Source: Desulfurivibrio dismutans (GTDB lineage Bacteria; Desulfobacterota; Desulfobulbia; Desulfobulbales; Desulfurivibrionaceae). From it: a DNA stretch of 64,000 nucleotides. Shown in pieces: positions 1 through 64,000 of this stretch. The stretch spans positions 62,001 to 126,000 of the forward strand of contig NZ_JARGDQ010000001.1 of assembly GCF_029210385.1 (NCBI RefSeq). Direction: 5' to 3'. The position numbers and the translations under genes were made by a program. Each line of letters opens with the position of its first letter. Within the stretch, counting starts at the first letter, position 1. The notes under the pieces were generated by a model. That model searched no databases. It had not been told where the DNA came from and saw only the letters and a list, made by a program, of their open reading frames with translations.

Positions 1-1055
1 CTGACCATCAGGTCCGCCACCTGGTTGTCCACCAGGATCCGTTCCTGCTCGCCGGGGCTGAAGGTGTTCAAGGCCTGTTCCACCACCCGGCTTACCGGAA
101 ACAGCGTGGTTCCTTCTCCCAGGTGTTCGCCGGCGTCGGCTCCCATTTGGTAGAGAATCTCACGGCAACGTTCAACCTGTTCCCGGATAAGCTCAACATC
201 TTCCAGCAGTTCAGCCGCCGGCAGATCTTCCTCGGAGGGCGGTTTGTGCAGCGGCGTGCCGAGGCTGCGCAGCTGATGTCGCATCTCGCCGCTGGCCACG
301 GCTATGGTGGCCAACGGAGTGGCCAGTTCATGGGCCGCCCCGGCGGCCAGGGTAGCCAGAGAGGCCAGTTTTTCGGTTTTGCGTTGTTCTTCTTTTAGTT
401 CCTGCATAGCCTGGCGGTGGCGCTCCAGTGCTTTGTAAACCTGGCTGACAAAGAATACGATAAAAAAGGCGGTGATGGCAAAGGCCACCCACATTCCCTG
501 CAGATGGGGCGAGATCTCTCGGCCGAAAAGAAAAATCTGTTCACTGGGGACATGGCAGGGGGCGAAAACGGTATCCAGGGCCACCAGGCCCAGATCTTGG
601 GAAGGGGCATAAGCGGGCAGTAGAAACAGGGCGGCGTAAGCCACCGAGGCCAACCCGGCCAGGGTTATGGCCCAGGCCGGCCGCAGCAGGATGGCTCCCA
701 GAGAGATGTGGACCAGGTAGAGGAAGGTAAAGGGGTTCATCGGGCCGCCGGTTACGTAGAGCAGGGCGGTGAACAACAGGACATCCAGGAACATCACCAC
801 AATGATGGCCTGTTCTCCCACCCCGCCTTTGAACCGAACCAGATAGTGAAAGTAGAGGTTGCTGCCGATGGCAAAGCTGATGATCAGACCCAGCACCGGC
901 AGGGGAATGGCGACATGGAAAAGCAGCAAAATAGCCAGCACCAGCATGATCTGACAGGCGATTACCCACCAGCGTAAGCGCAGCAGCCAGTTGAGGGCGA
1001 TGCCGGAACTGGTTTCAGTGCCTTGGACCGATTTGGCAAAAGATTTTTTATTCAT
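1..1055 (-). CDS. RegB/PrrB-like redox sensor histidine kinase, C-terminus cut by window edge
   Basis: Membrane sensor kinase that would phosphorylate a partner response regulator. The start (ATG at 1055) gives a short cytosolic lead, then several hydrophobic segments over about residues 25-180. The sequence GGPMNPF between two membrane segments matches the GGxxNPF quinone-binding signature of the RegB/PrrB family, and the phosphoacceptor box AHELATPLATI near residue 242 is also RegB-like (AHELGTPL). The reading frame is open through base 1, so the ATP-binding domain lies outside the window. A RegA-type regulator would be expected just beyond the edge. Family assignment is from these two motifs; a redox-sensing role is inferred. 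No strong ribosome-binding site is visible. Confidence 0.8.
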   Translation of the reverse strand, partial: MNKKSFAKSVQGTETSSGIALNWLLRLRWWVIACQIMLVLAILLLFHVAIPLPVLGLIISFAIGSNLYFHYLVRFKGGVGEQAIIVVMFLDVLLFTALLYVTGGPMNPFTFLYLVHISLGAILLRPAWAITLAGLASVAYAALFLLPAYAPSQDLGLVALDTVFAPCHVPSEQIFLFGREISPHLQGMWVAFAITAFFIVFFVSQVYKALERHRQAMQELKEEQRKTEKLASLATLAAGAAHELATPLATIAVASGEMRHQLRSLGTPLHKPPSEEDLPAAELLEDVELIREQVERCREILYQMGADAGEHLGEGTTLFPVSRVVEQALNTFSPGEQERILVDNQVADLMV

Positions 1056-1101
1056 TAACGTTCAACGATTTTATGCTTTGCCGGCGGTTGCCGGCCCGGG
1101 T

Positions 1102-2067
1102 CTACAGGTTAAACAAAAAGTCAGCGCCATATTTACCGGCGGTGAACAGCAGGATCAGGCACAGCAGCCATTTGATGGCCCGGGCTGGCACCAACTTCTG
1201 GCAGCGGGCCCCCAGATACATGCCGGCCAGGCCGCCCAGGCCGAAGAGCAGTCCCAGCAACCAGTCCGGGGCGACGACCAGATCCGGATAAAAAGGGGCC
1301 AGTAACTGGTAAAAAGCCACCCCGGCCACGGAAGTGACAAAGGTGCCGGTCAGGGCCGCTCCAGCCACCGTGTACACCGGCAAACCGAAAACGGAAACAA
1401 AGAACGGGGCGATGATGGCGCCGCCCCCGATGCCGTAAATTCCGCCCACTACTCCCACCAGCAGGCTCAGGCCGAAAATTCCCCAGAAAGGGATGTCGAA
1501 CCGCTCACCGTAAAAAGTGTAGCCAAGGCGCTTGAGGTTGAAATGGGTAACATGAACCACCGGCAGCGGCTCATGCTTGTCATGGGGGGTGGCACTGGTC
1601 TTTTGGCGATGTTTGCGCACCAGCTCCTGGAAGCGTTGTTCAGCGGAGAGCTGACCGGCGCTGGCGGGGACTGGGCGCAGCAGGTCGGTGACCATGCGGC
1701 TGCCTATGTACAGCAGTACGGCAGCAGCAAAGAGCTTGAATAGATCCGGGTCCGGCAGCCAGCTTAAGCGGATCACGGCCCCCAGCAGCACCCCGGGCAG
1801 GGTGCCGGCCACCACCACCCAGACCAGGGGCCAGACCATCCGCCCTTCTTTAAAATAACGGTATACGCCGCCGGGAATGGCAACGATATTGAACAGTTGA
1901 TTGGTGGCGCTGACCGAAGGCGTGGTGTAACCCAGGAACGACATTTGAAAGGGAAGCAACAGAAAGGCACCGGAAACTCCGCCCATGGAGGTAAAAAAAG
2001 AGATGACCAGCGCCACCAGGGGGGGGATCCAGAGGCTGACTTCAATGCCGGCGGTGGGGAAATACAT
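1102..2067 (-). CDS. TauE/SafE family permease (sulfite exporter-like), 321 aa
   Basis: Multi-pass inner-membrane protein of the TauE/SafE family, whose members move sulfite, sulfoacetate or other small anions. Two repeated hydrophobic halves are visible: the N-terminal half has the glycine-rich FFTSMGGVSGAFLLLP motif and the C-terminal half has VGVVGGIYGIGGGAIIAP. They are joined by a charged linker of about 60 residues that is longer than usual. The frame is open further upstream, but that part is compositionally non-coding, so I start at ATG 2067. A good promoter lies at 2126-2154. In a sulfur-metabolising organism sulfite export is plausible, but the substrate is not shown by the sequence. 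Confidence 0.85.
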   Translation of the reverse strand: MYFPTAGIEVSLWIPPLVALVISFFTSMGGVSGAFLLLPFQMSFLGYTTPSVSATNQLFNIVAIPGGVYRYFKEGRMVWPLVWVVVAGTLPGVLLGAVIRLSWLPDPDLFKLFAAAVLLYIGSRMVTDLLRPVPASAGQLSAEQRFQELVRKHRQKTSATPHDKHEPLPVVHVTHFNLKRLGYTFYGERFDIPFWGIFGLSLLVGVVGGIYGIGGGAIIAPFFVSVFGLPVYTVAGAALTGTFVTSVAGVAFYQLLAPFYPDLVVAPDWLLGLLFGLGGLAGMYLGARCQKLVPARAIKWLLCLILLFTAGKYGADFLFNL

Positions 2068-2125
2068 GATGGCTGGGTTCTCCGGGCATGTGCTGGTTTG
2101 TCGCGGTATCTGGCTGAATTCACAC

Positions 2126-2154
2126 AAACTAGCCTGCTCGTCGAGAGCTGTCAA
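2126..2154 (-). promoter_or_regulatory. sigma70-type promoter for the TauE/SafE gene
   Basis: On the minus strand, TTGACA (2154-2149) and TAGTTT (2131-2126) are separated by 17 bp, about 60 bp ahead of the permease start. Confidence 0.6.
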
Positions 2155-2361
2155 GCAGCTAGCTGGGCCCGCCGGGGCTCCGTCAAAGTAATTGGTTTTG
2201 GCCAAGCAGCGTGGGGGGGGCTTTTTTGTCTGATACTTTGTGGCATATTTGGCTTGCTTTATCTTTTCGCTGGTTATAAAATTCAGGCCGTTGGGAGATA
2301 ACCTGAAACCGGCCGGCCCGACAGGGATATTGAATTCTGCCGGGTGAAAAAGGAGGAGATA

Positions 2362-2793
2362 ATGAGTAAGGCAACAATAATAATGGCGTTTCTCGCTTTG
2401 TTGCTGATTGTTCCGGGTGGTCCCGGGGTGGCTGCGGCTGAAATTGCGGAGTGCCGCCAGATGGCCTCGCCGGTGACTGGGGATGAACGCAGGTACTCGG
2501 TGGTGGCCGACATTTACGGGGTCAGGGCCTATCCCGATATCGCCTGCGCTGTCCACTGGCGCAACCATGAACTGTGTGCCACCGAGCTTTCAACCTTTCA
2601 GTTCACTGCTAAGGTTTTTGATTACCACTCCGGCGCTGAAGTCCTGATGACCGAGGCTTATTATGTGGTGGCGGTGCCGGGAGAGTCACGGCCGCTGGCC
2701 TTTGTCGCCCGGGAAGAGGCGGAAGAGTTTGTGGCCGGGGCCGGCGGTGGTGAACTGCTGGATTACGACGCGCTGGTGGATTACCCCTTGTAA
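2362..2793 (+). CDS. secreted NosL-like protein, 143 aa
   Basis: Small exported protein resembling NosL/NosL-like copper-handling accessory proteins. Residues 1-29 form a signal peptide (MSKATII then a long hydrophobic run ending AAA). The body keeps the NosL-like pattern: a Cys-containing CAVHW segment, V-DY-x-G before an AYYVV strand, then AF-x-REEAEEF followed by GGELLDYD. A lipobox cysteine is not evident. AGGAGGAG at 2351-2358 fixes the start at 2362 rather than the upstream GTG. No nos operon is nearby, so the partner enzyme is unknown; a metal-carrier role is inference. The stop codon lies inside a palindromic repeat (2790-2898). Confidence 0.6.
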   Translation: MSKATIIMAFLALLLIVPGGPGVAAAEIAECRQMASPVTGDERRYSVVADIYGVRAYPDIACAVHWRNHELCATELSTFQFTAKVFDYHSGAEVLMTEAYYVVAVPGESRPLAFVAREEAEEFVAGAGGGELLDYDALVDYPL

Positions 2794-2898
2794 CTGTCCA
2801 GCAGCACCCCATCTTGCGGCGATCAGGTCGGCTTGAGTACCTGATGTACGCTACGCCGACTTGGCTTACCGCAACCTGGGGCACGGCTGTTCAGTTAC
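2790..2898. repeat. dispersed palindromic repeat, copy A
   Basis: Imperfect 109-bp palindrome with terminal arms GTAACTG/CAGTTAC and a centre around GAGTACCTGATGTACGC. It shares the blocks CATCTTGCGGCGATC and TTACCGCAACCTG with copies C, D and E elsewhere in the window. It overlaps the stop codon of the NosL-like gene and sits between two converging genes. Confidence 0.85.
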
Positions 2899-2949
2899 GT
2901 GCCAGAATGAGCAGGGTAGTTACTTCACCTTTAAATCAGTTCGTAGCGG

Positions 2950-3390
2950 TTAGCGTCCCGGTTGCCGGTAGTCGGCCACCATCCGGTTATGGTCAAAGAC
3001 CAGGTCCGGTAGGCTGTCCAGCGGAAAAACGGCGGCCCGAGCGGCGTCGTCGCCGGCCTGGAGGGTGCCGCCGACGGATTCGGCCAGGAAGACGGTGCTG
3101 ATGGTGTGCGCCCGGCTGTCCCGGTTGGGATCGGAGTAAGTGTGCAACTGCCGGCGCAGGCGGACCGTCAGTCCGGTTTCTTCGCTGGCCTCGCGGATCG
3201 CCGCTGCCTCCAGACTTTCTCCGTAGTCGACAAACCCCCCCGGCAGGGCCCAGCCCGCCGGGGGGGTTTTGCGTTTGATCAGCACGATACCACCTTCCGT
3301 TTCGATGATAATGTCCACCGTCGGCCGGGGATTGTGCCAGACTGGCCAGGCGTGACCACACTTAGGACATTGAATGATGGTTTTGCTCAT
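2950..3390 (-). CDS. Nudix hydrolase, 146 aa
   Basis: Nudix-fold pyrophosphohydrolase. The full Nudix box (G-x5-E-x7-REASEETG) is at about residues 60-82, and the protein begins with a CPKCGHAW half zinc-ribbon, as in the group that trims ADP-ribose, NADH or prenyl-nucleotide-like substrates. I use ATG 3390 (MSKTIIQ) rather than the GTG 15 bases upstream because a purine-rich AAAGAG precedes it. Substrate cannot be told from sequence. It converges on the NosL-like gene with repeat copy A between them. Confidence 0.85.
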
Positions 3391-3486
3391 ATTGGGCTCT
3401 TTCACTTTTTGGGTTAATTTTTCCGGGGTGTCGACCGATCAGCTATGCAAGGGTTCATTCACCTTACATCAGTCAAGGAGGACGCC

Positions 3487-3600
3487 ATGACAGCCCGGGA
3501 AGCGATAAAAGTTCTGATGCTAAGTCCCTTTTATTTCCGTCTCGATACCGCCGCCCGCAAGGCTTTGATTGCCGAGTTTCGGCGCGCCTGTGCCGGCTGA
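3487..3600 (+). CDS. small protein, 37 aa, function unknown
   Basis: Short ORF starting MTAREAIKVLMLSPFYF and ending FRRACAG, preceded by an excellent AAGGAGG at 3476-3482 with 4-5 bp spacing. Predicted as one or two amphipathic helices, cytosolic, no cysteine pair or signal peptide (a single Cys near the end). It lies between the divergently placed Nudix gene and adk. The strong Shine-Dalgarno and protein-like composition argue that it is translated. I have a weak memory of similar peptides in related bacteria but cannot confirm it. Confidence 0.55.
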   Translation: MTAREAIKVLMLSPFYFRLDTAARKALIAEFRRACAG

Positions 3601-3629
3601 GGCGCTATTCATTTTTTCTCAGTTTTTAT

Positions 3630-3658
3630 TTGGCATTCACTCCGGCGTGGTTTATAGT
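3630..3658 (+). promoter_or_regulatory. sigma70-type promoter for adk
   Basis: TTGGCA at 3630-3635 and TATAGT at 3653-3658 with a 17-bp spacer, 80 bp before the adk start. Confidence 0.6.
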
Positions 3659-3737
3659 TCGCGGTGATTTTAACCCGGTTGCAGCGAACACGGACCTTCC
3701 GTTTTTCTTAAAAAAAACACGCAAAAGGAGTGAGTCG

Positions 3738-4418
3738 ATGAACGTTCTGGTTTTTGGACCCAACGGCAGCGGCAAAGGCACCCAAGGCGCCATTGTACAG
3801 AAAAAATATGGTATGCCCCACATTGAATCGGGAGCCATCTTCCGGCAGAATATCGGCGGCGGCACCGAACTGGGCCAGAAGGCCAAAGAGTACATCGACC
3901 GCGGTGACCTGGTGCCCGATGATATCACCATTCCGATGATTCTCAATCGTCTCCAGGAAGATGACTGCAAGCAGGGCTGGATTCTGGACGGTTTTCCCCG
4001 CAACAAGGTTCAGGCCGAAACCCTGGCCAAGGCCCTGGCTGACGCCGGCATGAAGCTTGATTACGTAGTTGAAATCGTGCTGCCCCGTGACGTGGCCAAG
4101 CTGCGGATTACCGGCCGCCGGCTCTGCGTTAACGACAATAACCATCCCAATCATATCGCCTTTGATGCCATCAAGCCGGTGGAAAAGGACGGCAAGATGG
4201 TCTGCCGGGTCTGCGGCGGCGATCTTAAGGTCCGCCCCGACGACCAAGATGATGTGGCCATCGACAAGCGGCATGACATCTATTACGACGATCAGACCGG
4301 CACCATGGCGGCGGTCAACTTTTTCAAGCAGTTGGGCGGCGGGACCAAAGTGATTTCGGTGGATGGACGGCCTTCCATCGGCGAGGTGACCGAGGCGATA
4401 ATGAAAGAGCTGAACTAG
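3738..4418 (+). CDS. adk: adenylate kinase, 226 aa
   Basis: Interconverts ATP + AMP and 2 ADP in the cytosol. In a sulfate-type metabolism it recycles AMP released by sulfate activation. The P-loop GPNGSGKGTQ is at residues 7-16, the AMP-binding segment at IESGAIFRQN, and the DGFPRN motif near residue 85. The LID is not the standard form: one Cys follows RRL and a CRVC pair comes about 30 residues later, giving three cysteines instead of CxxC/CxxC or none. AAAAGGAG precedes ATG 3738. The gene stands alone between its own promoter and a terminator. Confidence 0.95.
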   Translation: MNVLVFGPNGSGKGTQGAIVQKKYGMPHIESGAIFRQNIGGGTELGQKAKEYIDRGDLVPDDITIPMILNRLQEDDCKQGWILDGFPRNKVQAETLAKALADAGMKLDYVVEIVLPRDVAKLRITGRRLCVNDNNHPNHIAFDAIKPVEKDGKMVCRVCGGDLKVRPDDQDDVAIDKRHDIYYDDQTGTMAAVNFFKQLGGGTKVISVDGRPSIGEVTEAIMKELN

Positions 4419-4494
4419 ATTAAGAACTGAACTGGCGAACCGCCGCTTCCGGGCGATTCATGTCGGTGATGATTGATTTAATCGGTCCCGGAAA

Positions 4495-4549
4495 GGGCCG
4501 GCCCGCATTTTTTTTGGTGGCTTAACGCTGCGGGGCCGGCTCTTTTTTT
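4495..4549 (+). terminator. intrinsic terminator after adk
   Basis: GC-rich stem GGGCCGG-CCCGCA paired with TGCGGGGCCGGCTC, then a run of seven T. It lies between adk and the converging HD-GYP gene. Confidence 0.8.
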
Positions 4550-5909
4550 ATTCTTTTACTTCAACCGGCCGCTGGCAAGCCCGCAGGTTTTTGTCCACCA
4601 GAAAGATGTGGGCCACCACCCAGTTGATCACCCGCCTGTTAATCAGCACCACATGTTCGGAAGTGATGCCGGTTTTTTCCACCTCCGCCATCAACTCGTG
4701 CAAATCCGCGACAAAAGTGTCGTGCATTTCCTTGTGCGCTTCGTAGTCCTGGTAACCTTTGCGACGCATGTAAATTTCCTCGGACTGGAAGTGCTCCACC
4801 ACGTATTCCTGCAAAAAACGCAGCAGGGTCATGCTTTCCTCCCGGCCCTTGCCCTGGCGCACGGCGTTCAGCAACTGATTAATCCGTTCGATCAGCTCCC
4901 GGTGCTGCCGGTCGATGATGTCCACCCCCAGTTCAAATTCCCGGCTCCAGACCACAGCCGGCTCGATGCCGCCGCCATCTTGTGCATTCGCCGAGTCCCG
5001 GTGGAGGTAGATATCGTCGTAAGCCTGATAGGAGTCAAAGAGTTCCATAAAATGCTCTTCGCAGTCCAGGAAGGCGTTGACGATGTCGGGGTCAAAATGG
5101 GTGCCCCGGGAGGCATAAATGCGCTGTACCGTTTCCAGATGGGTTACCGGCGTTTTGTAGGGGCGCTTGGCCCGGATGGCGTCGTAGGCGTCACCTAAGG
5201 CATAGATCCTGGCCTCAAGGGGGATGTCCTCGCCGGCCAGCTCGGCCGGGTAGCCGGAACCGTTATATTTTTCGTGATGATGGAGGGCGATGGTGTGGCT
5301 CATGGTCAGAAAGGGGACCGGTTCGTCGATTTTTTCCATTAATCGCTCGAGAATGCCGGCCCCGATGGTGGTGTGGGTCTGGATGACAGCGAATTCTTCC
5401 CGGTCCAGGCGACCTGGTTTCAGCAGCACCCGATCGGGAACCCCAACTTTCCCCAGGTCATGCAGGGGGGCGGCGTCATAAAGGTTGGCGATAAACCGGT
5501 CGTCAATGAGTCGGCGGTATTTGGGTTGCCGGCGCAGGGTGTCGGCCAGAATTACCCCGTAGCCCCGGGTGCGTTCCAGGTGCTTGCCGGTGTCGGGATC
5601 TCGCATTTCCGCCAGGTTGGCGAGACCAAAGACCATGTTGCGCTGGGTGGCGCGCAAGCGGTTAAGCTGAGTCTGGCGAATATAGGCAGTCAGTAAAAAC
5701 AGCAGGCCCAGCACCGCCACCAGGGCCAGGAAAGCCAGGGTGAGGTTGTCCCGCTCCCAGCCGGCAATGGCGCGTTGGCCGGATATGGCCAGCAGCAGCA
5801 GGACCGGCAGCAGCACCAGGATGAACCAGCGAAATCCCATGGCGCTGCCGCTGCCGGAGAGAAGACGCTGCAGGGTGGAGTTTTTGTTGGAAGCAGCTTG
5901 ATTTAACAT
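4548..5909 (-). CDS. membrane HD-GYP phosphodiesterase fused to bacteriohemerythrin, 453 aa
   Basis: Probable cyclic-di-GMP phosphodiesterase with a di-iron oxygen-binding domain. Residues about 25-45 and 55-78 are two membrane segments. The HD-GYP domain (about 90-290) keeps the HDLGKVGVPD motif, the HHHEKYNGSGYP motif and the LGDAYDA metal-site segment. Residues about 325-445 form a hemerythrin domain with the expected iron ligands visible: RQHREL, HFQSEEIY, AHKEMH and a final H-x4-D. Oxygen or redox gating of c-di-GMP turnover is inferred from the domain pairing. The upstream region is full of TGTTTA boxes (5942-6074). The ribosome-binding site is weak. Confidence 0.9.
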   Translation of the reverse strand: MLNQAASNKNSTLQRLLSGSGSAMGFRWFILVLLPVLLLLAISGQRAIAGWERDNLTLAFLALVAVLGLLFLLTAYIRQTQLNRLRATQRNMVFGLANLAEMRDPDTGKHLERTRGYGVILADTLRRQPKYRRLIDDRFIANLYDAAPLHDLGKVGVPDRVLLKPGRLDREEFAVIQTHTTIGAGILERLMEKIDEPVPFLTMSHTIALHHHEKYNGSGYPAELAGEDIPLEARIYALGDAYDAIRAKRPYKTPVTHLETVQRIYASRGTHFDPDIVNAFLDCEEHFMELFDSYQAYDDIYLHRDSANAQDGGGIEPAVVWSREFELGVDIIDRQHRELIERINQLLNAVRQGKGREESMTLLRFLQEYVVEHFQSEEIYMRRKGYQDYEAHKEMHDTFVADLHELMAEVEKTGITSEHVVLINRRVINWVVAHIFLVDKNLRACQRPVEVKE

Positions 5910-5941
5910 GGTTGTCTAAAAGCAAAAACAAAACTTAAATC

Positions 5942-6080
5942 TGTTTATCTGTTTAACCGCTAAAGGGGGTAATGGGTGTCTGCCGAACATGGTTGTTTAC
6001 CATTTGGGTAAACAGATAATAAACAGAGTTTGTTGCTTTGTATATATTAACTTTCCCAAAAGGGATATGTTTACTATAAT
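5942..6080. promoter_or_regulatory. clustered TGTTTA boxes, long inverted repeat and a TATAAT -10
   Basis: Between the divergent HD-GYP gene and purE. TGTTTA(T/A/C) occurs at 5942, 5950, 5994 and 6068, and its complement at 6008 and 6019. The first pair and the complementary pair form an inverted repeat (arms 5941-5958 and 6006-6026), with a small ATGGT/ACCAT hairpin in the centre (5989-6003). The box at 6068 directly abuts a perfect TATAAT at 6075-6080; its -35 (TTTCCC) is poor, as in activator-dependent promoters. I read this as an operator array for an unknown regulator. Confidence 0.5.
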
Positions 6081-6085
6081 TTCGG

Positions 6086-6198
6086 CAGTATTGTGCTCTG
6101 GTGGCCCGTGTGCTTTTCGTCGGAACTGCTCCCGCCGTGTAAGGGCATGCCGGGGGCTCCGGAGTCTTGCGGGCGGTTGCTGTTGATAAAAAATACTG
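6086..6198 (+). ncRNA. structured RNA candidate upstream of purE (6S-like or purE leader)
   Basis: The region begins 6 bp after the TATAAT at 6075. CAGTATT (6086-6092) can pair with AATACTG (6192-6198), closing an RNA of about 113 nt. Inside, CTCTGG (6096-6101) pairs with CCGGAG (6159-6164) and GTGTGC (6108-6113) with GCATGC (6145-6150). A segment around GGGCATGCCGGGGGC loosely recalls the apical part of 6S RNA, and 6S genes are known beside purE in some proteobacteria. It is shorter than usual 6S RNA and no T-run follows, so a purE leader is equally possible. Confidence 0.35.
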
Positions 6199-6268
6199 AG
6201 ATAAAACGCCGGGTTAGCAGTTTGATCTCGGATCCTTTCCCTTGGCTGAACCCAAAAAGAGTTGGATT

Positions 6269-6778
6269 ATGAAAAAAGTTCTGGTTGGAGTAATTATGGG
6301 CTCCCGCAGCGACTGGGAGACCATGCGGCAGGCGGCTGAAACCCTGGAAGAATTGGGGGTTCCCCACGAGGTGCGGGTGGTTTCCGCCCACCGGACGCCG
6401 GAGTTGTTGTTTGAATACGCCGCCGGGGCCAAGGTGCGCGGTCTGGAGGTGATTATTGCCGGCGCCGGTGGGGCGGCCCACCTGCCCGGTATGGTGGCGG
6501 CGCGCACTGCCCTGCCGGTGCTGGGGGTGCCGGTGCAGTCCAAAAGCCTCAACGGCCTGGATTCCCTGTTGTCCATCGTCCAGATGCCGGGTGGGATCCC
6601 GGTGGGCACTCTGGCCATCGGTCCGGCCGGGGCCAAAAACGCCGCCCTGCTGGCCGCCGCTATTCTGGCCAACAAGTATGAGGCGGTGGCTGCCGCCCTG
6701 GAGCAGTTCCGCCAGGAGCAGACGGCAACGGTGCTGGCCGACCCCGATCCCCGGCGATCGGTGGAGAGTGGCTCATGA
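6269..6778 (+). CDS. purE: N5-carboxyaminoimidazole ribonucleotide mutase, 169 aa
   Basis: Class I PurE: moves the carboxyl group of N5-CAIR to give CAIR in purine synthesis. The signature GSRSDWETM is near the N-terminus, followed by VVSAHRTPE and the [13 protein letters not shown] active-site loop. I start at ATG 6269, preceded by AAAAAGAG, although an in-frame TTG at 6242 is possible. The stop overlaps the purK start by 4 bases (ATGA), so the two are translationally coupled. The long upstream region carries a promoter-like TATAAT and a structured leader. Confidence 0.95.
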
Positions 6779-7887
6779 AGGGGGGAGATGTTACCGATGC
6801 GGGCAGAGTAGGGATTATCGGGGCCGGCCAGTTGGGCCGGATGCTGGCTCTGGCCGGATATCCTCTGGGGCTGCAGTTTGCCATGCTGGACCCCAATTCT
6901 GCCGCCTGCGGCGGGCAGGTGGCTCCCCTCACGGTGGCGGCCTTTGACGACCAGGAGGCCCTGGCGGCCCTGGCGCGACAAGTTGATCTGGTGACCTTCG
7001 AGTTTGAAAACGTACCGGTCGCCGCCCTGGAGTTTTTAGCTGACCGGGTGGAGGTTTTCCCCCGGCCGGCGGTGCTGGAAACGGCCCAGGATCGCTTGCG
7101 GGAAAAGGAGTGTTTTGCGCAGTTGGGCATCCCTACTCCCGCCTACCGGGCGGTGGGCAGTGAAGGAGAGTTGCAGGCGGCGGCGGCCAAATTGGGGCTG
7201 CCGGCGGTGCTGAAAACCCGTCGCCTGGGCTATGACGGCAAAGGGCAGCTGGTACTGCGCCGGGAAAGCGATCTGGCGGCGGCCTGGCAGGTTTTGGGGG
7301 GCGCCGAACTGATCCTGGAGTCCTTTGTGTCGTTTGCGCGCGAGGTTTCCCAGGTGGCGGTCCGGGGACGTGACGGGGCGATGGTTTTTTATCCCCTGGC
7401 GGAAAATACCCACCGGGACGGCATCTTGCACCTCTCTCTGGCGCGGGCCGGCGATCCGCTGCAAACCCTGGCCGAAGATTATACCCGGCGGATTATGGAG
7501 CACTTTTCCTATGTCGGGGTAATGGCCTTCGAGTTTTTTCAGACCGAAGCGGGGCTGGTGGCCAACGAGATCGCTCCTCGGGTGCACAATTCCGGGCATT
7601 GGACCATTGAGGGGGCGGAAACCAGCCAGTTTGCCAACCATCTGCGGGCCATTCTCGGCTGGCCGTTGGGGTCGACGGAGCTGGTAGGGCAGGCGGCGAT
7701 GCTCAATTTCATCGGCGAGTTGCCGGCCACGGCGGACCTGTTGCAGTACCCTGGGCTGCACCTGCATGCTTACGGCAAGTCAGCCGCGCCGGGCCGTAAA
7801 GTGGGCCATGCCACTCTGCGGCTGCCGGCGGGAGTCGATCTGCCCGCCGCGCTGCGGCGTCTTACCGATGCTCTGGAAATGCGCTGA
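6775..7887 (+). CDS. purK: N5-carboxyaminoimidazole ribonucleotide synthase, 370 aa
   Basis: ATP-grasp enzyme joining AIR and bicarbonate, directly upstream of PurE in the pathway. The N-terminal [16 protein letters not shown] nucleotide-binding segment, the [15 protein letters not shown]-grasp motif at about residues 145-156, and the [13 protein letters not shown] motif near residue 265 are all present. It overlaps purE by 4 bases. Length is normal. Confidence 0.95.
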
Positions 7888-7933
7888 CCAGCCGGTGGCG
7901 CTGTCGACCGGCGAAGACTCAAGGCTGATTAAG

Positions 7934-9856
7934 ATGAGTAAAACAAGCGAGTGCCATATTCTGCTGGTGGAGGATGAACCCGGCGATGCCGCTTTGATCC
8001 GGCACTTGCTGACCGAGGCGGCCCCCAAGCGATACATCCTGGAGGTGGCCGACAGCCTGGCGGCCACCAAGTCTTACCTGGACCGGCTGACGCCGGAGCT
8101 GATTCTGTTGGATTTGACCCTGCCGGACTCCAGCGGCCTGGAGACGGTACGAGCCGTCCAAGCCCTGGCCCCTGCTGTGCCCATCGTGGTGCTTACCGGC
8201 CATGCCGATGATGAATTTGCCCTGAACGCCCTGGAGGCCGGAGCCCAGGATTATCTGGTCAAGGGCAGGGTGACCGGCGACGACCTGTTGCGGGCCATTC
8301 GCCATGCTCGGGTGCGGGCCCAGCTGGAGGCCCGGCTGGTGGCCTCCCAGCAACGCCAGCGGGCTTTGCTGGCGGCGGTGCCGGATATCATTGTTGAGGT
8401 GGATACCGAAAAGACATATACTTGGGCCAATGCCGCTGGTTTCGCCTTTTTTGGCGATGATCTGCTGGGGCGTACGGCGGCGGATTTTTTTGTCGAGAGA
8501 CAGACCGCTTTTGAGATTGCTTACCCCCCTCAGCCGGGTGATGAAGTGGTTTATAGCGAAAGCCGGCAGCGACGGCGCGACGGCAAGGCCAGGCTGCTGG
8601 CCTGGTGGTCACGGATGCTCAAGGATGACCAGGGCCGGGTGACCGGAACCCTTTCCACGGCTCGCGATATCACCGAACAGCGCAAGCTGGAGGAGCAGTT
8701 GCGCCAGGCCCAGAAAATGGAATCGGTGGGCACCCTGGCCGGAGGGATTGCCCATGATTTCAATAATATCCTGACCGCCGTCATCGGCTACTGTCAGATC
8801 AGCCAGCTTACTCCCGGTATTGATGAAGTGATGCGGGGTAATCTGGAGCAGATCATGGCGGCGGCCAAACGGGGGGCGCACCTCACCAAGGGCCTGTTGC
8901 TGTTCAGCCGCAAGCAGTCCAGCGAACGCAAACCGGTGGAGCTCAACGAGATTGTGGTCCAGGTGGAGAAATTCCTCAAGCGGATGATCGGTGAAGACAT
9001 TGATCTGCGGGTTGAACGGAGCCAGGGAGAGCTGCCGGTACTGGCCGATGCCCACCAGATTGAGCAGGTCCTGCTCAATCTGGCCACCAATGCCCGGGAC
9101 GCCATGCCGGGCGGGGGCAGCTTCAGTCTGGCCACCAGTCGCATCGAACTGGATGAAGCATTTATTGCCGACCATGGTTACGGCAAGCCGGGGGCCTATG
9201 CCTTGTTAAGTGTCTCAGACAGCGGCCAGGGAATGGATGCCGAGACCAGTCTGCGGGTTTTTGAACCATTTTTCACCACCAAGGGGGTGGGGCAGGGGAC
9301 CGGCCTGGGCCTGGCGGTGGCTTATGGGATTGTGCAGCAACATGAAGGTTATATCCAGATGTACAGCGAACCGGGCAAGGGCACCACTTTTCGGATTTAC
9401 CTGCCTTTGCTGGCCAGTGAAGGCCAGGGCACGGAGGGCACAGTCGGTCCGGCAGGTCAGGCTTGCCTGGGGGGTGCCGGAGAGACCATTCTGGTGGCCG
9501 AGGACGACGCCACCATCCGGCGGATGACCCGGGCGGTGCTGGAGAAGTTCGGCTATCGGGTGATCGAGGCGGTGGACGGCGAGGATGCGGTGGCCAAATT
9601 CAAGGCCCACCGGGAAGAGATCGATCTGTTGCTCTTTGACCTGATCATGCCCCGCTTAAACGGCAAGGAAGCCTATGATGCCATTGCCGCCTTGGCGCCC
9701 GGGACGCGCTGCCTCTTTGCCAGCGGCTATGCTCCCGATCTGCTGCGGCAGAAGGTTGCTCTCGACCGGCAGACCCCGCTGCTTTATAAGCCCATGTCCA
9801 TTAACGATAACGATCTGCTGGCCAAGGTCCGGCAGGTGCTGAACCGGGATGGCTGA
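7934..9856 (+). CDS. hybrid sensor histidine kinase: REC-PAS-HisKA-HATPase-REC, 640 aa
   Basis: Cytosolic phosphorelay protein with no membrane segment. Order: receiver 1 ([11 protein letters not shown]; phospho-Asp in [10 protein letters not shown]), PAS (about 145-250), phosphoacceptor box [11 protein letters not shown] near residue 274, N-box [15 protein letters not shown]-boxes DSGQGMD and [13 protein letters not shown], then receiver 2 (ILVAEDD; phospho-Asp in [13 protein letters not shown]). I use ATG 7934 (MSKTSE); the frame is open upstream inside purK but there it is a shadow. The acidic pocket and Asp are present in both receivers. mlaE follows after 5 bases, so co-transcription is likely, but the signal and output are unknown. 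Confidence 0.9.
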
Positions 9857-9861
9857 GGTCC

Positions 9862-10968
9862 ATGGCGCGTCCCAGTCTGGAAATCGATGCGCGTGGCTAC
9901 TGTCGGCTGACTGGCACCTGGACGCTGGGAGAGCTGGCCCGGCACCTGGCGCAGATCCGGCTGCAGCTGCAGGCGGTGCCGGCTGGTTCACCCTGGCGCC
10001 TGCAGGAAGTTGAGCGGCTGGACAGTTTTGGCGCCATGCTGCTCTGGCAGCGCTGGGGGCGGCGCTGGCCCCGTGAGCTTGAGATTAGCGAAGAACTGCG
10101 GGGGGTGCTGACCGCGGTGGCGGCCCACAGCGGCAAGCCTTTGCCCCGGCCACCGCTTTTTACCCCCCTGGCGGCCCTGGTTCTGCTGGGATCATTGTTG
10201 TTCTCCTTTCTGCACCATGCCCGCGACTTGGTCACGCTACTGGGGCAGTTGACCCTGGACCTGCTGTTTCTGCTCCGTCATCCCCGGCAGTGGCCTTTGA
10301 AAGAACTTTCCGCCAATGTGCACAAGGTTGGGGTTAAGGCCATGCCGGTGGCGGCCCTGGTGGGTTTTTTGATCGGGGTGGTGCTTTCCTACCTGTCGGC
10401 CATGCAACTGGAGGCCTTCGGGGTGGAGGCCTATCTGGTGGACATCCTGGGGCTGGGAATTATTCGGGAACTGGGGCCGGTGCTGGTGGCGATTCTGGTG
10501 GCCGGCCGTTCCGGTTCGGCCATGACCGCCCAGCTTGGTGTGATGCGGGTTACCGAAGAGATCGACGCCCTGGCGACCATGGGCATTTCCCGCACCATTC
10601 GCCTGGTGCTGCCCAAAGTGCTGGCCCTGACCCTGGTGATGCCGCTGCTGGTGCTCTGGACCTCGGCGGTGGCCCTGCTTGGAGGCATGCTGTCGGCCAA
10701 GGTGCAACTGGGGACCAGTTTTGCCTTTTTTCTGGAAAAATTGCCCCAGGTGGTGCCCATGGCCAACCTCTACATCGGTCTCGGCAAGGGAGCCGTGTTC
10801 GGGCTGCTGATCGCGCTGGTGGCCTGCCATTTCGGGCTGCGCATCCGCCCCAACACCGAAAGTCTGGCGAGCAATACCACCGCTTCGGTGGTCACCGCCA
10901 TCACCACGGTGATTTTGGTGGATGCCATGTTTGCGGTGGCCCTGCGCAATGTCGGTGTTCCTCTCTGA
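9862..10968 (+). CDS. mlaE: MlaE-type ABC permease with N-terminal STAS-like domain, 368 aa
   Basis: Inner-membrane permease of a phospholipid/lipid-asymmetry transporter working with MlaF and MlaD. Residues 1-95 are hydrophilic and STAS-like (LEIDARGYCRLTGTWTLGEL at the start, ERLDSFGAMLLW in the middle). Residues about 105-368 are the MlaE domain, with the family signature LGIIRELGPVLVAILVAGR and SAMTAQLG-MRVTEEIDAL after it. In E. coli the STAS protein MlaB is separate; here it is joined to the permease, a known variant. The gene ends directly at repeat copy B, which separates it from mlaF. Confidence 0.9.
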   Translation: MARPSLEIDARGYCRLTGTWTLGELARHLAQIRLQLQAVPAGSPWRLQEVERLDSFGAMLLWQRWGRRWPRELEISEELRGVLTAVAAHSGKPLPRPPLFTPLAALVLLGSLLFSFLHHARDLVTLLGQLTLDLLFLLRHPRQWPLKELSANVHKVGVKAMPVAALVGFLIGVVLSYLSAMQLEAFGVEAYLVDILGLGIIRELGPVLVAILVAGRSGSAMTAQLGVMRVTEEIDALATMGISRTIRLVLPKVLALTLVMPLLVLWTSAVALLGGMLSAKVQLGTSFAFFLEKLPQVVPMANLYIGLGKGAVFGLLIALVACHFGLRIRPNTESLASNTTASVVTAITTVILVDAMFAVALRNVGVPL

Positions 10969-11078
10969 GGAAAACTTACCGCTGCGCCGCCGAAAACAGC
11001 GATCGGCCCGGCCTGCGCACTCGGGATGCGCGGCGCTGGCCCGCTGGCCCGAATCGGCGGCCCGGCTGCAAGTTTTCC
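10969..11078. repeat. dispersed palindromic repeat, copy B (diverged)
   Basis: Imperfect 110-bp palindrome with outer arms GGAAAACTT/AAGTTTTCC and centre CCTGCGCACTCGGGATGCGC. It begins on the first base after the mlaE stop codon. The segment GCGATCGGCCCGGCCTGCG aligns with GCGTTCGGCCCAGCTTGCG of copy C, but the rest has drifted. Confidence 0.6.
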
Positions 11079-11143
11079 GGCTCGATTCCTGGGAGGATAA
11101 ATTTTGTCTGGGTATATGTGGCTGAGATGCGGGGAAAACAGTG

Positions 11144-11905
11144 ATGGTTAAAGGTTTGGCGCCGCCGGTGGTGGAGTTGAGGGGGGTGGTGTGCCAGTTT
11201 GGGGACAATCTGGTGTTGGACGGAGTGGATCTGACGGTGTGGGCCGATGAGATTGTGGCCTTGGTGGGTGGTTCCGGCAGTGGCAAAACCACCTTGCTGC
11301 GTCACATCATCGGTCTCAACCGGTCAGCGGCCGGGGAGATTTTTTTGTTTGGCGAGCCTTTGTGGGCCGGGAATTATCTGGACCAGCAGAACAGGCGCCG
11401 GCGATTTGGGGTGCTTTTTCAACAAGGGGCCTTGTTTTCTGCCTTCAATGTGGGCGATAATATTGCCTTTCCCTTGCGGGAGCTCGGGGTGGTGCGTGAG
11501 AACGAGATCCGCGACCTGGTGGCGTACAAGCTGGCCATGGTAGAACTGGAGCCGGAGCATGCCCTGCTGATGCCGGCGGAACTCTCCGGGGGGATGGTGA
11601 AAAGAGTGGCTCTGGCTCGGGCCCTGGCCATGGAGCCGGAATTGCTGTTGCTGGATGAGCCCACCTCCGGCCTGGACCCCGACCGCAGTGCGGCCTTTGT
11701 CCGGTTGATCCGGCGGCTGCAGCGGCAACTGGGAATCAGCGTGGTGCTGGTAACCCATGACGTCGCCACCCTGAGTTCTCTGGCCGGCCGGGTGGCGGTG
11801 CTGGCCGACCGGCGAATCATCAGCGCCGTTTCCTTGGAAGAGACCCGGCAGTTGCGGCATCCCTTTATTGAACGTTTTTTCGGACCGTCGGCCGCCATGG
11901 ACTGA
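11144..11905 (+). CDS. mlaF: MlaF-type ABC transporter ATPase, 253 aa
   Basis: Cytosolic ATPase for the MlaE permease. Walker A GGSGSGKTT (about residues 44-52), Q-loop in VLFQQGALFSAF, signature ELSGGMVKRVALARAL, Walker B LLLLDEPTSGLD and H-loop VLVTHDV are all intact. An in-frame GTG lies immediately ahead of ATG 11144, so either may be used. A 172-bp gap holding repeat copy B separates it from mlaE, unusual inside an mla operon. Confidence 0.95.
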   Translation: MVKGLAPPVVELRGVVCQFGDNLVLDGVDLTVWADEIVALVGGSGSGKTTLLRHIIGLNRSAAGEIFLFGEPLWAGNYLDQQNRRRRFGVLFQQGALFSAFNVGDNIAFPLRELGVVRENEIRDLVAYKLAMVELEPEHALLMPAELSGGMVKRVALARALAMEPELLLLDEPTSGLDPDRSAAFVRLIRRLQRQLGISVVLVTHDVATLSSLAGRVAVLADRRIISAVSLEETRQLRHPFIERFFGPSAAMD

Positions 11906-11967
11906 CGGTTGCCGACAGGTCGCTTGTTTAGAACGACTCCAATCAAGGACTATTGGAAGGGAAAACG

Positions 11968-12918
11968 ATGGAAAATCGTAGTTACGCTCTGGCGGCAGGT
12001 ATTTTTGTGCTGCTGCTGGGAGCGGCGATGGTGCTTGCCATCTGGTGGTTTGCCGGAGAACGTGAGCTGGCCCGGGAGTATATCTTGGTCACCAAAGGCA
12101 ATATCGGCAATCTCAACGTGGGGGCCGACGTCAGGTTCCGGGGGATGGCGGCGGGCAAGGTCACCGATATCCGGCTGGACCCCGACGAACCGCGGCAAAT
12201 TCTGGTGACCATCCGGGTGCGCGAGGAACTTCCCCTGACCCATGGCACCATGGCGGTTCTGGACAGCCAGGGGGTGACCGGGGTGGCTTATGTCCAACTG
12301 GAGGATGATGGTGCCGATTCGCGCCCCCTGGTCGACCGACCGGGCCGGCCTCCCCGTTTGCCGCTGGAGCCCAGCATGCTCACCCGAATCGCCGAAGCTG
12401 CCCTGGATGCCATGCAGGGTCTCGAGCTGATGGCCAATAATTTGGCACGATTCCTCACCGAGGAAAATCGAGGGCAGTTTGACGAGATGGTCGCGCAGTT
12501 GACGGCGGCCGGTGAGCGGATTGACCAGACCCTGACCGGCCTGCCGGCTACGCTCGAGGCCTTGCAGGAACTGGCGGGGCCGGACAATCGCCGACGGCTG
12601 GCGGCGGCGCTGGAGAGCTTTGAGCAGTTCGGGACCGAAGCGGTGCCGGCGGCCCAGGATTTTCGTGCCCTGCTGGTCTCCTTTGACGGCATGAGTGCCC
12701 GCCTGGAAGGGGTGGTGGATGAACTCGGCCGCGATTTGGGGCGGACCGGAGAGCAGCTGCAGGCTGAGACGTTACCCAAAATCGACCGGATGCTGGATGA
12801 TATCAGTGCCGGCTCCCGGCGTTTGGGGTACTTGCTGGAAGAGATCGAACTTAATCCGGAGATTCTCCTGCGGGGCCGGGAGGAACCGGAGCCGGGGCCG
12901 GGGGAAGGCAGTCGCTGA
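11968..12918 (+). CDS. mlaD: MlaD/MCE-domain substrate-binding protein, 316 aa
   Basis: Single-pass inner-membrane protein carrying one MCE domain that binds lipid in the periplasm. N-terminal membrane segment at about residues 8-30, MCE core at about 38-115 (GNIGNLNVGADVRFRG and a GVTGVAYVQLE strand), then a long helical tail (about 145-295) and a Pro/Glu-rich end. The long tail is typical of MCE proteins outside the short E. coli MlaD. The start has GGAAGGG seven bases upstream. It belongs with mlaE, mlaF and the lipoprotein gene that follows. Confidence 0.9.
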   Translation: MENRSYALAAGIFVLLLGAAMVLAIWWFAGERELAREYILVTKGNIGNLNVGADVRFRGMAAGKVTDIRLDPDEPRQILVTIRVREELPLTHGTMAVLDSQGVTGVAYVQLEDDGADSRPLVDRPGRPPRLPLEPSMLTRIAEAALDAMQGLELMANNLARFLTEENRGQFDEMVAQLTAAGERIDQTLTGLPATLEALQELAGPDNRRRLAAALESFEQFGTEAVPAAQDFRALLVSFDGMSARLEGVVDELGRDLGRTGEQLQAETLPKIDRMLDDISAGSRRLGYLLEEIELNPEILLRGREEPEPGPGEGSR

Positions 12919-12994
12919 GCGGCTGGCGAGCATGGCAAATGTCCTGTGTTCCACAAAATGCGGGGCGGGTAGGTGTGGGCCGGAGGAGGAAGAG

Positions 12995-13675
12995 ATGCGT
13001 GTCTGGTTGTTGTTGTCATTGAACTTGCTGTGGTTAACCGGTTGTGGCCTGGTGGCGGCGCCGCCACCGGCCCCGGCTTATTATGAATTGCGTTTGCTCA
13101 CTACGGAAGGAGAGCCTTGGGCCACCGCCGTGGCGGCTCGGGAAGCCGGTCCGCGGGTGGAGGTGCAGGCTCCTTCCTGGTTGCGGAGCCGTACCATGCA
13201 GTATCGCCTGGCCTACCGGGACGACCTGCGCCGGCGTGAGTACCGTGAGAGTCGCTGGGTTGCGGAGCCGGGTGAGATGATCACCCGGAGCCTGGAGCGG
13301 TATTTGTCCTTTGCCCCGGAGCTTGCCGCCGGCTCCCGACCAATGGTGCTGGACGCCCGCCATCGGGAGCGCCGGCCGGCTTTACCGGCAACCTGCCGGG
13401 TGCGGTTGACCTTGGACGAATTCATTCAGGTTTTCCGGGAGGCCCACGACAGTTATACCCTGCTGGAAGTGCGGGCTGAGCTGCCGGGGGCGGTCGGCCG
13501 GAGAATTGGGCCGCGGTGGTTTACCATCCGGCAGCCGGCGGCCAGCCCGGATGCTTTTGGCGGGGTGGACGCCCATCGCCGCGGCCTGCAGCAACTGGCC
13601 GACGAACTGCGGGCCTGGCTGGAGTCCCCGGAGGTGCAGGAGGCTCTTGCCGGCGGCGCCGACAGTTGTTCATGA
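12995..13675 (+). CDS. ABC-transport auxiliary lipoprotein (PqiC/YmbA-like), 226 aa
   Basis: Lipoprotein with signal MRVWLLLSLNLLWLTGC; the LTGC lipobox puts the acylated Cys at residue 17. The body follows the ABC-type auxiliary family: a YYELR strand, a PSWLRSRTMQYRLAYRD segment, and a late LDEFIQVF-HDSYTLLEVRAEL stretch. GGAGGAGG precedes the start. As the last gene of the mla operon it probably receives lipid between the MCE protein and the outer membrane. Function is from family and position. Confidence 0.8.
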   Translation: MRVWLLLSLNLLWLTGCGLVAAPPPAPAYYELRLLTTEGEPWATAVAAREAGPRVEVQAPSWLRSRTMQYRLAYRDDLRRREYRESRWVAEPGEMITRSLERYLSFAPELAAGSRPMVLDARHRERRPALPATCRVRLTLDEFIQVFREAHDSYTLLEVRAELPGAVGRRIGPRWFTIRQPAASPDAFGGVDAHRRGLQQLADELRAWLESPEVQEALAGGADSCS

Positions 13676-13753
13676 TCGCCGGCGCGGGATAAAGCTTGCC
13701 AGCACCGTCATGTTTAGCGACGGAATTTGGCAGCAAATGGTACCAGAGCTCGG

Positions 13754-13778
13754 CCAGTCGGCGCTAGCCGCCGACTGG
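13754..13778. terminator. 10-bp perfect hairpin between converging genes
   Basis: CCAGTCGGCG and CGCCGACTGG flank a CTAGC loop. There is no T-run on either side, so it is at best a weak or factor-assisted terminator for the mla operon and the nth-xth gene. Confidence 0.4.
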
Positions 13779-13803
13779 ATGGGGCGCTGTTGAACGGCTA
13801 CAG

Positions 13804-15276
13804 TCACGCCAGGGTCAGGGTCACCGGGCAGTGATCCGAGCCCATGATCTCCGGGCGGATACCGGCCTCCCGCACCCGCTTTTGGCCGGCGTCGTCGATG
13901 CAGAAATAATCAATCCGCCAGCCCACGTTGCGTTGCCGGGCGCCGCCCCGGTAGCTCCACCAGGTGTAATGGCCGCTCTCCTGGTTGAACATCCGGAAGG
14001 TATCGGTGAAGCCAGCGGCCAGGAAGCCGTCCAGCCAGGCTCTTTCCTCTCGGGAAAATCCCGGGTGCTGTTCGTTTTCTTTGGGCCGGGCCAGGTCGAT
14101 TTCCCGGTGGGCGACGTTTAAGTCGCCGCCGATCACCACGTTTTTCTTGACCGCCAGACCTTGGGTGAACTGTTGAAAGCGGCGGCAGAAATCCAACTTA
14201 AAGTCCAACCGGGCCAGTGCCGGCTGGGCGTTGGGGAGGTAGGCGTTGACCAGAAAGAAGTCGGCAAACTCCAAGGTCAGCACCCGGCCTTCCTGCTCGT
14301 ATTCTTCCCCCAGATCCATCCCGTAGATCACCCTGTGCGGTTCCAGCCGGCTGTAAATAGCCACCCCGGAGTATCCCCGGCGTTGCGCCGGTAGCCAGAA
14401 AGCCTGGTAGCCCGGTAGCTGGCGCACTGTAAGGGGCAATTGTTCCGGATGGGCCTTGATCTCCTGGATGGCCAGCAGGTCGGCGTCCAGTTCGGCCGCA
14501 ATTTCGGTAAACCCCTTTTTGGCAATGGCCCGCAGTCCGTTGACGTTCCAGGACGCCAGCCGCAAGGGCGTTCCGGCTGAGGGTGAGATTCTGCCAGTAT
14601 TTGGTTGCGGCGGTTTGCGGGGGGTGATTCCCAAGCGCGGGCAAAGATCGGTCAGCGGGCAGCGATCGCAGTGGGGGCCTACCGGTCGGCAGATTTCCTG
14701 GCCGAAAGCCACCAGCAGGGAGTTGATGCGGCGCCAGTATTTAAGCGGCAACTGGGCCCGCAAGGCCTTTTCAGTCGCTTCGGGGGTGGTGGTGTCGACA
14801 TAACCCCAGATATTCATGATCCGGTGGACATGGGTGTCGACACAAATCGCCGGTTTTGCGTAGGCCACCGCCGCCACCAGATTGGCGGTCTTGCGTCCCA
14901 CCCCCGGCAGTTGGATCAACTTCTCGACGGTGTCGGGAATTTTTCCCCCGAACCCGGCGGTCAGCGCCGCCGGCAGGCGGGCCAGGTAACCGGCCTTGGC
15001 GCGAAAGAAACCCACCGGGCGGATCAGGTCGCGCAGCTCCTCTTCATTCAGCTTGGCCAGGTCGGCCAGGTTTGGGGCTCGGGCAAAAAGGCGGGTTGCG
15101 GCGGCTGCGGTGGTTTCGTCGCGGGTGCGGGCTGAAAGAATGGTGGCCACCAACACCTTATAAGGATCTTTGCTTTGGACTGCGATCAGGTCAACCACCG
15201 GCACCCGATACTTGGGAACCTCCTTTTCCAGGCGGGCAATTGCCCGTTCCATGTCAATACTGGTACGATTTTTCAT
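13804..15276 (-). CDS. endonuclease III / exonuclease III fusion, 490 aa
   Basis: One polypeptide with two base-excision-repair enzymes. Residues about 5-215 are endonuclease III: helix-hairpin-helix LPGVGRKTANLV, catalytic Asp in VDTHVHRI, and the iron-sulfur cluster cysteines C-x6-C-x2-C-x5-C near residues 200-216. A linker of about 20 residues rich in Pro follows. Residues about 235-490 are exonuclease III (AP endonuclease): LRLASWNVNGLRA, AIQEIKA, GDLNVAHREIDL, and the final GSDHCPV catalytic motif. Both active sites look intact, so one protein could remove a damaged base and cut the abasic site. ATG 15276 has CAGGAG upstream. No frameshift is needed. Confidence 0.95.
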   Translation of the reverse strand: MKNRTSIDMERAIARLEKEVPKYRVPVVDLIAVQSKDPYKVLVATILSARTRDETTAAAATRLFARAPNLADLAKLNEEELRDLIRPVGFFRAKAGYLARLPAALTAGFGGKIPDTVEKLIQLPGVGRKTANLVAAVAYAKPAICVDTHVHRIMNIWGYVDTTTPEATEKALRAQLPLKYWRRINSLLVAFGQEICRPVGPHCDRCPLTDLCPRLGITPRKPPQPNTGRISPSAGTPLRLASWNVNGLRAIAKKGFTEIAAELDADLLAIQEIKAHPEQLPLTVRQLPGYQAFWLPAQRRGYSGVAIYSRLEPHRVIYGMDLGEEYEQEGRVLTLEFADFFLVNAYLPNAQPALARLDFKLDFCRRFQQFTQGLAVKKNVVIGGDLNVAHREIDLARPKENEQHPGFSREERAWLDGFLAAGFTDTFRMFNQESGHYTWWSYRGGARQRNVGWRIDYFCIDDAGQKRVREAGIRPEIMGSDHCPVTLTLA

Positions 15277-15306
15277 TTGCTCCTGCCGTGATCGCTTATG
15301 GGACAA

Positions 15307-15801
15307 ACCCTGTGAATTGGTTATATGAAAATAGTTTGACCGTGCTCATCTTCCTTTTTATCTGCTTGCCATGCAGCCGATGTTCAGTAACCTGGTAATA
15401 TTGCCCGGCACTTCCGGTATCCCCTTGGGGTCGTTAAACCAAAAAAGGTCCTGTGGCCAGCAAAAAATACCGGTCTTTTTTGCTGTTTGCGTCGTGCCGA
15501 GCAGATGTTTGGCGGACTTGGGCTAAACCATCAGGACTGGTATCGGCGTGGCAAAAACGTGGTTGTGCGAAAACTGGGAATAAGATATCGTCAACCTTGA
15601 TTACCTTGTGAAAACTCGCCATTTTGTTGGTCGGTAATACGAAAATAAGCAGTTAAACCCGTGCCCCGCCGGCGTCGCCGCTCTTTGCGGCGCCGGCAGC
15701 TTTGTCTGGTTTAATGATGGTTTTGGGGCTGGTTCGCCGTCAACCTGCTGCGGTTGGGGTAATGGCTGAACCACCGAGCGGGTGGATGAGGATACGGTTC
15801 C
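15307..15801. other. 495-bp intergenic region without a recognised gene
   Basis: I see no convincing ORF. It contains a perfect 10-bp hairpin CAGCAAAAAA/TTTTTTGCTG (15458-15485), a GC-rich hairpin near 15670-15700 and a possible TTGACC - 17 bp - TATCTG promoter near 15340. I looked for a GEMM riboswitch and did not find its core. It lies between the divergent nth-xth and receiver genes. Confidence 0.5.
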
Positions 15802-16251
15802 ATGAGACATTTTCAGACAAAAATCTTCGAGATTCTGCTGGTGGAGGATGAACCGGCGGATGCGCACCTGGTGCAGATCGGCCTGGAAGAAAACGAGTCT
15901 CCCTGCAAGCTGCATCATGTTAAGGACGGGCTTGAGGCCTTGGACTTCTTGCGTCGCCAGGGAGAACAGTTTGCTTCTACCCCCCGTCCGCACCTGATTC
16001 TCCTGGATTTGAACATGCCGCGGATGAACGGCCGTGAATTCCTGGCGGCCCTGAAAGCCGATCCCGCTCTGGCTGCGATTCCAGTGGTGATTCTCACCAC
16101 CTCGGACAGTGATCACGACGTCAGTGCCAGTTATCAGGCCGGGGCCGCCGGCTACATCGTCAAACCCGCCGGAATGGATGAATTTAATGCCGCCCTCAAG
16201 GGGGTGGAGCGATACTGGTGTGGCTTGGTGCGTCTGCCGGGGATGGGGTAG
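15802..16251 (+). CDS. single-domain response regulator (Rcp1-like), 149 aa
   Basis: Stand-alone receiver with no output domain. Acidic pocket [13 protein letters not shown], phospho-Asp in LILLDLNMPRMNG, switch Thr in VVILTTS, and conserved Lys in GYIVKPA. The HLVQIGLEENE and HHVKDGLEALDFLRR stretches are typical of Rcp1-type regulators, which usually serve phytochrome-like or hybrid kinases as phosphate shuttles. No partner kinase is adjacent; the hybrid kinase at 7934 is the nearest soluble candidate. Confidence 0.9.
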   Translation: MRHFQTKIFEILLVEDEPADAHLVQIGLEENESPCKLHHVKDGLEALDFLRRQGEQFASTPRPHLILLDLNMPRMNGREFLAALKADPALAAIPVVILTTSDSDHDVSASYQAGAAGYIVKPAGMDEFNAALKGVERYWCGLVRLPGMG

Positions 16252-16253
16252 TT

Positions 16254-16961
16254 TTACGGCTGCTCCCCCGTCTCCTGGCCGACGGCGGTCATGGCTTCCC
16301 GGTACAGGGCGTTGAGCCGTTTCTCCAGTTCCAGCCGGTACTGTTCCGTCTCTTCCCCCCTGATTCCTTCCGGTACCGCCAGGGGCGGGCCGTAGTGGTA
16401 GCTGATCCGGGCCAGCGGCTTGGGGATCATGGTGCGATCCCAGGAGCGTAGGCGCCAGCAGCGGTCGGCGGCCCAGGCCGAAGGCAGGATCGGGGCGCCG
16501 GTGCGGGAGGCCAGCAGGACTGCCCCGGCCTGGGCGATGCGGGCCGGTCCCTGCGAGCCGTCGGCGATGATGCCGGCGTTGGCCCCGTTTTTTACCTGCG
16601 CGATCATCCCCTTGAGGGCCGCCACCCCCCCCCGGTTCCGAGAACCCCGCACCAGTTCAGCGTTCATCAGCCGCAGGGCGCCGCTGAGCAGCTCGGCGTC
16701 ATCGCTGGCGGAGACCATCAGTACCCAGCGCGCCGCCGGATCAAGGGACAACTGCTGGCGCTTGACCTGGTAAAGGTGAAAAAACACCGCATAGTGCCAG
16801 CAGGCGGAAATGAAAGGCTGCTGGGCCAGGCAGTCCTGCAGGTGTTCCAGGCCCTGGGTTCGCACCCGGCAGGAGGCAAATAGTCCCCGGCTGACCAGAT
16901 GATAGAGAGAGGGGGCCAGGCGGCGGGCCAGGTTGTGCAGAAAGGGGTTTTTGATGGCCAT
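16254..16961 (-). CDS. DUF374/LPLAT-family acyltransferase, 235 aa
   Basis: Predicted lysophospholipid-type acyltransferase, membrane-associated, possibly acylating lipid A precursors or phospholipid. It has the ACWHYAVFF active-site-like segment in place of the usual SxHxD, RGSRNRGG and IADGSQGPARIAQAG (DGP-GP-like). Last gene of the leftward group with uvrB, thiL and the 132-aa protein; gap to uvrB 38 bp. Substrate unknown. Confidence 0.75.
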   Translation of the reverse strand: MAIKNPFLHNLARRLAPSLYHLVSRGLFASCRVRTQGLEHLQDCLAQQPFISACWHYAVFFHLYQVKRQQLSLDPAARWVLMVSASDDAELLSGALRLMNAELVRGSRNRGGVAALKGMIAQVKNGANAGIIADGSQGPARIAQAGAVLLASRTGAPILPSAWAADRCWRLRSWDRTMIPKPLARISYHYGPPLAVPEGIRGEETEQYRLELEKRLNALYREAMTAVGQETGEQP

Positions 16962-16999
16962 GGCGACTCCGTTTCGCCTGCCGGCCCCTGACGGGCCGA

Positions 17000-19009
17000 T
17001 TACCAGTTGAGTTCTTCTTCTTTCAGGGCCTTAATGCGATCCCGCAGTTCGGCAGCATCTTCAAAGGCCAGCTCCCGGGCCGCCTCCTGCATGGCCTTTT
17101 CCAATTCCCTGATTTCCCGCCGCAGTTCGGCCAGATTTTTAAAGGTCGGCTTGGGCTCCCCGGTTTGCGGCGCAACTTCCACCGTGGCGTAATCCTGTTC
17201 GTAGATGCTGGCCATGATGTCTTTGATCCGGGAACGGATGGTGGCCGGGGTGATGCCGTGGGCCCGGTTGTATTCGGCCTGGATGGCCCGTCGCCGCTCA
17301 GTTTCAGCGATGGTGCGGGCCATGGCTTCACTGACCCGGTCGCCGTAAAGGATTACCAGCCCGTCGGCGTTGCGGGCAGCCCGGCCACAGGTCTGGATCA
17401 GCGAGCGCTCGCTGCGCAGAAAACCTTCCTTGTCGGCATCCAGTACTGCCACCAGGGACACCTCGGGCAGGTCCAACCCCTCCCGCAGCAGGTTGATCCC
17501 CACCAGCACGTCATATTCCCGCCGCCGCAGGTCGCGGAGCAGTTCCATCCGTTCCAAAGTCTTGATATCGGCATGGAGATAGCGCACCCGGACCTCGAGG
17601 TTGGTGTAATACTCGCAAAGATCCTCAGCCATCCGTTTGGTCAGGGTGGTAACCAGCACTGCCTCGTCACGCTCTCCACGTTTACGGATTTCCGCCAGCA
17701 GGTCGTCCACCTGGCCGGTGGCGGGGCGGACCTCGATGGCCGGATCCATCAAGCCGGTGGGGCGGATGATCTGTTCCGCCACTCGCCCCTGGGCCATCTC
17801 CAGCTCATGGTCGCCGGGGGTGGCGGAAACGTAAATGGCCTGGTGCACCCGGGCGGTGAATTCATCGAACATCAGGGGGCGGTTGTCCAACGCTGAGGGC
17901 AGCCGGAAGCCGTATTCGACCAGGGTTTCCTTGCGGGAGCGATCACCCCGGTACATGCCCCGCACCTGGGGAATGCTGACGTGGGATTCATCCACCAGCA
18001 GCAGATAATCATCGGGGAAGTAGTCCAGCAGGGTGGGCGGCGGCGCGCCGGGCGGGCGGCCGGTGAAATGGCGGCTGTAGTTTTCAATGCCGTGGCAGTA
18101 GCCCAGCTCAGCCAGCATCTCCAGGTCGAAGTTGGTACGCTGTTCCAGGCGCTGGGCCTCCAGCAGGCGGCCTGCCGCCTCCAGTTCCCGCAGGCGTTCC
18201 TGCAGTTCGGACTTGATGGTGGTGATGGCCTGCCGCTGCCGGTCTTTAGAGGTGACGAAATGGCTGCCGGGGAAAACCGTGGCTTCCTGCAGTTCGGCAT
18301 GGATCACTCCCCGCAAGGGATCAACCACCCGGATGGCCTCAATGGTGTCGCCGAACAACTCCACCCGCAGGGCCTGTTCCTCTTCATGGACCGGGAAAAT
18401 CTCGACGACATCGCCCCGCACGCGGAAGGTGCCGCGGTGAAATGAATAGTCGTTGCGTTCATAAAGCATGTGCACCAGGCGGCGCTGGATCTCCACCGGC
18501 GGATAATCCTCTCCGACCTTGAGGGCAAGGTGCATGTTCAGATATTCTTCCGGCGAACCCAGGCCGTAAATGCAGGAGACCGAAGCCACGATGACCACGT
18601 CCCGGCGGGTGAGCAGGGCCCGGGTGGCGCCGTGGCGCATCTTGTCGATGGTGTCGTTGATGGCCGAGTCCTTTTCAATGTAGGTGTCGCTCTGGGGAAT
18701 GTAGGCCTCTGGCTGGTAGTAGTCGTAGTAGCTGACAAAGTATTCCACCGCATTATGCGGAAAGAGCTCCCTGAATTCGGAGTAAAGCTGGGCGGCCAGG
18801 GTCTTGTTGGGGGCCAGGATCAAAGCCGGACGGCCGGTTGCGGCGATGACCCTGGCCATGGTGAAGGTCTTGCCCGAACCGGTAACTCCCAGCAGCACCT
18901 GGTGGGGCGCCCCCTGTTCCACCCCCCCGCTGAGCAGTTCGATGGCCCGGGGCTGGTCACCGGCGGGGGTGAAATCGGTGACCATGTTGAAACTGGTGGA
19001 ACTGGTCAT
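17000..19009 (-). CDS. uvrB: excinuclease ABC subunit B, 669 aa
   Basis: Damage-verifying helicase of nucleotide excision repair. Walker A GVTGSGKT near residue 40, the beta-hairpin [12 protein letters not shown], motif [29 protein letters not shown]-type helicase motifs, and a C-terminal UVR domain ([19 protein letters not shown]). I start at ATG 19009 (MTSSTSF), which overlaps the thiL stop by 4 bases; the longer upstream frame is within thiL. Normal length. Confidence 0.97.
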
Positions 19010-20031
19010 GGGGCAGCTCGAAAATGATCGTAGCCACGGTAGCTGATTTCGCGGCCGGTGCCGTCTGCGTCCCGCAGAATCACCCCGGGGCCGCCGGCCG
19101 GCGGGGCGGTCAGGCAACCGATGCGGGTCAGGGTGGCACCGGCAACGGTACCAGCCAGATTGCTGATGGCCGGATCATGGGCCGGGTCGGCGGTAAAGAG
19201 CAGGTGGTAATCCTCGCCGCCGCCCAGCGCCCAGGAGAGGGGGTCGGCCTGGCAGACGGCGGCGGCCCGGTGGACCAGGGCCGGGATCGGTAGCAACGCC
19301 GCCGCCACTTCGGCGCTGACCCCACTGGCTGTACAGATGTGGGCCAGGTCGGTGGCCAGGCCGTCGGAAAGGTCCATCATGGCGTGCACCAGCCCTGCTG
19401 TCGCCAGCTTTTGCCCCAACTCCACCTGGGCCTGGGGATCGAGGTGGGCCTGTACCGCCGGCTGCCACCGGGGGTCGGTGGCCAGCCCCTGGCGGCAAAG
19501 CTCCAGGCCGCCGGCGGCCAGCCCCAAAGGCCCACCCACCCAGACCGAATCGCCGGGTTGACCGCTGGAGCGCAGGCAGGCTCGCGATTCCGGGCTCTCC
19601 CCGATGACGGTCACCGACAGCAGCAGCCGCTCGGGGCTGTTGACCGTGTCGCCACCAATCAGCACGGCGCCGTAGGCGGCCACTGCTTCGGCCAGTCCGT
19701 CCAGCATGGCATCAAGCCAGGCCGGGTCTTCTTGGTCTCCCAGCCCCAATGAAAGTAGCACATAACGGGGAGTGCCGCCCATGGCGGCAATGTCGCTCAT
19801 GTTCACCGCCACCGCTTTGCGGCCCAGCAGGTGGGGCGGGTGCCAGCGGCGATCGAAGTGTACCCCTTCCACCAGGGTGTCGGTGGTAATCAGGGAGTCC
19901 TGTTGTGGACTTGGTTTCCAGATGGCGCAATCATCCCCGATGCCCTGCCGCAGACCGGCGGGGGGAGACGTCGGGGCGAAGGCGGCGGCGCGGCGGGTGA
20001 TGGCGGTGATCAGGTCCCGTTCTGGGTTCAT
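19006..20031 (-). CDS. thiL: thiamine-monophosphate kinase, 341 aa
   Basis: Makes thiamine pyrophosphate from thiamine monophosphate. The AIR-synthase fold shows [32 protein letters not shown], a central IGGDTVNS and [10 protein letters not shown] near the C-terminus. It overlaps uvrB by ATGA and follows the 132-aa gene by 25 bases, so this is one transcription unit. Confidence 0.95.
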
Positions 20032-20056
20032 GGCGGCGGTTTTCCTTGGCCGGTCG

Positions 20057-20455
20057 CTACTTGATAACTTTCAGATGAGATTTGCGGCGCGGCGCGCTCT
20101 TGCCTGGTTTGGCAGGCTTGGTGGAACTTTCCGCCGGCGCCGCTGTATCTTTGGGGCGCCAGGAAATCGCCTTGATATAACGCTTCTCGCCGCCCATGGT
20201 GAAAACTTCCCGGCCAGTGAACTGTTCCTCCCGCAGGGTCCAGATTACCTGACGGGGCGGGATGGTGAGCAACTGAAAAGTGACATGCCACCATTCGTCC
20301 CGACGGCTGTCGTCACGGACAATTTCAGTGACCACCGCGTAAAAGAGCTGATCGGCGATGATCAGCACGATATCGCTTTCCTGGGTGGTATCCTTAAAGG
20401 GCATGATCTTTCGCAGATCGTGGATGATTTTTTCAATATCGAATTCCTGGCTCAT
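20057..20455 (-). CDS. uncharacterised cytosolic protein, 132 aa
   Basis: I do not recognise the family. ATG 20455 (MSQEFDIEKII) is preceded by GAGGTGG. The first 95 residues look like a compact alpha/beta domain (ADQLFYAVVTEIV, WWHVTFQLLTIPP, FTMGGEKRYIKAISW); the last 35 are Ala/Pro/Lys-rich and probably disordered and basic. No signal peptide or membrane segment. It is the first gene of the thiL-uvrB unit. Confidence 0.75.
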   Translation of the reverse strand: MSQEFDIEKIIHDLRKIMPFKDTTQESDIVLIIADQLFYAVVTEIVRDDSRRDEWWHVTFQLLTIPPRQVIWTLREEQFTGREVFTMGGEKRYIKAISWRPKDTAAPAESSTKPAKPGKSAPRRKSHLKVIK

Positions 20456-20564
20456 AACCACCTCGCAATTGTTAAGCACGGGTCTGAAAAACGGTCGACA
20501 GGTTAACACAGTACCTCAAGCCCTGGCAACGTTGCCGTGCTTTTTCCCAGCAGTTGTGCCAGTC

Positions 20565-20671
20565 GGTAAACGTTCAGGTGCCGTAGATTGCGGCAGGCGG
20601 CCCGGCGCCGCGTACACTGGTACGCAAGCTGGGCCGAACGCCGCAAGATGCGGTGCGGCTGAACATTTACC
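20565..20671. repeat. dispersed palindromic repeat, copy C
   Basis: 107-bp imperfect palindrome, inverted relative to copies A and E. Outer arms GGTAAACGTTCAG/CTGAACATTTACC, inner blocks CGCCGCAAGATGCGGTGC, and a centre CGCGTACACTGGTACGC. It lies between the divergent 132-aa gene and the sigma-factor promoter. Confidence 0.85.
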
Positions 20672-20744
20672 AAAAACTCGAGCTTGCTTTGCGGCGGGTC
20701 TGCGGCTACCATGTACCCGTTTAATAAAAAACTGAACGGGGGCG

Positions 20745-20771
20745 GGAACTTTCGAGGAGTACCGGCTGTCC
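20745..20771 (+). promoter_or_regulatory. ECF/sigmaE-type promoter ahead of the sigma gene
   Basis: GGAACTT (20745-20751), 15 bp, then TGTCC (20767-20771). The same motif with identical spacing occurs at 22407-22433, which argues for self-regulation by the sigma factor encoded 40 bp downstream. Confidence 0.65.
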
Positions 20772-20810
20772 GTTAACTACGGAAGGAACCTCGGACCTCT
20801 ATTATTCCGG

Positions 20811-21380
20811 ATGCCTAAACAGGAAGAAAACGAAAGCGCGGAACTGGTTCGAGCCCTGCGAAATGGTGATGACCGGGCCTTTGCCGACTTGGTTCGGCTG
20901 CACCAGGGAAGGATTTACAATCTGGCGCTCAACTACGTCAAAGACGAAGAAGAGGCCAAAGATCTGACCCAGGATATTTTTATCACCGTCCATCGTTCTT
21001 TGGCCAGTCTGCGGGATGAAGCCAAATTTGGCGCCTGGCTTTATCAGTTGGCCCTTAATCATTGCCGTAATCGTTACAAAAGGTTGCAGCGGCGCGGATT
21101 TTTTCGCAGCAGCTCGGTTGATGACCCCGATTATCCTCTGCACCTGACCGACGGCGAATCTCCGGAGGGGTTGCTGGGTCGCCGTGATCAGGACCGGCTG
21201 GTGCGCCTCGCCATTGCCGAGCTGGCGCCGGCGGAAAAGGAGATCATCCTGTTGCGGGATATCGAAGAACTCTCTTACGACGAAATCGGCGATATTTTAG
21301 CGATTCCGTTGGGGACGGTGAAGTCTAAGCTGAACCGGGCCCGTCTGGCCCTGAAAAGCCGTTTGGAAAAAATTTTGTAA
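20811..21380 (+). CDS. ECF-type RNA polymerase sigma factor, 189 aa
   Basis: RpoE-like sigma factor. Region 2 at about residues 12-85 (DEEEAKDLTQDIFITVHRSL, FGAWLYQLALNHCRN) and region 4 at about 130-185 (LSYDEIGDILAIPLGTVKSKLNRARLALKSRL). It is followed after 36 bp by a zinc-finger anti-sigma factor, then by degP, the classic envelope-stress set. An ECF promoter motif lies just upstream, so it probably activates its own gene. Confidence 0.93.
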   Translation: MPKQEENESAELVRALRNGDDRAFADLVRLHQGRIYNLALNYVKDEEEAKDLTQDIFITVHRSLASLRDEAKFGAWLYQLALNHCRNRYKRLQRRGFFRSSSVDDPDYPLHLTDGESPEGLLGRRDQDRLVRLAIAELAPAEKEIILLRDIEELSYDEIGDILAIPLGTVKSKLNRARLALKSRLEKIL

Positions 21381-21416
21381 TCGTCTCCGTGGTAAAACCA
21401 TCTTCAGAGGATATCT

Positions 21417-22277
21417 ATGGATTGTGCCCAGCTCCCTTCGCTGTACACTGCCCGTCTTGACCAGGAACTGACACAAGAAGAGCAGGCGGCCTTTGATGGT
21501 CATCTGGTGGCCTGCGCCGACTGTGCTCGGCAATGGCGCCTTTTTCAGGCCACCATGGACCGGCTTTACGACCTGGAGCCCCTGCCGGCTCCGCCGGATC
21601 TGTTGCCCGGCATTATGGCTGCGGTGGAGCGGCGAAAAGCGTTTGCTCCGACCTGGCTGGCCCGGCTGCTGGCCTGGTGGCAACGGCAGGACTTTTCGGT
21701 GTCGGTGCCCACCGCTGCCGGTACGGTGGCTACCGCCATGCTGCTGGCAGTGCTGGTGAAGAACTCCATGATCCCCTGGCCGCTGGCCGCCCCCCTGGAA
21801 GCGCCGGTGACCGACAGCCAGCCCCGGGCCAGCCAGGTTGCCGGCCTGGTCGGCGATAGCCCCCGGCTGCCGCTGCCCGATGCCACCCTGGCCGCCACTT
21901 CTCCCCGCCGCTATCAGGCGCCCATCGTTGCCCCCGATTTTACTCCCGGTCACACTTATGATACCGTTCCGTCCCATCGCTCGTCACTTCCAGGACTAAA
22001 TATGCAACGGCCCGATGTGCTGGTGGTTTTCGAGGTGAATCAAGGTGATGATCTGGATAGCTTTCTTGCGGACTGTAATTCCCAGTCCTCTTGGCGGGTG
22101 GGGTATCCCGGCCGGGATATGATGCTGCTGGAACTGCCTCCCTGTGAACTCCCCCGGCTGCGAGAACTGCTGGCCGGCAAGTCCGCCGCCATTGCTCCGG
22201 TGGCGGCTCTGTCGCCCGATTTCGCCCAGGACCTGGAGTCGGTCAAGGTGGCCATTCGCTTCCGGCAGCCGGAATAA
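21417..22277 (+). CDS. membrane-anchored zinc-finger anti-sigma factor, 286 aa
   Basis: Holds the sigma factor inactive at the membrane. The N-terminus has the anti-sigma zinc motif: a His-x3-Cys-x2-Cys in HLVACADC with the earlier DCAQLPSLY and LDQELTQEEQAAFDGH. A membrane segment lies at about residues 103-120 (AAGTVATAMLLAVLV). The periplasmic part (about 185-286) is a distinct domain with VLVVFEVNQGDDLDSFL and MMLLELPPCELPRL strands that I do not recognise; it may sense envelope damage or be the site of regulated proteolysis. Confidence 0.85.
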   Translation: MDCAQLPSLYTARLDQELTQEEQAAFDGHLVACADCARQWRLFQATMDRLYDLEPLPAPPDLLPGIMAAVERRKAFAPTWLARLLAWWQRQDFSVSVPTAAGTVATAMLLAVLVKNSMIPWPLAAPLEAPVTDSQPRASQVAGLVGDSPRLPLPDATLAATSPRRYQAPIVAPDFTPGHTYDTVPSHRSSLPGLNMQRPDVLVVFEVNQGDDLDSFLADCNSQSSWRVGYPGRDMMLLELPPCELPRLRELLAGKSAAIAPVAALSPDFAQDLESVKVAIRFRQPE

Positions 22278-22341
22278 TTTTTAGAAACCCGCCAAACATG
22301 TTGGTCGGAAACAAAAGAACAGTCAGTTATAAAGAGTTCCC

Positions 22342-22377
22342 GGTCGGCGGCGCGGCTTTTTGCGACGCCGACCATTT
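22342..22377 (+). terminator. terminator after the sigma/anti-sigma operon
   Basis: Stem GGTCGGCG-g-CGC paired with GCG-a-CGCCGACC, then ATTTTG. Confidence 0.6.
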
Positions 22378-22406
22378 TGATCTGCAGTCGGCGTCGATAT
22401 TTTTCC

Positions 22407-22433
22407 GGAACATTGTTGCATCAGACGCTGTCC
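22407..22433 (+). promoter_or_regulatory. second ECF/sigmaE-type promoter
   Basis: GGAACAT (22407-22413), 15 bp, TGTCC (22429-22433). Same -35, -10 and spacing as 20745-20771. The expected start point, about 7 bp on, coincides with the base of the first hairpin of the candidate RNA at 22440. Confidence 0.65.
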
Positions 22434-22439
22434 TGGTTG

Positions 22440-22548
22440 CAGGTGCGTTGCTTAACGCGCCTGTTTCTTCCTTTCCCCTTTGCTTTCATGGCGAAGGGCC
22501 CTCCAGGGACCGCTGCGGCCTGCCCGATCGCAGCGGTCCCCTTTTTTG
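22440..22548 (+). ncRNA. candidate ECF-sigma-dependent small RNA, about 109 nt
   Basis: Starts 7 bp after an ECF-type -10 and ends at a strong intrinsic terminator. Parts: a 5-prime hairpin (CAGG-t-GCGTT-loop-AACGC-g-CCTG, 22440-22463), a pyrimidine-rich unpaired stretch (22464-22488, containing CTTCCTTTCCCC) able to pair with Shine-Dalgarno sequences, and a terminator stem GGGACCGCTGCG/CGCAGCGGTCCC followed by CTTTTTT (22506-22547). No ORF fits. The layout matches sigmaE-dependent repressor RNAs such as MicA and RybB in enterics, though no homology is claimed. It could also be a terminated degP leader. Confidence 0.55.
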
Positions 22549-22564
22549 CAGCCGCCGGCCTGGC

Positions 22565-22592
22565 TTGACAACGGCCGGGCAGCCGTTAGAGT
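22565..22592 (+). promoter_or_regulatory. sigma70-type promoter for degP
   Basis: TTGACA (22565-22570), 16 bp, TAGAGT (22587-22592), located after the terminator at 22506-22548, so degP can be transcribed independently. Confidence 0.55.
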
Positions 22593-22638
22593 ACAACCGT
22601 ACCGTTACCAATCATAAAAAATATTTTAAGGAGATTCC

Positions 22639-24093
22639 ATGAACCGCTCAATTACCACGCTTCGGGCCGGGACTGCGGCTCGCCTGTTGACAATGTTCTC
22701 CCTTACAGCCCTGTTGATGCTGGTGGCCACTACCGGTCGGGCGGCGCCTCCGCCTTCCTTTGCCGATCTGGCGGAGAAGCTCGGTCCGTCAGTGGTCAAT
22801 ATTTATACCACCCAGACGGTTCAGGCTCCCAGTTCACCCCATCATTTTTTCTTTGAAGGAGAAGAACTGCCGGAACTGTTCAGGCGTTTTTTCGATTCCC
22901 CTTCGCCCCACTCCCGGCCGCCCCGGGGAACCCCGCCGCGGGAGATGCAGCGTACCAGTCTGGGTTCCGGCGTGATCATCTCGCCTGACGGCTACATTGT
23001 CACCAATAACCATGTGGTGGAGAACGCCGATTCCATTAATATCCGGCTGACCAATTTCGAGGAATATGACGCCGAGGTGGTGGGGCGGGATCCTAAAACC
23101 GACCTGGCCCTGCTTAAAATCGAGGCCAAAAGCGCGTTGCCCGCCGTCAAGATGGGTGACTCCGATGCTCTGCGGGTGGGTGACTGGGTAATCGCCATCG
23201 GCAACCCCTTTGGTTTTGAGCAGACCGTCACCGCTGGGATTGTCAGTGGTAAGGGGCGCTCGTTGGGTAGCGGTCCGTATGAAAACTTTATCCAGACCGA
23301 CGCCTCCATCAACCCCGGTAATTCCGGCGGCCCGCTGTTTAACCTGCAGGGTGAGATGGTGGGGATCAATACCGCCATATACTCCCGAGGGGGGGGCAAC
23401 ATCGGCATCGGTTTTGCAATTCCGGTGAACATGGCCAAAAATATCATTGACCAGATCCGTGAGCATGGCACCGTGACTCGGGGTTGGCTGGGGGTGTTGA
23501 TTCAACACGTGACCCCGGAATTGGCGCGCCAGTTTCAGTTGGATCGGCCCATTGGCGCCCTGGTGGGCGAGGTTTCGCCGGAGAGTCCGGCGGCCGAGGC
23601 CGGCATGCGCCCTGGTGATGTGATTGTTGAGTACGATGGTAAAAAGATCACCCAGATGAGTATGGTTCCCACCCTGGTGTCTCAGACCCCGGTGGGGCAG
23701 GAGGTGCTGGTGAAGGTGATCCGCCGGGGCCAGGAACAAGATTTGCTGGTCACCATCGGTAAACTTGATGAAGACGATCAGTTGCCGGTGCCCCGTACCC
23801 AGGAAGCCGAAGAAAAACTGGGCCTGGGGGCCCAGGAATTGACCGAAGAAGTGGCCCGCTCGTTGGGCCTCAAGGATCCGATCGGGGTGCTGATCTCCCA
23901 CGTTGAACCGGGTTCGCCGGCGCAGCGGGCTGGTTTGCGCCGCGGGGAGGTGATCGTTGAGGTCAACCAACAGCCGGTCGGCAACCTGGCCGAGTATGGC
24001 GAAATGATGGAACAGGCTCTGGAGAAGGGCGAGGTGCTGCTGCTGGTTAACCGCGGCGGCCAGCACCGCTATGTGGCGATCAGTATCCGCTAG
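22639..24093 (+). CDS. degP: periplasmic serine protease DegP/HtrA, 484 aa
   Basis: Protease-chaperone for misfolded envelope proteins. Signal peptide about 1-35 ending GRAAP. Catalytic triad in VTNNHVV, KTDLALLKI and NPGNSGGPL. Two PDZ domains follow: about 285-375 (RGWLGVLIQHVTPELA) and about 400-484 (GVLISHVEPGSPAQRAGL). AAGGAG lies just before the start. It adjoins the ECF sigma/anti-sigma genes and a candidate ECF-controlled RNA, fitting an envelope-stress regulon. Confidence 0.96.
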   Translation: MNRSITTLRAGTAARLLTMFSLTALLMLVATTGRAAPPPSFADLAEKLGPSVVNIYTTQTVQAPSSPHHFFFEGEELPELFRRFFDSPSPHSRPPRGTPPREMQRTSLGSGVIISPDGYIVTNNHVVENADSINIRLTNFEEYDAEVVGRDPKTDLALLKIEAKSALPAVKMGDSDALRVGDWVIAIGNPFGFEQTVTAGIVSGKGRSLGSGPYENFIQTDASINPGNSGGPLFNLQGEMVGINTAIYSRGGGNIGIGFAIPVNMAKNIIDQIREHGTVTRGWLGVLIQHVTPELARQFQLDRPIGALVGEVSPESPAAEAGMRPGDVIVEYDGKKITQMSMVPTLVSQTPVGQEVLVKVIRRGQEQDLLVTIGKLDEDDQLPVPRTQEAEEKLGLGAQELTEEVARSLGLKDPIGVLISHVEPGSPAQRAGLRRGEVIVEVNQQPVGNLAEYGEMMEQALEKGEVLLLVNRGGQHRYVAISIR

Positions 24094-24120
24094 GTGAAAG
24101 CCTGGCAGCGTTGTATGCCA

Positions 24121-24171
24121 GACGATCAGCCTGACCTTCGCCGTCGAACTGAGTGGGTCAGGCTGATCGTC
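24121..24171. terminator. 16-bp perfect stem after degP
   Basis: GACGATCAGCCTGACC (24121-24136) and its exact complement (24156-24171) flank a 19-nt loop. No T-run follows. It may slow exonucleases or end transcription with help; it is not a member of the GTAC palindrome family. Confidence 0.5.
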
Positions 24172-24221
24172 CAGGCCGCGGCTTAAGTAAGGATTGCAAA
24201 TTTACAAGGGAGGAGATGGTC

Positions 24222-24974
24222 ATGTCCGTTAGCCCGGCCGGAGGTCGTTTGTGGGGTTTGCTTGGCGGGCTGGTGTTGCTGGTTTCGTTGGTGGTGGGCG
24301 GTTGTGCCTATCGTGACCGGGTGGCGCCACTGGATCTGCCCGACCCGGAACGGGGGGCGGTGGAGATCAACGGGGTGATGGTCAGCGCCCTGGCTTTTGT
24401 TGACCCCAAGCAGGCCCAGGAAGCTTTCGGCTTTAACGCCCGGCGAGCCGGGCTGTTGCCGGTGCAGTTGACCTTTCAGAATGACAGCGCCGATGAGGTG
24501 GTGGTCAATACCGGCCAGACCTTCCTGGTCGACCAGGAGAACCGGGCCTGGCCCGTACTGTCCCAGGACCGGGCCCACGCCCGGGCCAAGGGCCACGTGG
24601 AGGTGGGCGAAACAGTGCGGGAAGCCGGGCGGCCGGCCCTGTTGCTGGGGGCGGCCGGGGCCGTGGTGGGAGCGGCTTTCGGACTGGTAACCGGCGAAAA
24701 TGTCGGGGCCGCCGCCGGTAAAGGGGCAGCCATCGGGGTGGCCGGTGGGGTGCTGGGCGGCGGGGCCGAAGGCTATGCCGCCATCGGTGCCCGGGTGCGT
24801 CGCGACCTGGCTGAAAAATCCCTGACCAGCGGGCCAATCCGGCCCAATCAGATCGGCTACGGAGTGCTGTTTTTCCCCGGCGAACCGGGAGCCGAGGCTG
24901 ATACGGTTGAAGAACTGCGGTTGGCCTTGCAGATCGGACAGCAGCAGCACATCATTCGGTTGCCGCTCAGGTAG
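24222..24974 (+). CDS. lipoprotein with glycine-zipper segment, 250 aa
   Basis: Exported lipoprotein; lipobox VVGGC puts the acylated Cys near residue 27. The body has a beta-rich part (about 40-130: VEINGVMVSALAFVDPKQAQ), then a Gly/Ala zipper (about 145-190: LLLGAAGAVVGAAFGLVTG) that may insert in a membrane, then another beta-rich end. GGGAGGAG sits best for ATG 24222, not the in-frame ATG two codons earlier. Family unknown to me. Downstream of degP, so possibly part of the envelope-stress group. Confidence 0.75.
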   Translation: MSVSPAGGRLWGLLGGLVLLVSLVVGGCAYRDRVAPLDLPDPERGAVEINGVMVSALAFVDPKQAQEAFGFNARRAGLLPVQLTFQNDSADEVVVNTGQTFLVDQENRAWPVLSQDRAHARAKGHVEVGETVREAGRPALLLGAAGAVVGAAFGLVTGENVGAAAGKGAAIGVAGGVLGGGAEGYAAIGARVRRDLAEKSLTSGPIRPNQIGYGVLFFPGEPGAEADTVEELRLALQIGQQQHIIRLPLR

Positions 24975-25015
24975 CGAGTCCGGAACCGGGGCCGGGGGCT
25001 TTTCCCCGGATCTGG

Positions 25016-25777
25016 TCAGCCCAGTTTACCGTGCTCCTGCAGGGCCTGCAGGAGCGGGCCGAAAAGCTGTCGGTAGTCGTGGCGGGCTTTTTTCAGAACC
25101 AGCTTGATCCGTTCGAGATCATGTTCGTTGACCGTCAGGTTGGCGCTGAGGGTTAAGGCTTCCAGGTCGTAGAGGGTGTGCAAATTCGGCCCGACAAGTA
25201 CGTAAAGCAGCAGTCGGCGGCTGGCCATGGGCATCCTGCGCATGTGCCGATGAAAGCTTGAATCGGCCAGCTTATCGCCTTCAAAATCGCTGTGCAGAAC
25301 CACGGCGGCAAAATTGACAAACCGCATCCGCTCGATGGCCGCCGCTGCCGATGGCGGGTATTCCACCTGATATTCCAGTTCTTCCAGCGCTGCCGCCACC
25401 CGCTGGCGTTTATCGTCGTCGGGCATCAGAACCATGGCCAAGGGCACATCATCGATGGCCTCGTCGGTGCGGCTCTCTTCCTGCTGTCGCAGCAGGCTGA
25501 TATCCGGCGGTTGGGGTGCCTTGGGGGGCAGGTCGTCAGGAGTGGCCGGTGGGGTTTGAGCGGGCGCCGCTGCCTTGGTGGCTTTGGGGGTGGGCTCATC
25601 TTTGGCTGCCTGGGCCAGGTTGCCGTCATGCCGCAAATGGATGGGCTCATTACAGATGGGACAGCTTATTTTCAGGGTTTTCCCTGCGGGTAAAGCGCCA
25701 ACGGCCCGGGCGACTTTTTCCTGTTGCGCCTCGGTCAGTTGCAGCTTGTTATGGCAGTGGGGGCATTGTGACAGCAT
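25016..25777 (-). CDS. zinc-ribbon protein with degenerate receiver-like domain, 253 aa
   Basis: Residues 1-50 form an MJ0042-like zinc ribbon (CPHCHNKL and CPICNEPI). A Pro/Ala-rich linker (about 60-105) follows. Residues about 115-240 resemble a receiver fold by layout (AMVLMPDDDKRQRVAAALEEL, FVNFAAVVLHSDFEGD), with DDD and a possible Asp but no clear conserved Lys, so phosphorylation is doubtful. It is 82 bp downstream of the PilT-like gene on the same strand, suggesting a link to pilus control. Function is inference. Confidence 0.65.
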   Translation of the reverse strand: MLSQCPHCHNKLQLTEAQQEKVARAVGALPAGKTLKISCPICNEPIHLRHDGNLAQAAKDEPTPKATKAAAPAQTPPATPDDLPPKAPQPPDISLLRQQEESRTDEAIDDVPLAMVLMPDDDKRQRVAAALEELEYQVEYPPSAAAAIERMRFVNFAAVVLHSDFEGDKLADSSFHRHMRRMPMASRRLLLYVLVGPNLHTLYDLEALTLSANLTVNEHDLERIKLVLKKARHDYRQLFGPLLQALQEHGKLG

Positions 25778-25859
25778 TCTGTTCTCCCGGGTAATTCAGT
25801 TGGGGCGATGTCGCCGGGTATGGCTCGCTTTTGGGTGGCGGTCATGTTCGGGTAAAGCT

Positions 25860-27038
25860 TCAGCGCCGCCGGCGCCCGGGCTGAGCTTCGTTTTCTTCCA
25901 TGCTCAGGTCTTTTATTTTGCTGGTTTCCTCGCCCTTGGCCGCTTTGATCTGGTCCAACCCGCGGTTGATGGTGGTGCGGCGGCTGGCATAAGCAACGGC
26001 GGTTTTTTCAGTGATCAGCCCCTGTTCGTAAAGATCCAGGATGTGCTGGTCGAAGGTTTGCCAACCAGCCGCCCGGGCGTCGGAGATCACGTCGTAATAG
26101 GTTTTGTCCTCCTGTTCACCATTTAAGATCAGTTCCCGAACCCGTAAGCTGGTGCCCATGATTTCCAGGGCCGCCACTCGCCCGTCTCCCACCTTGGGCA
26201 GCAGCCGCTGGGAAACGACCCAACGCAGGGTGTCCGCCAGCCGGTTGCGGATCTGGCCCTGTTCATGGTGTTCGAACATCCCCAGGATACGGTTGATGGT
26301 CTGGCCGGCGTCGATGGTATGGAGGGTGGAGAGCACCAGGTGGCCGGTTTCCGCCGCCGTGAGGCCAATTTCCATGCTGACCCGGTCTCGCATCTCGCCC
26401 ACCAGTATGATTTTCGGGGCCTGTCGCAGGGCTGCCCGCAGGCCGGAGGCAAAGTCGTCAAAGTCGGTGCCCAGTTCCCGCTGGTTGAAGGTGGCCTTTT
26501 TATGCTGGTGTACGAACTCGATGGGATCTTCCAGGGTCACGATGTGTTCGGGCCGTTCGTTGTTGAACATGTCCAGCAGGGCAGCCAGGGTGGTGGATTT
26601 ACCGGTGCCGGTGGCACCGGTGACCAGAATGAAGCCGGTGCGGTCGATATTGATTTTTTTAAGAGAATCGGGTAGCCCCAGTTGCTCAATGGTGGGGACT
26701 TCGGTGCTCAGGCGCCGCAGGACTGTAGTCAGGTGGCCTTGGCGGAAGAATACGTTGACCCGGAAACGGGCTTTGGCGTCCAGTTCGTGGGAAAGATCGC
26801 AGGACCCGCGTTCAATCAGCTCGTTGAGCAGCCGTTTGTTTTTTTTGATCAGGTTGAGGGCGAATACTTCAGTCTGAAAGGGGGTCAGCTCTTCCACCGG
26901 GGGGGTGACGGCTGCCGGGGTGAGGCGTCCTGAGCTTTCCACCTGCAAAGGGCGGTTAACGGTGACATTTAGGTCGGAGGCATTGTCGAAGCTCTCCAGC
27001 ATGGAGGAAATCCAGTAGTTAATCTCCGCTTCTTTCAT
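25860..27038 (-). CDS. PilT/PilU-family pilus retraction ATPase, 392 aa
   Basis: Hexameric ATPase for type IV pilus retraction or twitching. The N-terminal domain has SDLNVTVNRPLQVESSGRL (a variant of the usual SDLHL-x-G-P segment). Walker A GATGTGKST is near residue 145, Asp box VTLEDPIEFVH, Walker B ILVGEMRD, and His box GHLVLSTLHTIDA follow. The basic C-terminus GRRRR is unusual. The AIRNLIRE motif of true PilT is replaced, so a PilU-like accessory ATPase is possible. No other pil genes are in the window. Confidence 0.88.
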   Translation of the reverse strand: MKEAEINYWISSMLESFDNASDLNVTVNRPLQVESSGRLTPAAVTPPVEELTPFQTEVFALNLIKKNKRLLNELIERGSCDLSHELDAKARFRVNVFFRQGHLTTVLRRLSTEVPTIEQLGLPDSLKKINIDRTGFILVTGATGTGKSTTLAALLDMFNNERPEHIVTLEDPIEFVHQHKKATFNQRELGTDFDDFASGLRAALRQAPKIILVGEMRDRVSMEIGLTAAETGHLVLSTLHTIDAGQTINRILGMFEHHEQGQIRNRLADTLRWVVSQRLLPKVGDGRVAALEIMGTSLRVRELILNGEQEDKTYYDVISDARAAGWQTFDQHILDLYEQGLITEKTAVAYASRRTTINRGLDQIKAAKGEETSKIKDLSMEENEAQPGRRRR

Positions 27039-27230
27039 CGCTTGCCCTTTGTTGCCCTGCGGGTTGGTCTGATTGTCAGGAGAGGGAGGATAATTGCCCT
27101 ATAGCTGCTACCGGGGGGAATGTCAACCCCAATAGGCCCTCCGTCCTGTCGCCATGTGACTTTGACCGCGTACTCGTAAACCCCGTGATCGCTTACCTTT
27201 TGATCTTGTCCGCTGTGCAAGACCCGACAG

Positions 27231-27260
27231 TTGACATGATGACGGCCGTCGGGGTAGGCT
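27231..27260 (+). promoter_or_regulatory. possible promoter for yjbQ
   Basis: TTGACA (27231-27236) and TAGGCT (27255-27260), 18-bp spacer, 40 bp before the gene. Confidence 0.4.
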
Positions 27261-27301
27261 GGCAGTGGTGGTTTAAATCAAATTGACGCTGGGAGCGGAG
27301 A

Positions 27302-27724
27302 ATGGCGAAACATAAGACCTACCCCCTGGAGATTCATTGTGCGGGCCGGGGATTGTACGATTTCACCGGCAAAGTTCGGGCTTTTGTGGCCGACAGCGGG
27401 ATGCGCAACGGCCTGCTGACGGTGTTCTGTCTGCACACCTCGGCTTCCCTGGTGATTCAGGAAAATGCCGACCCCGATGTCCTTCATGATCTGGAGACTT
27501 TTATGAACCGCCTGGTGCCGGATGGTCAGCCCGACTGGCGGCACCGCAGTGAAGGGCCCGACGACATGCCGGCCCATGTCCGCTGCGCCCTGACCCAAAC
27601 CTCCATCGGCATTCCGCTGGTTGACGGCGCCCTGGTTCTGGGCACCTGGCAGGGGATTTATCTGTGGGAACACCGCACCGCCCCTCATCGCCGTAAGGTG
27701 CTGCTGCATCTGCTGGGCCAATGA
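27302..27724 (+). CDS. yjbQ: YjbQ/UPF0047 family protein, 140 aa
   Basis: Small cytosolic protein of the YjbQ family, reported to have weak thiamine-phosphate-synthase-like activity; its true role is unclear. Family markers: FCLHTSASLVIQENADPDVLHDLE in the middle, then HVRCALTQTSIGIPLVDGALVLGTWQGIYLWEHR near the end with the conserved His/Asp/Glu set. GGAG precedes the ATG. It stands alone, converging on typA. Confidence 0.9.
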   Translation: MAKHKTYPLEIHCAGRGLYDFTGKVRAFVADSGMRNGLLTVFCLHTSASLVIQENADPDVLHDLETFMNRLVPDGQPDWRHRSEGPDDMPAHVRCALTQTSIGIPLVDGALVLGTWQGIYLWEHRTAPHRRKVLLHLLGQ

Positions 27725-27776
27725 GCGGGGCTGCTCCGGGCCCGTCGGGTTGAGTGATCACAGGTTCCACCGTGGA

Positions 27777-27885
27777 GTAAGCGATCGCGGGGTATCCCAG
27801 GTTGCGGCAAGCGGGACGTTAAAGCGTACATCAGTACGTGAGCCGGCTCGATCGCCGCAAGATGCGGTGCTCCTTGATCGCTTAC
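27777..27885. repeat. dispersed palindromic repeat, copy D
   Basis: 109-bp imperfect palindrome. Outer arms GTAAGCGATC/GATCGCTTAC, inner blocks CCAGGTTGCGGCAAGC and GATCGCCGCAAGATGCGG, centre AGCGTACATCAGTACGTG. It fills the gap between converging yjbQ and typA and ends 4 bases before the typA stop. Confidence 0.85.
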
Positions 27886-27888
27886 GGG

Positions 27889-29661
27889 TTAAACCTTGCG
27901 CAGGCGGATGGAGTCAGGGGTTACCTCCACCAGTTCATTGTCGTTGATGTAGGCAATACAGTCTTCCAGGCTCATCTTCACCGGCGGGGTCAGGACCACG
28001 TTTTCATCCGAGCCCGAAGCCCGCATGTTGGTCAGCTTCTTGCCCTTGGCCGGGTTGACCACCATTTCCCCCTCGCGGCTGTTTTCGCCGACGATCTGGT
28101 TTTTGTAGACCCGCTCGCCGGGGCCGACAAAGAGTCGCCCCCGGTCCTGGAGGTTGAACAGCGCATAGGCCACCGTGGTGCAGTTTTCCATGGCCAGCAG
28201 GGTGCCGTTGGTGCGGTTTTTGATCTCGCCGGCATATGGTCCGTATTCGGCAAAAACGTAGTTCATCACCCCCATCCCTTTGGTGTCGGTCATGAATTGG
28301 GAGCGGTAGCCCAGCAGCCCCCGGGTGGGGATTTTGTAGAGCAGTCGGGTCATGCCGTTTTCCTGGTGCATCTCCAGCATTTTGCCCTTGAGGCTGCCCA
28401 GTTTTTCAATCACCGTGCCGCTGTACTGTTCGTCGACATCGATGGTCAGCTCTTCGTAGGGTTCCAGCTTGACCCCGTCTTCCTCCCGCATGATCACCTG
28501 GGGTCTGGTCACCTGTAACTCGTAGCCTTCCCGCCGCATGGTTTCAATAAGGACGGAAAGATGCAACTCTCCCCGGCCGGCCACCTTGAAGCCGACTCCT
28601 TCCTGCAGCGGGCTGACCTGCAGGGCCACGTCGGAGATGGTCTCCCGCCGCAGCCGCTCTTCAATGTGCCGGGAGGTGACGAATTTGCCCTCCTGGCCGG
28701 CAAAGGGTGAGTCGTTGGGCAGGAAGTTCATGGCGATGGTGGGCGGGTCGATGTCGATCAGCGGAAGCGGCTTGGGGTTATCCGGGTCGGTGAAGGTTTC
28801 CCCCACGGTGATGTCGTCCATTCCCGCCACCGCCACGACTTCCCCGCAGATCGCCTGGTCGGTGGCCACTTTGGCGTTGCCCTCAAAACGGTAAATCTTG
28901 GTGATCCGGGCTGGCTTGCTGGAGCCGTCGCGCTTGCACACCAGCACGCTGCGGTTGATGTTCAGGCTGCCGCCGGTGACCTTGCCGATGGCCAGGCGGC
29001 CAAGGTAGGGAGAGGCGTCCAGGGAGCTGACCTGCATCTGCAGGGGGCCGTCGGCGTCGCCGGTGGGCGCGGGGATCTGCTCCACCATCAGATCGGCAAT
29101 GGCACTCATGTCCTGTTTGTTAACCGGCAGGGTCATGGAAGCGTAGCCGTCTTTGGCCGAGGCGTAGACCACGGCGAAATCCAGCAGGTCATCCGGGGCG
29201 CCAAGTTTGACAAAGAGATCAAAGACCTGGTCCACGACCCAGTCGGGCCTGGCCGCCGGTTTGTCGATCTTGTTGACCACCACGATCAACGGCAGGTTGG
29301 CGGCCAGGGCCTTTTTCAGCACAAAATAGGTCTGGGGCATGGGGCCTTCCTGGGCGTCCACCAGCAGCAGGCAGCCGTCGGCCATGCGCAACACCCGTTC
29401 CACCTGGCCGCCAAAATCGGCATGGCCCGGGGTGTCGATGATGTTGATGCGGTATCCTTTGTGCAGGAAGGTGCCGTTTTTGGCGGAAATGGTGATTCCT
29501 CGCTCCTTTTCCAGGTCCATGGAGTCCATCATCCGTTCAGCGACCTGCTGGTTCTCCCGAAACATGCCGCTTTGGCGAAAAAGCTGGTCCACCAGGGTGG
29601 TTTTTCCATGGTCGACATGGGCGATAATGGCGACGTTTCTGATCTCTTGTTGACTGGTCAT
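27889..29661 (-). CDS. typA: translational GTPase TypA/BipA, 590 aa
   Basis: Ribosome-associated GTPase involved in assembly and stress adaptation. G1 AHVDHGKTTLVDQL at residues about 14-27, G2 RGITI, G3 DTPGHADF, G4 NKID. EF-G-like domains III and V and the BipA-specific C-terminal part follow, including PTRGLLGYRSQFMTDTKG. Normal length. It points away from the mraZ promoter region and ends at repeat copy D. Confidence 0.96.
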   Translation of the reverse strand: MTSQQEIRNVAIIAHVDHGKTTLVDQLFRQSGMFRENQQVAERMMDSMDLEKERGITISAKNGTFLHKGYRINIIDTPGHADFGGQVERVLRMADGCLLLVDAQEGPMPQTYFVLKKALAANLPLIVVVNKIDKPAARPDWVVDQVFDLFVKLGAPDDLLDFAVVYASAKDGYASMTLPVNKQDMSAIADLMVEQIPAPTGDADGPLQMQVSSLDASPYLGRLAIGKVTGGSLNINRSVLVCKRDGSSKPARITKIYRFEGNAKVATDQAICGEVVAVAGMDDITVGETFTDPDNPKPLPLIDIDPPTIAMNFLPNDSPFAGQEGKFVTSRHIEERLRRETISDVALQVSPLQEGVGFKVAGRGELHLSVLIETMRREGYELQVTRPQVIMREEDGVKLEPYEELTIDVDEQYSGTVIEKLGSLKGKMLEMHQENGMTRLLYKIPTRGLLGYRSQFMTDTKGMGVMNYVFAEYGPYAGEIKNRTNGTLLAMENCTTVAYALFNLQDRGRLFVGPGERVYKNQIVGENSREGEMVVNPAKGKKLTNMRASGSDENVVLTPPVKMSLEDCIAYINDNELVEVTPDSIRLRKV

Positions 29662-29884
29662 ATTCTTCCGGTTGGGGCTGGTGGGTGGGCCGTTTTGACT
29701 GCAACCACGGGTAGAGGGGTGACGGTCGCCGGGGCGATCCTGACCGCTGGTACATGGTGAGAGTTTACGGCGGAAACCGGCAACTTGTTACAGGTGCCGA
29801 AAAAACGGGACACTCTAAATTGATTTTGCCAACAAAGCAAGCAGAAAAACAATTTTCCCGACCAAGCCTAACCGCTTTTTTTTC

Positions 29885-29914
29885 TTGACACCCCCGGTTG
29901 TTTATCACTATAAG
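29885..29914 (+). promoter_or_regulatory. promoter of the dcw cluster
   Basis: TTGACA (29885-29890) and TATAAG (29909-29914), 18-bp spacer, directly upstream of MraZ-type repeats. Confidence 0.7.
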
Positions 29915-29921
29915 GTGTTTG

Positions 29922-29961
29922 GTGGTGCAAAGTGGGGCAAAGGGGGGCAAAGGGGGGCGAG
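29922..29961 (+). promoter_or_regulatory. MraZ-box array (10-bp direct repeats)
   Basis: Four 10-bp units starting at 29922, 29932, 29942 and 29952: GTGGTGCAAA, GTGGGGCAAA, GGGGGGCAAA, GGGGGGCGAG. MraZ binds G-rich (TGGGN-like) repeats with this spacing, so autoregulation is expected. Confidence 0.75.
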
Positions 29962-30008
29962 ATGAGGTTTTTCCGGGTATAACGTGGGTTTCAGCGGAGG
30001 AAAGTTGA

Positions 30009-30488
30009 TTGACAGGTGAAGGCAGGCCGCGCACCCCGGTGTATCATTTCCGGGGGCGCTCGGAACATATTCTGGACGGCAAGGGGCGGCTCAGTATCGC
30101 CACCCGCTTCCGAGACGTTTTGCGCAAGCAGTACGACGAGCGGCTGATGGTCATGCCCTGGAAGACCTGCTTGAAGGCCTATCCTCTGCCCACTTGGGAA
30201 GAGCTGGAAGTAAGCCTGATGGCGCAAGGGAAAAAGCACCCCCAGCAACTTAAGATGATGCGCTACATGATCGGCGGCGTGGTGGAGTGCGCTCTTGATC
30301 GTCAGGGCCGCATTTTGCTGCCCCCCAACCTGCGCGATGAATGCGGTTTGCACAAAGATGTGGTGGTTAACGGCATGATCTCCTATTTCGAGATCTGGGA
30401 CAAGGAGACTTGGGATCAGGTCAGCCGACCGACCAGTGAACAGTTTGTGGAATTTGAGCAGTCCCTGCTGGAGCTGGGGCTTTTTTAG
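30009..30488 (+). CDS. mraZ: transcriptional regulator MraZ, 159 aa
   Basis: DNA-binding ring protein that controls the dcw operon. Two SpoVT-AbrB-like halves are visible: HILDGKGRLSIATRFRDVL (about 20-38) and ALDRQGRILLPPNLRD (about 97-112). I use a TTG start at 30009 because GGAGG lies at 29996-30000, well spaced, and no in-frame ATG fits. Its own binding repeats lie 50-90 bp upstream. Confidence 0.93.
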   Translation: MTGEGRPRTPVYHFRGRSEHILDGKGRLSIATRFRDVLRKQYDERLMVMPWKTCLKAYPLPTWEELEVSLMAQGKKHPQQLKMMRYMIGGVVECALDRQGRILLPPNLRDECGLHKDVVVNGMISYFEIWDKETWDQVSRPTSEQFVEFEQSLLELGLF

Positions 30489-30493
30489 AATTG

Positions 30494-31405
30494 ATGGATA
30501 CCGCCCATCAACCAGTGCTGTTGGCCGAATCCCTGTTCTGGCTGGCACCGGTCAGCGGCGGGATTTACGTTGACGGCAACTTGGGGATGGGAGGGCATGC
30601 CGCCGCCATCCTGGAAGCCAGCGCCCCGGCCGGCCAACTCATCGGTTTTGACTGGGATGAAGAGGCCCTGGCCCGGGCCGGTCGTAATCTGGCCCGTTTC
30701 GGCGACCGGCTGCATCTACAGCCGCGCAACTTTATCGAACTGGAGGCGACCTTGGCCGAACTGGCGATCAGCCATATCGACGGGATGCTGCTTGATCTGG
30801 GGCTGTCCTCGCTGCAGTTGGACAGTTCCGGGGAGGCTGCTGGGCCGGGGCGGGGATTCAGCTTCCGGCGGCCGGAACCTTTGGATATGCGGATGGATCG
30901 CCGCCAGGAACTTACGGCGGCGGATCTGCTCCGGGATATGAGCGCCGCTGAACTGTCCGACATCTTTTATTATTACGGGGAAGAGCGTCAGGCCCGGCGG
31001 ATTGCCGGGCGGCTGGTGGAACAGCGGCGGCATACCCCCATCGAGAATACCGTGCAGTTGGCTGAACTGGTGGCTGCTGCGGTGCCCCGTCGTTTTCATC
31101 CCCGTAACATTCACGTTGCCACCCGGGTTTTTCAGGCCCTGCGGATTGCGGTCAACCGAGAACTTGAAAATCTCGAGAAAATCCTGGCCGCTGCTCCGTC
31201 GCACCTGTCTCCCAAAGCCCGTTTGGCGGTGATCTCTTTCCATTCACTGGAAGATCGTTTGGTCAAGCGGGCGTTTCGGGAAGATCCGCGGCTGGCAGTT
31301 CTCACCCCTCGGCCGATACAGCCGGGGGTGGCGGAATTGCAGCGCAATCCCAGGGCCCGCAGCGCCAAGCTGCGGGTGGCTGAACGCTGCAGCGAGGCAG
31401 CATGA
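30494..31405 (+). CDS. rsmH: 16S rRNA m4C1402 methyltransferase, 303 aa
   Basis: SAM-dependent enzyme methylating C1402 of 16S rRNA. HQPVLLAE opening, YVDGNLGMGGHAAAIL SAM loop (Gly-rich, Asn-Leu-Gly where Thr-Leu-Gly is common), LLDLGLSSLQLD, and ISFHSLEDRLVK. A TTG precedes ATG 30494 in frame. The stop overlaps ftsL by 4 bases. Confidence 0.95.
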   Translation: MDTAHQPVLLAESLFWLAPVSGGIYVDGNLGMGGHAAAILEASAPAGQLIGFDWDEEALARAGRNLARFGDRLHLQPRNFIELEATLAELAISHIDGMLLDLGLSSLQLDSSGEAAGPGRGFSFRRPEPLDMRMDRRQELTAADLLRDMSAAELSDIFYYYGEERQARRIAGRLVEQRRHTPIENTVQLAELVAAAVPRRFHPRNIHVATRVFQALRIAVNRELENLEKILAAAPSHLSPKARLAVISFHSLEDRLVKRAFREDPRLAVLTPRPIQPGVAELQRNPRARSAKLRVAERCSEAA

Positions 31406-31728
31406 TCCGCCACGGCGGCAACCGTCGGGGTGGCGCTCATTCCCGGGCGCCCCGGTCGCCTGTCCGGGAATGGGGCCACCACCTGAAGCTCAAAGTCGGT
31501 GCGGTGCCTTTGCTGGTGCTGGCGATGGCGGTTTTGTGGCTGGCCTGGTCGGTGCATCAGGGGCAGGCGGCGGTGGTGGCTGAGCAGGCACGACAGGAGG
31601 ATTTGTTGGAGAAACATCGGGAGTTAAGCCGGCAGCGAGACATCCTACAGGCCAGGGAGCGGATCGAAAAAGAGGCGGCCCGGCAGGGGTTGTATCCACC
31701 GGGGAAAGGACAGATTCAGCGTCCCTAG
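31402..31728 (+). CDS. ftsL: cell division protein FtsL-like, 108 aa
   Basis: Small bitopic division protein. A basic cytosolic part (about 1-33) precedes a membrane segment (about 34-52: VPLLVLAMAVLWLAWSV) and a periplasmic heptad-rich coiled coil (about 55-95: QARQEDLLEKHRELSRQRD). Sequence is too variable for family certainty, but size, topology and position between rsmH and ftsI fix the identity. In other bacteria FtsL with FtsB and FtsQ activates FtsWI. Confidence 0.85.
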   Translation: MIRHGGNRRGGAHSRAPRSPVREWGHHLKLKVGAVPLLVLAMAVLWLAWSVHQGQAAVVAEQARQEDLLEKHRELSRQRDILQARERIEKEAARQGLYPPGKGQIQRP

Positions 31729-31752
31729 TGCAATGAGTTAAGGAGAACAGAT

Positions 31753-33744
31753 ATGCCCAGGACCATGAGCGCCAGACAGCGTGGCAAAAAAATGCTTTTT
31801 TTGATCCTGCTGTTGCCGGTGCTCGGCTTGGTCGTCTGGGGTTTCTTGAGTCTCTCTGGGGCCGATCAAAAGAGGCTGGCCGCCGGCTACCACGGAGAGA
31901 CGCTGGTGAAGAGTTCCACTCTGCGGCGCAATAACATCTACGATCGCCACTTCGATACCCTGGCCCTTAGTTTCCGCCTCAGTTCCCTCTACGCCCGGCC
32001 ACTTGAGATCAATGATCCGGAGGGAACAGCGGTTGAACTGGCGCGACTGCTGGACCTGGACTCACAGGTCCTGCTGGACTCTTTCCGCAGTGAGCGCAGC
32101 TTCGTGTGGTTGAGCCGCCAGACCAGGCAGGAAGTGGCGGACGAAGTGCTGGGCCTGGGGTTGCCCGGCATTTACGTCATGCCGGGTTCCCATCGATACT
32201 ACCCCCATCGCGACGGCGCCGCGCATGCGGTTGGCTTTGTCAAGGATGAACAGGGGCTGGCCGGTATCGAACTTTCCTACGATAATATTCTGCGGGGCGG
32301 AGTCAGTGATATCCGTCTGGCCGCCGCCGGGGTTCCCGACCGGGTAACGGCCGGCGGCGGGGTGCATCTGGTCAGTACCCTGGATATTGCCTTGCAGCGC
32401 GAACTGGAACATCGCTTGGCGCGGGTGCTGCGCTCGGTGGACGGTGCTGCTGCTGCCGGATTGGTAATGGAAGTGGCCACCGGGGCGGTGCTGGCCATGG
32501 CCAGTCTGCCGGCCTACGATCCCAATCGTTTCTGGGCCGCCGGGGCTGAAGAGCGGCTCAATCGGGCCGTCATCCAGGTTCACATCGGCGCCCTGCGTGA
32601 ACTTTTTCAGCGGGCAGCTGGCGAAGATGACCGTGTGCGCCCAGCGACTAGCTTGGCTGGCGGAGCAGGGACGGCCACGAGGGAGGGGTTGTGGTATCGT
32701 CTCGCGCCGGATGTTTACGCTTCAGCCTTCCTTGGCGGCAACAGCCGGACCGGTAGTTTTTGGTCGGAAGAGTTTTTGCGGCAGGTCGGGCTATGCCAGG
32801 ATAGTGACCTGGATCTGTTGGAAGGCAGAAGTATGGGGCAAATCATGCAGGCCGAGGATATTGAGGGGGAAGGGTGCCGGCAGTTGCTCCAGGATAATAG
32901 GGCCGCCGTAAATGGGGTCTCACTGCTGGCCTCCTTCAGCCGGTTGGTTAACGCCGGCAGCCCGGTGAAGCCGCACGTGATCAAAGGGTTCTGGGATGGG
33001 GAGGAGTTTTGGCCGCGGCAGTCGGCAGTGGCTGTTGAGACGGCGCCGGCGGCAACCGGAACCTGGGCGCTCAAAGAGCTATTAAATCAAACTGGCAGCA
33101 GCGGCCAAGTGGCCACTTATGAGAGCCTGGTGGCCGAAGTCGGGCCTCTTGCTCTCCAAACTGCCGAATTAGCGGCTATGAATGCGGAATCGCCGCCCGG
33201 ATCAGGGGGGGTGCAGGAAAATCAGCCCGCTGAAACGGCGGCCGAACTGTCCGACCGGCCCAAACGCTACCAGGCGGTGATGCTGGGGCTGGCCCCGAGG
33301 GAGAAACCGGTGCTGGCGGCCCTGATCTTTGTTGAACGGGCCGGCCTTGATCTTGAATTGCCCTCGCCGTTGGCGGGAGTGATTCGCGATCTTGACCAAT
33401 GGAGCAACAGGCTTAACCAGTCAGCTCCTCTTCCCGCATCGGCAACGATTCTGGCGCGGGAGGAAGCCCTGTATCATAAGTGGCTGGAGAAGCAGGAAAC
33501 CGGTGAGTTGCAGATGCATGCAACGGCACGCCGGGCGCCGGAGAAAATGCCTGATGTGGTGGGGTTGAGCTTGCGTAAGGCTTTACAGGTTTTACATTCT
33601 TCCGGTCTGCGTTTCCAGGTAAAGGGCAGCGGCCGGGTGGTTTATCAGGAGCCACCGCCCGGCGCCTCGCTCCGGGGCGTGGATGAAGGAGTTATCGAGC
33701 TCAGGGTGCCCGGTGGCGAGATGGTAGCAGCCGGGTCAAATTAA
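31753..33744 (+). CDS. ftsI: FtsI/PBP-family protein with lost transpeptidase motifs, C-terminal PASTA, 663 aa
   Basis: Positionally FtsI, the septal transpeptidase. The membrane anchor (about 15-35) and PBP dimerisation/pedestal region are well kept (IYDRHFDTLALSF, FVWLSRQ, HRYYPHRDGAAHAVGF, GIELSYDNILRGG). The transpeptidase domain is recognisable (NRAV, YQAVMLGLAPREKP-like end) but the catalytic residues are gone: the SxxK site reads GALREL (Ala280, Glu283), no SxN is visible, and the KTG site reads AEVGPLA (Val463-Pro465). The C-terminus is a PASTA-like unit (MPDVVGLSLRKALQVL). The frame is intact and the base composition is normal, so this looks like selected loss of catalysis rather than a pseudogene. 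Confidence 0.9.
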   Translation: MPRTMSARQRGKKMLFLILLLPVLGLVVWGFLSLSGADQKRLAAGYHGETLVKSSTLRRNNIYDRHFDTLALSFRLSSLYARPLEINDPEGTAVELARLLDLDSQVLLDSFRSERSFVWLSRQTRQEVADEVLGLGLPGIYVMPGSHRYYPHRDGAAHAVGFVKDEQGLAGIELSYDNILRGGVSDIRLAAAGVPDRVTAGGGVHLVSTLDIALQRELEHRLARVLRSVDGAAAAGLVMEVATGAVLAMASLPAYDPNRFWAAGAEERLNRAVIQVHIGALRELFQRAAGEDDRVRPATSLAGGAGTATREGLWYRLAPDVYASAFLGGNSRTGSFWSEEFLRQVGLCQDSDLDLLEGRSMGQIMQAEDIEGEGCRQLLQDNRAAVNGVSLLASFSRLVNAGSPVKPHVIKGFWDGEEFWPRQSAVAVETAPAATGTWALKELLNQTGSSGQVATYESLVAEVGPLALQTAELAAMNAESPPGSGGVQENQPAETAAELSDRPKRYQAVMLGLAPREKPVLAALIFVERAGLDLELPSPLAGVIRDLDQWSNRLNQSAPLPASATILAREEALYHKWLEKQETGELQMHATARRAPEKMPDVVGLSLRKALQVLHSSGLRFQVKGSGRVVYQEPPPGASLRGVDEGVIELRVPGGEMVAAGSN

Positions 33745-35369
33745 TGAAGGTGCGCCAATTGTTCAAAGCGGCGGCGGTTGATTATACGGTGCTGGCCGGG
33801 CGGGAAGACGGGGCACCGGAGGTAACGTCGGTCACCGCTGATTCGCGCCGGGCTGGTCCCGGTTCGCTTTTTGTGGCTTTGCCGGGTACCCGGGTGGATG
33901 GCCATGACTATCTCGCTGCCGCAGTGAAGCAGGGTTGCCGGGTAGTGCTCTGCAAGACGGGCTGCCGTACGCCGGTGGGGCAGGGGGGGGAAGTGCTGCA
34001 TCTGGCCACCGCCGATACCCGGGCCGCTTTTGGCCGGTTGTGTGCGGCATTACGCGGTTTCCCGGCGCGGGAGATGACGATGATCGGCATCACCGGCACC
34101 AATGGCAAGACCACCGCCTCCTATCTGCTGGAAGAGTTGATCCGCCAGTCAGGCGGAGAGCCCGGAGTGATCGGCACGGTCAATTACCGTTACCGGCACC
34201 GGGTGATGCCGGCCACCCATACCACGCCGGATCCGGAAAGTCTGCAGCAGTTGTTGCGGGAGATGGCCGATGCCGGGGTAAGCCATGTGGTCATGGAAGT
34301 TTCATCCCATGCTCTGGAGCAGCAACGGGTGGCGGGCATTGCCTTCGATGTCGCGCTGTTCACCAATCTCAGCCACGAGCATCTGGATTACCATGGCGAT
34401 ATGGCCAGTTACTTTGCCGGCAAGAAACGTCTGTTTGATCATTATTTAAAGCCCGGTGGGGCGGCAGTAGTGCTGGACGGCCGGGCTGAACAGGATGATG
34501 CGGCAGGCGATGTCTGGAATCAAAGGCTGATTGCGGAGCTGTTGCCCAGGGTCATACCGGCAACCGCCAGTCGTCGGCCCCAGCCTGGAGAGTTGCGGTT
34601 GTGGCGCTGTGGCGCCCGGGGGGCAGAACTGCGCTTGTTGCGCCGCCGTCTGAGCCTGGTCGGCATTGAAGCGGAGCTACATAGTGAGGCCGGGGAATGG
34701 CAACTGCGCTCTACCCTGGTGGGCGACTTTAATCTGGATAATCTCTTGGGGGTGGCCGGGGTCGGCCTGGCCTTGGGGATGAGCCCCGAAACCATCGCCG
34801 CAGCTTTGGGTGGAGCGTCGCCGCCCCCTGGTCGTTTGGAGCGTTTCAGTTCCGGCCGCGGGGTGGAGGTGCTGGTGGATTACGCCCACACCCCCGATGC
34901 CCTGGGGCATGTACTGAAGGCCTTGCGTGAGTTGACCCCGGGCCGGCTGATCGTTGTTTTTGGCTGTGGTGGCGACCGGGATCAGGTCAAGCGCCCGCTG
35001 ATGGGGCAAGTTGCTGCCGGGTTGGCGGACATCGTGGTTCTCACCTCGGACAACCCCCGCAGTGAACAGCCGGCCGCCATCATGGCTGATATCCAGCGGG
35101 GTCTTGAAGGGGCGGGAGTCCGGCGGGGGCGGTTGGAAAACCTGTTGAAAGGCGAAAGGGGCGAGGCGAGAAAATGCCGGGGCTACGACCTGCTGGTCTC
35201 CCGTCGCCAGGCAATTCGGGACACTATTTTTCACGCTCGACTCGGGGATGTGGTGCTGGTTTGCGGTAAGGGTCATGAAACCACGCAGGTGATCGCGGGT
35301 CGCTGTCTGATGTTTGACGATCGGCAGGAGGTAAGAGAACAACTGGCGGTAATGACCCAGGCGGGTTAG
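33744..35369 (+). CDS. murE: UDP-MurNAc-tripeptide (meso-DAP) ligase, 541 aa
   Basis: Adds the third residue of the stem peptide. Mur-ligase ATP motif GITGTNGKTTASYLLEEL near residue 116, carbamylated-Lys region, and DNPR in TSDNPRSEQ near residue 435, the signature that selects meso-diaminopimelate. The start overlaps the ftsI stop by 1 base. Confidence 0.95.
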   Translation: MKVRQLFKAAAVDYTVLAGREDGAPEVTSVTADSRRAGPGSLFVALPGTRVDGHDYLAAAVKQGCRVVLCKTGCRTPVGQGGEVLHLATADTRAAFGRLCAALRGFPAREMTMIGITGTNGKTTASYLLEELIRQSGGEPGVIGTVNYRYRHRVMPATHTTPDPESLQQLLREMADAGVSHVVMEVSSHALEQQRVAGIAFDVALFTNLSHEHLDYHGDMASYFAGKKRLFDHYLKPGGAAVVLDGRAEQDDAAGDVWNQRLIAELLPRVIPATASRRPQPGELRLWRCGARGAELRLLRRRLSLVGIEAELHSEAGEWQLRSTLVGDFNLDNLLGVAGVGLALGMSPETIAAALGGASPPPGRLERFSSGRGVEVLVDYAHTPDALGHVLKALRELTPGRLIVVFGCGGDRDQVKRPLMGQVAAGLADIVVLTSDNPRSEQPAAIMADIQRGLEGAGVRRGRLENLLKGERGEARKCRGYDLLVSRRQAIRDTIFHARLGDVVLVCGKGHETTQVIAGRCLMFDDRQEVREQLAVMTQAG

Positions 35370-35444
35370 AATGCAAGCTTTTTACTTCGTCAAAAAAATA
35401 AGGGGTTGCTGCATGCTTGCCAATTTTATTCAAGAGGGGGAGAA

Positions 35445-36956
35445 ATGGAGCCGGCACGAACTTTGAGCGAGCGCCAGCCGCGGTGGCGAGCCTGTCGGCG
35501 GGCGGAATTCGGCTACGGCTTTGCTTTGGCCCAGAATCCGGTATGGACCCTGGACCAGGTTTTGCTGGCCACCGGCGGTCGTCTGTGGGGGAATTGCACG
35601 GAGGCGGTTTTTCGCCTGGTTTCGGCCGACAGCCGAACCATCGAAGCGGGTGATCTTTTCATCGCCCTGCGGGGAGAAAATTTTGATGGCCACCAGTTTG
35701 CGGCGGAGGTTATTCACAAAGGGGCTGCCGGCCTGGTGCTGGAAAAGACCCCGACGGAGCCGGTACCGGTACCGGTGGTGCTGGTCCCTGATACTTTGCA
35801 GGCCCTGGGGGATCTGGCCCATTACCGCCGGTTGCAAATGAAAGAGCTGACCGTGCTGGCCATTACCGGCAGTTCCGGTAAGACAACGGTTAAGGAGATG
35901 ACCGCCGCCGTCATGGAGCAGGGGTGGGGTCGGCAACGGGTTTTAAAAACTCGGGGTAATCTCAATAACCTCATCGGTCTGCCCCTTTCCTTGTTGCCGG
36001 TGGATGCGCACCATCAGGCGGCGGTGCTGGAGATGGGAATGAATCGCTTTGGCGAGATTGCCCGGATGACGGAAATTGCCCAGCCGGATATTGCCTGTAT
36101 CACCAATGTTCAGGAAGCCCATTTGGCCGGGCTGGTTGATGTCGACGGGGTGGCCCGGGCCAAAGGGGAATTGTTTTGTGGCATGCGTCCCTGGACCACG
36201 CTGGTGGTCAACCGGGACGACCCCAGAGTATGGCGGCTGGCCGACAAACTGCCCCAGCGCCGGATTACCTTCGGCCGCAAACCCGGCGCCATGGTGCGGG
36301 CCACCCATTTGCGCAGTCGGGGTGAGGAAGGCATGAGCTTTACCCTGACCATCGCCGATCAGTGGCGGGGACGGGTGAAGATCACGGCGCTGGGGGCTCA
36401 CAACGTGCAGAATGCCTTGACGGCCGCCGCCCTGGCCGTGGCTGCCGGGCTTGAACCGCGGGAGATCGTGGCTGGCCTGGAAAGTTATCGGCCATTTGCC
36501 AAGCGGCTGCGGATTCAGCCTTTTGTTGCCGGGCTGAAACTGATTGATGATTCCTACAACGCCAACCCTTCATCCATGCTGGCCGCCCTTGAGACGGTGC
36601 ATAACCTCCGTCGTAACCGCAAGGTAGTGGCGATCCTGGGAGACATGCTGGAACTGGGCAGCCATGGCTCGGCGGCCCATCGCTTTATCGGCGAGAAAGT
36701 GGCCCGGCTTGGTTTTGATTACCTCCTGACGGTGGGTGAGTTTGCCGGTGAGACGGCTCGCGCCGCCCGTCGGGCCGGGATGGATGCCGGCCGGGTACGG
36801 GCCTGTGTCGATAAAAAGGAAATCGGCGCCTGGCTGTTGGAGGCGGCGGCCAAAGGCAAACTTAAAACCGATGATCTGGTGCTGCTCAAAGCCTCCCGCG
36901 GCATGCAAATGGAAACCATCGTTGAGGCCCTGAGTGCCGGGCGGGAGCAGGGGTAA
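35445..36956 (+). CDS. murF: UDP-MurNAc-tripeptide D-Ala-D-Ala ligase, 503 aa
   Basis: Adds D-Ala-D-Ala to finish the pentapeptide. Mur-ligase ATP motif AITGSSGKTTVKEMTAAV near residue 139, MGMNRFGEI, DSYNANPSSMLAALE and GDMLELG follow. ATG 35445 (MEPARTL) has GAGGGGGAG upstream; the ATG 13 codons earlier lacks one. The N-terminal 25 residues are Arg-rich and outside the usual fold. The stop overlaps mraY by 1 base. Confidence 0.95.
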   Translation: MEPARTLSERQPRWRACRRAEFGYGFALAQNPVWTLDQVLLATGGRLWGNCTEAVFRLVSADSRTIEAGDLFIALRGENFDGHQFAAEVIHKGAAGLVLEKTPTEPVPVPVVLVPDTLQALGDLAHYRRLQMKELTVLAITGSSGKTTVKEMTAAVMEQGWGRQRVLKTRGNLNNLIGLPLSLLPVDAHHQAAVLEMGMNRFGEIARMTEIAQPDIACITNVQEAHLAGLVDVDGVARAKGELFCGMRPWTTLVVNRDDPRVWRLADKLPQRRITFGRKPGAMVRATHLRSRGEEGMSFTLTIADQWRGRVKITALGAHNVQNALTAAALAVAAGLEPREIVAGLESYRPFAKRLRIQPFVAGLKLIDDSYNANPSSMLAALETVHNLRRNRKVVAILGDMLELGSHGSAAHRFIGEKVARLGFDYLLTVGEFAGETARAARRAGMDAGRVRACVDKKEIGAWLLEAAAKGKLKTDDLVLLKASRGMQMETIVEALSAGREQG

Positions 36957-38035
36957 TGCTTTATCATCTGCTTTATCCGCTGCATGAATACTTGAGCGTG
37001 CTCAACGTTTTCCGGTACATCACCTTTCGTTGTATCGGGGCGGCGCTGACCGCTTTTTTCATGGTGCTGGTGTTGGGGCCGCCTTTCATTGCCTGGCTCA
37101 AGGCCCGCCAGATCGGCCAGGTGATCCGGGAGAACGGGCCGGAGAGTCATTACTCTAAAAGCGGGGTCCCCACCATGGGCGGCTTGTTGATCCTGGCCGC
37201 AGTGGCGGTAACCACCCTGCTCTGGGTCGACCTTGGCAACCGTTTTGTATGGCTGATCCTGGCGGTATTGCTCTGGTTTGGGGCCATTGGAGCCTACGAT
37301 GACTGGCGCAAGATCCACAAGCAAAACAGCCAGGGCTTGGGCGTGCGGGGCAAGCTGCTGCTACAGGCCGCCGGGGCCGGGTCGGCGATGGCGGTTATGT
37401 TCTGGTTGCCCGGCTTTGACGGCCATTTGAGCTTTCCTTTTTTCAAGGAATTCCGGCCGGACTTGGGCGTCTGGTACTGCCTGTTCGCCCTGTTGGTGGT
37501 GGTGGGGGCCTCCAATGCGGTTAACCTTACCGACGGTCTGGATGGCCTGGTCACCGGCCCGGTGGTAATAACCGGCACAGTTTATCTGGTCTTTTCATAT
37601 CTGGCCGGGCATGCGGTGCTGGCTTCTTATCTCCAGATCCCGCATGTGCCGGGAGCAGGAGAAGTAGCAGTGTTCAGCGGTGCTTTGGTGGGAGCCTGCT
37701 TGGGGTTCCTGTGGTTCAACACCTTCCCGGCCCAGGTTTTCATGGGAGATACCGGTTCCTTGGGCATTGGCGCGGCGTTGGGGATGGTGGCGATTATTAC
37801 CAAGCAGGAGTTTCTGCTGGCCATGGTTGGAGGGATCTTCGTCCTGGAGGCGCTGTCGGTTATTCTCCAGGTGGGATTTTTTAAGCTGAGCGGGGGTAAA
37901 AGAATTTTTTTAATGGCCCCCTTTCATCACCATTTTGAGAAAAAAGGCTGGCAGGAACCCAAAATTGTGGTTCGCTTCTGGATTATCTCCATTGTGCTGG
38001 GGCTGTTGGCCATTGCCACCCTGAAGTTGAGATAA
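36956..38035 (+). CDS. mraY: phospho-MurNAc-pentapeptide translocase, 359 aa
   Basis: Ten-helix inner-membrane enzyme making lipid I on undecaprenyl phosphate. Motifs: SKSGVPTMGGLLIL, AYDDWRKI, NLTDGLDGL, FMGDTGSLG and PFHHHFEKKGW. It lies between murF and murD as usual, but repeat copy E begins 1 base after its stop. Confidence 0.97.
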   Translation: MLYHLLYPLHEYLSVLNVFRYITFRCIGAALTAFFMVLVLGPPFIAWLKARQIGQVIRENGPESHYSKSGVPTMGGLLILAAVAVTTLLWVDLGNRFVWLILAVLLWFGAIGAYDDWRKIHKQNSQGLGVRGKLLLQAAGAGSAMAVMFWLPGFDGHLSFPFFKEFRPDLGVWYCLFALLVVVGASNAVNLTDGLDGLVTGPVVITGTVYLVFSYLAGHAVLASYLQIPHVPGAGEVAVFSGALVGACLGFLWFNTFPAQVFMGDTGSLGIGAALGMVAIITKQEFLLAMVGGIFVLEALSVILQVGFFKLSGGKRIFLMAPFHHHFEKKGWQEPKIVVRFWIISIVLGLLAIATLKLR

Positions 38036-38036
38036 A

Positions 38037-38146
38037 GGTAATCGTCCAGCAGCACCGCATCTTCGGGCGATCAGCCAAGCTTGCGTACAGGGGGTACGCG
38101 GCGCTTGGCTGCTTACCCGAACCTGCGGCACTGCTGAACGATTACC
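38037..38146. repeat. dispersed palindromic repeat, copy E, inside the dcw operon
   Basis: 110-bp imperfect palindrome, outer arms GGTAATCGT/ACGATTACC, inner blocks CAGCAGCACCGCATCTTC and GAACCTGCGGCACTGCTG, centre TTGCGTACAGGGGGTACGC. It lies in the mraY-murD gap, where transcription must pass through it. Confidence 0.85.
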
Positions 38147-38222
38147 GCTCCGTTAATTTAGTAGGTTATTGGCCCGGTTGAACTGTTGAGTCGGAAAAAT
38201 GGGCGACGGTAAAGGTGAGAAA

Positions 38223-39689
38223 ATGAACTCCCCGGTGAATCTGGAAGGAAAACATGTGCTGGTGGTGGGCCTGGGTAAATCCGGGATTGCGGCGGCGCGG
38301 TTCCTGTTGGCGCAGGGCGTCAGAATTTCGGTCTCCGAAGAGGGAAGGGCGATGGCGTCGAACAGCGAAACTGTGCAGTGGCTGCAGGCACGGGGAGTGT
38401 ATTGCGAAGTGGGAGGGCACTCGCCGGAGCTTTTTGCCGGGGTCGATGTTATCCTGTTGAGTCCCGGAGTGCCGCTGGATATCCCTGCCCTGGCAATGGC
38501 CCGGGCCGCCGGGGTGCCGATCATCGGCGAACTGGCCCTGGCTTCGCGCTATCTCCGTACCCCGGTGATTGCCGTTACTGGCACCAACGGCAAGAGCACC
38601 GTTACCACCCTGATTGGTGATCTGCTGCGGGCCGCCGGTTATCAGGTTTTCGTTGGGGGTAACCTGGGCACTCCGCTGTGCAAATACCTGGCCGGCCCCC
38701 AAGAGGCGGACTGGGCAGTGCTGGAGGTGAGTAGCTTCCAGCTGGACAGTGCCGGCGATTTCTGCCCTGAGATCGGGGTGCTGCTCAATATTTCTCCGGA
38801 TCATCTCGACCGTTATCCCGATTACGCCGCCTACGCCGCCGCCAAATGGCGGCTGCTGGCCAACCAGGGATCGGAGCAGCGGGCGGTGATCAACCGTGAT
38901 GACCCGGAAATCGCCCGCCTGCTGGCGGCGGCGCCGCCGGCGGCCAGTGTGTTTAGCTTTGGCGGCCGGGGCTTTGCCGGGCCACTGGTGGTTGAAGAAA
39001 AAAATGGCGCGGTGCCCGGGGGAGCGGCCGGAGTTATCCGGCTTGGCCTGGCCGGGAAGAGTGAAGAGCACGAAGAGTACCCCTTGCCAGACAATGAGTT
39101 GGCGCTAGAACCAAACCGCCAGAATGCCCTGGCTGCGGTATTGGCGGCCCGCCTGGCCGGCTGCCCGCCGGCGGCGGTGGCGCCGGCCCTGGCCGCCTTT
39201 CGGGCGCTGCCCCATCGCCTGGCTTTGGTGGCGACGGTGGAAGGAGTGCGCTACTACGATGACTCCAAGGCCACCAACATCGGAGCGGTCAATTCGGCGC
39301 TGCAGGGGATCACCGGGCCGGTGGTGCTGATTGCCGGTGGGCTGGACAAAGGCGGTGACTACCGGTTGCTGCTGTCGGCGGTGCAGGAAAAGGTGCGGGC
39401 CGTAGTTTTGATCGGTTCGGCCCGGGAAAAAATGCGGGCCGCCCTGGCGCCGACGGTGCCGGTCACCGAGGCGGAAGACTTACCGGCGGCGGTACGGCTT
39501 GCCGCTAGTCTGGCGGCTCCTGGTGATGCGGTGCTGCTGTCCCCGGCCTGTGCCAGCTTCGATATGTTTACCAGTTATACCCAACGGGGTGAGGTTTTCC
39601 GCCGAGTAGTCCGGGAACTGGCGGTTAATGGTGACGGTGGCGGCGGTCTGCCGGGGCACTGCCCGGTGATGGAGGCGATGTTTGCATGA
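38223..39689 (+). CDS. murD: UDP-MurNAc-L-Ala D-Glu ligase, 488 aa
   Basis: Adds D-glutamate. Rossmann start VLVVGLGKSGIAAARFL, ATP motif AVTGTNGKSTVTTLIGDLL near residue 118, NISPDHLDRY, and DSKATNIGAVNSAL. ATG 38223 has AAGGTGAG upstream; an ATG eight codons earlier is possible. The last bases overlap an 18-codon ORF (ATGA at 39686). Confidence 0.95.
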   Translation: MNSPVNLEGKHVLVVGLGKSGIAAARFLLAQGVRISVSEEGRAMASNSETVQWLQARGVYCEVGGHSPELFAGVDVILLSPGVPLDIPALAMARAAGVPIIGELALASRYLRTPVIAVTGTNGKSTVTTLIGDLLRAAGYQVFVGGNLGTPLCKYLAGPQEADWAVLEVSSFQLDSAGDFCPEIGVLLNISPDHLDRYPDYAAYAAAKWRLLANQGSEQRAVINRDDPEIARLLAAAPPAASVFSFGGRGFAGPLVVEEKNGAVPGGAAGVIRLGLAGKSEEHEEYPLPDNELALEPNRQNALAAVLAARLAGCPPAAVAPALAAFRALPHRLALVATVEGVRYYDDSKATNIGAVNSALQGITGPVVLIAGGLDKGGDYRLLLSAVQEKVRAVVLIGSAREKMRAALAPTVPVTEAEDLPAAVRLAASLAAPGDAVLLSPACASFDMFTSYTQRGEVFRRVVRELAVNGDGGGGLPGHCPVMEAMFA

Positions 39690-39742
39690 AAAGGCTGGTG
39701 GGAACATACCTGGCGGTGCCGGCCTCTGCGAGGAGAGGCTGA
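39686..39742 (+). other. 18-codon ORF in the ftsW slot between murD and murG
   Basis: MKRLVGTYLAVPASARRG, starting in an ATGA overlap with murD and ending in a TGATG overlap with murG. ftsW normally lies here. It may be a remnant of ftsW, or only a re-initiation relay that couples murD to murG translation. It has no recognisable FtsW sequence. Confidence 0.35.
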
Positions 39743-40878
39743 TGGCCGTCAGACTGGTGATTACCGGTGGCGGCACCGGCGGCCATCTGTTCCCGGGGAT
39801 AGCCGTGGCCGATGAATTGTTGGCCCGCTATCCCGACAGCGAGGTGCTCTTCATTGGTACCGGCCGAGAGATCGATCGCCGGGCCTTGGCGGATAAGCCT
39901 TATCGTCAGGCCACTCTCACCGGCAGTGGCCTAAAGGGGATCTCCTGGGCCGGCCAGATGGTCTCCCTGGCCAGGGTTCCGGTTGGGCTATGGCAGGCGT
40001 TGCTGCTGCTGCGGAAATTTAAGCCCCACTTGGTGCTGGGGGTTGGTGGCTATGTTACCGGGCCGGTGCTGCTGGCCGCTCGGGTGCTGGGAATAACGTC
40101 CTGTATTCACGAACAGAATTCGGTACCTGGGCTTACCAATCGCTTGCTGGGCCGTTTCGTCGACCGGGTGTTTCTCTCGCTGCCGGATCAGAGCGGTTAT
40201 TTCCCTGCGGCCAAGACCATCCTGGTGGGTAATCCACTGCGTCTGGAACTGCTGGCGGCGGCCAGGCAGGCCGAGATGACGGAGAGCAGCAAGGTTTCAC
40301 CGGCAAAGGAAAAAAAAATCACCAATCACCTGTTGGTGCTGGGGGGGAGCCAGGGAGCCCACCGGGTTAACCAATTGATGGTGGAGGCGGCCCGGTTGCT
40401 GGCCGCCCAGGGCATAACCCCGGCCATCCGACATCAGACCGGGCGTCATGACCAGGAGATGGCGACCGAACAGTACCATCAGGCCGGGGTTGAAGCCGAG
40501 GTGCAGACCTTTGTTAACGACATGGCCGCCGCTTACCTGGCCGCCGACCTGGTGGTCTCCCGAGCCGGGGCCACCACCCTGGCGGAGCTGGCCCTGTTCG
40601 GCAAACCGGCGTTGCTGATCCCATACCCCCACGCCGCCGATGATCATCAACGGCGCAATGCCGAGATCATGGTAAACCAGGGGGCGGCTCGGCTGTTGCC
40701 GGAAAAAGATCTGAGCCCCCGGGATCTGGCCGGGCAGATCAGGGAACTGCTGGCTGATGAAGAGGCCAGGATAAAAATGGCGGCTCAGGCCCGTAAAATG
40801 GCCCGGCCCCAGGCCGCCGCCGAAATCATCGCTCAGGGCCTGGCGGTGGGCGGAAATCGAGCAAGAGGGGAAAAATAA
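39742..40878 (+). CDS. murG: lipid II synthase MurG, 378 aa
   Basis: Peripheral membrane glycosyltransferase adding GlcNAc to lipid [22 protein letters not shown] at the start, [14 protein letters not shown], a central [15 protein letters not shown] and [31 protein letters not shown] at the UDP-binding site. GAGGAGAGG precedes ATG 39742. A charged insert of about 20 residues (KVSPAKEKK) sits before the second domain. Confidence 0.96.
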
Positions 40879-40882
40879 CCAA

Positions 40883-42274
40883 ATGTATCGTAAAAATCAG
40901 CATATTCATTTTGTCGGCATCGGCGGCATAGGCATGAGTGGTATTGCTGAACTGCTGCTCAACCTGGGCTACCGGGTCAGCGGTTCAGATCTGCGGGAGA
41001 GCCGGATCACCAGGCGGTTGCGGGAGCTGGGCGGAGAGATCAACATCGGCCATGACCGCCGCTGGATTGCCAAAGCCGATGTGGTGGTGACCTCATCGGC
41101 GGTCAAATCGGATAATCCCGAGGTGGTGGCCGCCCATGAGGCCTTGGTCCCGGTGATTCCCCGGGCTGAGATGCTGGCTGAACTGATGCGACTCAAGGTC
41201 AACGGGATTGCCGTTGCCGGCAGCCACGGCAAAACCTCCACCACTTCCATGGCCGGCACCCTGCTGGCCGAGGCCGGGCTTGATCCCACGGTGGTAATCG
41301 GCGGCCAGGTCAACAGCTTCGGCTCCAACGCCAAACTGGGCGAGGGCGATTTTCTGGTGGCCGAAGCCGACGAGTCTGACGGCTCCTTTTTGAAGCTCTC
41401 GCCGGTGCTGGAGATCGTGACCAACATCGACCTGGAGCATGTGGATCATTATCATGACCTGGAGGCGGTCAAGGCGGCCTTTCTGGAGTTCATCAACCGG
41501 ATTCCCTTTTACGGTGCCGCCATTCTCTGCCTCGACGACCCCAATGTGGCCGCCCTGCTGCCCCTGGTGCGCAAACGCACCATTACCTACGGGCTGAGCA
41601 GCCAGGCCGATGTCCAGGCCCGGGAAATAGTCGCCCGCGGTTTTATCTCCCGCTTCGAGGTCTGGCAGCGAGGTCGACGGCTGGGGCAGGTGACCCTGGC
41701 GGTGCCGGGCCGGCACAACGTTTACAACGCCCTGGCGGTGATCGCCTTGGGTCTGGAGCTGGAAATCCCCTTCACCGTCATCGCCCGGGCTTTAAGCACC
41801 TACAGCGGGGTGCAGCGACGGCTGGAGGTCAAAGGTGAGGTTGACGGCATTACCGTGGTTGACGATTACGGGCATCATCCCACCGAAATCCGGGCCACCC
41901 TGGCGGCTATGCGTGAGGCCTGGCCCAAGCGCCGGCTGGTGGTGCTGTTTCAGCCTCACCGCTACAGCCGTACCGCCGGGCTGTTGCAGGATTTTTGTAC
42001 CTCTTTCCACGATGCCGATCTGTTGCTGCTGGACGATATCTATGCCGCCGGCGAGGATCCCATCGCCACGGTGGCCGGTGCGGCGCTGGCCCAAGCCATT
42101 CGCCGACACGGCCAGAAAGAGGTGGAATATGTGCCTGGCCTGATCGATCAGTCGGCGGCGGTGATGTCAATGCTGCGGCGCGGTGACGTGGTCCTGACCC
42201 TGGGGGCCGGTAATATTTGGCGGCTGGGAGAAAGCGTGCTCACCGCTTTATCGGCCAAGGACCAGGCGGCTTAG
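40883..42274 (+). CDS. murC: UDP-MurNAc L-Ala ligase, 463 aa
   Basis: First amino-acid ligase of the stem peptide. [20 protein letters not shown] motif [18 protein letters not shown] near residue 115, [24 protein letters not shown], and [10 protein letters not shown]. Only 4 bases follow murG. Its stop overlaps the murB GTG. Confidence 0.96.
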
Positions 42275-43335
42275 TGGCGGCAGCGGGATGCGAATTGCTC
42301 CGGCGCTTGCCCGGAGATTGCCTGGCCGCGGCTGATCGCTGCCCCCTGTTCTCTGAAAACTGGTCCGGTGCGTTGCGTCGACATGAACCCCTGGCTCCTT
42401 TGACCACCTTCAAGGTGGGCGGACCGGCGGCGATTACGGCTCGCCCCAGTGACTTACGGGAGTTGACGGTGCTGCTGGCGATTCTCCAGCGCCAGGGTTG
42501 CCCCTGGCGGGTGCTTGGCCGGGGGAGCAATCTGCTGGTGGCCGACCGGGGCTATGCCGGGGTGGCCATTGTGCTGGATCGGCGCTTGGGTAAAATCGAG
42601 CTTTTGCCGGTTACGCCAGCGATGGGGCGGCCCCAGGAAAATGTTTACCTGGTAAGGGTGGAGGCCGGCTGCAGCCTGGCGGCCTTGCTGAACTGGACGA
42701 TCAGGAACGGTTTGGGGGGGCTGGAATTCCTGGCTGGTATTCCCGGCAGCATTGGCGGCGCCGTGGTAATGAACGCTGGGGCCTTTGGGCAATCGCTGGG
42801 CGAAAAAGTAGTGGCCCTGGAGCTGGTTTCCGCCTCCGGGACTAGAACGGCGGCCCCGTCCCGCCCCGGCTTACGAGCGGCAGCCGTTTTGGGGGGAAAA
42901 GTGCCAGCCGAGCAAATGGGACCAAAGCTTGAAATCAGTTTCACTTACCGCCACTTGCAAGGCCTGGCCCCGTTTGAGGTGGTCGGGGCGGCCATTCTGG
43001 CCGTGGAGCCCAAGCCGGCGGCGGAAATAAAAAAAAATGTCCGGCGGCATCTGGGCCGGCGTCGGGCCGCGCAGCCCGGGGGGGTTGCCAGTGCCGGTTC
43101 ATTTTTCAAAAACCCCCCCGGGGATTACGCCGGTCGCCTGATCGAAGCGGCGGGGTTGAAAGGGAGACGGGTGGGGCGGGCCGAAGTCTCGCCGGCCCAC
43201 GCCAATTTTCTGGTCAACCTGGGTGGAGCCCGGGCTGAGGACCTGCACGCGCTGGCGGTCCGGGTGCAGGATGAAGTGCGGCGGCACAGCGGGGTGGAAC
43301 TGAAACCGGAGGTTCATTTACTGGGGTTTGAATGA
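42274..43335 (+). CDS. murB: UDP-N-acetylenolpyruvoylglucosamine reductase, 353 aa
   Basis: FAD enzyme making UDP-MurNAc. TTFKVGGPA, LGRGSNLLVADRGYAG, GLEFLAGIPGSIGGAVVMNAGAFG and SAGSFFKNPPGDYAGRLIEAAGLKG give the type I FAD site and the catalytic Ser. I place the start at GTG 42274, overlapping the murC TAG (TAGTG). This leaves a roughly 40-residue lead before the fold, longer than usual, so a later start is possible. Confidence 0.93.
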   Translation: MAAAGCELLRRLPGDCLAAADRCPLFSENWSGALRRHEPLAPLTTFKVGGPAAITARPSDLRELTVLLAILQRQGCPWRVLGRGSNLLVADRGYAGVAIVLDRRLGKIELLPVTPAMGRPQENVYLVRVEAGCSLAALLNWTIRNGLGGLEFLAGIPGSIGGAVVMNAGAFGQSLGEKVVALELVSASGTRTAAPSRPGLRAAAVLGGKVPAEQMGPKLEISFTYRHLQGLAPFEVVGAAILAVEPKPAAEIKKNVRRHLGRRRAAQPGGVASAGSFFKNPPGDYAGRLIEAAGLKGRRVGRAEVSPAHANFLVNLGGARAEDLHALAVRVQDEVRRHSGVELKPEVHLLGFE

Positions 43336-44168
43336 GAGGCAGAAAACCGGTAAGACAAAAAAAATGGCTAACTCGTCGGGGCGGCCCCGGGTCAGCCGCG
43401 AATTCTGGCTTTGTCGGCAAACTGGCGGTGCTGGGTCTGGGATTGGCGGCCATGCTGCTGGTGGCCTGGTTCAGCGGCATGCTGTTGCTGCAGCAACTGG
43501 GGCAGTCGTCCTTTTTTCAGCTTACTTCGATCAGGATCGACGGTGGGGTGCGGACCACCAAAAAGGAGGTTCTGGCCTTGAGCGGCCTGGATGTCCATAG
43601 TAACCTGCTGGCCTTGTCGGTCGGCACATTGCGCCGGCGCATCGAGGCCCATGGCTGGATCGAGTCGGCGGAGATTCGCCGGGAGTGGCCAAGCCGCCTG
43701 CAGATAACCATTAAAGAGCGACGGCCGCTGGCCATCCTCAGTTTGCCGGACGGGCTTTATTACGCGGATCGCCAGGGGCTGCCCTTTGCGCCGGCAGAAC
43801 CTCCGGAGGAGCTGGACTTTCCGGTGGTCACCGGCCTGGGAGAGGTTGATGCCTGGTCGGAAGAGCAGCGTAGGGCCCTGTGGCGGGCGCTGCATCTGAT
43901 CCGGCTGGCAGGTCGGGGGGGAGTGATTCTGCCGGCCCAGGGGATTTCAGAACTCAACCTGGCGGCGGACGGTGCCGTGACCCTTTTTCTGGTCAGCCGT
44001 CCCTTCCCGGTGTACCTGGGCCGGGAGCCGGAGGTGGCGCTGAGCTATAACCGCCTGGTGCGGGTGCTGAACTGGTTGTACAAAGAAAGGGTGTTTGCGG
44101 AAACCGCGGCCATCCGGATGGATTATCTGCCGGGCCAGGTGCTGGTGGAGAAAACCAGCGGCGGCTGA
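43332..44168 (+). CDS. ftsQ: cell division protein FtsQ, 278 aa
   Basis: Bitopic divisome protein. Basic cytosolic lead (about 1-30), membrane segment (about 32-52: LAVLGLGLAAMLLVAWF), POTRA domain (about 60-130: FQLTSIRIDGGVRTTKKEVLALSG) and FtsQ beta domain to the end. Overlaps murB by 4 bases. It should still contact FtsL here, even though the FtsI partner is catalytically degenerate. Confidence 0.92.
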   Translation: MRGRKPVRQKKWLTRRGGPGSAANSGFVGKLAVLGLGLAAMLLVAWFSGMLLLQQLGQSSFFQLTSIRIDGGVRTTKKEVLALSGLDVHSNLLALSVGTLRRRIEAHGWIESAEIRREWPSRLQITIKERRPLAILSLPDGLYYADRQGLPFAPAEPPEELDFPVVTGLGEVDAWSEEQRRALWRALHLIRLAGRGGVILPAQGISELNLAADGAVTLFLVSRPFPVYLGREPEVALSYNRLVRVLNWLYKERVFAETAAIRMDYLPGQVLVEKTSGG

Positions 44169-44210
44169 GCGCCCGGCTGAAGCAGGTGAGAGGAAAAGAG
44201 GAAAATTCGT

Positions 44211-45443
44211 ATGAGTCGTGAGGAACGGGGAGAACTGCTGGTCGGCCTGGACATCGGCACCACCAAGATCTGTGCGGTGGTGGCCGAAGTGCTCGGCCGG
44301 CAGATCAAGATAATCGGCATGGGCCGTGCCCCTTCGGTGGGGCTGCGCCGAGGGGTGGTGGTAAACATAGAATCCACCGTGGATTCTATCCGCAAGGCGG
44401 TGGAAGCGGCCGAACAGATGGCCGACTGTGAGATCGGTTCGGTCTATGTGGGGATTGCCGGCAGTCATATCAAGGGCTTTAACTCCCATGGACTGATCCC
44501 CATTCGTTCCGGCGAGATTCGCCAGGATGATATCGACCGGGTGGTTGATGCCGCCCGGGCGGTGCCGGTGCCGCCGGACCAGGAGATCATCCACGTGTTG
44601 CCCCAGGAGTTCATCGTCGACGGCCAGCCCGATATCCAGGATCCCATCGGCATGACCGGGGTCCGGCTTGAGGCCGATGTGCACATCGTCACCGGCCTGG
44701 TGACCGCGGTGCACAACATCGTCAAGTGCTGCAACCGGGCCGGGCTCAATGTTGCCGACGTGGTGCTGGAGCCGCTGGCCTCGGCGGAGGCGGTGCTGAC
44801 CCGGGAAGAAATGGAGCTGGGGGTGGGGCTGCTGGATATCGGCGGCGGCACCTCTGATCTGGCGGTTTTTGCCGGCGGCACCATCAAGCATACCTTTGTG
44901 CTGGGGTTGGGCGGCCATAATCTGACCAACGATCTGTCGGTTGGGTTGCGCACCCCGCTTAAAGAGGCGGAGCGGCTCAAGGAGGAATATGGCTGCGCTC
45001 TGGCCTCAATGATCGACAAGGATCAGATCATTGAAGTGCCCAGTGTGGGCGGACGCAAATCCCGGCGGCTGTCCCGCCGGGTGATGGGCGAGATCCTGGA
45101 GCCGCGGGTGGAAGAGATGCTGACCCTGATCAATCAGGAACTGGTCGACTCCCGCTACAAGGAACTTGTCAATGCTGGTCTGGTGCTGACCGGCGGCACC
45201 GCCCAACTGGAGCACCTGGAAGACCTGGCCGAACAGATCTTCGACCTGCCGGTGCGGGTAGGATATCCGGAAAATGTCGAGGGCCTTGAGGAGATGATTG
45301 ACTCTCCCCAGTGGGCCACCGCAGTTGGCTTGCTGGTGTACGGCTCCCGGCATGATCCGGCCACCGGTTTTGGAGCCCGCTCCGGGCGGATGTTTTCCCG
45401 CCTGGGCAGCAGGATGAAGGAGTGGTTCAAAAAAGTGATTTAA
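44211..45443 (+). CDS. ftsA: cell division protein FtsA, 410 aa
   Basis: Actin-like protein that tethers FtsZ to the membrane. Phosphate-1 LLVGLDIGTTKICAVVAEV, GLLDIGGGTSDLAVF, VLTGGTAQLEHL and a C-terminal amphipathic helix GRMFSRLGSRMKEWFKKV for membrane binding. 42 bases after ftsQ. Confidence 0.96.
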   Translation: MSREERGELLVGLDIGTTKICAVVAEVLGRQIKIIGMGRAPSVGLRRGVVVNIESTVDSIRKAVEAAEQMADCEIGSVYVGIAGSHIKGFNSHGLIPIRSGEIRQDDIDRVVDAARAVPVPPDQEIIHVLPQEFIVDGQPDIQDPIGMTGVRLEADVHIVTGLVTAVHNIVKCCNRAGLNVADVVLEPLASAEAVLTREEMELGVGLLDIGGGTSDLAVFAGGTIKHTFVLGLGGHNLTNDLSVGLRTPLKEAERLKEEYGCALASMIDKDQIIEVPSVGGRKSRRLSRRVMGEILEPRVEEMLTLINQELVDSRYKELVNAGLVLTGGTAQLEHLEDLAEQIFDLPVRVGYPENVEGLEEMIDSPQWATAVGLLVYGSRHDPATGFGARSGRMFSRLGSRMKEWFKKVI

Positions 45444-45527
45444 GTTTCGGGGCGTCGTCGGCGGCCCGGGGAACAGGAAATAATTGCCTGGATAGCAGCA
45501 GCAACCAGCATTTTAAGGGGGCAGGTT

Positions 45528-46694
45528 ATGTCTTTTAAGCTAGCGGAGACTGAATCGCGGGCGAGGATCAAGGTGTTTGGTATCGGCGGCGGTGGCGGTA
45601 ACGCGGTTAATACCATGGTTGAAAGTGGCCTGGTGGGCGTGGAGTTCATTGCCGGCAACACCGACATGCAGGCCCTGGAACAGTCCAAGGCCGATGTCCG
45701 GCTGCAGTTTGGGCCCAATCTGGCCAAGGGCCTGGGGGCCGGGGCTCGGCCCGACGTGGGTCAGGAGGCGGCGGAGGAGTCCATTGATGAAATCCGCAAG
45801 CTGCTGGAGGATACCGACATGGTTTTTGTCACCGCCGGCCTGGGCGGCGGTACCGGTACCGGTGGGGCACCGGTGGTGGCCAAAGTGGCCAAGGAATTGG
45901 GAGCTCTCACCGTCGGGGTAGTCACCAAGCCTTTTGCCTTCGAGGGCAAGAAACGGATGAAAAATGCCGACGCCGGTTGGAAGGAGCTCAAGGCCCATGT
46001 GGATACCATCATCACCATTCCCAATGACCGGCTGATCTCCATGGCCCAGAAAGGCACCCGCTTCATCGACGGCATGAAGATGGCCGATGATGTCCTGGTC
46101 CAGGCGGTTAAGGGAATCACCGACCTGATCAACCTGCCCGGCTACATCAACCCGGACTTTGCCGATGTCCGCACGGTGATGAATGAAATGGGGCCGGCTT
46201 TGATGGGCGCCGGGCAAGGGGTCGGAGAAAATCGGGCCAGTGAGGCGGTGAACATGGCCATTGCCAGTCCGCTGCTGCAGGATATCAGTATTGATGGGGC
46301 CAAGGGAGTGCTGGTCAATATCTCCGCTCGCCAGGATACCCTGACCATGGCCGAGGTGACCCAGGCGACCACCAAGATTTATGACGAGGTCCATGAGGAT
46401 GCCAATATTATCCTCGGGGTTATTTTCGACGACAACCTGGGTGATGAACTGCGGGTGACGGTGATCGCCACCGGCATTCGGGCGGTGGAGGATTTTGAGG
46501 ATGTTGCCGACAATATCCGGCCCCTGCCCGGTGCCGGTAAGCGGGAGGCCAGGGTGCAGAGCCTGCCGATGACCGGAACGGGCAGTGGCTGCAACCGTGA
46601 GGCGGCCGCTAAAGGCGGCCGCAAAGCCTTTCCTTCATTAATGACCGATGAAGATTTTGATCGGCCCACCTTTTTGCGCAAAAATGAAAGCTGA
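45528..46694 (+). CDS. ftsZ: cell division protein FtsZ, 388 aa
   Basis: Tubulin-like GTPase forming the Z-ring. IKVFGIGGGGGNAVNTM, GTP loop GLGGGTGTGGAPVVAKVA, T7 loop INPDFADVRTVMNE (Pro where Leu or Val is usual, catalytic Asp residues kept) and the C-terminal FtsA/ZipA-binding peptide FDRPTFLRK. AAGGGGGCAGG lies upstream. Confidence 0.97.
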   Translation: MSFKLAETESRARIKVFGIGGGGGNAVNTMVESGLVGVEFIAGNTDMQALEQSKADVRLQFGPNLAKGLGAGARPDVGQEAAEESIDEIRKLLEDTDMVFVTAGLGGGTGTGGAPVVAKVAKELGALTVGVVTKPFAFEGKKRMKNADAGWKELKAHVDTIITIPNDRLISMAQKGTRFIDGMKMADDVLVQAVKGITDLINLPGYINPDFADVRTVMNEMGPALMGAGQGVGENRASEAVNMAIASPLLQDISIDGAKGVLVNISARQDTLTMAEVTQATTKIYDEVHEDANIILGVIFDDNLGDELRVTVIATGIRAVEDFEDVADNIRPLPGAGKREARVQSLPMTGTGSGCNREAAAKGGRKAFPSLMTDEDFDRPTFLRKNES

Positions 46695-46706
46695 CGGCCG
46701 TCGGTG

Positions 46707-48482
46707 ATGGGTGCCGGCCGCGCGCGTCGCGTCCGCGGCCGCCGGCAGGAGTCGTCGCCCCCCGACCTCCTGCAGGGCGAGCGTGGAACCTGGCGTCAGA
46801 AATGGGGCCACCGGCTGACGGTGGCCCTGATTTTCCCTAATACGTACCCGGTGGCCGCCTCCAACCTCGGCTGGCAGTTGGTTTATGACCTGCTCAATGA
46901 ACACCCGCAAATCCTGGCCGAGCGTTTCGTGCTCCCCTCCGCCGGAGAGGTGCCCCGTTCCCTGGAGTCAGGGCGCCCCCTGGGTGATTTCTCGCTGATC
47001 TGCTATTCAATCTCCTTTGAAGGCGACACCTTAAACCTGTTGCGTTTGCTGTCCGCCGGCGGAGTGGAACTGGATGCCGAACGTCGGTCAGAGCATCACC
47101 CCTTGGTGATCGGGGGCGGGGTGGCGACCTGGATGAACCCGGAACCGCTGGCTCCGGCCACCGACCTTTTTTTGATCGGTGAGGCGGAGGCGCTGCTGCC
47201 GCCGGTGCTTGCGCGGCTGGTGAGCCATTACCGGGCAGAGATTGCCTCCGCCGGAGGCGCCGGCCACTCTTCGCGCATCACCCTGCTCCACGATCTGGCC
47301 TCCTCTTGTCCCGGCTGCTACGTGCCTCGCTTTTATACCCCGCACTACCTTGCTGACGGTCGCCTGGCGCACATGATGGCGGCGCCTGGAGTGCCGCCGA
47401 GAATCAAACCGGTGTTGCAAAACTCCCCGGCGGTTGCCGGCTATTCGCGTTTGCTTAGTCCTCGGGCCGAGTTCAGCGACCTCTTTGTGGTCGAATTGGG
47501 GCGGGGATGCAGCCGCAGTTGCCGTTTTTGCGCCGCCGGTTTTGTCTACCGGCCGCCGCGCTTGTGGTCGCCGGTGGCCATCGAGGCCGCCCTCAATCGG
47601 CGGCCGCCGGATATTAAACGGGTTGGTCTGTTGGGCATGGAGATGGCCGCCCCCGAGACGCTGGCGGCCATCAGCCGTCAAATCGAGGCTGCCGGTTGTC
47701 GGCTCTCTTTTTCCTCTCTGCGGGCCGACGCCATAACCCCCGAACTGTTGCGTTTGCTCAAACAGAGCGAGGTCAAAACGGCGGTGCTGGCGCCCGATGG
47801 AGCCTCGGAGCGTTTGCGACGGGTGATCAACAAGAATCTGGCCGAGGAAGATATCCTGCGGGCGGCCGAGGCGTTGGCCGCCATCGATGTGCGAACCATT
47901 AAGCTCTACTGCATGATCGGGCTGCCCGGCGAAGAGGATGCCGACCTGATGGAACTGGTGGCCATGATCGGCCGTTTGCACCGCCGATTGCTGGCTGGAG
48001 GCCGCCGCCGCGGCTGGCTCACTGAAGTGCAACTCAGCGTGAGTTCCCTGGTGCCCAAGCCCTGGACCCCGTTCCAGTATGCCCCCTTCGCCGGAGTGTT
48101 ATTGCTGCGCCGCCGTCTGCAGTTGCTGAAGCGGGAGTTGAAGAGCCAGGCCAATGTCAAGCTCAGCGCCGAATCTCCGGAACATGCCTATTGGCAAGCC
48201 ATTGTCGCCAGGGGTGACCGGCGCCTGGGGCAGGCGCTGCTGCGCCTGGCGGCGACCGGAGTTGAAGCCCGGCCCAGCCGTGCCCTGGCCACCCACGGGA
48301 TTGACCCTGACTGGTATGCCGGTCGTAGCCGTACGGCCGATGAACGGTTCCCCTGGGAAATTATTGCACCGGGTATCAAGCCGGAGTATCTCTTCAAAGA
48401 ATATCAGCGGGGGCTCAGTGGTGCTGTCACCGAGGCCTGCCGGGTGGAAAGCTGTCGACGTTGCGGGGTGTGTGGTGGTTGA
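46707..48482 (+). CDS. B12-binding-type radical SAM protein, 591 aa
   Basis: Cytosolic iron-sulfur protein. The 4Fe-4S-SAM motif CSRSCRFC is near residue 272. The N-terminal third has a Rossmann-like region (FPNTYPVAASNLG, VIGGGVATWMNPEPLAPATDLFLIGE) typical of cobalamin-binding radical SAM enzymes, though the canonical DxHxxG is not clear. The C-terminal tail carries CRRCGVCGG, perhaps a second metal site. GTG 46704 is an alternative start. It follows ftsZ by 13 bases and overlaps the next kinase. Substrate unknown. Confidence 0.85.
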   Translation: MGAGRARRVRGRRQESSPPDLLQGERGTWRQKWGHRLTVALIFPNTYPVAASNLGWQLVYDLLNEHPQILAERFVLPSAGEVPRSLESGRPLGDFSLICYSISFEGDTLNLLRLLSAGGVELDAERRSEHHPLVIGGGVATWMNPEPLAPATDLFLIGEAEALLPPVLARLVSHYRAEIASAGGAGHSSRITLLHDLASSCPGCYVPRFYTPHYLADGRLAHMMAAPGVPPRIKPVLQNSPAVAGYSRLLSPRAEFSDLFVVELGRGCSRSCRFCAAGFVYRPPRLWSPVAIEAALNRRPPDIKRVGLLGMEMAAPETLAAISRQIEAAGCRLSFSSLRADAITPELLRLLKQSEVKTAVLAPDGASERLRRVINKNLAEEDILRAAEALAAIDVRTIKLYCMIGLPGEEDADLMELVAMIGRLHRRLLAGGRRRGWLTEVQLSVSSLVPKPWTPFQYAPFAGVLLLRRRLQLLKRELKSQANVKLSAESPEHAYWQAIVARGDRRLGQALLRLAATGVEARPSRALATHGIDPDWYAGRSRTADERFPWEIIAPGIKPEYLFKEYQRGLSGAVTEACRVESCRRCGVCGG

Positions 48483-49932
48483 AGGCAAGCAGGCCGAGGG
48501 AAGTAAACTAGCAGCCCTGAAGCCGTTCCGGCTGGTAAAATTTTTCTCTTTTTCCAGCCTGGCGGTTTTTTTAGCTTTTGCCCTGGTGCTTTCCCTGTTG
48601 ATTTCCGATTATGCCAAAAGAACCCTGCTGGAGCGCAGCGAAGCTTACGCGCTGGTGGTCACCGAAAACTTGAGCCATCAGGTTTTTCAGCAGTTCGTGG
48701 TGCCCACTGTGCTGCATTACGGCAAAATCGCCCTGCGCACCCCGGAGCAGCATCAACTGCTGGATGCGGTGGTCCGCAACACCACTTACGGGATGCGGAT
48801 TCAAACGGTAACCATCTACGATTCCCGGGAAAATATTATTTCCTACAGTACCGACAGCGAGAAGATCGGACAGCGGGATGCGGGCGGCCGGGAATACCGT
48901 AACGCCCTGGCCGGGGAAAGTGCTTCGCGTCTGGTCACCGAAGGGGAGCCCTGGGGGGCGCTGCCCTGGGTGACCCCGGCCACTTCGCAGTTGCACACCT
49001 TTATCCCTTTCATTCAATATACCCCCATGGAAGATAAGCCGGATATCATTATGGGGGTAATCGAGGTGGTGCAGGACCTGTCGGAAGACATGGAGGCCAT
49101 CGCCAGGTTCCAGGGGGCGGTAATCCTGATCTCGATGCTGATGATGGCGGCCCTCTTTATCGTTTTGCGTATTATTGTAGGCCGAGCCGAAAGAATCATG
49201 GAGGCCCGGGCCGAAGAGCGTCGGCGGCTGGAGCAGCAGCTGCATGACAGTGAAAAACTGGCCACCCTGGGCCGCATGGTGGCTTCGGTGTCCCATGAAA
49301 TCAAGAATCCACTGGGGATTATCCGCAGTACGGCGGCGATTTTAGGCAAACGGGTGCGCAAGGAGGCCCCGGGCAATGAACATCTGGCCGAGATCATCGT
49401 CAGCGAAACCGGCCGGCTGGACGGGATTGTGCGGGAGTTTCTCGATTTCGCCCGCCCTCAGACCCTGAACCGTGCCCCGGAGTCCATCAACGAGATCATT
49501 CGGCAGGCCCTGGAATTTCTGGCCCCGGAATTGCGAAACCGGGGAATTACGGCCTCCCTGGAGCTTACCGAAAGTCTGCCGACCCTGCAGCTTGACCGGG
49601 AGCAGATATACCGTGCACTGCTGAATATCATACTCAATGCCGTCCAGGCCATGGCTGACGGCGGCACCCTGACCCTGCGCAGTCGGAGGTTGCACAAGAT
49701 GATCGGGGGCGGGCAGGTGGTGGAGATTGTCGATACCGGTGAGGGAATCAGGGAGGAAGAGCGGGAGCAGATTTTCAGCCCCTTTCATACCGGCAAGCAC
49801 CGGGGCACCGGGTTGGGGCTGGCCATCGTGAAAAATATTATCGACGCCCACCGAGGTCGGATTGAAGTGGAAAGTGAGCCGGGGAGCGGGTCCTGTTTCC
49901 GGCTCATTTTGGGAAAGCACGCCAGGGGCTGA
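48475..49932 (+). CDS. membrane sensor histidine kinase (NtrB/ZraS-like), 485 aa
   Basis: Two membrane segments (about 22-45 and 217-240) enclose a periplasmic sensor domain of about 170 residues (double-Cache-like: YGMRIQTVTIYDSRENIISYSTD). The H-box MVASVSHEIKNPLGIIRS is near residue 270, then the N-box LNIILNAVQAMADGG and G-box GTGLGLAIVKNIIDAHRG. I use GTG 48475, overlapping the radical SAM gene; no ATG fits. No response regulator is adjacent. Confidence 0.85.
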   Translation: MVEGKQAEGSKLAALKPFRLVKFFSFSSLAVFLAFALVLSLLISDYAKRTLLERSEAYALVVTENLSHQVFQQFVVPTVLHYGKIALRTPEQHQLLDAVVRNTTYGMRIQTVTIYDSRENIISYSTDSEKIGQRDAGGREYRNALAGESASRLVTEGEPWGALPWVTPATSQLHTFIPFIQYTPMEDKPDIIMGVIEVVQDLSEDMEAIARFQGAVILISMLMMAALFIVLRIIVGRAERIMEARAEERRRLEQQLHDSEKLATLGRMVASVSHEIKNPLGIIRSTAAILGKRVRKEAPGNEHLAEIIVSETGRLDGIVREFLDFARPQTLNRAPESINEIIRQALEFLAPELRNRGITASLELTESLPTLQLDREQIYRALLNIILNAVQAMADGGTLTLRSRRLHKMIGGGQVVEIVDTGEGIREEEREQIFSPFHTGKHRGTGLGLAIVKNIIDAHRGRIEVESEPGSGSCFRLILGKHARG

Positions 49933-49976
49933 TGTCTTGTCGCGGTCTTGGGAAACAGTTCCCGGCCGGGAGGGCG

Positions 49977-50945
49977 TTACTGGCCCGGGCCCTTGCCGCT
50001 CTTTTTGCTCTCGACCCGCTGTTTCAGTTCCTCGTGGTCCTTGAGCAATTCCTGGTAAGTTTCCTCGGCCCGTTGTTCCTTCTCCGCTCGATTCTTTTTT
50101 ATTTGCTCCACCTTCTGCTTGAGTCGTTCCTCCCTCACCTTGAGGCCGGAGTCGCGGATGCCGAAGATAGTGGCGGCCAGGAAGCGGAAGGAAAAGAGCA
50201 TTAGCTCCACATCATCTTCTCGGAGTTTCTTCTGGGTTTCCTCATCCAGTTCGTAGGAGGAGAGAAAGCTGTCGCTGAGCACCAACTCCCTGAACTTGTC
50301 CAGGTCGGTGCTGGCCATAAAAAAGATCCGCTTGGCCGGCTCGCTCAGCGTGGCCTGGAGGCCGAAGGACTTGCGGCGCATGACCAGTTCCATCCATTCC
50401 TTGTTCATGACGTCGGATTCATCAATGCCCTGGTCGCCCCGCCATTCCCGGATGGTTTGCACCTTCTCTTCCTCGTGGCCCTTACAGTGGTCCTCTTTGA
50501 CCAGAAAGTAAAACTCCTCGGCCGGCGCGCTCTCTTCCTTGCTCTCCGGTGATTCCCGGAAGTAGGACATCCCCACCGGATAGTAGCGGCAGGTGGTGGG
50601 GCGGTGTTCATAAATCGTGCAACCCTGCTCGGTGACAAAGGGGCAGCGACCATCTTCGTCAAGATTGATTCGCACCCCGGGCAGGTCAGTTTTTTCCAGA
50701 TAGACCGGGGTGGTGAAGCGAAGTAAAAACTCGGCGGCCGGCAAGTTTAGAGCCCGCCGGATGCGGAGGATATCGTAGGGGGTCAGGACGATGTTGATGT
50801 TGCCGCAGCAGGCCGTGAAGCATGCGACCCCGGGGTGACAGCTGAACTTCAGGTTGCTGTCCAGGTCAAGCTTATGAGGCATGATATTGCTGGGATTGCG
50901 GCTGAGAAGCGTCGACTGGTCAGGGGGTGATTCCGGTTTGCTCAT
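49977..50945 (-). CDS. YkgJ-type cysteine-cluster protein, 322 aa
   Basis: Cytosolic protein with a YkgJ-type metal-binding cluster: FTACCGN near residue 40, CPFVTEQGCTIYEHRPTTCRYYPVG near 100-125. The C-terminal 90 residues are a charged helical tail (EERLKQKVEQIKKNRAEKEQRAEET). I use ATG 50945 (MSKPESP). It is divergent from the apr promoter. Function unknown; a zinc or iron-sulfur site is inferred. Confidence 0.75.
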   Translation of the reverse strand: MSKPESPPDQSTLLSRNPSNIMPHKLDLDSNLKFSCHPGVACFTACCGNINIVLTPYDILRIRRALNLPAAEFLLRFTTPVYLEKTDLPGVRINLDEDGRCPFVTEQGCTIYEHRPTTCRYYPVGMSYFRESPESKEESAPAEEFYFLVKEDHCKGHEEEKVQTIREWRGDQGIDESDVMNKEWMELVMRRKSFGLQATLSEPAKRIFFMASTDLDKFRELVLSDSFLSSYELDEETQKKLREDDVELMLFSFRFLAATIFGIRDSGLKVREERLKQKVEQIKKNRAEKEQRAEETYQELLKDHEELKQRVESKKSGKGPGQ

Positions 50946-51098
50946 GATTTGGTACATCCTCGTGGTGGTCGGGCCTTGGCTGGCCGCAATGGTCGTTTGC
51001 TGGCGATCGAAATATAAACCCACAAAGATACTCATCTGGGCGGTTGGTGTCAATTGTTAAACGGCTTTTCCGTCAACCAGCCGCCGGGAGTTTTTTGC

Positions 51099-51127
51099 TT
51101 GACATTTGACAGGTGAAAAATTATAGA
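51099..51127 (+). promoter_or_regulatory. strong promoter for aprBA
   Basis: TTGACA (51099-51104) and TATAGA (51122-51127) with 17-bp spacer, in an AT-rich setting. Confidence 0.75.
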
Positions 51128-51133
51128 AACCTG

Positions 51134-51401
51134 AGTTAGAAAATATGAGCGCCCCTTCAGTTTTCTGAAAAAGAACGTTTTATTTCCGGCCCAGGCAAGG
51201 GTAAACCGTGCGGAGGCGGACGATGCAGGTTTTGCTGCAGGTTTGCCGATTGTTGCTTCTGTCGTAGGGTACGACAGCTTGCCGGGGGCGGTTTTTTAGT
51301 GGTGAAAAGTTGTCTGGAAAAGGTGTCGTAGGTCTTGCGATCCCCGTCTGGGGGTGGCCGGATCGACAAAATTCAAACTCAATTATTGAGGAGGTTAGTG
51401 A
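51134..51401 (+). promoter_or_regulatory. about 268-nt untranslated leader of aprBA
   Basis: From the predicted start point to the aprB ATG, no convincing ORF. It contains a CTGTCGTAGGGTACGACAG hairpin near 51257-51275 and several G-rich segments. A leader of this length before a highly expressed operon suggests mRNA stability or regulatory structure. I found no known riboswitch core. Confidence 0.45.
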
Positions 51402-51830
51402 ATGCCGAGCTATGTGGATCCTTCAAAGTGTGATGGTTGCAAGGGCGGTGATAAGACTGCCTGCATGTACATCTGTCCCAACGACCTGATGGTCTTGAAC
51501 AAGGACGAGATGAAGGCTTATAACCAGGAGCCCGATGCATGCTGGGAGTGTTACTCTTGCGTGAAAATCTGTCCGCAGGGCGCCATCGCCGTCCGCGGCT
51601 ATGACGACTTCGTGCCCATGGGCGGTTTCGTGCATCCCATGCGGAGCTCCGACTCCATCATGTGGACCGTTAAGTTCCGGAACGGCAACATGAAGCGTTT
51701 CAAGTTCCCCATCCGGACCACCGCCGAAGGTGCCGCCAATGCGTACACCGACCTTAAGGGCGAGAACCTGGATGACGAGAAGCTGACTCTGGAGCAGGAC
51801 CTGCCGGCCCCGACCATGCTGGCCAAGTAA
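51402..51830 (+). CDS. aprB: adenylylsulfate reductase beta subunit, 142 aa
   Basis: Iron-sulfur subunit passing electrons to AprA. Two 4Fe-4S sites: CDGCKGGDKTACMYICP and CWECYSCVKICPQGAI. The C-terminal tail (MKRFKFPIRTTAEGA to DLPAPTMLAK) wraps the alpha subunit in known structures. GAGGAGG precedes the start. Gene order B then A is standard. Direction of catalysis (APS reduction or sulfite oxidation) cannot be read from sequence. Confidence 0.97.
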   Translation: MPSYVDPSKCDGCKGGDKTACMYICPNDLMVLNKDEMKAYNQEPDACWECYSCVKICPQGAIAVRGYDDFVPMGGFVHPMRSSDSIMWTVKFRNGNMKRFKFPIRTTAEGAANAYTDLKGENLDDEKLTLEQDLPAPTMLAK

Positions 51831-51900
51831 GGGCAGCTACGACTGAACAGGTAATCAGTGAACAACAAGATCTGAAAATCCCAAACAAGGAGATTATATT

Positions 51901-53916
51901 ATGGCATTGCCGAATAAGCCGATGGGCGAGTTGCCCGCAGTCGCCAATCCCGAAGTTGTTGAGCACGACGTCGATGTACTGATCATCGGCGGTGGTATGG
52001 CCGCTTGCGGCACCGCTTTTGAAATCAAGAAGTGGGCCCCCGCCGATCTGAAGATCAAGCTGGTTGACAAGGCCGCCATGGAGCGCTCCGGCGCCGTGGC
52101 CCAGGGGCTGTCCGCCATCAACACCTACATCGGTGAGAATAAGATCGAAAACTACGTAAAGATGGTCCGCAACGACCTGATGGGTGTGGTTCGCGAAGAC
52201 CTGATCTACGACCTGGGCCGTCACGTTGACGAGTCCGTCAAGCTCTTCGAGGAATGGGGTCTGCCCATCTGGAAGAAGGACGACAAGGGCGACAACCTGG
52301 ACGGCGCCAAGCCCGCCCCCACCCTGCGTGAAGGCGGCACCCCCGTACGGACCGGTAAATGGCAGATCATGATCAATGGCGAGTCCTACAAGTGCATCGT
52401 CGCCGAGCCGGCCAAGACCGCGCTGGGCGAAGAGAACATCATGGAGCGCGTGTTCATCGTTAAGCTGATCCTGGACAAGAACAAGGAAAACCAGATCGCC
52501 GGTGCCGCTGGTTTCTCCACCCGTGAAAACAAGGTTCACGTTTTCCGCTGCAAGACCGCACTCTGCGCCTGTGGTGGTGCCGTTAACATCTTCCGTCCCC
52601 GGTCCACCGGTGAAGGTAAGGGTCGGGCCTGGTACCCGGTATGGAACGCCGGTTCCACCTACACCATGTGCGCCCAGGTTGGCGCCACCCTGACCATGAT
52701 GGAAAACCGCTTCACCCCGGCCCGTTTCAAAGACGGTTACGGCCCGGTAGGCGCCTGGTTCCTCCTGTTCAAGGCCAAGGTTCAGAACGGTCTGGGCGAG
52801 TTCTACGCCAACGCCGACTCTGCCCAGGAAGAGCTGAACAAGTACATGCCTTACGGCGGCTCCCCGGTGACCCCCACCTGTCTGCGCAATCACCTGCTGC
52901 TCAACGAGCTCAAGGCCGGTCGCGGGCCCATCTACATGGCCACCGACGTTGCCCTTAACGCCTTCCTCGAAGAGCGTCGGGCTGCCGGCATGGACGAGAA
53001 AGACGTGAAGAAGTTCTGGAAGCATCTGGAGAGTGAGGCCTGGGAAGACTTTCTCGATATGTCCGTTGGTCAGGCCGGTCTGTGGGCAGGTATGAACATC
53101 GAGCCCGAGAAGGTTGGTTCCGAGATCATGCCCACCGAACCCTACATGCTGGGCAGCCACTCCGGTTGCTGTGGTATCTGGACCTCCGGTCCCGATGAGG
53201 ACTGGGTTCCCACCGTCGATGGTCCCCGTAGCCACCAGTACAAATGGGGCTACAACCGGATGACCACTGTTGACGGGCTGTTCACCGCCGGTGACGGCGT
53301 TGGCGCCTCCGGCCATAAGTTCTCCTCCGGCTCGCACGCCGAAGGCCGCATCGTAGCCAAGCAGATGGTTAAATTCTGCCGTGACAATGCCGACTTCAAG
53401 CCCGAGTTGCCCAAGAGCGCTCAGGAGTACGCCGACGAGATCTACGCTCCGGTTAAGCGCTACCTGGAGCATGTTGGCGCCTCCACCGCGGCCAACGTCA
53501 ACCCCAACTACTGCAAGCCCGCCGGTCTGATGATGCGCCTGATGAAGGCAACCGACGAGTACGGCGGCGGTGTTGCCACCTACTACATGACCTCTGGCAA
53601 GCTGCTCAACATCTGCCTGGATCTGCTGCGCATGCTGCGTGAAGACGCCGAGCAGATGGCCGCCGGCGACCTGCACGAACTGATGCGGGCCTGGGAGAAC
53701 TACCACCGCATCTGGTGTGTGGAAACCCACATCCGCCACATCGAGTTCCGCAAGGAATCCCGCTACCCCGGTTTCTACTATCGTTCCGACTTCCCCAACG
53801 TCGACGAAGAGAACTGGAAGGCCTTCGTTAACTCCACCTACGATCCCAAGGCGGGTGAGTGGAAGTGTGAGAAGGTCGAATGCATCAACATCGTTGAAAC
53901 CGAGCCGTGGGTATAA
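51901..53916 (+). CDS. aprA: adenylylsulfate reductase alpha subunit, 671 aa
   Basis: FAD enzyme interconverting APS and sulfite + AMP. FAD motif VLIIGGGMAACGTAFEI near residue 22, substrate-site Arg and His residues in the conserved NYYRGGS-less AprA core, HQYKWGYNRMTTVDGLFTAGDGVGASGHKFSSGSHAEGR with FAD contacts near residue 440-480. 70 bases after aprB with its own AAGGAG. Strong codon bias compared with neighbours (high expression). A terminator follows at 53959. Confidence 0.97.
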   Translation: MALPNKPMGELPAVANPEVVEHDVDVLIIGGGMAACGTAFEIKKWAPADLKIKLVDKAAMERSGAVAQGLSAINTYIGENKIENYVKMVRNDLMGVVREDLIYDLGRHVDESVKLFEEWGLPIWKKDDKGDNLDGAKPAPTLREGGTPVRTGKWQIMINGESYKCIVAEPAKTALGEENIMERVFIVKLILDKNKENQIAGAAGFSTRENKVHVFRCKTALCACGGAVNIFRPRSTGEGKGRAWYPVWNAGSTYTMCAQVGATLTMMENRFTPARFKDGYGPVGAWFLLFKAKVQNGLGEFYANADSAQEELNKYMPYGGSPVTPTCLRNHLLLNELKAGRGPIYMATDVALNAFLEERRAAGMDEKDVKKFWKHLESEAWEDFLDMSVGQAGLWAGMNIEPEKVGSEIMPTEPYMLGSHSGCCGIWTSGPDEDWVPTVDGPRSHQYKWGYNRMTTVDGLFTAGDGVGASGHKFSSGSHAEGRIVAKQMVKFCRDNADFKPELPKSAQEYADEIYAPVKRYLEHVGASTAANVNPNYCKPAGLMMRLMKATDEYGGGVATYYMTSGKLLNICLDLLRMLREDAEQMAAGDLHELMRAWENYHRIWCVETHIRHIEFRKESRYPGFYYRSDFPNVDEENWKAFVNSTYDPKAGEWKCEKVECINIVETEPWV

Positions 53917-53958
53917 TTCCACTTGCAGGTTGAACCGATGAAGTTTGACTGCTAACGG

Positions 53959-54003
53959 AAAATCTCCAGGTGCCGCCACATGGCGGTACCTGGAGATTTT
54001 TTC
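53959..54003 (+). terminator. terminator after aprA
   Basis: Stem AAATCTCCAGGT-CCGCC paired with GGCGG-ACCTGGAGATTT, then TTTTTTC. Confidence 0.9.
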
Positions 54004-54094
54004 TGTAAGCCAGGCTGAAATATTCTTGCCAGCGTGGCTGACTTGGTTTATCTCCTACGTTTTAATGGCCAGCACCGGGGCTTATTTGCCCGGG

Positions 54095-54178
54095 TTATTT
54101 GCTTGAGGCGACCGCTCAACTTGATGAGTCGTGGCTTGAGGCAAATAAATTTGAAGCCTGTTAAGTAGGATCTATCTA
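54095..54178 (+). promoter_or_regulatory. dyad and possible promoter upstream of qmoA
   Basis: TTATTTGC (54095-54102) and GCAAATAA (54141-54148) form an 8-bp dyad, and GCTTGAGGC is repeated directly at 54101 and 54134. A weak promoter TTGAAG (54151) - 16 bp - TATCTA (54173) follows. Possible operator; not matched to a known regulator. Confidence 0.35.
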
Positions 54179-54202
54179 TCTTCAAAAGAATGGAGGAGAG
54201 GC

Positions 54203-55462
54203 ATGACAGATGAACGCAGCGCACCCTCAGGTGCTGTATTGGTCGTCGGTGGCGGGATCAGTGGTTTAACCGCTGCTCTCGAGGCCGCCGAAGTCGGGCA
54301 AGACGTCTTCCTGGTGGAAAAAAACCCTTCTCTGGGCGGCCGGGTGGCTCAGCTCAACCAGTACTTTCCCAAGCTTTGCCCACCGTCCTGCGGGCTGGAA
54401 ATCAACTACCAGCGGATTAAAAACAACCGCAAGATCCGGGTCCACACCATGACCGAAGTCAAAAGCGTCAGTGGCGGGCCGGGCAATTATCAGGTTACCC
54501 TCACCGTTAACCCCCGTTACGTCAACAGCAACTGCACCTGTTGCAACGCCTGCGTGGATGCCTGCCAGGACGAGGTGGACAACCCCTTCAACTTCGGCAT
54601 GGACAAGGTTAAGGCCATCCGCAAACCCCACGAGCATGCCTTCCCGGCCCGGTATGTGCTGGACAAGGATGCCTGCAGCAGCGCCAGTCTTGACGCCATC
54701 GTGGGCGCCTGCAAGTACGACGCCGTTGAACTGGACATGCAGGCCAAGGAGATCACTGTGGATGTGGCCAGCATTATCTGGGCCACCGGCTGGAATCCCT
54801 ATGACCCGAACAACCTGGAAAATCTCAAGTTCAACTCCAGTCAGGCCATCATTAGCAATATGATGATGGAGCGATTGGCCTCGGTCAACGGGCCCACCGG
54901 CGGCAAGATTCTGCGCCCCGGCGACAACGCCGAGCCCGCCAGCTTTGCCTTTGTGCAGTGTGCTGGCTCTCGGGACGAGAATCACCTTGAATACTGCTCC
55001 TACATCTGCTGCATGGCTTCCATGAAGCAGATCAACTATATCCGCGCCCAGTACCCCGAGGCGCCCATCACCGTTTTCTACATTGACCTGCGGACCCCCG
55101 GCAAATATGAAAAATTCCGGGAAAAACTGATGGCCGATGAAAACATCACCTGGATCAAGGGCAAGGTGGCCGATATCGTGGCCGAAAACGACGGCTCGGT
55201 GACACTTATTGCCGAAGACGCGGTGACCGGCAACAAGGCTCAGGCCAAGGTTGACCTGGCCGTGCTGGCCACCGGCATGCAGCCTGCCATCAGTGACCAG
55301 GCCAAGGCGCTTGGCTTGACGACGGACGATAACAATTTCGTCGTCTCCCAGGAAGAAGGCATGATTTCCGCCGGTTGCGCCAAGAAGGCGTCCGACGTGG
55401 TCACCTGCGCCCAGAGCGCCACGGCCGCGGCAATGAAAGCGATTCAAGCGTCGAGGAGGTAA
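54203..55462 (+). CDS. qmoA: QmoA, HdrA-like flavoprotein, 419 aa
   Basis: Soluble subunit of the quinone-interacting oxidoreductase linking menaquinone to APS reductase. FAD motif VLVVGGGISGLTAALEA near residue 11; HdrA-type segment YFPKLCPPSCGLEINYQR; a cysteine cluster CTCCNACVDAC near residue 115; a second CSYICCMASMKQINY cluster. It begins a three-gene operon, 286 bp after aprA. Confidence 0.95.
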   Translation: MTDERSAPSGAVLVVGGGISGLTAALEAAEVGQDVFLVEKNPSLGGRVAQLNQYFPKLCPPSCGLEINYQRIKNNRKIRVHTMTEVKSVSGGPGNYQVTLTVNPRYVNSNCTCCNACVDACQDEVDNPFNFGMDKVKAIRKPHEHAFPARYVLDKDACSSASLDAIVGACKYDAVELDMQAKEITVDVASIIWATGWNPYDPNNLENLKFNSSQAIISNMMMERLASVNGPTGGKILRPGDNAEPASFAFVQCAGSRDENHLEYCSYICCMASMKQINYIRAQYPEAPITVFYIDLRTPGKYEKFREKLMADENITWIKGKVADIVAENDGSVTLIAEDAVTGNKAQAKVDLAVLATGMQPAISDQAKALGLTTDDNNFVVSQEEGMISAGCAKKASDVVTCAQSATAAAMKAIQASRR

Positions 55463-55468
55463 TTGACT

Positions 55469-57727
55469 ATGGATAAGAAGTACGGTGTATATATTTGCAC
55501 GGGCTGCGGCATCGGGGAAGCCCTGGACGTAGAGGGACTGAGCGGGATTGCCGAAGAAAACGGCATGCCCGTTAAAACCCACGAGGCGGTCTGCAGCGAG
55601 GCCGGGCGCCAGGTGATCAAGGATGATATGGCCAACGACGGGGTCAACATCCCGGTGATCTGCGCCTGCTCACCCCGGGTCTGGAAGGAAGAGTTTAACT
55701 TCGGCGAGGGTACCATCACTGTCCGTGCCAACCTGCGTGAAGGCGTGGTCTGGTCCATGGAAAAGCCCAGCGAGGAGCGCAGCCAGGAGGTGATCAACGA
55801 GTTCACCAATGAACTGGCCCAGGATTACATGCGCATGGCCTGCACCCAGGCCAAGAAAATCGATATTCCTGAAGCTTCTCAACAGGAAACCACCAATCGC
55901 CGGATTCTGGTGATGGGCGGTGGCATTGCCGGTCTGACAGCGGCCCGGGAAGCGGCCAAAGCCGGCCACGACGTACTGCTGGTGGAAAAAACCGACAAGC
56001 TTGGTGGTAAAGCCCTTGGTTGGCGCAAGCAACTGCCCACCAAGGCTCCCTGGAGCAGCCTGGAGGAATCCAGTATTCAGGAACTGGTCAGTGCCGTTGA
56101 GACAGATTCCCGGATTACCGTTAAAACCGGTACCGAGGTGGCCCGCGTTGCCGGGGCTCCCGGGGATTTCAAAATTACCCTCAAGACCACCGGCACCCGG
56201 ACCGAATGGGATGCCCCCTTCCGGGTAACGGTGGACGAGCAGGATAAGATTGAAAAAGGTGAAATGGAAGACCCCAACCAGGGCTTCAGACCATACACCG
56301 AGGGCAACCCCGACGCCGAGGTGGTGGGGGCGGTTATCCTGGCCACCGGCTGGGTTCCCGCCGATGTTTCCGAGTTTGAACACCTTGGGCATGGCAAGCT
56401 TGCCAATGTGGTCACCAACGCCGAGTTTGAAAAGCTGGCCAAAGAGGGCAAGGTGCCGGCCAACGTGGCTTTCATCCAGAGCCCCGGTGGTGAGGACAAC
56501 GACAAGGATTTCCCCTATGCCAACTCGGTTACCAGCATGGTTGCTCTGAAGCAGGCTGGTTATGTGCGGGAGGACAACCCCGACGGCAAGGCCTACATCC
56601 TCTACCAGCACATGCGGACGCCCGGCAACATGGAGTTGTTTTATAAAGGAGCCCAGAACAACGACGGCATTTTCATGACCAAGGCCACGGTTACTGGGGT
56701 TGAGGAAGAGGGCGGCGCCCTGGTGGTCAAAGCCAAAAACACCTTGCTGCAGGAAGACCTGGATCTGCAGGTGGATATGGTGGTATTGGGGGCCGGTATG
56801 AGGCCCACCACCGCCGATGCTTCCACCATCAATCTTTCCTATCGTCAGGGCCCGGGTTTCCTGGATCTTGAGTTGTTTGACGGCTATGCCGACTCCAACT
56901 TCATCTGCTTTCCCTACGAAACCAGGAGAACCGGCGTTTACACCTGCGGCGGCGTACGCAAGGCCACCGATATGGTGGAGACCATTGATGACGCCTGCGG
57001 CGCGGCCCTCAAGGCCATTCAGTGTATTGAAAGCTCCGATCGCGGGGTGTCCGTACATCCTCGCTCCGGTGACAACTCCTATCCGGAGTTTTACTTCCAG
57101 CGCTGCACCCAGTGCAAGCGTTGCACCGAGGAGTGCCCCTTCGGCGCCCTGGATGACGACGAGAAGGGTACCCCGTTGCCCAACCCCACCCGCTGTCGGC
57201 GCTGCGGTACCTGCATGGGCGCCTGTCCCGAGCGGATTATCAGCTTCAAGAACTACAGCATCGACATGATCGGCTCCATGGTCAAGGCGGTGGATGTGCC
57301 CGATGACGATGAGGATAAACTGCGGATCGTCGCCTTTGTCTGCGAAAACGACGCCTATCCCTGTATCGACATGGCGGCCATGCGTAATGTCAGCCTCAAC
57401 AGCCTGGTGCGGATCATCCCTGTACGCTGTCTGGGTTCGGTGAACATGGTGTGGATCAAGGACGCCATGTCCTCCGGGATGGACGGCGCTCTGCTGCTGG
57501 GCTGCAAGTTCGGCGATGATTACCAGTGCCACTTCGTGAAGGGCAGTGAAATCGCCGACAAACGAATGGCCAACATCGGCGAAACCCTGGGTTCCTTAGG
57601 TCTGGAGCCGGAGCGCTGCGCCGTACGCCAAGTGGCGATTACCGATTACGACAAGGTTTCCGACGTGATCAACGAATTCATCGACGAGATCATGGAACTC
57701 GGCCCCAACCCCTTCAAGGGTTTCTAA
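55469..57727 (+). CDS. qmoB: QmoB, HdrA/MvhD-like flavoprotein, 752 aa
   Basis: Second soluble Qmo subunit. Residues 1-140 keep a conserved CTGCGIGEAL part; FAD motif ILVMGGGIAGLTAAREA is near residue 148. Two 4Fe-4S sites CTQCKRCTEECP and CRRCGTCMGACP lie near residues 550-590. A C-terminal MvhD-like domain (about 625-752) has VRCLGSVNMVWIKDAMSSGMDGALLLGCKFGDDYQCHF. ATG 55469 has GAGGAGG upstream. The pair QmoA/QmoB is thought to allow flavin-based electron confurcation or bifurcation. Confidence 0.95.
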   Translation: MDKKYGVYICTGCGIGEALDVEGLSGIAEENGMPVKTHEAVCSEAGRQVIKDDMANDGVNIPVICACSPRVWKEEFNFGEGTITVRANLREGVVWSMEKPSEERSQEVINEFTNELAQDYMRMACTQAKKIDIPEASQQETTNRRILVMGGGIAGLTAAREAAKAGHDVLLVEKTDKLGGKALGWRKQLPTKAPWSSLEESSIQELVSAVETDSRITVKTGTEVARVAGAPGDFKITLKTTGTRTEWDAPFRVTVDEQDKIEKGEMEDPNQGFRPYTEGNPDAEVVGAVILATGWVPADVSEFEHLGHGKLANVVTNAEFEKLAKEGKVPANVAFIQSPGGEDNDKDFPYANSVTSMVALKQAGYVREDNPDGKAYILYQHMRTPGNMELFYKGAQNNDGIFMTKATVTGVEEEGGALVVKAKNTLLQEDLDLQVDMVVLGAGMRPTTADASTINLSYRQGPGFLDLELFDGYADSNFICFPYETRRTGVYTCGGVRKATDMVETIDDACGAALKAIQCIESSDRGVSVHPRSGDNSYPEFYFQRCTQCKRCTEECPFGALDDDEKGTPLPNPTRCRRCGTCMGACPERIISFKNYSIDMIGSMVKAVDVPDDDEDKLRIVAFVCENDAYPCIDMAAMRNVSLNSLVRIIPVRCLGSVNMVWIKDAMSSGMDGALLLGCKFGDDYQCHFVKGSEIADKRMANIGETLGSLGLEPERCAVRQVAITDYDKVSDVINEFIDEIMELGPNPFKGF

Positions 57728-57741
57728 ACGGGATGCATAAA

Positions 57742-57790
57742 CGGCCGGCGGTTTTGTTTTTTTCTTGAACCGCCGGCCGATATTTTATAT
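57742..57790 (+). terminator. hairpin between qmoB and qmoC
   Basis: CGGCCGGCGGTT pairs with AACCGCCGGCCG over a T-rich loop, followed by ATATTTTATATTT. It may attenuate qmoC relative to qmoAB. Confidence 0.75.
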
Positions 57791-57879
57791 TTAATGGCCA
57801 ACTGATAATTGTGTCGTGACCCGCCGGCGTGCTCGGCCGGGTCTACGAATGCTGAAGGGAGACAACGGGAGGCAGCAAT

Positions 57880-59073
57880 ATGTCTGAGGGAATGAAGGTC
57901 CAGCCTGATCTCGAGTTTATAAAGTATTTGAAAAACGCCGGCGGTGACACCCTGAAAAAGTGTTACCAGTGTGCCACCTGCTCGGTGGTCTGCCCTTTGT
58001 CCGGGGATGACAAACCTTTTCCCCGCAAGGAAATGATCTGGTCCCAGTGGGGCCTTAAGGAGAAGCTGGTGGCTGATCCCGACGTGATGCTCTGTCATCA
58101 GTGCGGTGATTGCACCACCAACTGCCCGCGGGGCGCCAAGCCCGGTGATGTACTCGGTGCCATCCGGGCCTATGCTTACACCCATTACGGTTTTCCCCAG
58201 GGGTTGGCCAAACTTTGCAGCCAGGGCAAAAATCTGCCCATTATGATTCTGATTCCCACTCTTATCATCGGGATTGTCTGGTGGCTTTCCGGCGGGATGA
58301 AGTTACCGGATGGAGATATCAACTTTGGATACTTCTTTGGTGACGCCTATTATGTCCTGCCGGTGACTACGCTGCTGATTCAGTTGATCTTTGTACCCAC
58401 GCTCCTTTTTGCCATTTACGCTTTTTATCGTGGCATATCGAACATGTGGAAAGGGATGGCGGCCCAACTTCCAGCCACCGAACGCAACTTCCGCCCCTCG
58501 GTGACCCAGTTCATCAGTGAGTTTATCTGGCCGTCGGTCAAGGAGATTATGACTCATAAACGTTTTAATGAGTGCGGCACCAATCGTAACCGGGTTACCG
58601 GCCACATGCCGCTTGTCTTTGCTTTTATTGCCCTCCTGGCGGTCACCGCTTATGCCATGATTCGCAAGGATGTCTTCGGGCTATTTATTGAGGGTCTGCA
58701 CGTGCCGCTGACCTTTGCCGACCCCTTCAAGATTCTGGCCAACGTGGCCGGTATTGCCCTGATCGTCGGGGTGGGCATCCTCTGGGTTAACCGTTCCCGG
58801 ACGGAGCGTGAAAACAACACCACCCCTACATTTTACGACTGGTATCCCATCGGCATTGTGATGGCGGTTGGTGTCACCGGGATGGCGGCGCAGATTTTCC
58901 GGCTGGGAGATGTGGCGGTGATGGCCTATCTCTTGTACTTCATGCATCTGGTGTCGGTGTTTATGCTGTTCCTTTATACGCCCTACACCAAGCTGGCGCA
59001 TATGTTCTACCGGACCTTCGCCATGGCCTTCGAGAAATACCGGGCCAGCGGCTACGTGCAAAAGCAGGATTAG
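57880..59073 (+). CDS. qmoC: QmoC, HdrC/HdrE-like membrane subunit, 397 aa
   Basis: Membrane anchor of Qmo. N-terminal HdrC-like part with CYQCATCSVVCP and CHQCGDCTTNCPRGAKPGD (two 4Fe-4S clusters), then a C-terminal b-haem membrane part (about 120-397) with six hydrophobic segments that exchanges electrons with menaquinol. GGAGGCAGC precedes the start. Separated from qmoB by a hairpin and 152 bp. Confidence 0.95.
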   Translation: MSEGMKVQPDLEFIKYLKNAGGDTLKKCYQCATCSVVCPLSGDDKPFPRKEMIWSQWGLKEKLVADPDVMLCHQCGDCTTNCPRGAKPGDVLGAIRAYAYTHYGFPQGLAKLCSQGKNLPIMILIPTLIIGIVWWLSGGMKLPDGDINFGYFFGDAYYVLPVTTLLIQLIFVPTLLFAIYAFYRGISNMWKGMAAQLPATERNFRPSVTQFISEFIWPSVKEIMTHKRFNECGTNRNRVTGHMPLVFAFIALLAVTAYAMIRKDVFGLFIEGLHVPLTFADPFKILANVAGIALIVGVGILWVNRSRTERENNTTPTFYDWYPIGIVMAVGVTGMAAQIFRLGDVAVMAYLLYFMHLVSVFMLFLYTPYTKLAHMFYRTFAMAFEKYRASGYVQKQD

Positions 59074-59102
59074 TAGTATCCACCGGTTTGACGTTACATC
59101 AG

Positions 59103-59135
59103 CCCGCGGGTCGTAATGACCCGCGGGTATTTTGT
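59103..59135 (+). terminator. terminator after qmoC
   Basis: CCCGCGGGTC (59103-59112), 5-nt loop, GACCCGCGGG (59118-59127), then TATTTTGTTT. Confidence 0.9.
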
Positions 59136-59213
59136 TTGCCATTGCCCCTTTGGGCCCCACACGTAGGGGGAGTTGCGTGGGGGGGTGGCGGGCGAAATTT
59201 GTAAAAAAAATGG

Positions 59214-59242
59214 TTGATGTTTGCCCGATGAGCGTGTAGTAT
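59214..59242 (+). promoter_or_regulatory. promoter of the tRNA-tuf operon
   Basis: TTGATG (59214-59219) and TAGTAT (59237-59242), 17-bp spacer, 16 bp ahead of the first tRNA; a GC-rich discriminator (TTCGCG) follows, as at stringently controlled promoters. Confidence 0.7.
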
Positions 59243-59257
59243 TTCGCGTCTTGCGCA

Positions 59258-59333
59258 GCTGGCGTAGCTCAACTGGCAGAGCAGCTGATTTGTAATCAGC
59301 AGGTTGCGGGTTCAAGTCCCATCGCCAGCTCCA
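59258..59333 (+). tRNA. tRNA-Thr (anticodon TGT)
   Basis: Acceptor GCTGGCG/CGCCAGC with encoded CCA, anticodon loop TTTGTAA reading TGT, T-arm GGTTCAAGTCC. Confidence 0.95.
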
Positions 59334-59395
59334 GTTTGGAAGCCGGTAGCTCGCAGCAGGCTGCTTATGAAATTATTGTTTTGTGATGCAGGTGT

Positions 59396-59480
59396 GGAGG
59401 GGTTCCCGAGCGGTCAAAGGGAACAGACTGTAAATCTGTCGGCTAAGCCTTCGGAGGTTCGAATCCTCCCCCCTCCACCA
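59396..59480 (+). tRNA. tRNA-Tyr (anticodon GTA)
   Basis: Class II tRNA of 85 nt with long variable arm, acceptor GGAGGGG/CCCCTCC, anticodon loop CTGTAAA reading GTA, encoded CCA. Confidence 0.95.
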
Positions 59481-59536
59481 TATCCCGTACTCACATTGCT
59501 TTTATGTACGGCCTGGGTAGACCGGGAATGATAAAG

Positions 59537-59612
59537 GCGGGAATAGCTCAATTGGTAGAGCATCAGCCTTCCAAGCTGAGGGTTGCGGGTTCGAGACCCG
59601 TTTCCCGCTCCA
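59537..59612 (+). tRNA. tRNA-Gly (anticodon TCC)
   Basis: Acceptor GCGGGAA/TTCCCGC, anticodon loop CTTCCAA reading TCC, encoded CCA. Confidence 0.95.
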
Positions 59613-59672
59613 GCCTGTTTGTGGCCGCCGGGCGTTGTCCCGGCGTTGGTGTTTTGCTGTATCAGATAAGTT

Positions 59673-59748
<76 letters not shown>

Positions 59749-59810
59749 GCCGAATTAGACCGTTTCCGGTCGCGAACAAACCATGACCAAGTGCGCTGAG
59801 GAGAAAACCC

Positions 59811-61001
59811 ATGGCAAAAGAGAAATTTGAACGCAAGAAGCCGCATGTCAACATCGGCACCATCGGCCATATCGACCACGGTAAGACGACGCTGACGGCG
59901 GCGCTGACCCGGGTGCTGTCGACCAAGGGTTACGCCAATGCGACGGCATTTGATCAGATCGATAAGGCACCGGAAGAGAAGGAGCGTGGTATCACCATCG
60001 CCACCGCCCACGTGGAGTACGAATCCGATGCGCGTCATTACGCCCATGTGGATTGCCCGGGTCATGCCGACTACATTAAGAATATGATCACCGGTGCGGC
60101 GCAGATGGATGGCGCCATCCTGGTGGTGGGTGCCGACGACGGTCCGATGCCGCAGACCCGTGAGCATATTCTGTTGGCCCGCCAGGTCGGGGTGCCGGCG
60201 ATTGTGGTTTTTCTCAACAAATGCGACATGGTTGACGATCCCGAGCTCATCGAGCTGGTTGAGATGGAGTTGCGCGAGCTGCTGAGCAAGTACGACTTCC
60301 CCGGCGACGACACCCCGATCATCCACGGCAGCGCCCTGAAGGCGCTGGAGAATCCGGAAGATGAAGCGGCTACCAAGCCGATCTGGGATCTGCTGGCGGC
60401 CTGTGACAGCTTTGTTCCCGAGCCCAAACGTGATGTGGATCTGCCGTTTCTGATGCCGGTGGAAGATGTGTTCTCCATTTCCGGTCGTGGCACGGTGGCC
60501 ACCGGTCGTATTGAGCGTGGAGTGGTAAAGGTTGGCGAGGAAATTGAGATAGTCGGTATCCGTCCGACCCAGAAGACGACGGTGACCGGGGTTGAGATGT
60601 TCCGGAAGATCCTGGATGAGGGTCAGGCTGGTGACAACGTCGGTGTTCTGTTGCGCGGGACCAAGCGTGACGATATCGAGCGTGGTCAGGTACTGGCCAA
60701 GCCCGGCAGCATCACCCCGCACACCAAGTTCCAGGCCGAGTGCTATATTTTGAGCAAGGAAGAGGGTGGCCGCCATACGCCGTTTTTCAATGGCTACCGG
60801 CCGCAGTTTTACTTCCGGACCACCGACGTGACCGGGGTGGTAACCCTGGGCGAAGGTGTTGAGATGGTAATGCCCGGTGACAACGTCACCGTTGATGCGG
60901 AACTGATTACCCCCATCGCTATGGACGAGGGCTTGCGTTTTGCCATCCGCGAAGGCGGCCGCACCGTGGGCGCCGGGGTTATCAATAAGATCATCGCCTG
61001 A
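59811..61001 (+). CDS. tuf: elongation factor Tu, 396 aa
   Basis: Delivers aminoacyl-tRNA to the ribosome. G1 [10 protein letters not shown] (Ile where Val is usual), [17 protein letters not shown]; kirromycin-site region and C-terminal barrel complete. GCTGAGGAG-like site precedes the ATG. Cotranscribed with the four tRNAs upstream. Confidence 0.98.
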
Positions 61002-61029
61002 TTTAAGGCGTTAAAAGGAAGACAAAGCG

Positions 61030-61179
61030 ATGCGTGACATAATTACTCTGGGTTGCGGAACCTGCAAACGCCGCAATTACACCAGCACCAAAAATAAGCG
61101 GCGGACCCCGAACAAGCTTGAGTTTAAAAAGTACTGTCCGTTTTGTCGGTCCCATACTCCGCACAAGGAAACCAAGTAA
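61030..61179 (+). CDS. rpmG: ribosomal protein L33, 49 aa
   Basis: [19 protein letters not shown] and [17 protein letters not shown], with two Cys pairs (C-x2-C and C-x2-C), so the zinc-binding form of L33. AAAGGAAG precedes the start at 61030. Position between tuf and tRNA-Trp/secE is standard. Confidence 0.96.
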
Positions 61180-61193
61180 GCAAGCAGTTGTGC

Positions 61194-61270
61194 AGGCCAG
61201 TAGCTCTAATTGGTAGAGCATCGGACTCCAAATCCGAGGGCTGGGGGTTCGAATCCCTCCTGGCCTGCCA
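61194..61270 (+). tRNA. tRNA-Trp (anticodon CCA)
   Basis: Acceptor AGGCCAG/CTGGCCT, anticodon loop CTCCAAA reading CCA, discriminator G and encoded CCA. Confidence 0.95.
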
Positions 61271-61516
61271 TCAATTCTGACAGCCGGTGTTTTACCCCTC
61301 TTGTCCTTTGTCCTTGTCCCAGATTATGACATGGCGATAGAGACACCGGAAAAGTAAACCCGGCGGCATACCAAGGTATGACCGCCTGGATTGCTTTGCG
61401 GACAGCCGGATGTTAGCGAATTATAGAGATAACCGGGCCCGGTCCGGCATGGTGATAAAAGCACGTTCGTGCGGCTTGATGAGTTTTGCTATCAGGCAAA
61501 CGGGAGCGATGAGTAT
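61271..61516. other. 246-bp spacer between tRNA-Trp and secE
   Basis: No gene seen. It has a GGCGG-ATACC/GGTAT-CCGCC hairpin near 61361-61385 and a GACAGCCGG direct repeat (near 61279 and 61401). It may be a processing or leader region; it does not share the arms of the palindromic family. Confidence 0.4.
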
Positions 61517-61768
61517 ATGGCGGCCAAGGCGGAAGATAGTAAAAACAAGCAGGTAGAGGTCCGCAACCCAGGTGCCGGCTCAAGGGTGGCTCAGATCAGA
61601 CAGTTCATGGCTGAGGTCCGCCAGGAATTCGTCAAGGTGGTCTGGCCGGGCAAGAAACAAACGTTAATGTCCACCACCGTGGTCATCGCCCTGGTGATCG
61701 TGGTTGCGATTTATCTGGGCTCTATCGACCTGGTGCTGGGTAAACTGGTCGGCGCGATACTGCGCTGA
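61517..61768 (+). CDS. secE: preprotein translocase SecE, 83 aa
   Basis: Single-span subunit of the Sec translocon. The conserved amphipathic segment QFMAEVRQEFVKVVWPGKKQ precedes one membrane segment (VVIALVIVVAIYLGSIDLVL). ATG 61517 has GGGAG upstream; the longer upstream frame is not coding-like. Followed by nusG. Confidence 0.93.
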   Translation: MAAKAEDSKNKQVEVRNPGAGSRVAQIRQFMAEVRQEFVKVVWPGKKQTLMSTTVVIALVIVVAIYLGSIDLVLGKLVGAILR

Positions 61769-61793
61769 GACGGGCTGTTAAACGAGGGAGCTC

Positions 61794-62324
61794 ATGGCAC
61801 GACGCTGGTACATACTGCACACCTACTCTGGATTTGAAGAGCAGGTCAAGACAGCCTTACAGGAACGGATCAAAAACGCCGGCCAGCAGGAGATGTTCGG
61901 TGAAATTCTGGTGCCCACCGAGCAGGTGGTGGAGATGGTTAAGGGTTCCCGGAAGACTTCTTCACGCAAATTTTTCCCCGGCTATATCTTGGTTAACGTT
62001 GATCTCAACGATGAAACCTGGCATACGGTGCGCGGCACCCCCAAGGTTACCGGTTTTATTGGTAATGATCTCAACCCCGAACCTCTGGATGACTCCGATG
62101 CCATGAAGATTATCGGACGCATTCAGGATGGAGCCCTGAAGCCCAAACCCAAGGTCTCTTTCGAGGAAGGGGACCAGGTGCGAGTAATTGATGGCCCATT
62201 TGCCAACTTTCAGGGAGTGGTTGACGAGGTTAATCCTGATAAAGGTCGGGTGCGAGTGCGGGTTTCGATTTTCGGGCGTGAGACCCCGGTGGAGTTGGAG
62301 TTTATTCAAGTTTCGAAGTTTTAA
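61794..62324 (+). CDS. nusG: transcription antiterminator NusG, 176 aa
   Basis: Processivity factor linking RNA polymerase to ribosome or Rho. NGN domain RWYILHTYSGFEEQVKTAL and FPGYILVNVDLNDETWHTVR; KOW motif EGDQVRVIDGPFANFQGVVDEVN near the end. GGGAGC precedes the ATG. Confidence 0.97.
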   Translation: MARRWYILHTYSGFEEQVKTALQERIKNAGQQEMFGEILVPTEQVVEMVKGSRKTSSRKFFPGYILVNVDLNDETWHTVRGTPKVTGFIGNDLNPEPLDDSDAMKIIGRIQDGALKPKPKVSFEEGDQVRVIDGPFANFQGVVDEVNPDKGRVRVRVSIFGRETPVELEFIQVSKF

Positions 62325-62471
62325 AGCCATAACCAGGCAGTGATGCCTGTTATGGAGGTATGGCGCGGTTGGCCTCGGCCCCGCGGCTGCACCTGGGGAG
62401 CCCGTCGCAGGTGGCGGGTGTTCAGACCCATCATAAGAAACCGTATTTCATTGTGGTCAAGGAGCACAAAA
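62325..62471 (+). promoter_or_regulatory. rplK leader, possible L1 autoregulatory site
   Basis: 147 bp with GC-rich pairing potential (CTGGGGAGCCCG and CGGGTG near 62392-62420). In many bacteria L1 binds a 23S-like hairpin just before rplK; I see a compatible GGGAG-containing structure but no decisive match. Confidence 0.35.
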
Positions 62472-62897
62472 ATGGCGAAAAAGATTCAAGGATACATCAA
62501 ACTGCAGATTCCAGCCGGCAAGGCCAATCCTTCGCCGCCGGTGGGCCCGGCCTTGGGTCAGCACGGGGTTAACATCATGGAATTCTGTAAAGCCTTCAAT
62601 GCCAGAACCCAGGCCGAAGGCGACACCATCATCCCGGTGGTGATTACGGTTTTTGTGGACAAGTCGTTTACTTTTGTCACCAAAACACCGCCGGCCTCAA
62701 CATTGTTGTTCAAGGCTCTTAACATTAAGAAGGGCTCCAGTCACCCCAAAAAAGAGAGGGTGGCCAAAGTCAGTCGGGATCAGATTAGAGAAATCGCCGA
62801 GAAAAAAATGCCGGATCTTAACTGCTACGATGTCGAGCAGGCCATAAAAATTGTTGAAGGAACGGCCAGAAGCTGCGGCATCACGGTGGTGGACTGA
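62472..62897 (+). CDS. rplK: ribosomal protein L11, 141 aa
   Basis: [40 protein letters not shown] at the start and the C-terminal rRNA-binding domain ending [16 protein letters not shown] precedes ATG 62472. Confidence 0.97.
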
Positions 62898-62947
62898 AAC
62901 TAACGGTGTTTGCTAAAAAATCCCGAATGAATATGGAGTGATAAGTC

Positions 62948-63658
62948 ATGGCACAGAGAGGCAAGAAATACAATAACAGTGTGCAACTTCGTGATAATCT
63001 GAAACTATACGAACTTGACGAGGCCCTTGAGCTATTGCTCAAAGCCAAGTATGCCAAGTTTGACGAATCAGTGGATGTGGCGCTGCGTCTGGGAGTTGAT
63101 CCCCGCCATGCCGACCAGATGGTTCGCAGTAGCATGGTTTTGCCCAACGGTACCGGCAAGACCGCTCGCATCCTGGTTTTTGCCAAAGGCGACAAGGTGC
63201 AGGAAGCGTTGGATGCCGGTGCCGATTACGCCGGTGGTGATGAATATGTGGAAAAGATCCAAGGAGGCTGGCTGGATTTTGACAAGACCATTGCCACCCC
63301 GGATATGATGGGAACTGTGGGCAAGATCGGCCGTGTTCTCGGCCCTCGCAACCTGATGCCCAATGCCAAGCTGGGCACCGTTACCTTTGATGTCGCCCGG
63401 GTGGTCAGCGAGATGAAGGCCGGTAAGATCGATTTCAAGGTTGACAAAGCCGGGGTTCTTCATGCCATGGTCGGCAAGTCTTCCTTCGGTTCGGACAAGC
63501 TTAAAGAAAACATTCTTGCCTTTATAGACAAGGTGATTCAACTCAAGCCGGCCACCAGCAAGGGTGTTTATCTGCGCGGGGCCAGTATTTCAACCACCAT
63601 GAGCCCGGGGTTTCGGCTCGATCCGGTGGCCATCAGGGCGGAAACCAAGAAGGCTTGA
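62948..63658 (+). CDS. rplA: ribosomal protein L1, 236 aa
   Basis: Binds 23S rRNA and its own operon m[55 protein letters not shown] and [21 protein letters not shown]. Follows rplK by 50 bases. Confidence 0.97.
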
Positions 63659-63694
63659 GTAAACCATGCACCGTAATCTTCCTTTGCCGGTCGG

Positions 63695-63900
63695 TGATGA
63701 TGGAGGCTCCCAGTCTCTGGTGACCGTCATCCACCTTCGGGCGGGGGGGTTTATATATTGAAGTGAGCAGATTGGACGTTGAAGACAGCAGGTGTCGGTT
63801 CGAATATGACCGATTTAAGCGGCGCCGAGGCGGCGCCGGCCTGCCGAGATGGACAAAATAGTTGGTAGGACGCAGAGCAACGCGATACCGACGGGGCAAA
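63695..63900 (+). promoter_or_regulatory. ribosomal protein L10 (rplJ) leader
   Basis: Structured region after rplA. GCGGCGCCG-CGGCGCCGG pairs, followed by CCTGCCGAGAT, the element seen in L10 leaders where L10(L12)4 represses its own mRNA. The rplJ start is not reached before the window ends. Confidence 0.6.
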
Positions 63901-64000
63901 ACAAAAAGTTATTTATGTCGGTCAGCAGCGCTTGCATGTTAAAGCGCGAGCAATCCGGCAGTTTTTAAGCTGGGACCACGCCGGTTGACTGGCCGGTTAC

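Follow-up and report, generated by a model that had tools for sequence, protein, structure and literature searches.

A putative FtsI pseudoenzyme retained in the dcw cluster of Desulfobulbales that lack FtsW

Judged from sequence, the FtsI protein encoded in the dcw cluster of Desulfurivibrio dismutans and of the other members of its sulfur-cycling order is almost certainly a catalytically dead pseudoenzyme. Our preferred reading, to which we assign a probability of roughly 0.75, is that it is a vertically inherited dcw pseudoenzyme retained as a non-enzymatic component of the divisome, with the septal wall being made by a class A PBP or by RodA-MrdA.

The ftsI gene and its active-site positions

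The window (the whole stretch of 64,000 nucleotides that was analyzed) contains a 663-amino-acid open reading frame at positions 31753 to 33744; like all the features of the dcw cluster given here, it is on the forward strand. A good Shine-Dalgarno sequence (AAGGAG) lies directly 5′ of its ATG at position 31753, and its TAA stop codon overlaps the ATG of murE (33744 to 35369) at position 33744. The gene on its other side, ftsL (31402 to 31728), is in the correct position and gives weak matches, below the cutoff, to the NCBIfam FtsL models. A location between ftsL and murE is that of FtsI/PBP3, and gene order in the cluster is normal (mraZ, rsmH, ftsL, ftsI, murE, murF, mraY, murD, murG, murC, murB, ftsQ, ftsA, ftsZ). 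Three further divisome genes are retained: ftsQ (43332 to 44168), which has good profile support (POTRA_1), and ftsA (44211 to 45443) and ftsZ (45528 to 46694), both identified by recognition of the reading frame and by dcw position. Genes resembling aprA and qmoABC, assigned by recognition to dissimilatory sulfur metabolism, lie near the cluster at positions 51901 to 59073 of the window.

The FtsI frame begins with a single N-terminal membrane helix (residues 7 to 36; 31771 to 31860), which is a helix in the AlphaFold2 model and hydrophobic in translation. The pedestal, or PBP dimer domain, follows (residues 57 to 200; 31921 to 32352; PF03717, E = 1.5e-8) and is the best-conserved part. The degenerate transpeptidase domain (residues 205 to 556; 32365 to 33420) lacks the motifs and is predicted to keep its fold, and the C terminus carries a strongly conserved PASTA domain (residues 595 to 652; 33535 to 33708; PF03793, E = 3.9e-9). 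An earlier, sequence-only reading had described the same frame, with the same pedestal and PASTA domain, and had claimed that its catalytic residues are lost. The Pfam Transpeptidase profile covers 36 residues of the protein (237 to 272) with 20.2 bits, which is less than the curated cutoff. All class B PBP models of NCBIfam score below their cutoffs, and the best matches stop near residue 275. MrdA (PBP2) was considered as an identity for the protein and ruled out: it scored 92 bits with TIGR03423, far below the cutoff of 455, whereas the true MrdA of this genome, encoded elsewhere, scored 714 bits.

Alignment with Pseudomonas aeruginosa FtsI and 18 intact relatives placed Ala280 and Glu283 (Ala280-Leu-Arg-Glu283, 32590 to 32601) in the positions of the SxxK serine and lysine, and the SSN motif was lost; both substitutions and the absence of SxN had been read correctly from the sequence. 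The motif columns S, K, S, N, K, T, and G are all present in 18 of 18 FtsI proteins from other families of the phylum. When a profile of 29 orthologs was aligned with the solved P. aeruginosa FtsI, “lgaler” fell under EPGSTVK and “yvSpel” fell under KSSN, and Lys-Ser/Thr-Gly was absent under GKSGT. It had also been proposed that AEVGPLA replaces KTGT. This stands insofar as there is no K-T-G in the right region, but the KTG columns themselves align slightly downstream of AEVGPLA, in a gappy stretch.

The loss of the motifs is order-wide. Since serine is found at the SxxK column in 0 of 89 FtsI orthologs from the order, where A, G, L, E, and K predominate, a sequencing error can be excluded. 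No displaced intact motif was found within the transpeptidase domain of the FtsI frame. A few relatives have stray KTG strings or strings resembling SxxK; these were rejected as shifted motifs, because they align outside the motif columns. Despite the lost motifs, the FtsI/SpoVD fold was the best match of a structure prediction of the kind that the sequence-only reading had suggested. The AlphaFold2 model (pLDDT, 75; pTM, 0.70; 29 sequences) best matched SpoVD (Z = 33.5) and P. aeruginosa FtsI/PBP3 (Z, about 32), and it matched FtsI of the FtsWIQBL complex with a Z score of 31.2. The VIA-align alignment of the model with PBP3 spans residues 54 to 556.

FtsW and the state of FtsI across the phylum

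Beyond what had been claimed for this protein, we found that FtsW is also gone, that the loss extends throughout the order and to over a dozen families besides, and that lineages without FtsW show progressive truncation of FtsI. In D. dismutans, murD and murG abut at the normal position of ftsW (39690 to 39741), leaving that slot without the gene. The genome is 99.99% complete and has a single SEDS gene, whose product is RodA: it scored 436 bits with TIGR02210, above the cutoff, and its score with the FtsW model was below the FtsW cutoff. The gene sits in an mreB-mreC-mreD-mrdA-rodA cluster. Two surveys, covering 48 genomes of the order together, gave one SEDS match in 45 of the 48. In the closed genome G034 the one match, RodA, is split into two frames (G034:C1:137697-138757), and in G015 and G138 (the latter 99% complete) none was detected within this set; for both G034 and G138, a frameshift, a sequencing error, or a real loss is possible. 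Outside the order, most families of the phylum have two SEDS.

Where the single SEDS of a genome is the dcw FtsW, encoded about 5 to 8 kb downstream of FtsI, FtsI has all its motifs (G051, G185, G055, G243, and G383; families with a dcw SEDS and an intact FtsI among such genomes, f28, f32, f93, and f112). In contrast, in each of 14 families, all outside the order and with RodA only, a dead or truncated FtsI occupies the ftsI slot. Lengths given here are those of the open frames. A dead FtsI of 453 to 643 amino acids, with RodA beside MrdA, is found in f27, f65, f71, f74, f75, f85, f90, f99, f107, and f114, and FtsI is truncated to 412 to 440 amino acids in f39 and to 333 to 395 amino acids in f38. 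The slot in f34 and f64 (L250 to L256), located between rsmH/ftsL and murE, encodes a protein of 248 to 344 amino acids whose N terminus carries a membrane helix and whose C terminus carries a PASTA domain; it has no transpeptidase domain. From its position, helix, and PASTA domain, we infer that this protein is homologous to FtsI. Its middle part is conserved, with a motif like KKPLxILKDKDxEGL. The FtsI proteins of f38 and f39 (L323, L324, L321, and L322; 333 to 440 amino acids) are the opposite of those of f64 and f34, in that the pedestal is kept and PASTA is not evident.

Two further observations concern individual families. The dead FtsI of G050 in f27 (L269:3709-5637) matches PF00905 with 99 bits over most of its length and has ELGELAG where EPGSTFK is expected; it is possibly an early stage of catalytic loss. 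Two f64 genomes have a second, divergent SEDS (G208:C51:16181-17161 and G319:C91:2009-2971; frames of 460 to 472 amino acids). That of G208 adjoins a 677-amino-acid frame matching the FtsI profile, and the two may be a later-acquired extra SEDS-bPBP pair.

There was one mismatch: in G038 (f15), a draft of 450 contigs, FtsI is intact and only RodA was found, and another f15 genome has two SEDS. Family f58 was left unassigned; rsmH was not found in its genome G098. A tree of RsmH and MurE had a weak backbone, and a single clade of the FtsW-less lineages was not rejected (AU test, P = 0.44). We therefore treat the association as a consistent pattern and not as many independent events. We also rejected a statistical argument for coupling from the number of independent losses: the backbone is weak, a single clade is compatible with the data, and there are only 1 to 2 independent pairs. 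The correlation with FtsW loss may go back to as little as one or two events. Across the phylum, FtsI is dead or truncated in genomes left with RodA only and intact in those that have FtsW, with one ambiguous draft. It is reasonably probable that large lineages of the phylum have abandoned the FtsW-FtsI synthase, that FtsI now has a regulatory or structural role in recruiting or activating RodA-MrdA or a class A PBP, and that its enzyme domain has shrunk stepwise to a membrane helix with PASTA.

Selection on FtsI and the remaining wall synthases

The ftsI frame is open in all 15 sampled families of the order (three of the orthologs are truncated at contig ends). Within the genus, identity between species is 72 to 86% in the pedestal, 67 to 83% in PASTA, and 44 to 59% in the transpeptidase core; the corresponding dN/dS ratios, which high dS makes rough, are 0.06 to 0.14, 0.08 to 0.14, and 0.19 to 0.33. 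Pairs of intact FtsI proteins show the opposite trend, in that the core is the better-conserved part (conservation of transpeptidase core versus pedestal, 0.81 versus 0.70, 0.65 versus 0.57, and 0.53 versus 0.42), and both parts of MrdA from the same genomes are similarly conserved. The former catalytic core is the fastest-evolving part of the dead FtsI, the reverse of living FtsI. Since the pedestal and PASTA are conserved while the core diverges, selection guards the non-catalytic parts. Catalytic residues are thus lost clade-wide from a gene under purifying selection, as is the case for pseudoenzymes, and we conclude from these comparisons that ftsI is not a pseudogene. The view that decay alone does not explain the gene, taken earlier from its open frame, gains from the order-wide motif loss, the intact operon position, and the purifying selection on the pedestal and PASTA.

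The fast evolution of the transpeptidase core, the shortening of FtsI in several lineages, and the overlap of its stop codon with the murE start would also be expected of a non-functional relic that decays after FtsW loss and is kept by dcw operon polarity or translational coupling to murE. We consider such a relic improbable, however, as the frame is open in 89 sampled genomes of the order, the dN/dS of the pedestal and PASTA is near 0.1, as low as in active MrdA, and the membrane helix and PASTA persist even where the transpeptidase domain is lost. Less credible still is a surviving enzyme whose active site has been rebuilt around different residues that acylate or bind the stem peptide. The PBP fold as a whole is predicted to survive, and the dN/dS of the core leaves much of it under constraint, but no conserved Ser, Lys, or Cys takes the place of the triad (the serine column is filled by A, G, L, E, K, and others), and most of the domain has been deleted in other lineages. 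Selection on FtsI could act on another function, e.g., peptide or wall binding. We give next to no credence to an artefact of assembly or sequencing, or to an overlooked second FtsI or FtsW: some of the relatives are draft MAGs, but the closed genome G002, of the same genus, agrees with the nearly complete genome of D. dismutans, and whole-genome searches gave no further class B PBP or SEDS.

FtsI of the known FtsWIQBL complex contacts FtsQLB through its membrane helix and pedestal. In the retained pseudoenzyme, these two parts would hold FtsI in the divisome, bound to FtsQLB; PASTA would bind the septal wall or link partners; and the dead FtsI would recruit or license the replacement synthase. 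Like the sequence-only reading, we infer a scaffold role in the divisome as the best account of the protein.

A whole-genome search of D. dismutans found no second FtsI; besides the dead one, MrdA, whose motifs are intact, is the sole class B PBP. There are three class A PBPs, of 683, 888, and 1109 amino acids, with SxxK and KTGT visible in each translation. This inventory agrees with the sequence-only reading, which had assigned cross-linking to another PBP and had suggested a search for a second class B PBP. The two long class A PBPs (L300:1731-5060, 1109 amino acids; L003:1021-3687, 888 amino acids) are conserved in part of the order. We rejected them as the substitute synthase, since FtsW-less lineages do not generally share them. 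No FtsW-less genome whose inventory is complete lacks a class A PBP, and several have exactly one. The closed genomes G268 and G211 have nothing beyond the dead FtsI, MrdA, and a single class A PBP, of 707 amino acids in G268 and of about 700 in G211. Septal cross-linking by a D,D-transpeptidase must therefore come from MrdA or from that class A PBP, and since such genomes offer a single class A PBP and a single RodA-MrdA pair, one or the other is probably the septal synthase.

The two candidates give variants of the preferred reading and do not exclude it. The odds are about even that a class A PBP anchored by FtsI builds the septal wall. All FtsW-less genomes with a full inventory keep such a protein, and vegetative division of Clostridioides difficile provides a precedent (PMC10693644), but bacteria with FtsW universally have class A PBPs as well, so that finding them is not diagnostic, and the two long ones of D. 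dismutans are confined as described above. Synthesis by RodA-MrdA, with the dead FtsI as a divisome-side activator of RodA that replaces FtsW, is a somewhat weaker candidate. RodA is the sole remaining SEDS and MrdA the sole intact class B PBP, but RodA lies in the elongation cluster. Because C. difficile divides by means of a class A PBP, we slightly favor that candidate. We predict that septation in the order is independent of the FtsI active site.

Comparison with known systems

FtsW-FtsI is generally regarded as the universal and essential septal synthase. This universality has been challenged for C. difficile (PMC10693644). Within Desulfobulbaceae, the absence of ftsW is already listed for four genomes: Geerlings and colleagues, in the portions of their report considered here, report zipA, ftsW, and ftsN as missing from the genomes of two species of Desulfobulbus and of two cable bacteria (PMC7873302). 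The placement of the window in Desulfobulbales is consistent with this earlier finding on ftsW. The same portions treat FtsI as present and, following the E. coli scheme, ascribe septal synthesis to FtsI activity; they do not remark on its dead active site. Our search of the open-access literature, with subscription papers outside its scope, found no report of a dead FtsI in this group or of FtsI-FtsW coupling. A natural, conserved dead FtsI without FtsW across an order would set apart, in living cells, what FtsI does as a structure from what it does as an enzyme, and the truncation series would show which of its parts are indispensable. It also raises the question of how diderm cells can divide when the canonical pair is missing.

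By position and profile, the protein is orthologous to FtsI/PBP3, with which it shares dcw position, membrane helix, pedestal, and PBP fold, the last as predicted. It differs in that the FtsI of the order lacks SxxK, SxN, and KTG and that the genome, with RodA only, has no cognate FtsW. In Staphylococcus aureus, the PASTA domains of PBP1 are required for septal plate formation, and both PASTA and the protein as such act in division in a way that can be separated from transpeptidation (PMC9426605); a similar separation would apply to the dead FtsI, although S. aureus PBP1 is an active enzyme. Inactive PBP2B of Bacillus subtilis supports division structurally, with PBP3 supporting the catalytic mutant (PMC5656894). 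The likeness is that of a division PBP without catalysis while another PBP cross-links, as would be the case here, but the B. subtilis protein is an engineered point mutant, whereas the loss in Desulfobulbales is natural, order-wide, and accompanied by loss of FtsW. The core divisome synthase of C. difficile is a class A PBP, vegetative septation uses no canonical FtsW/FtsI, and one SEDS-bPBP pair serves elongation (PMC10693644); in the last two respects the Desulfobulbales resemble it as far as their genes indicate. The dcw SEDS-bPBP pair of C. difficile serves sporulation, whereas in Desulfobulbales the dcw cluster has a dead FtsI and no SEDS.
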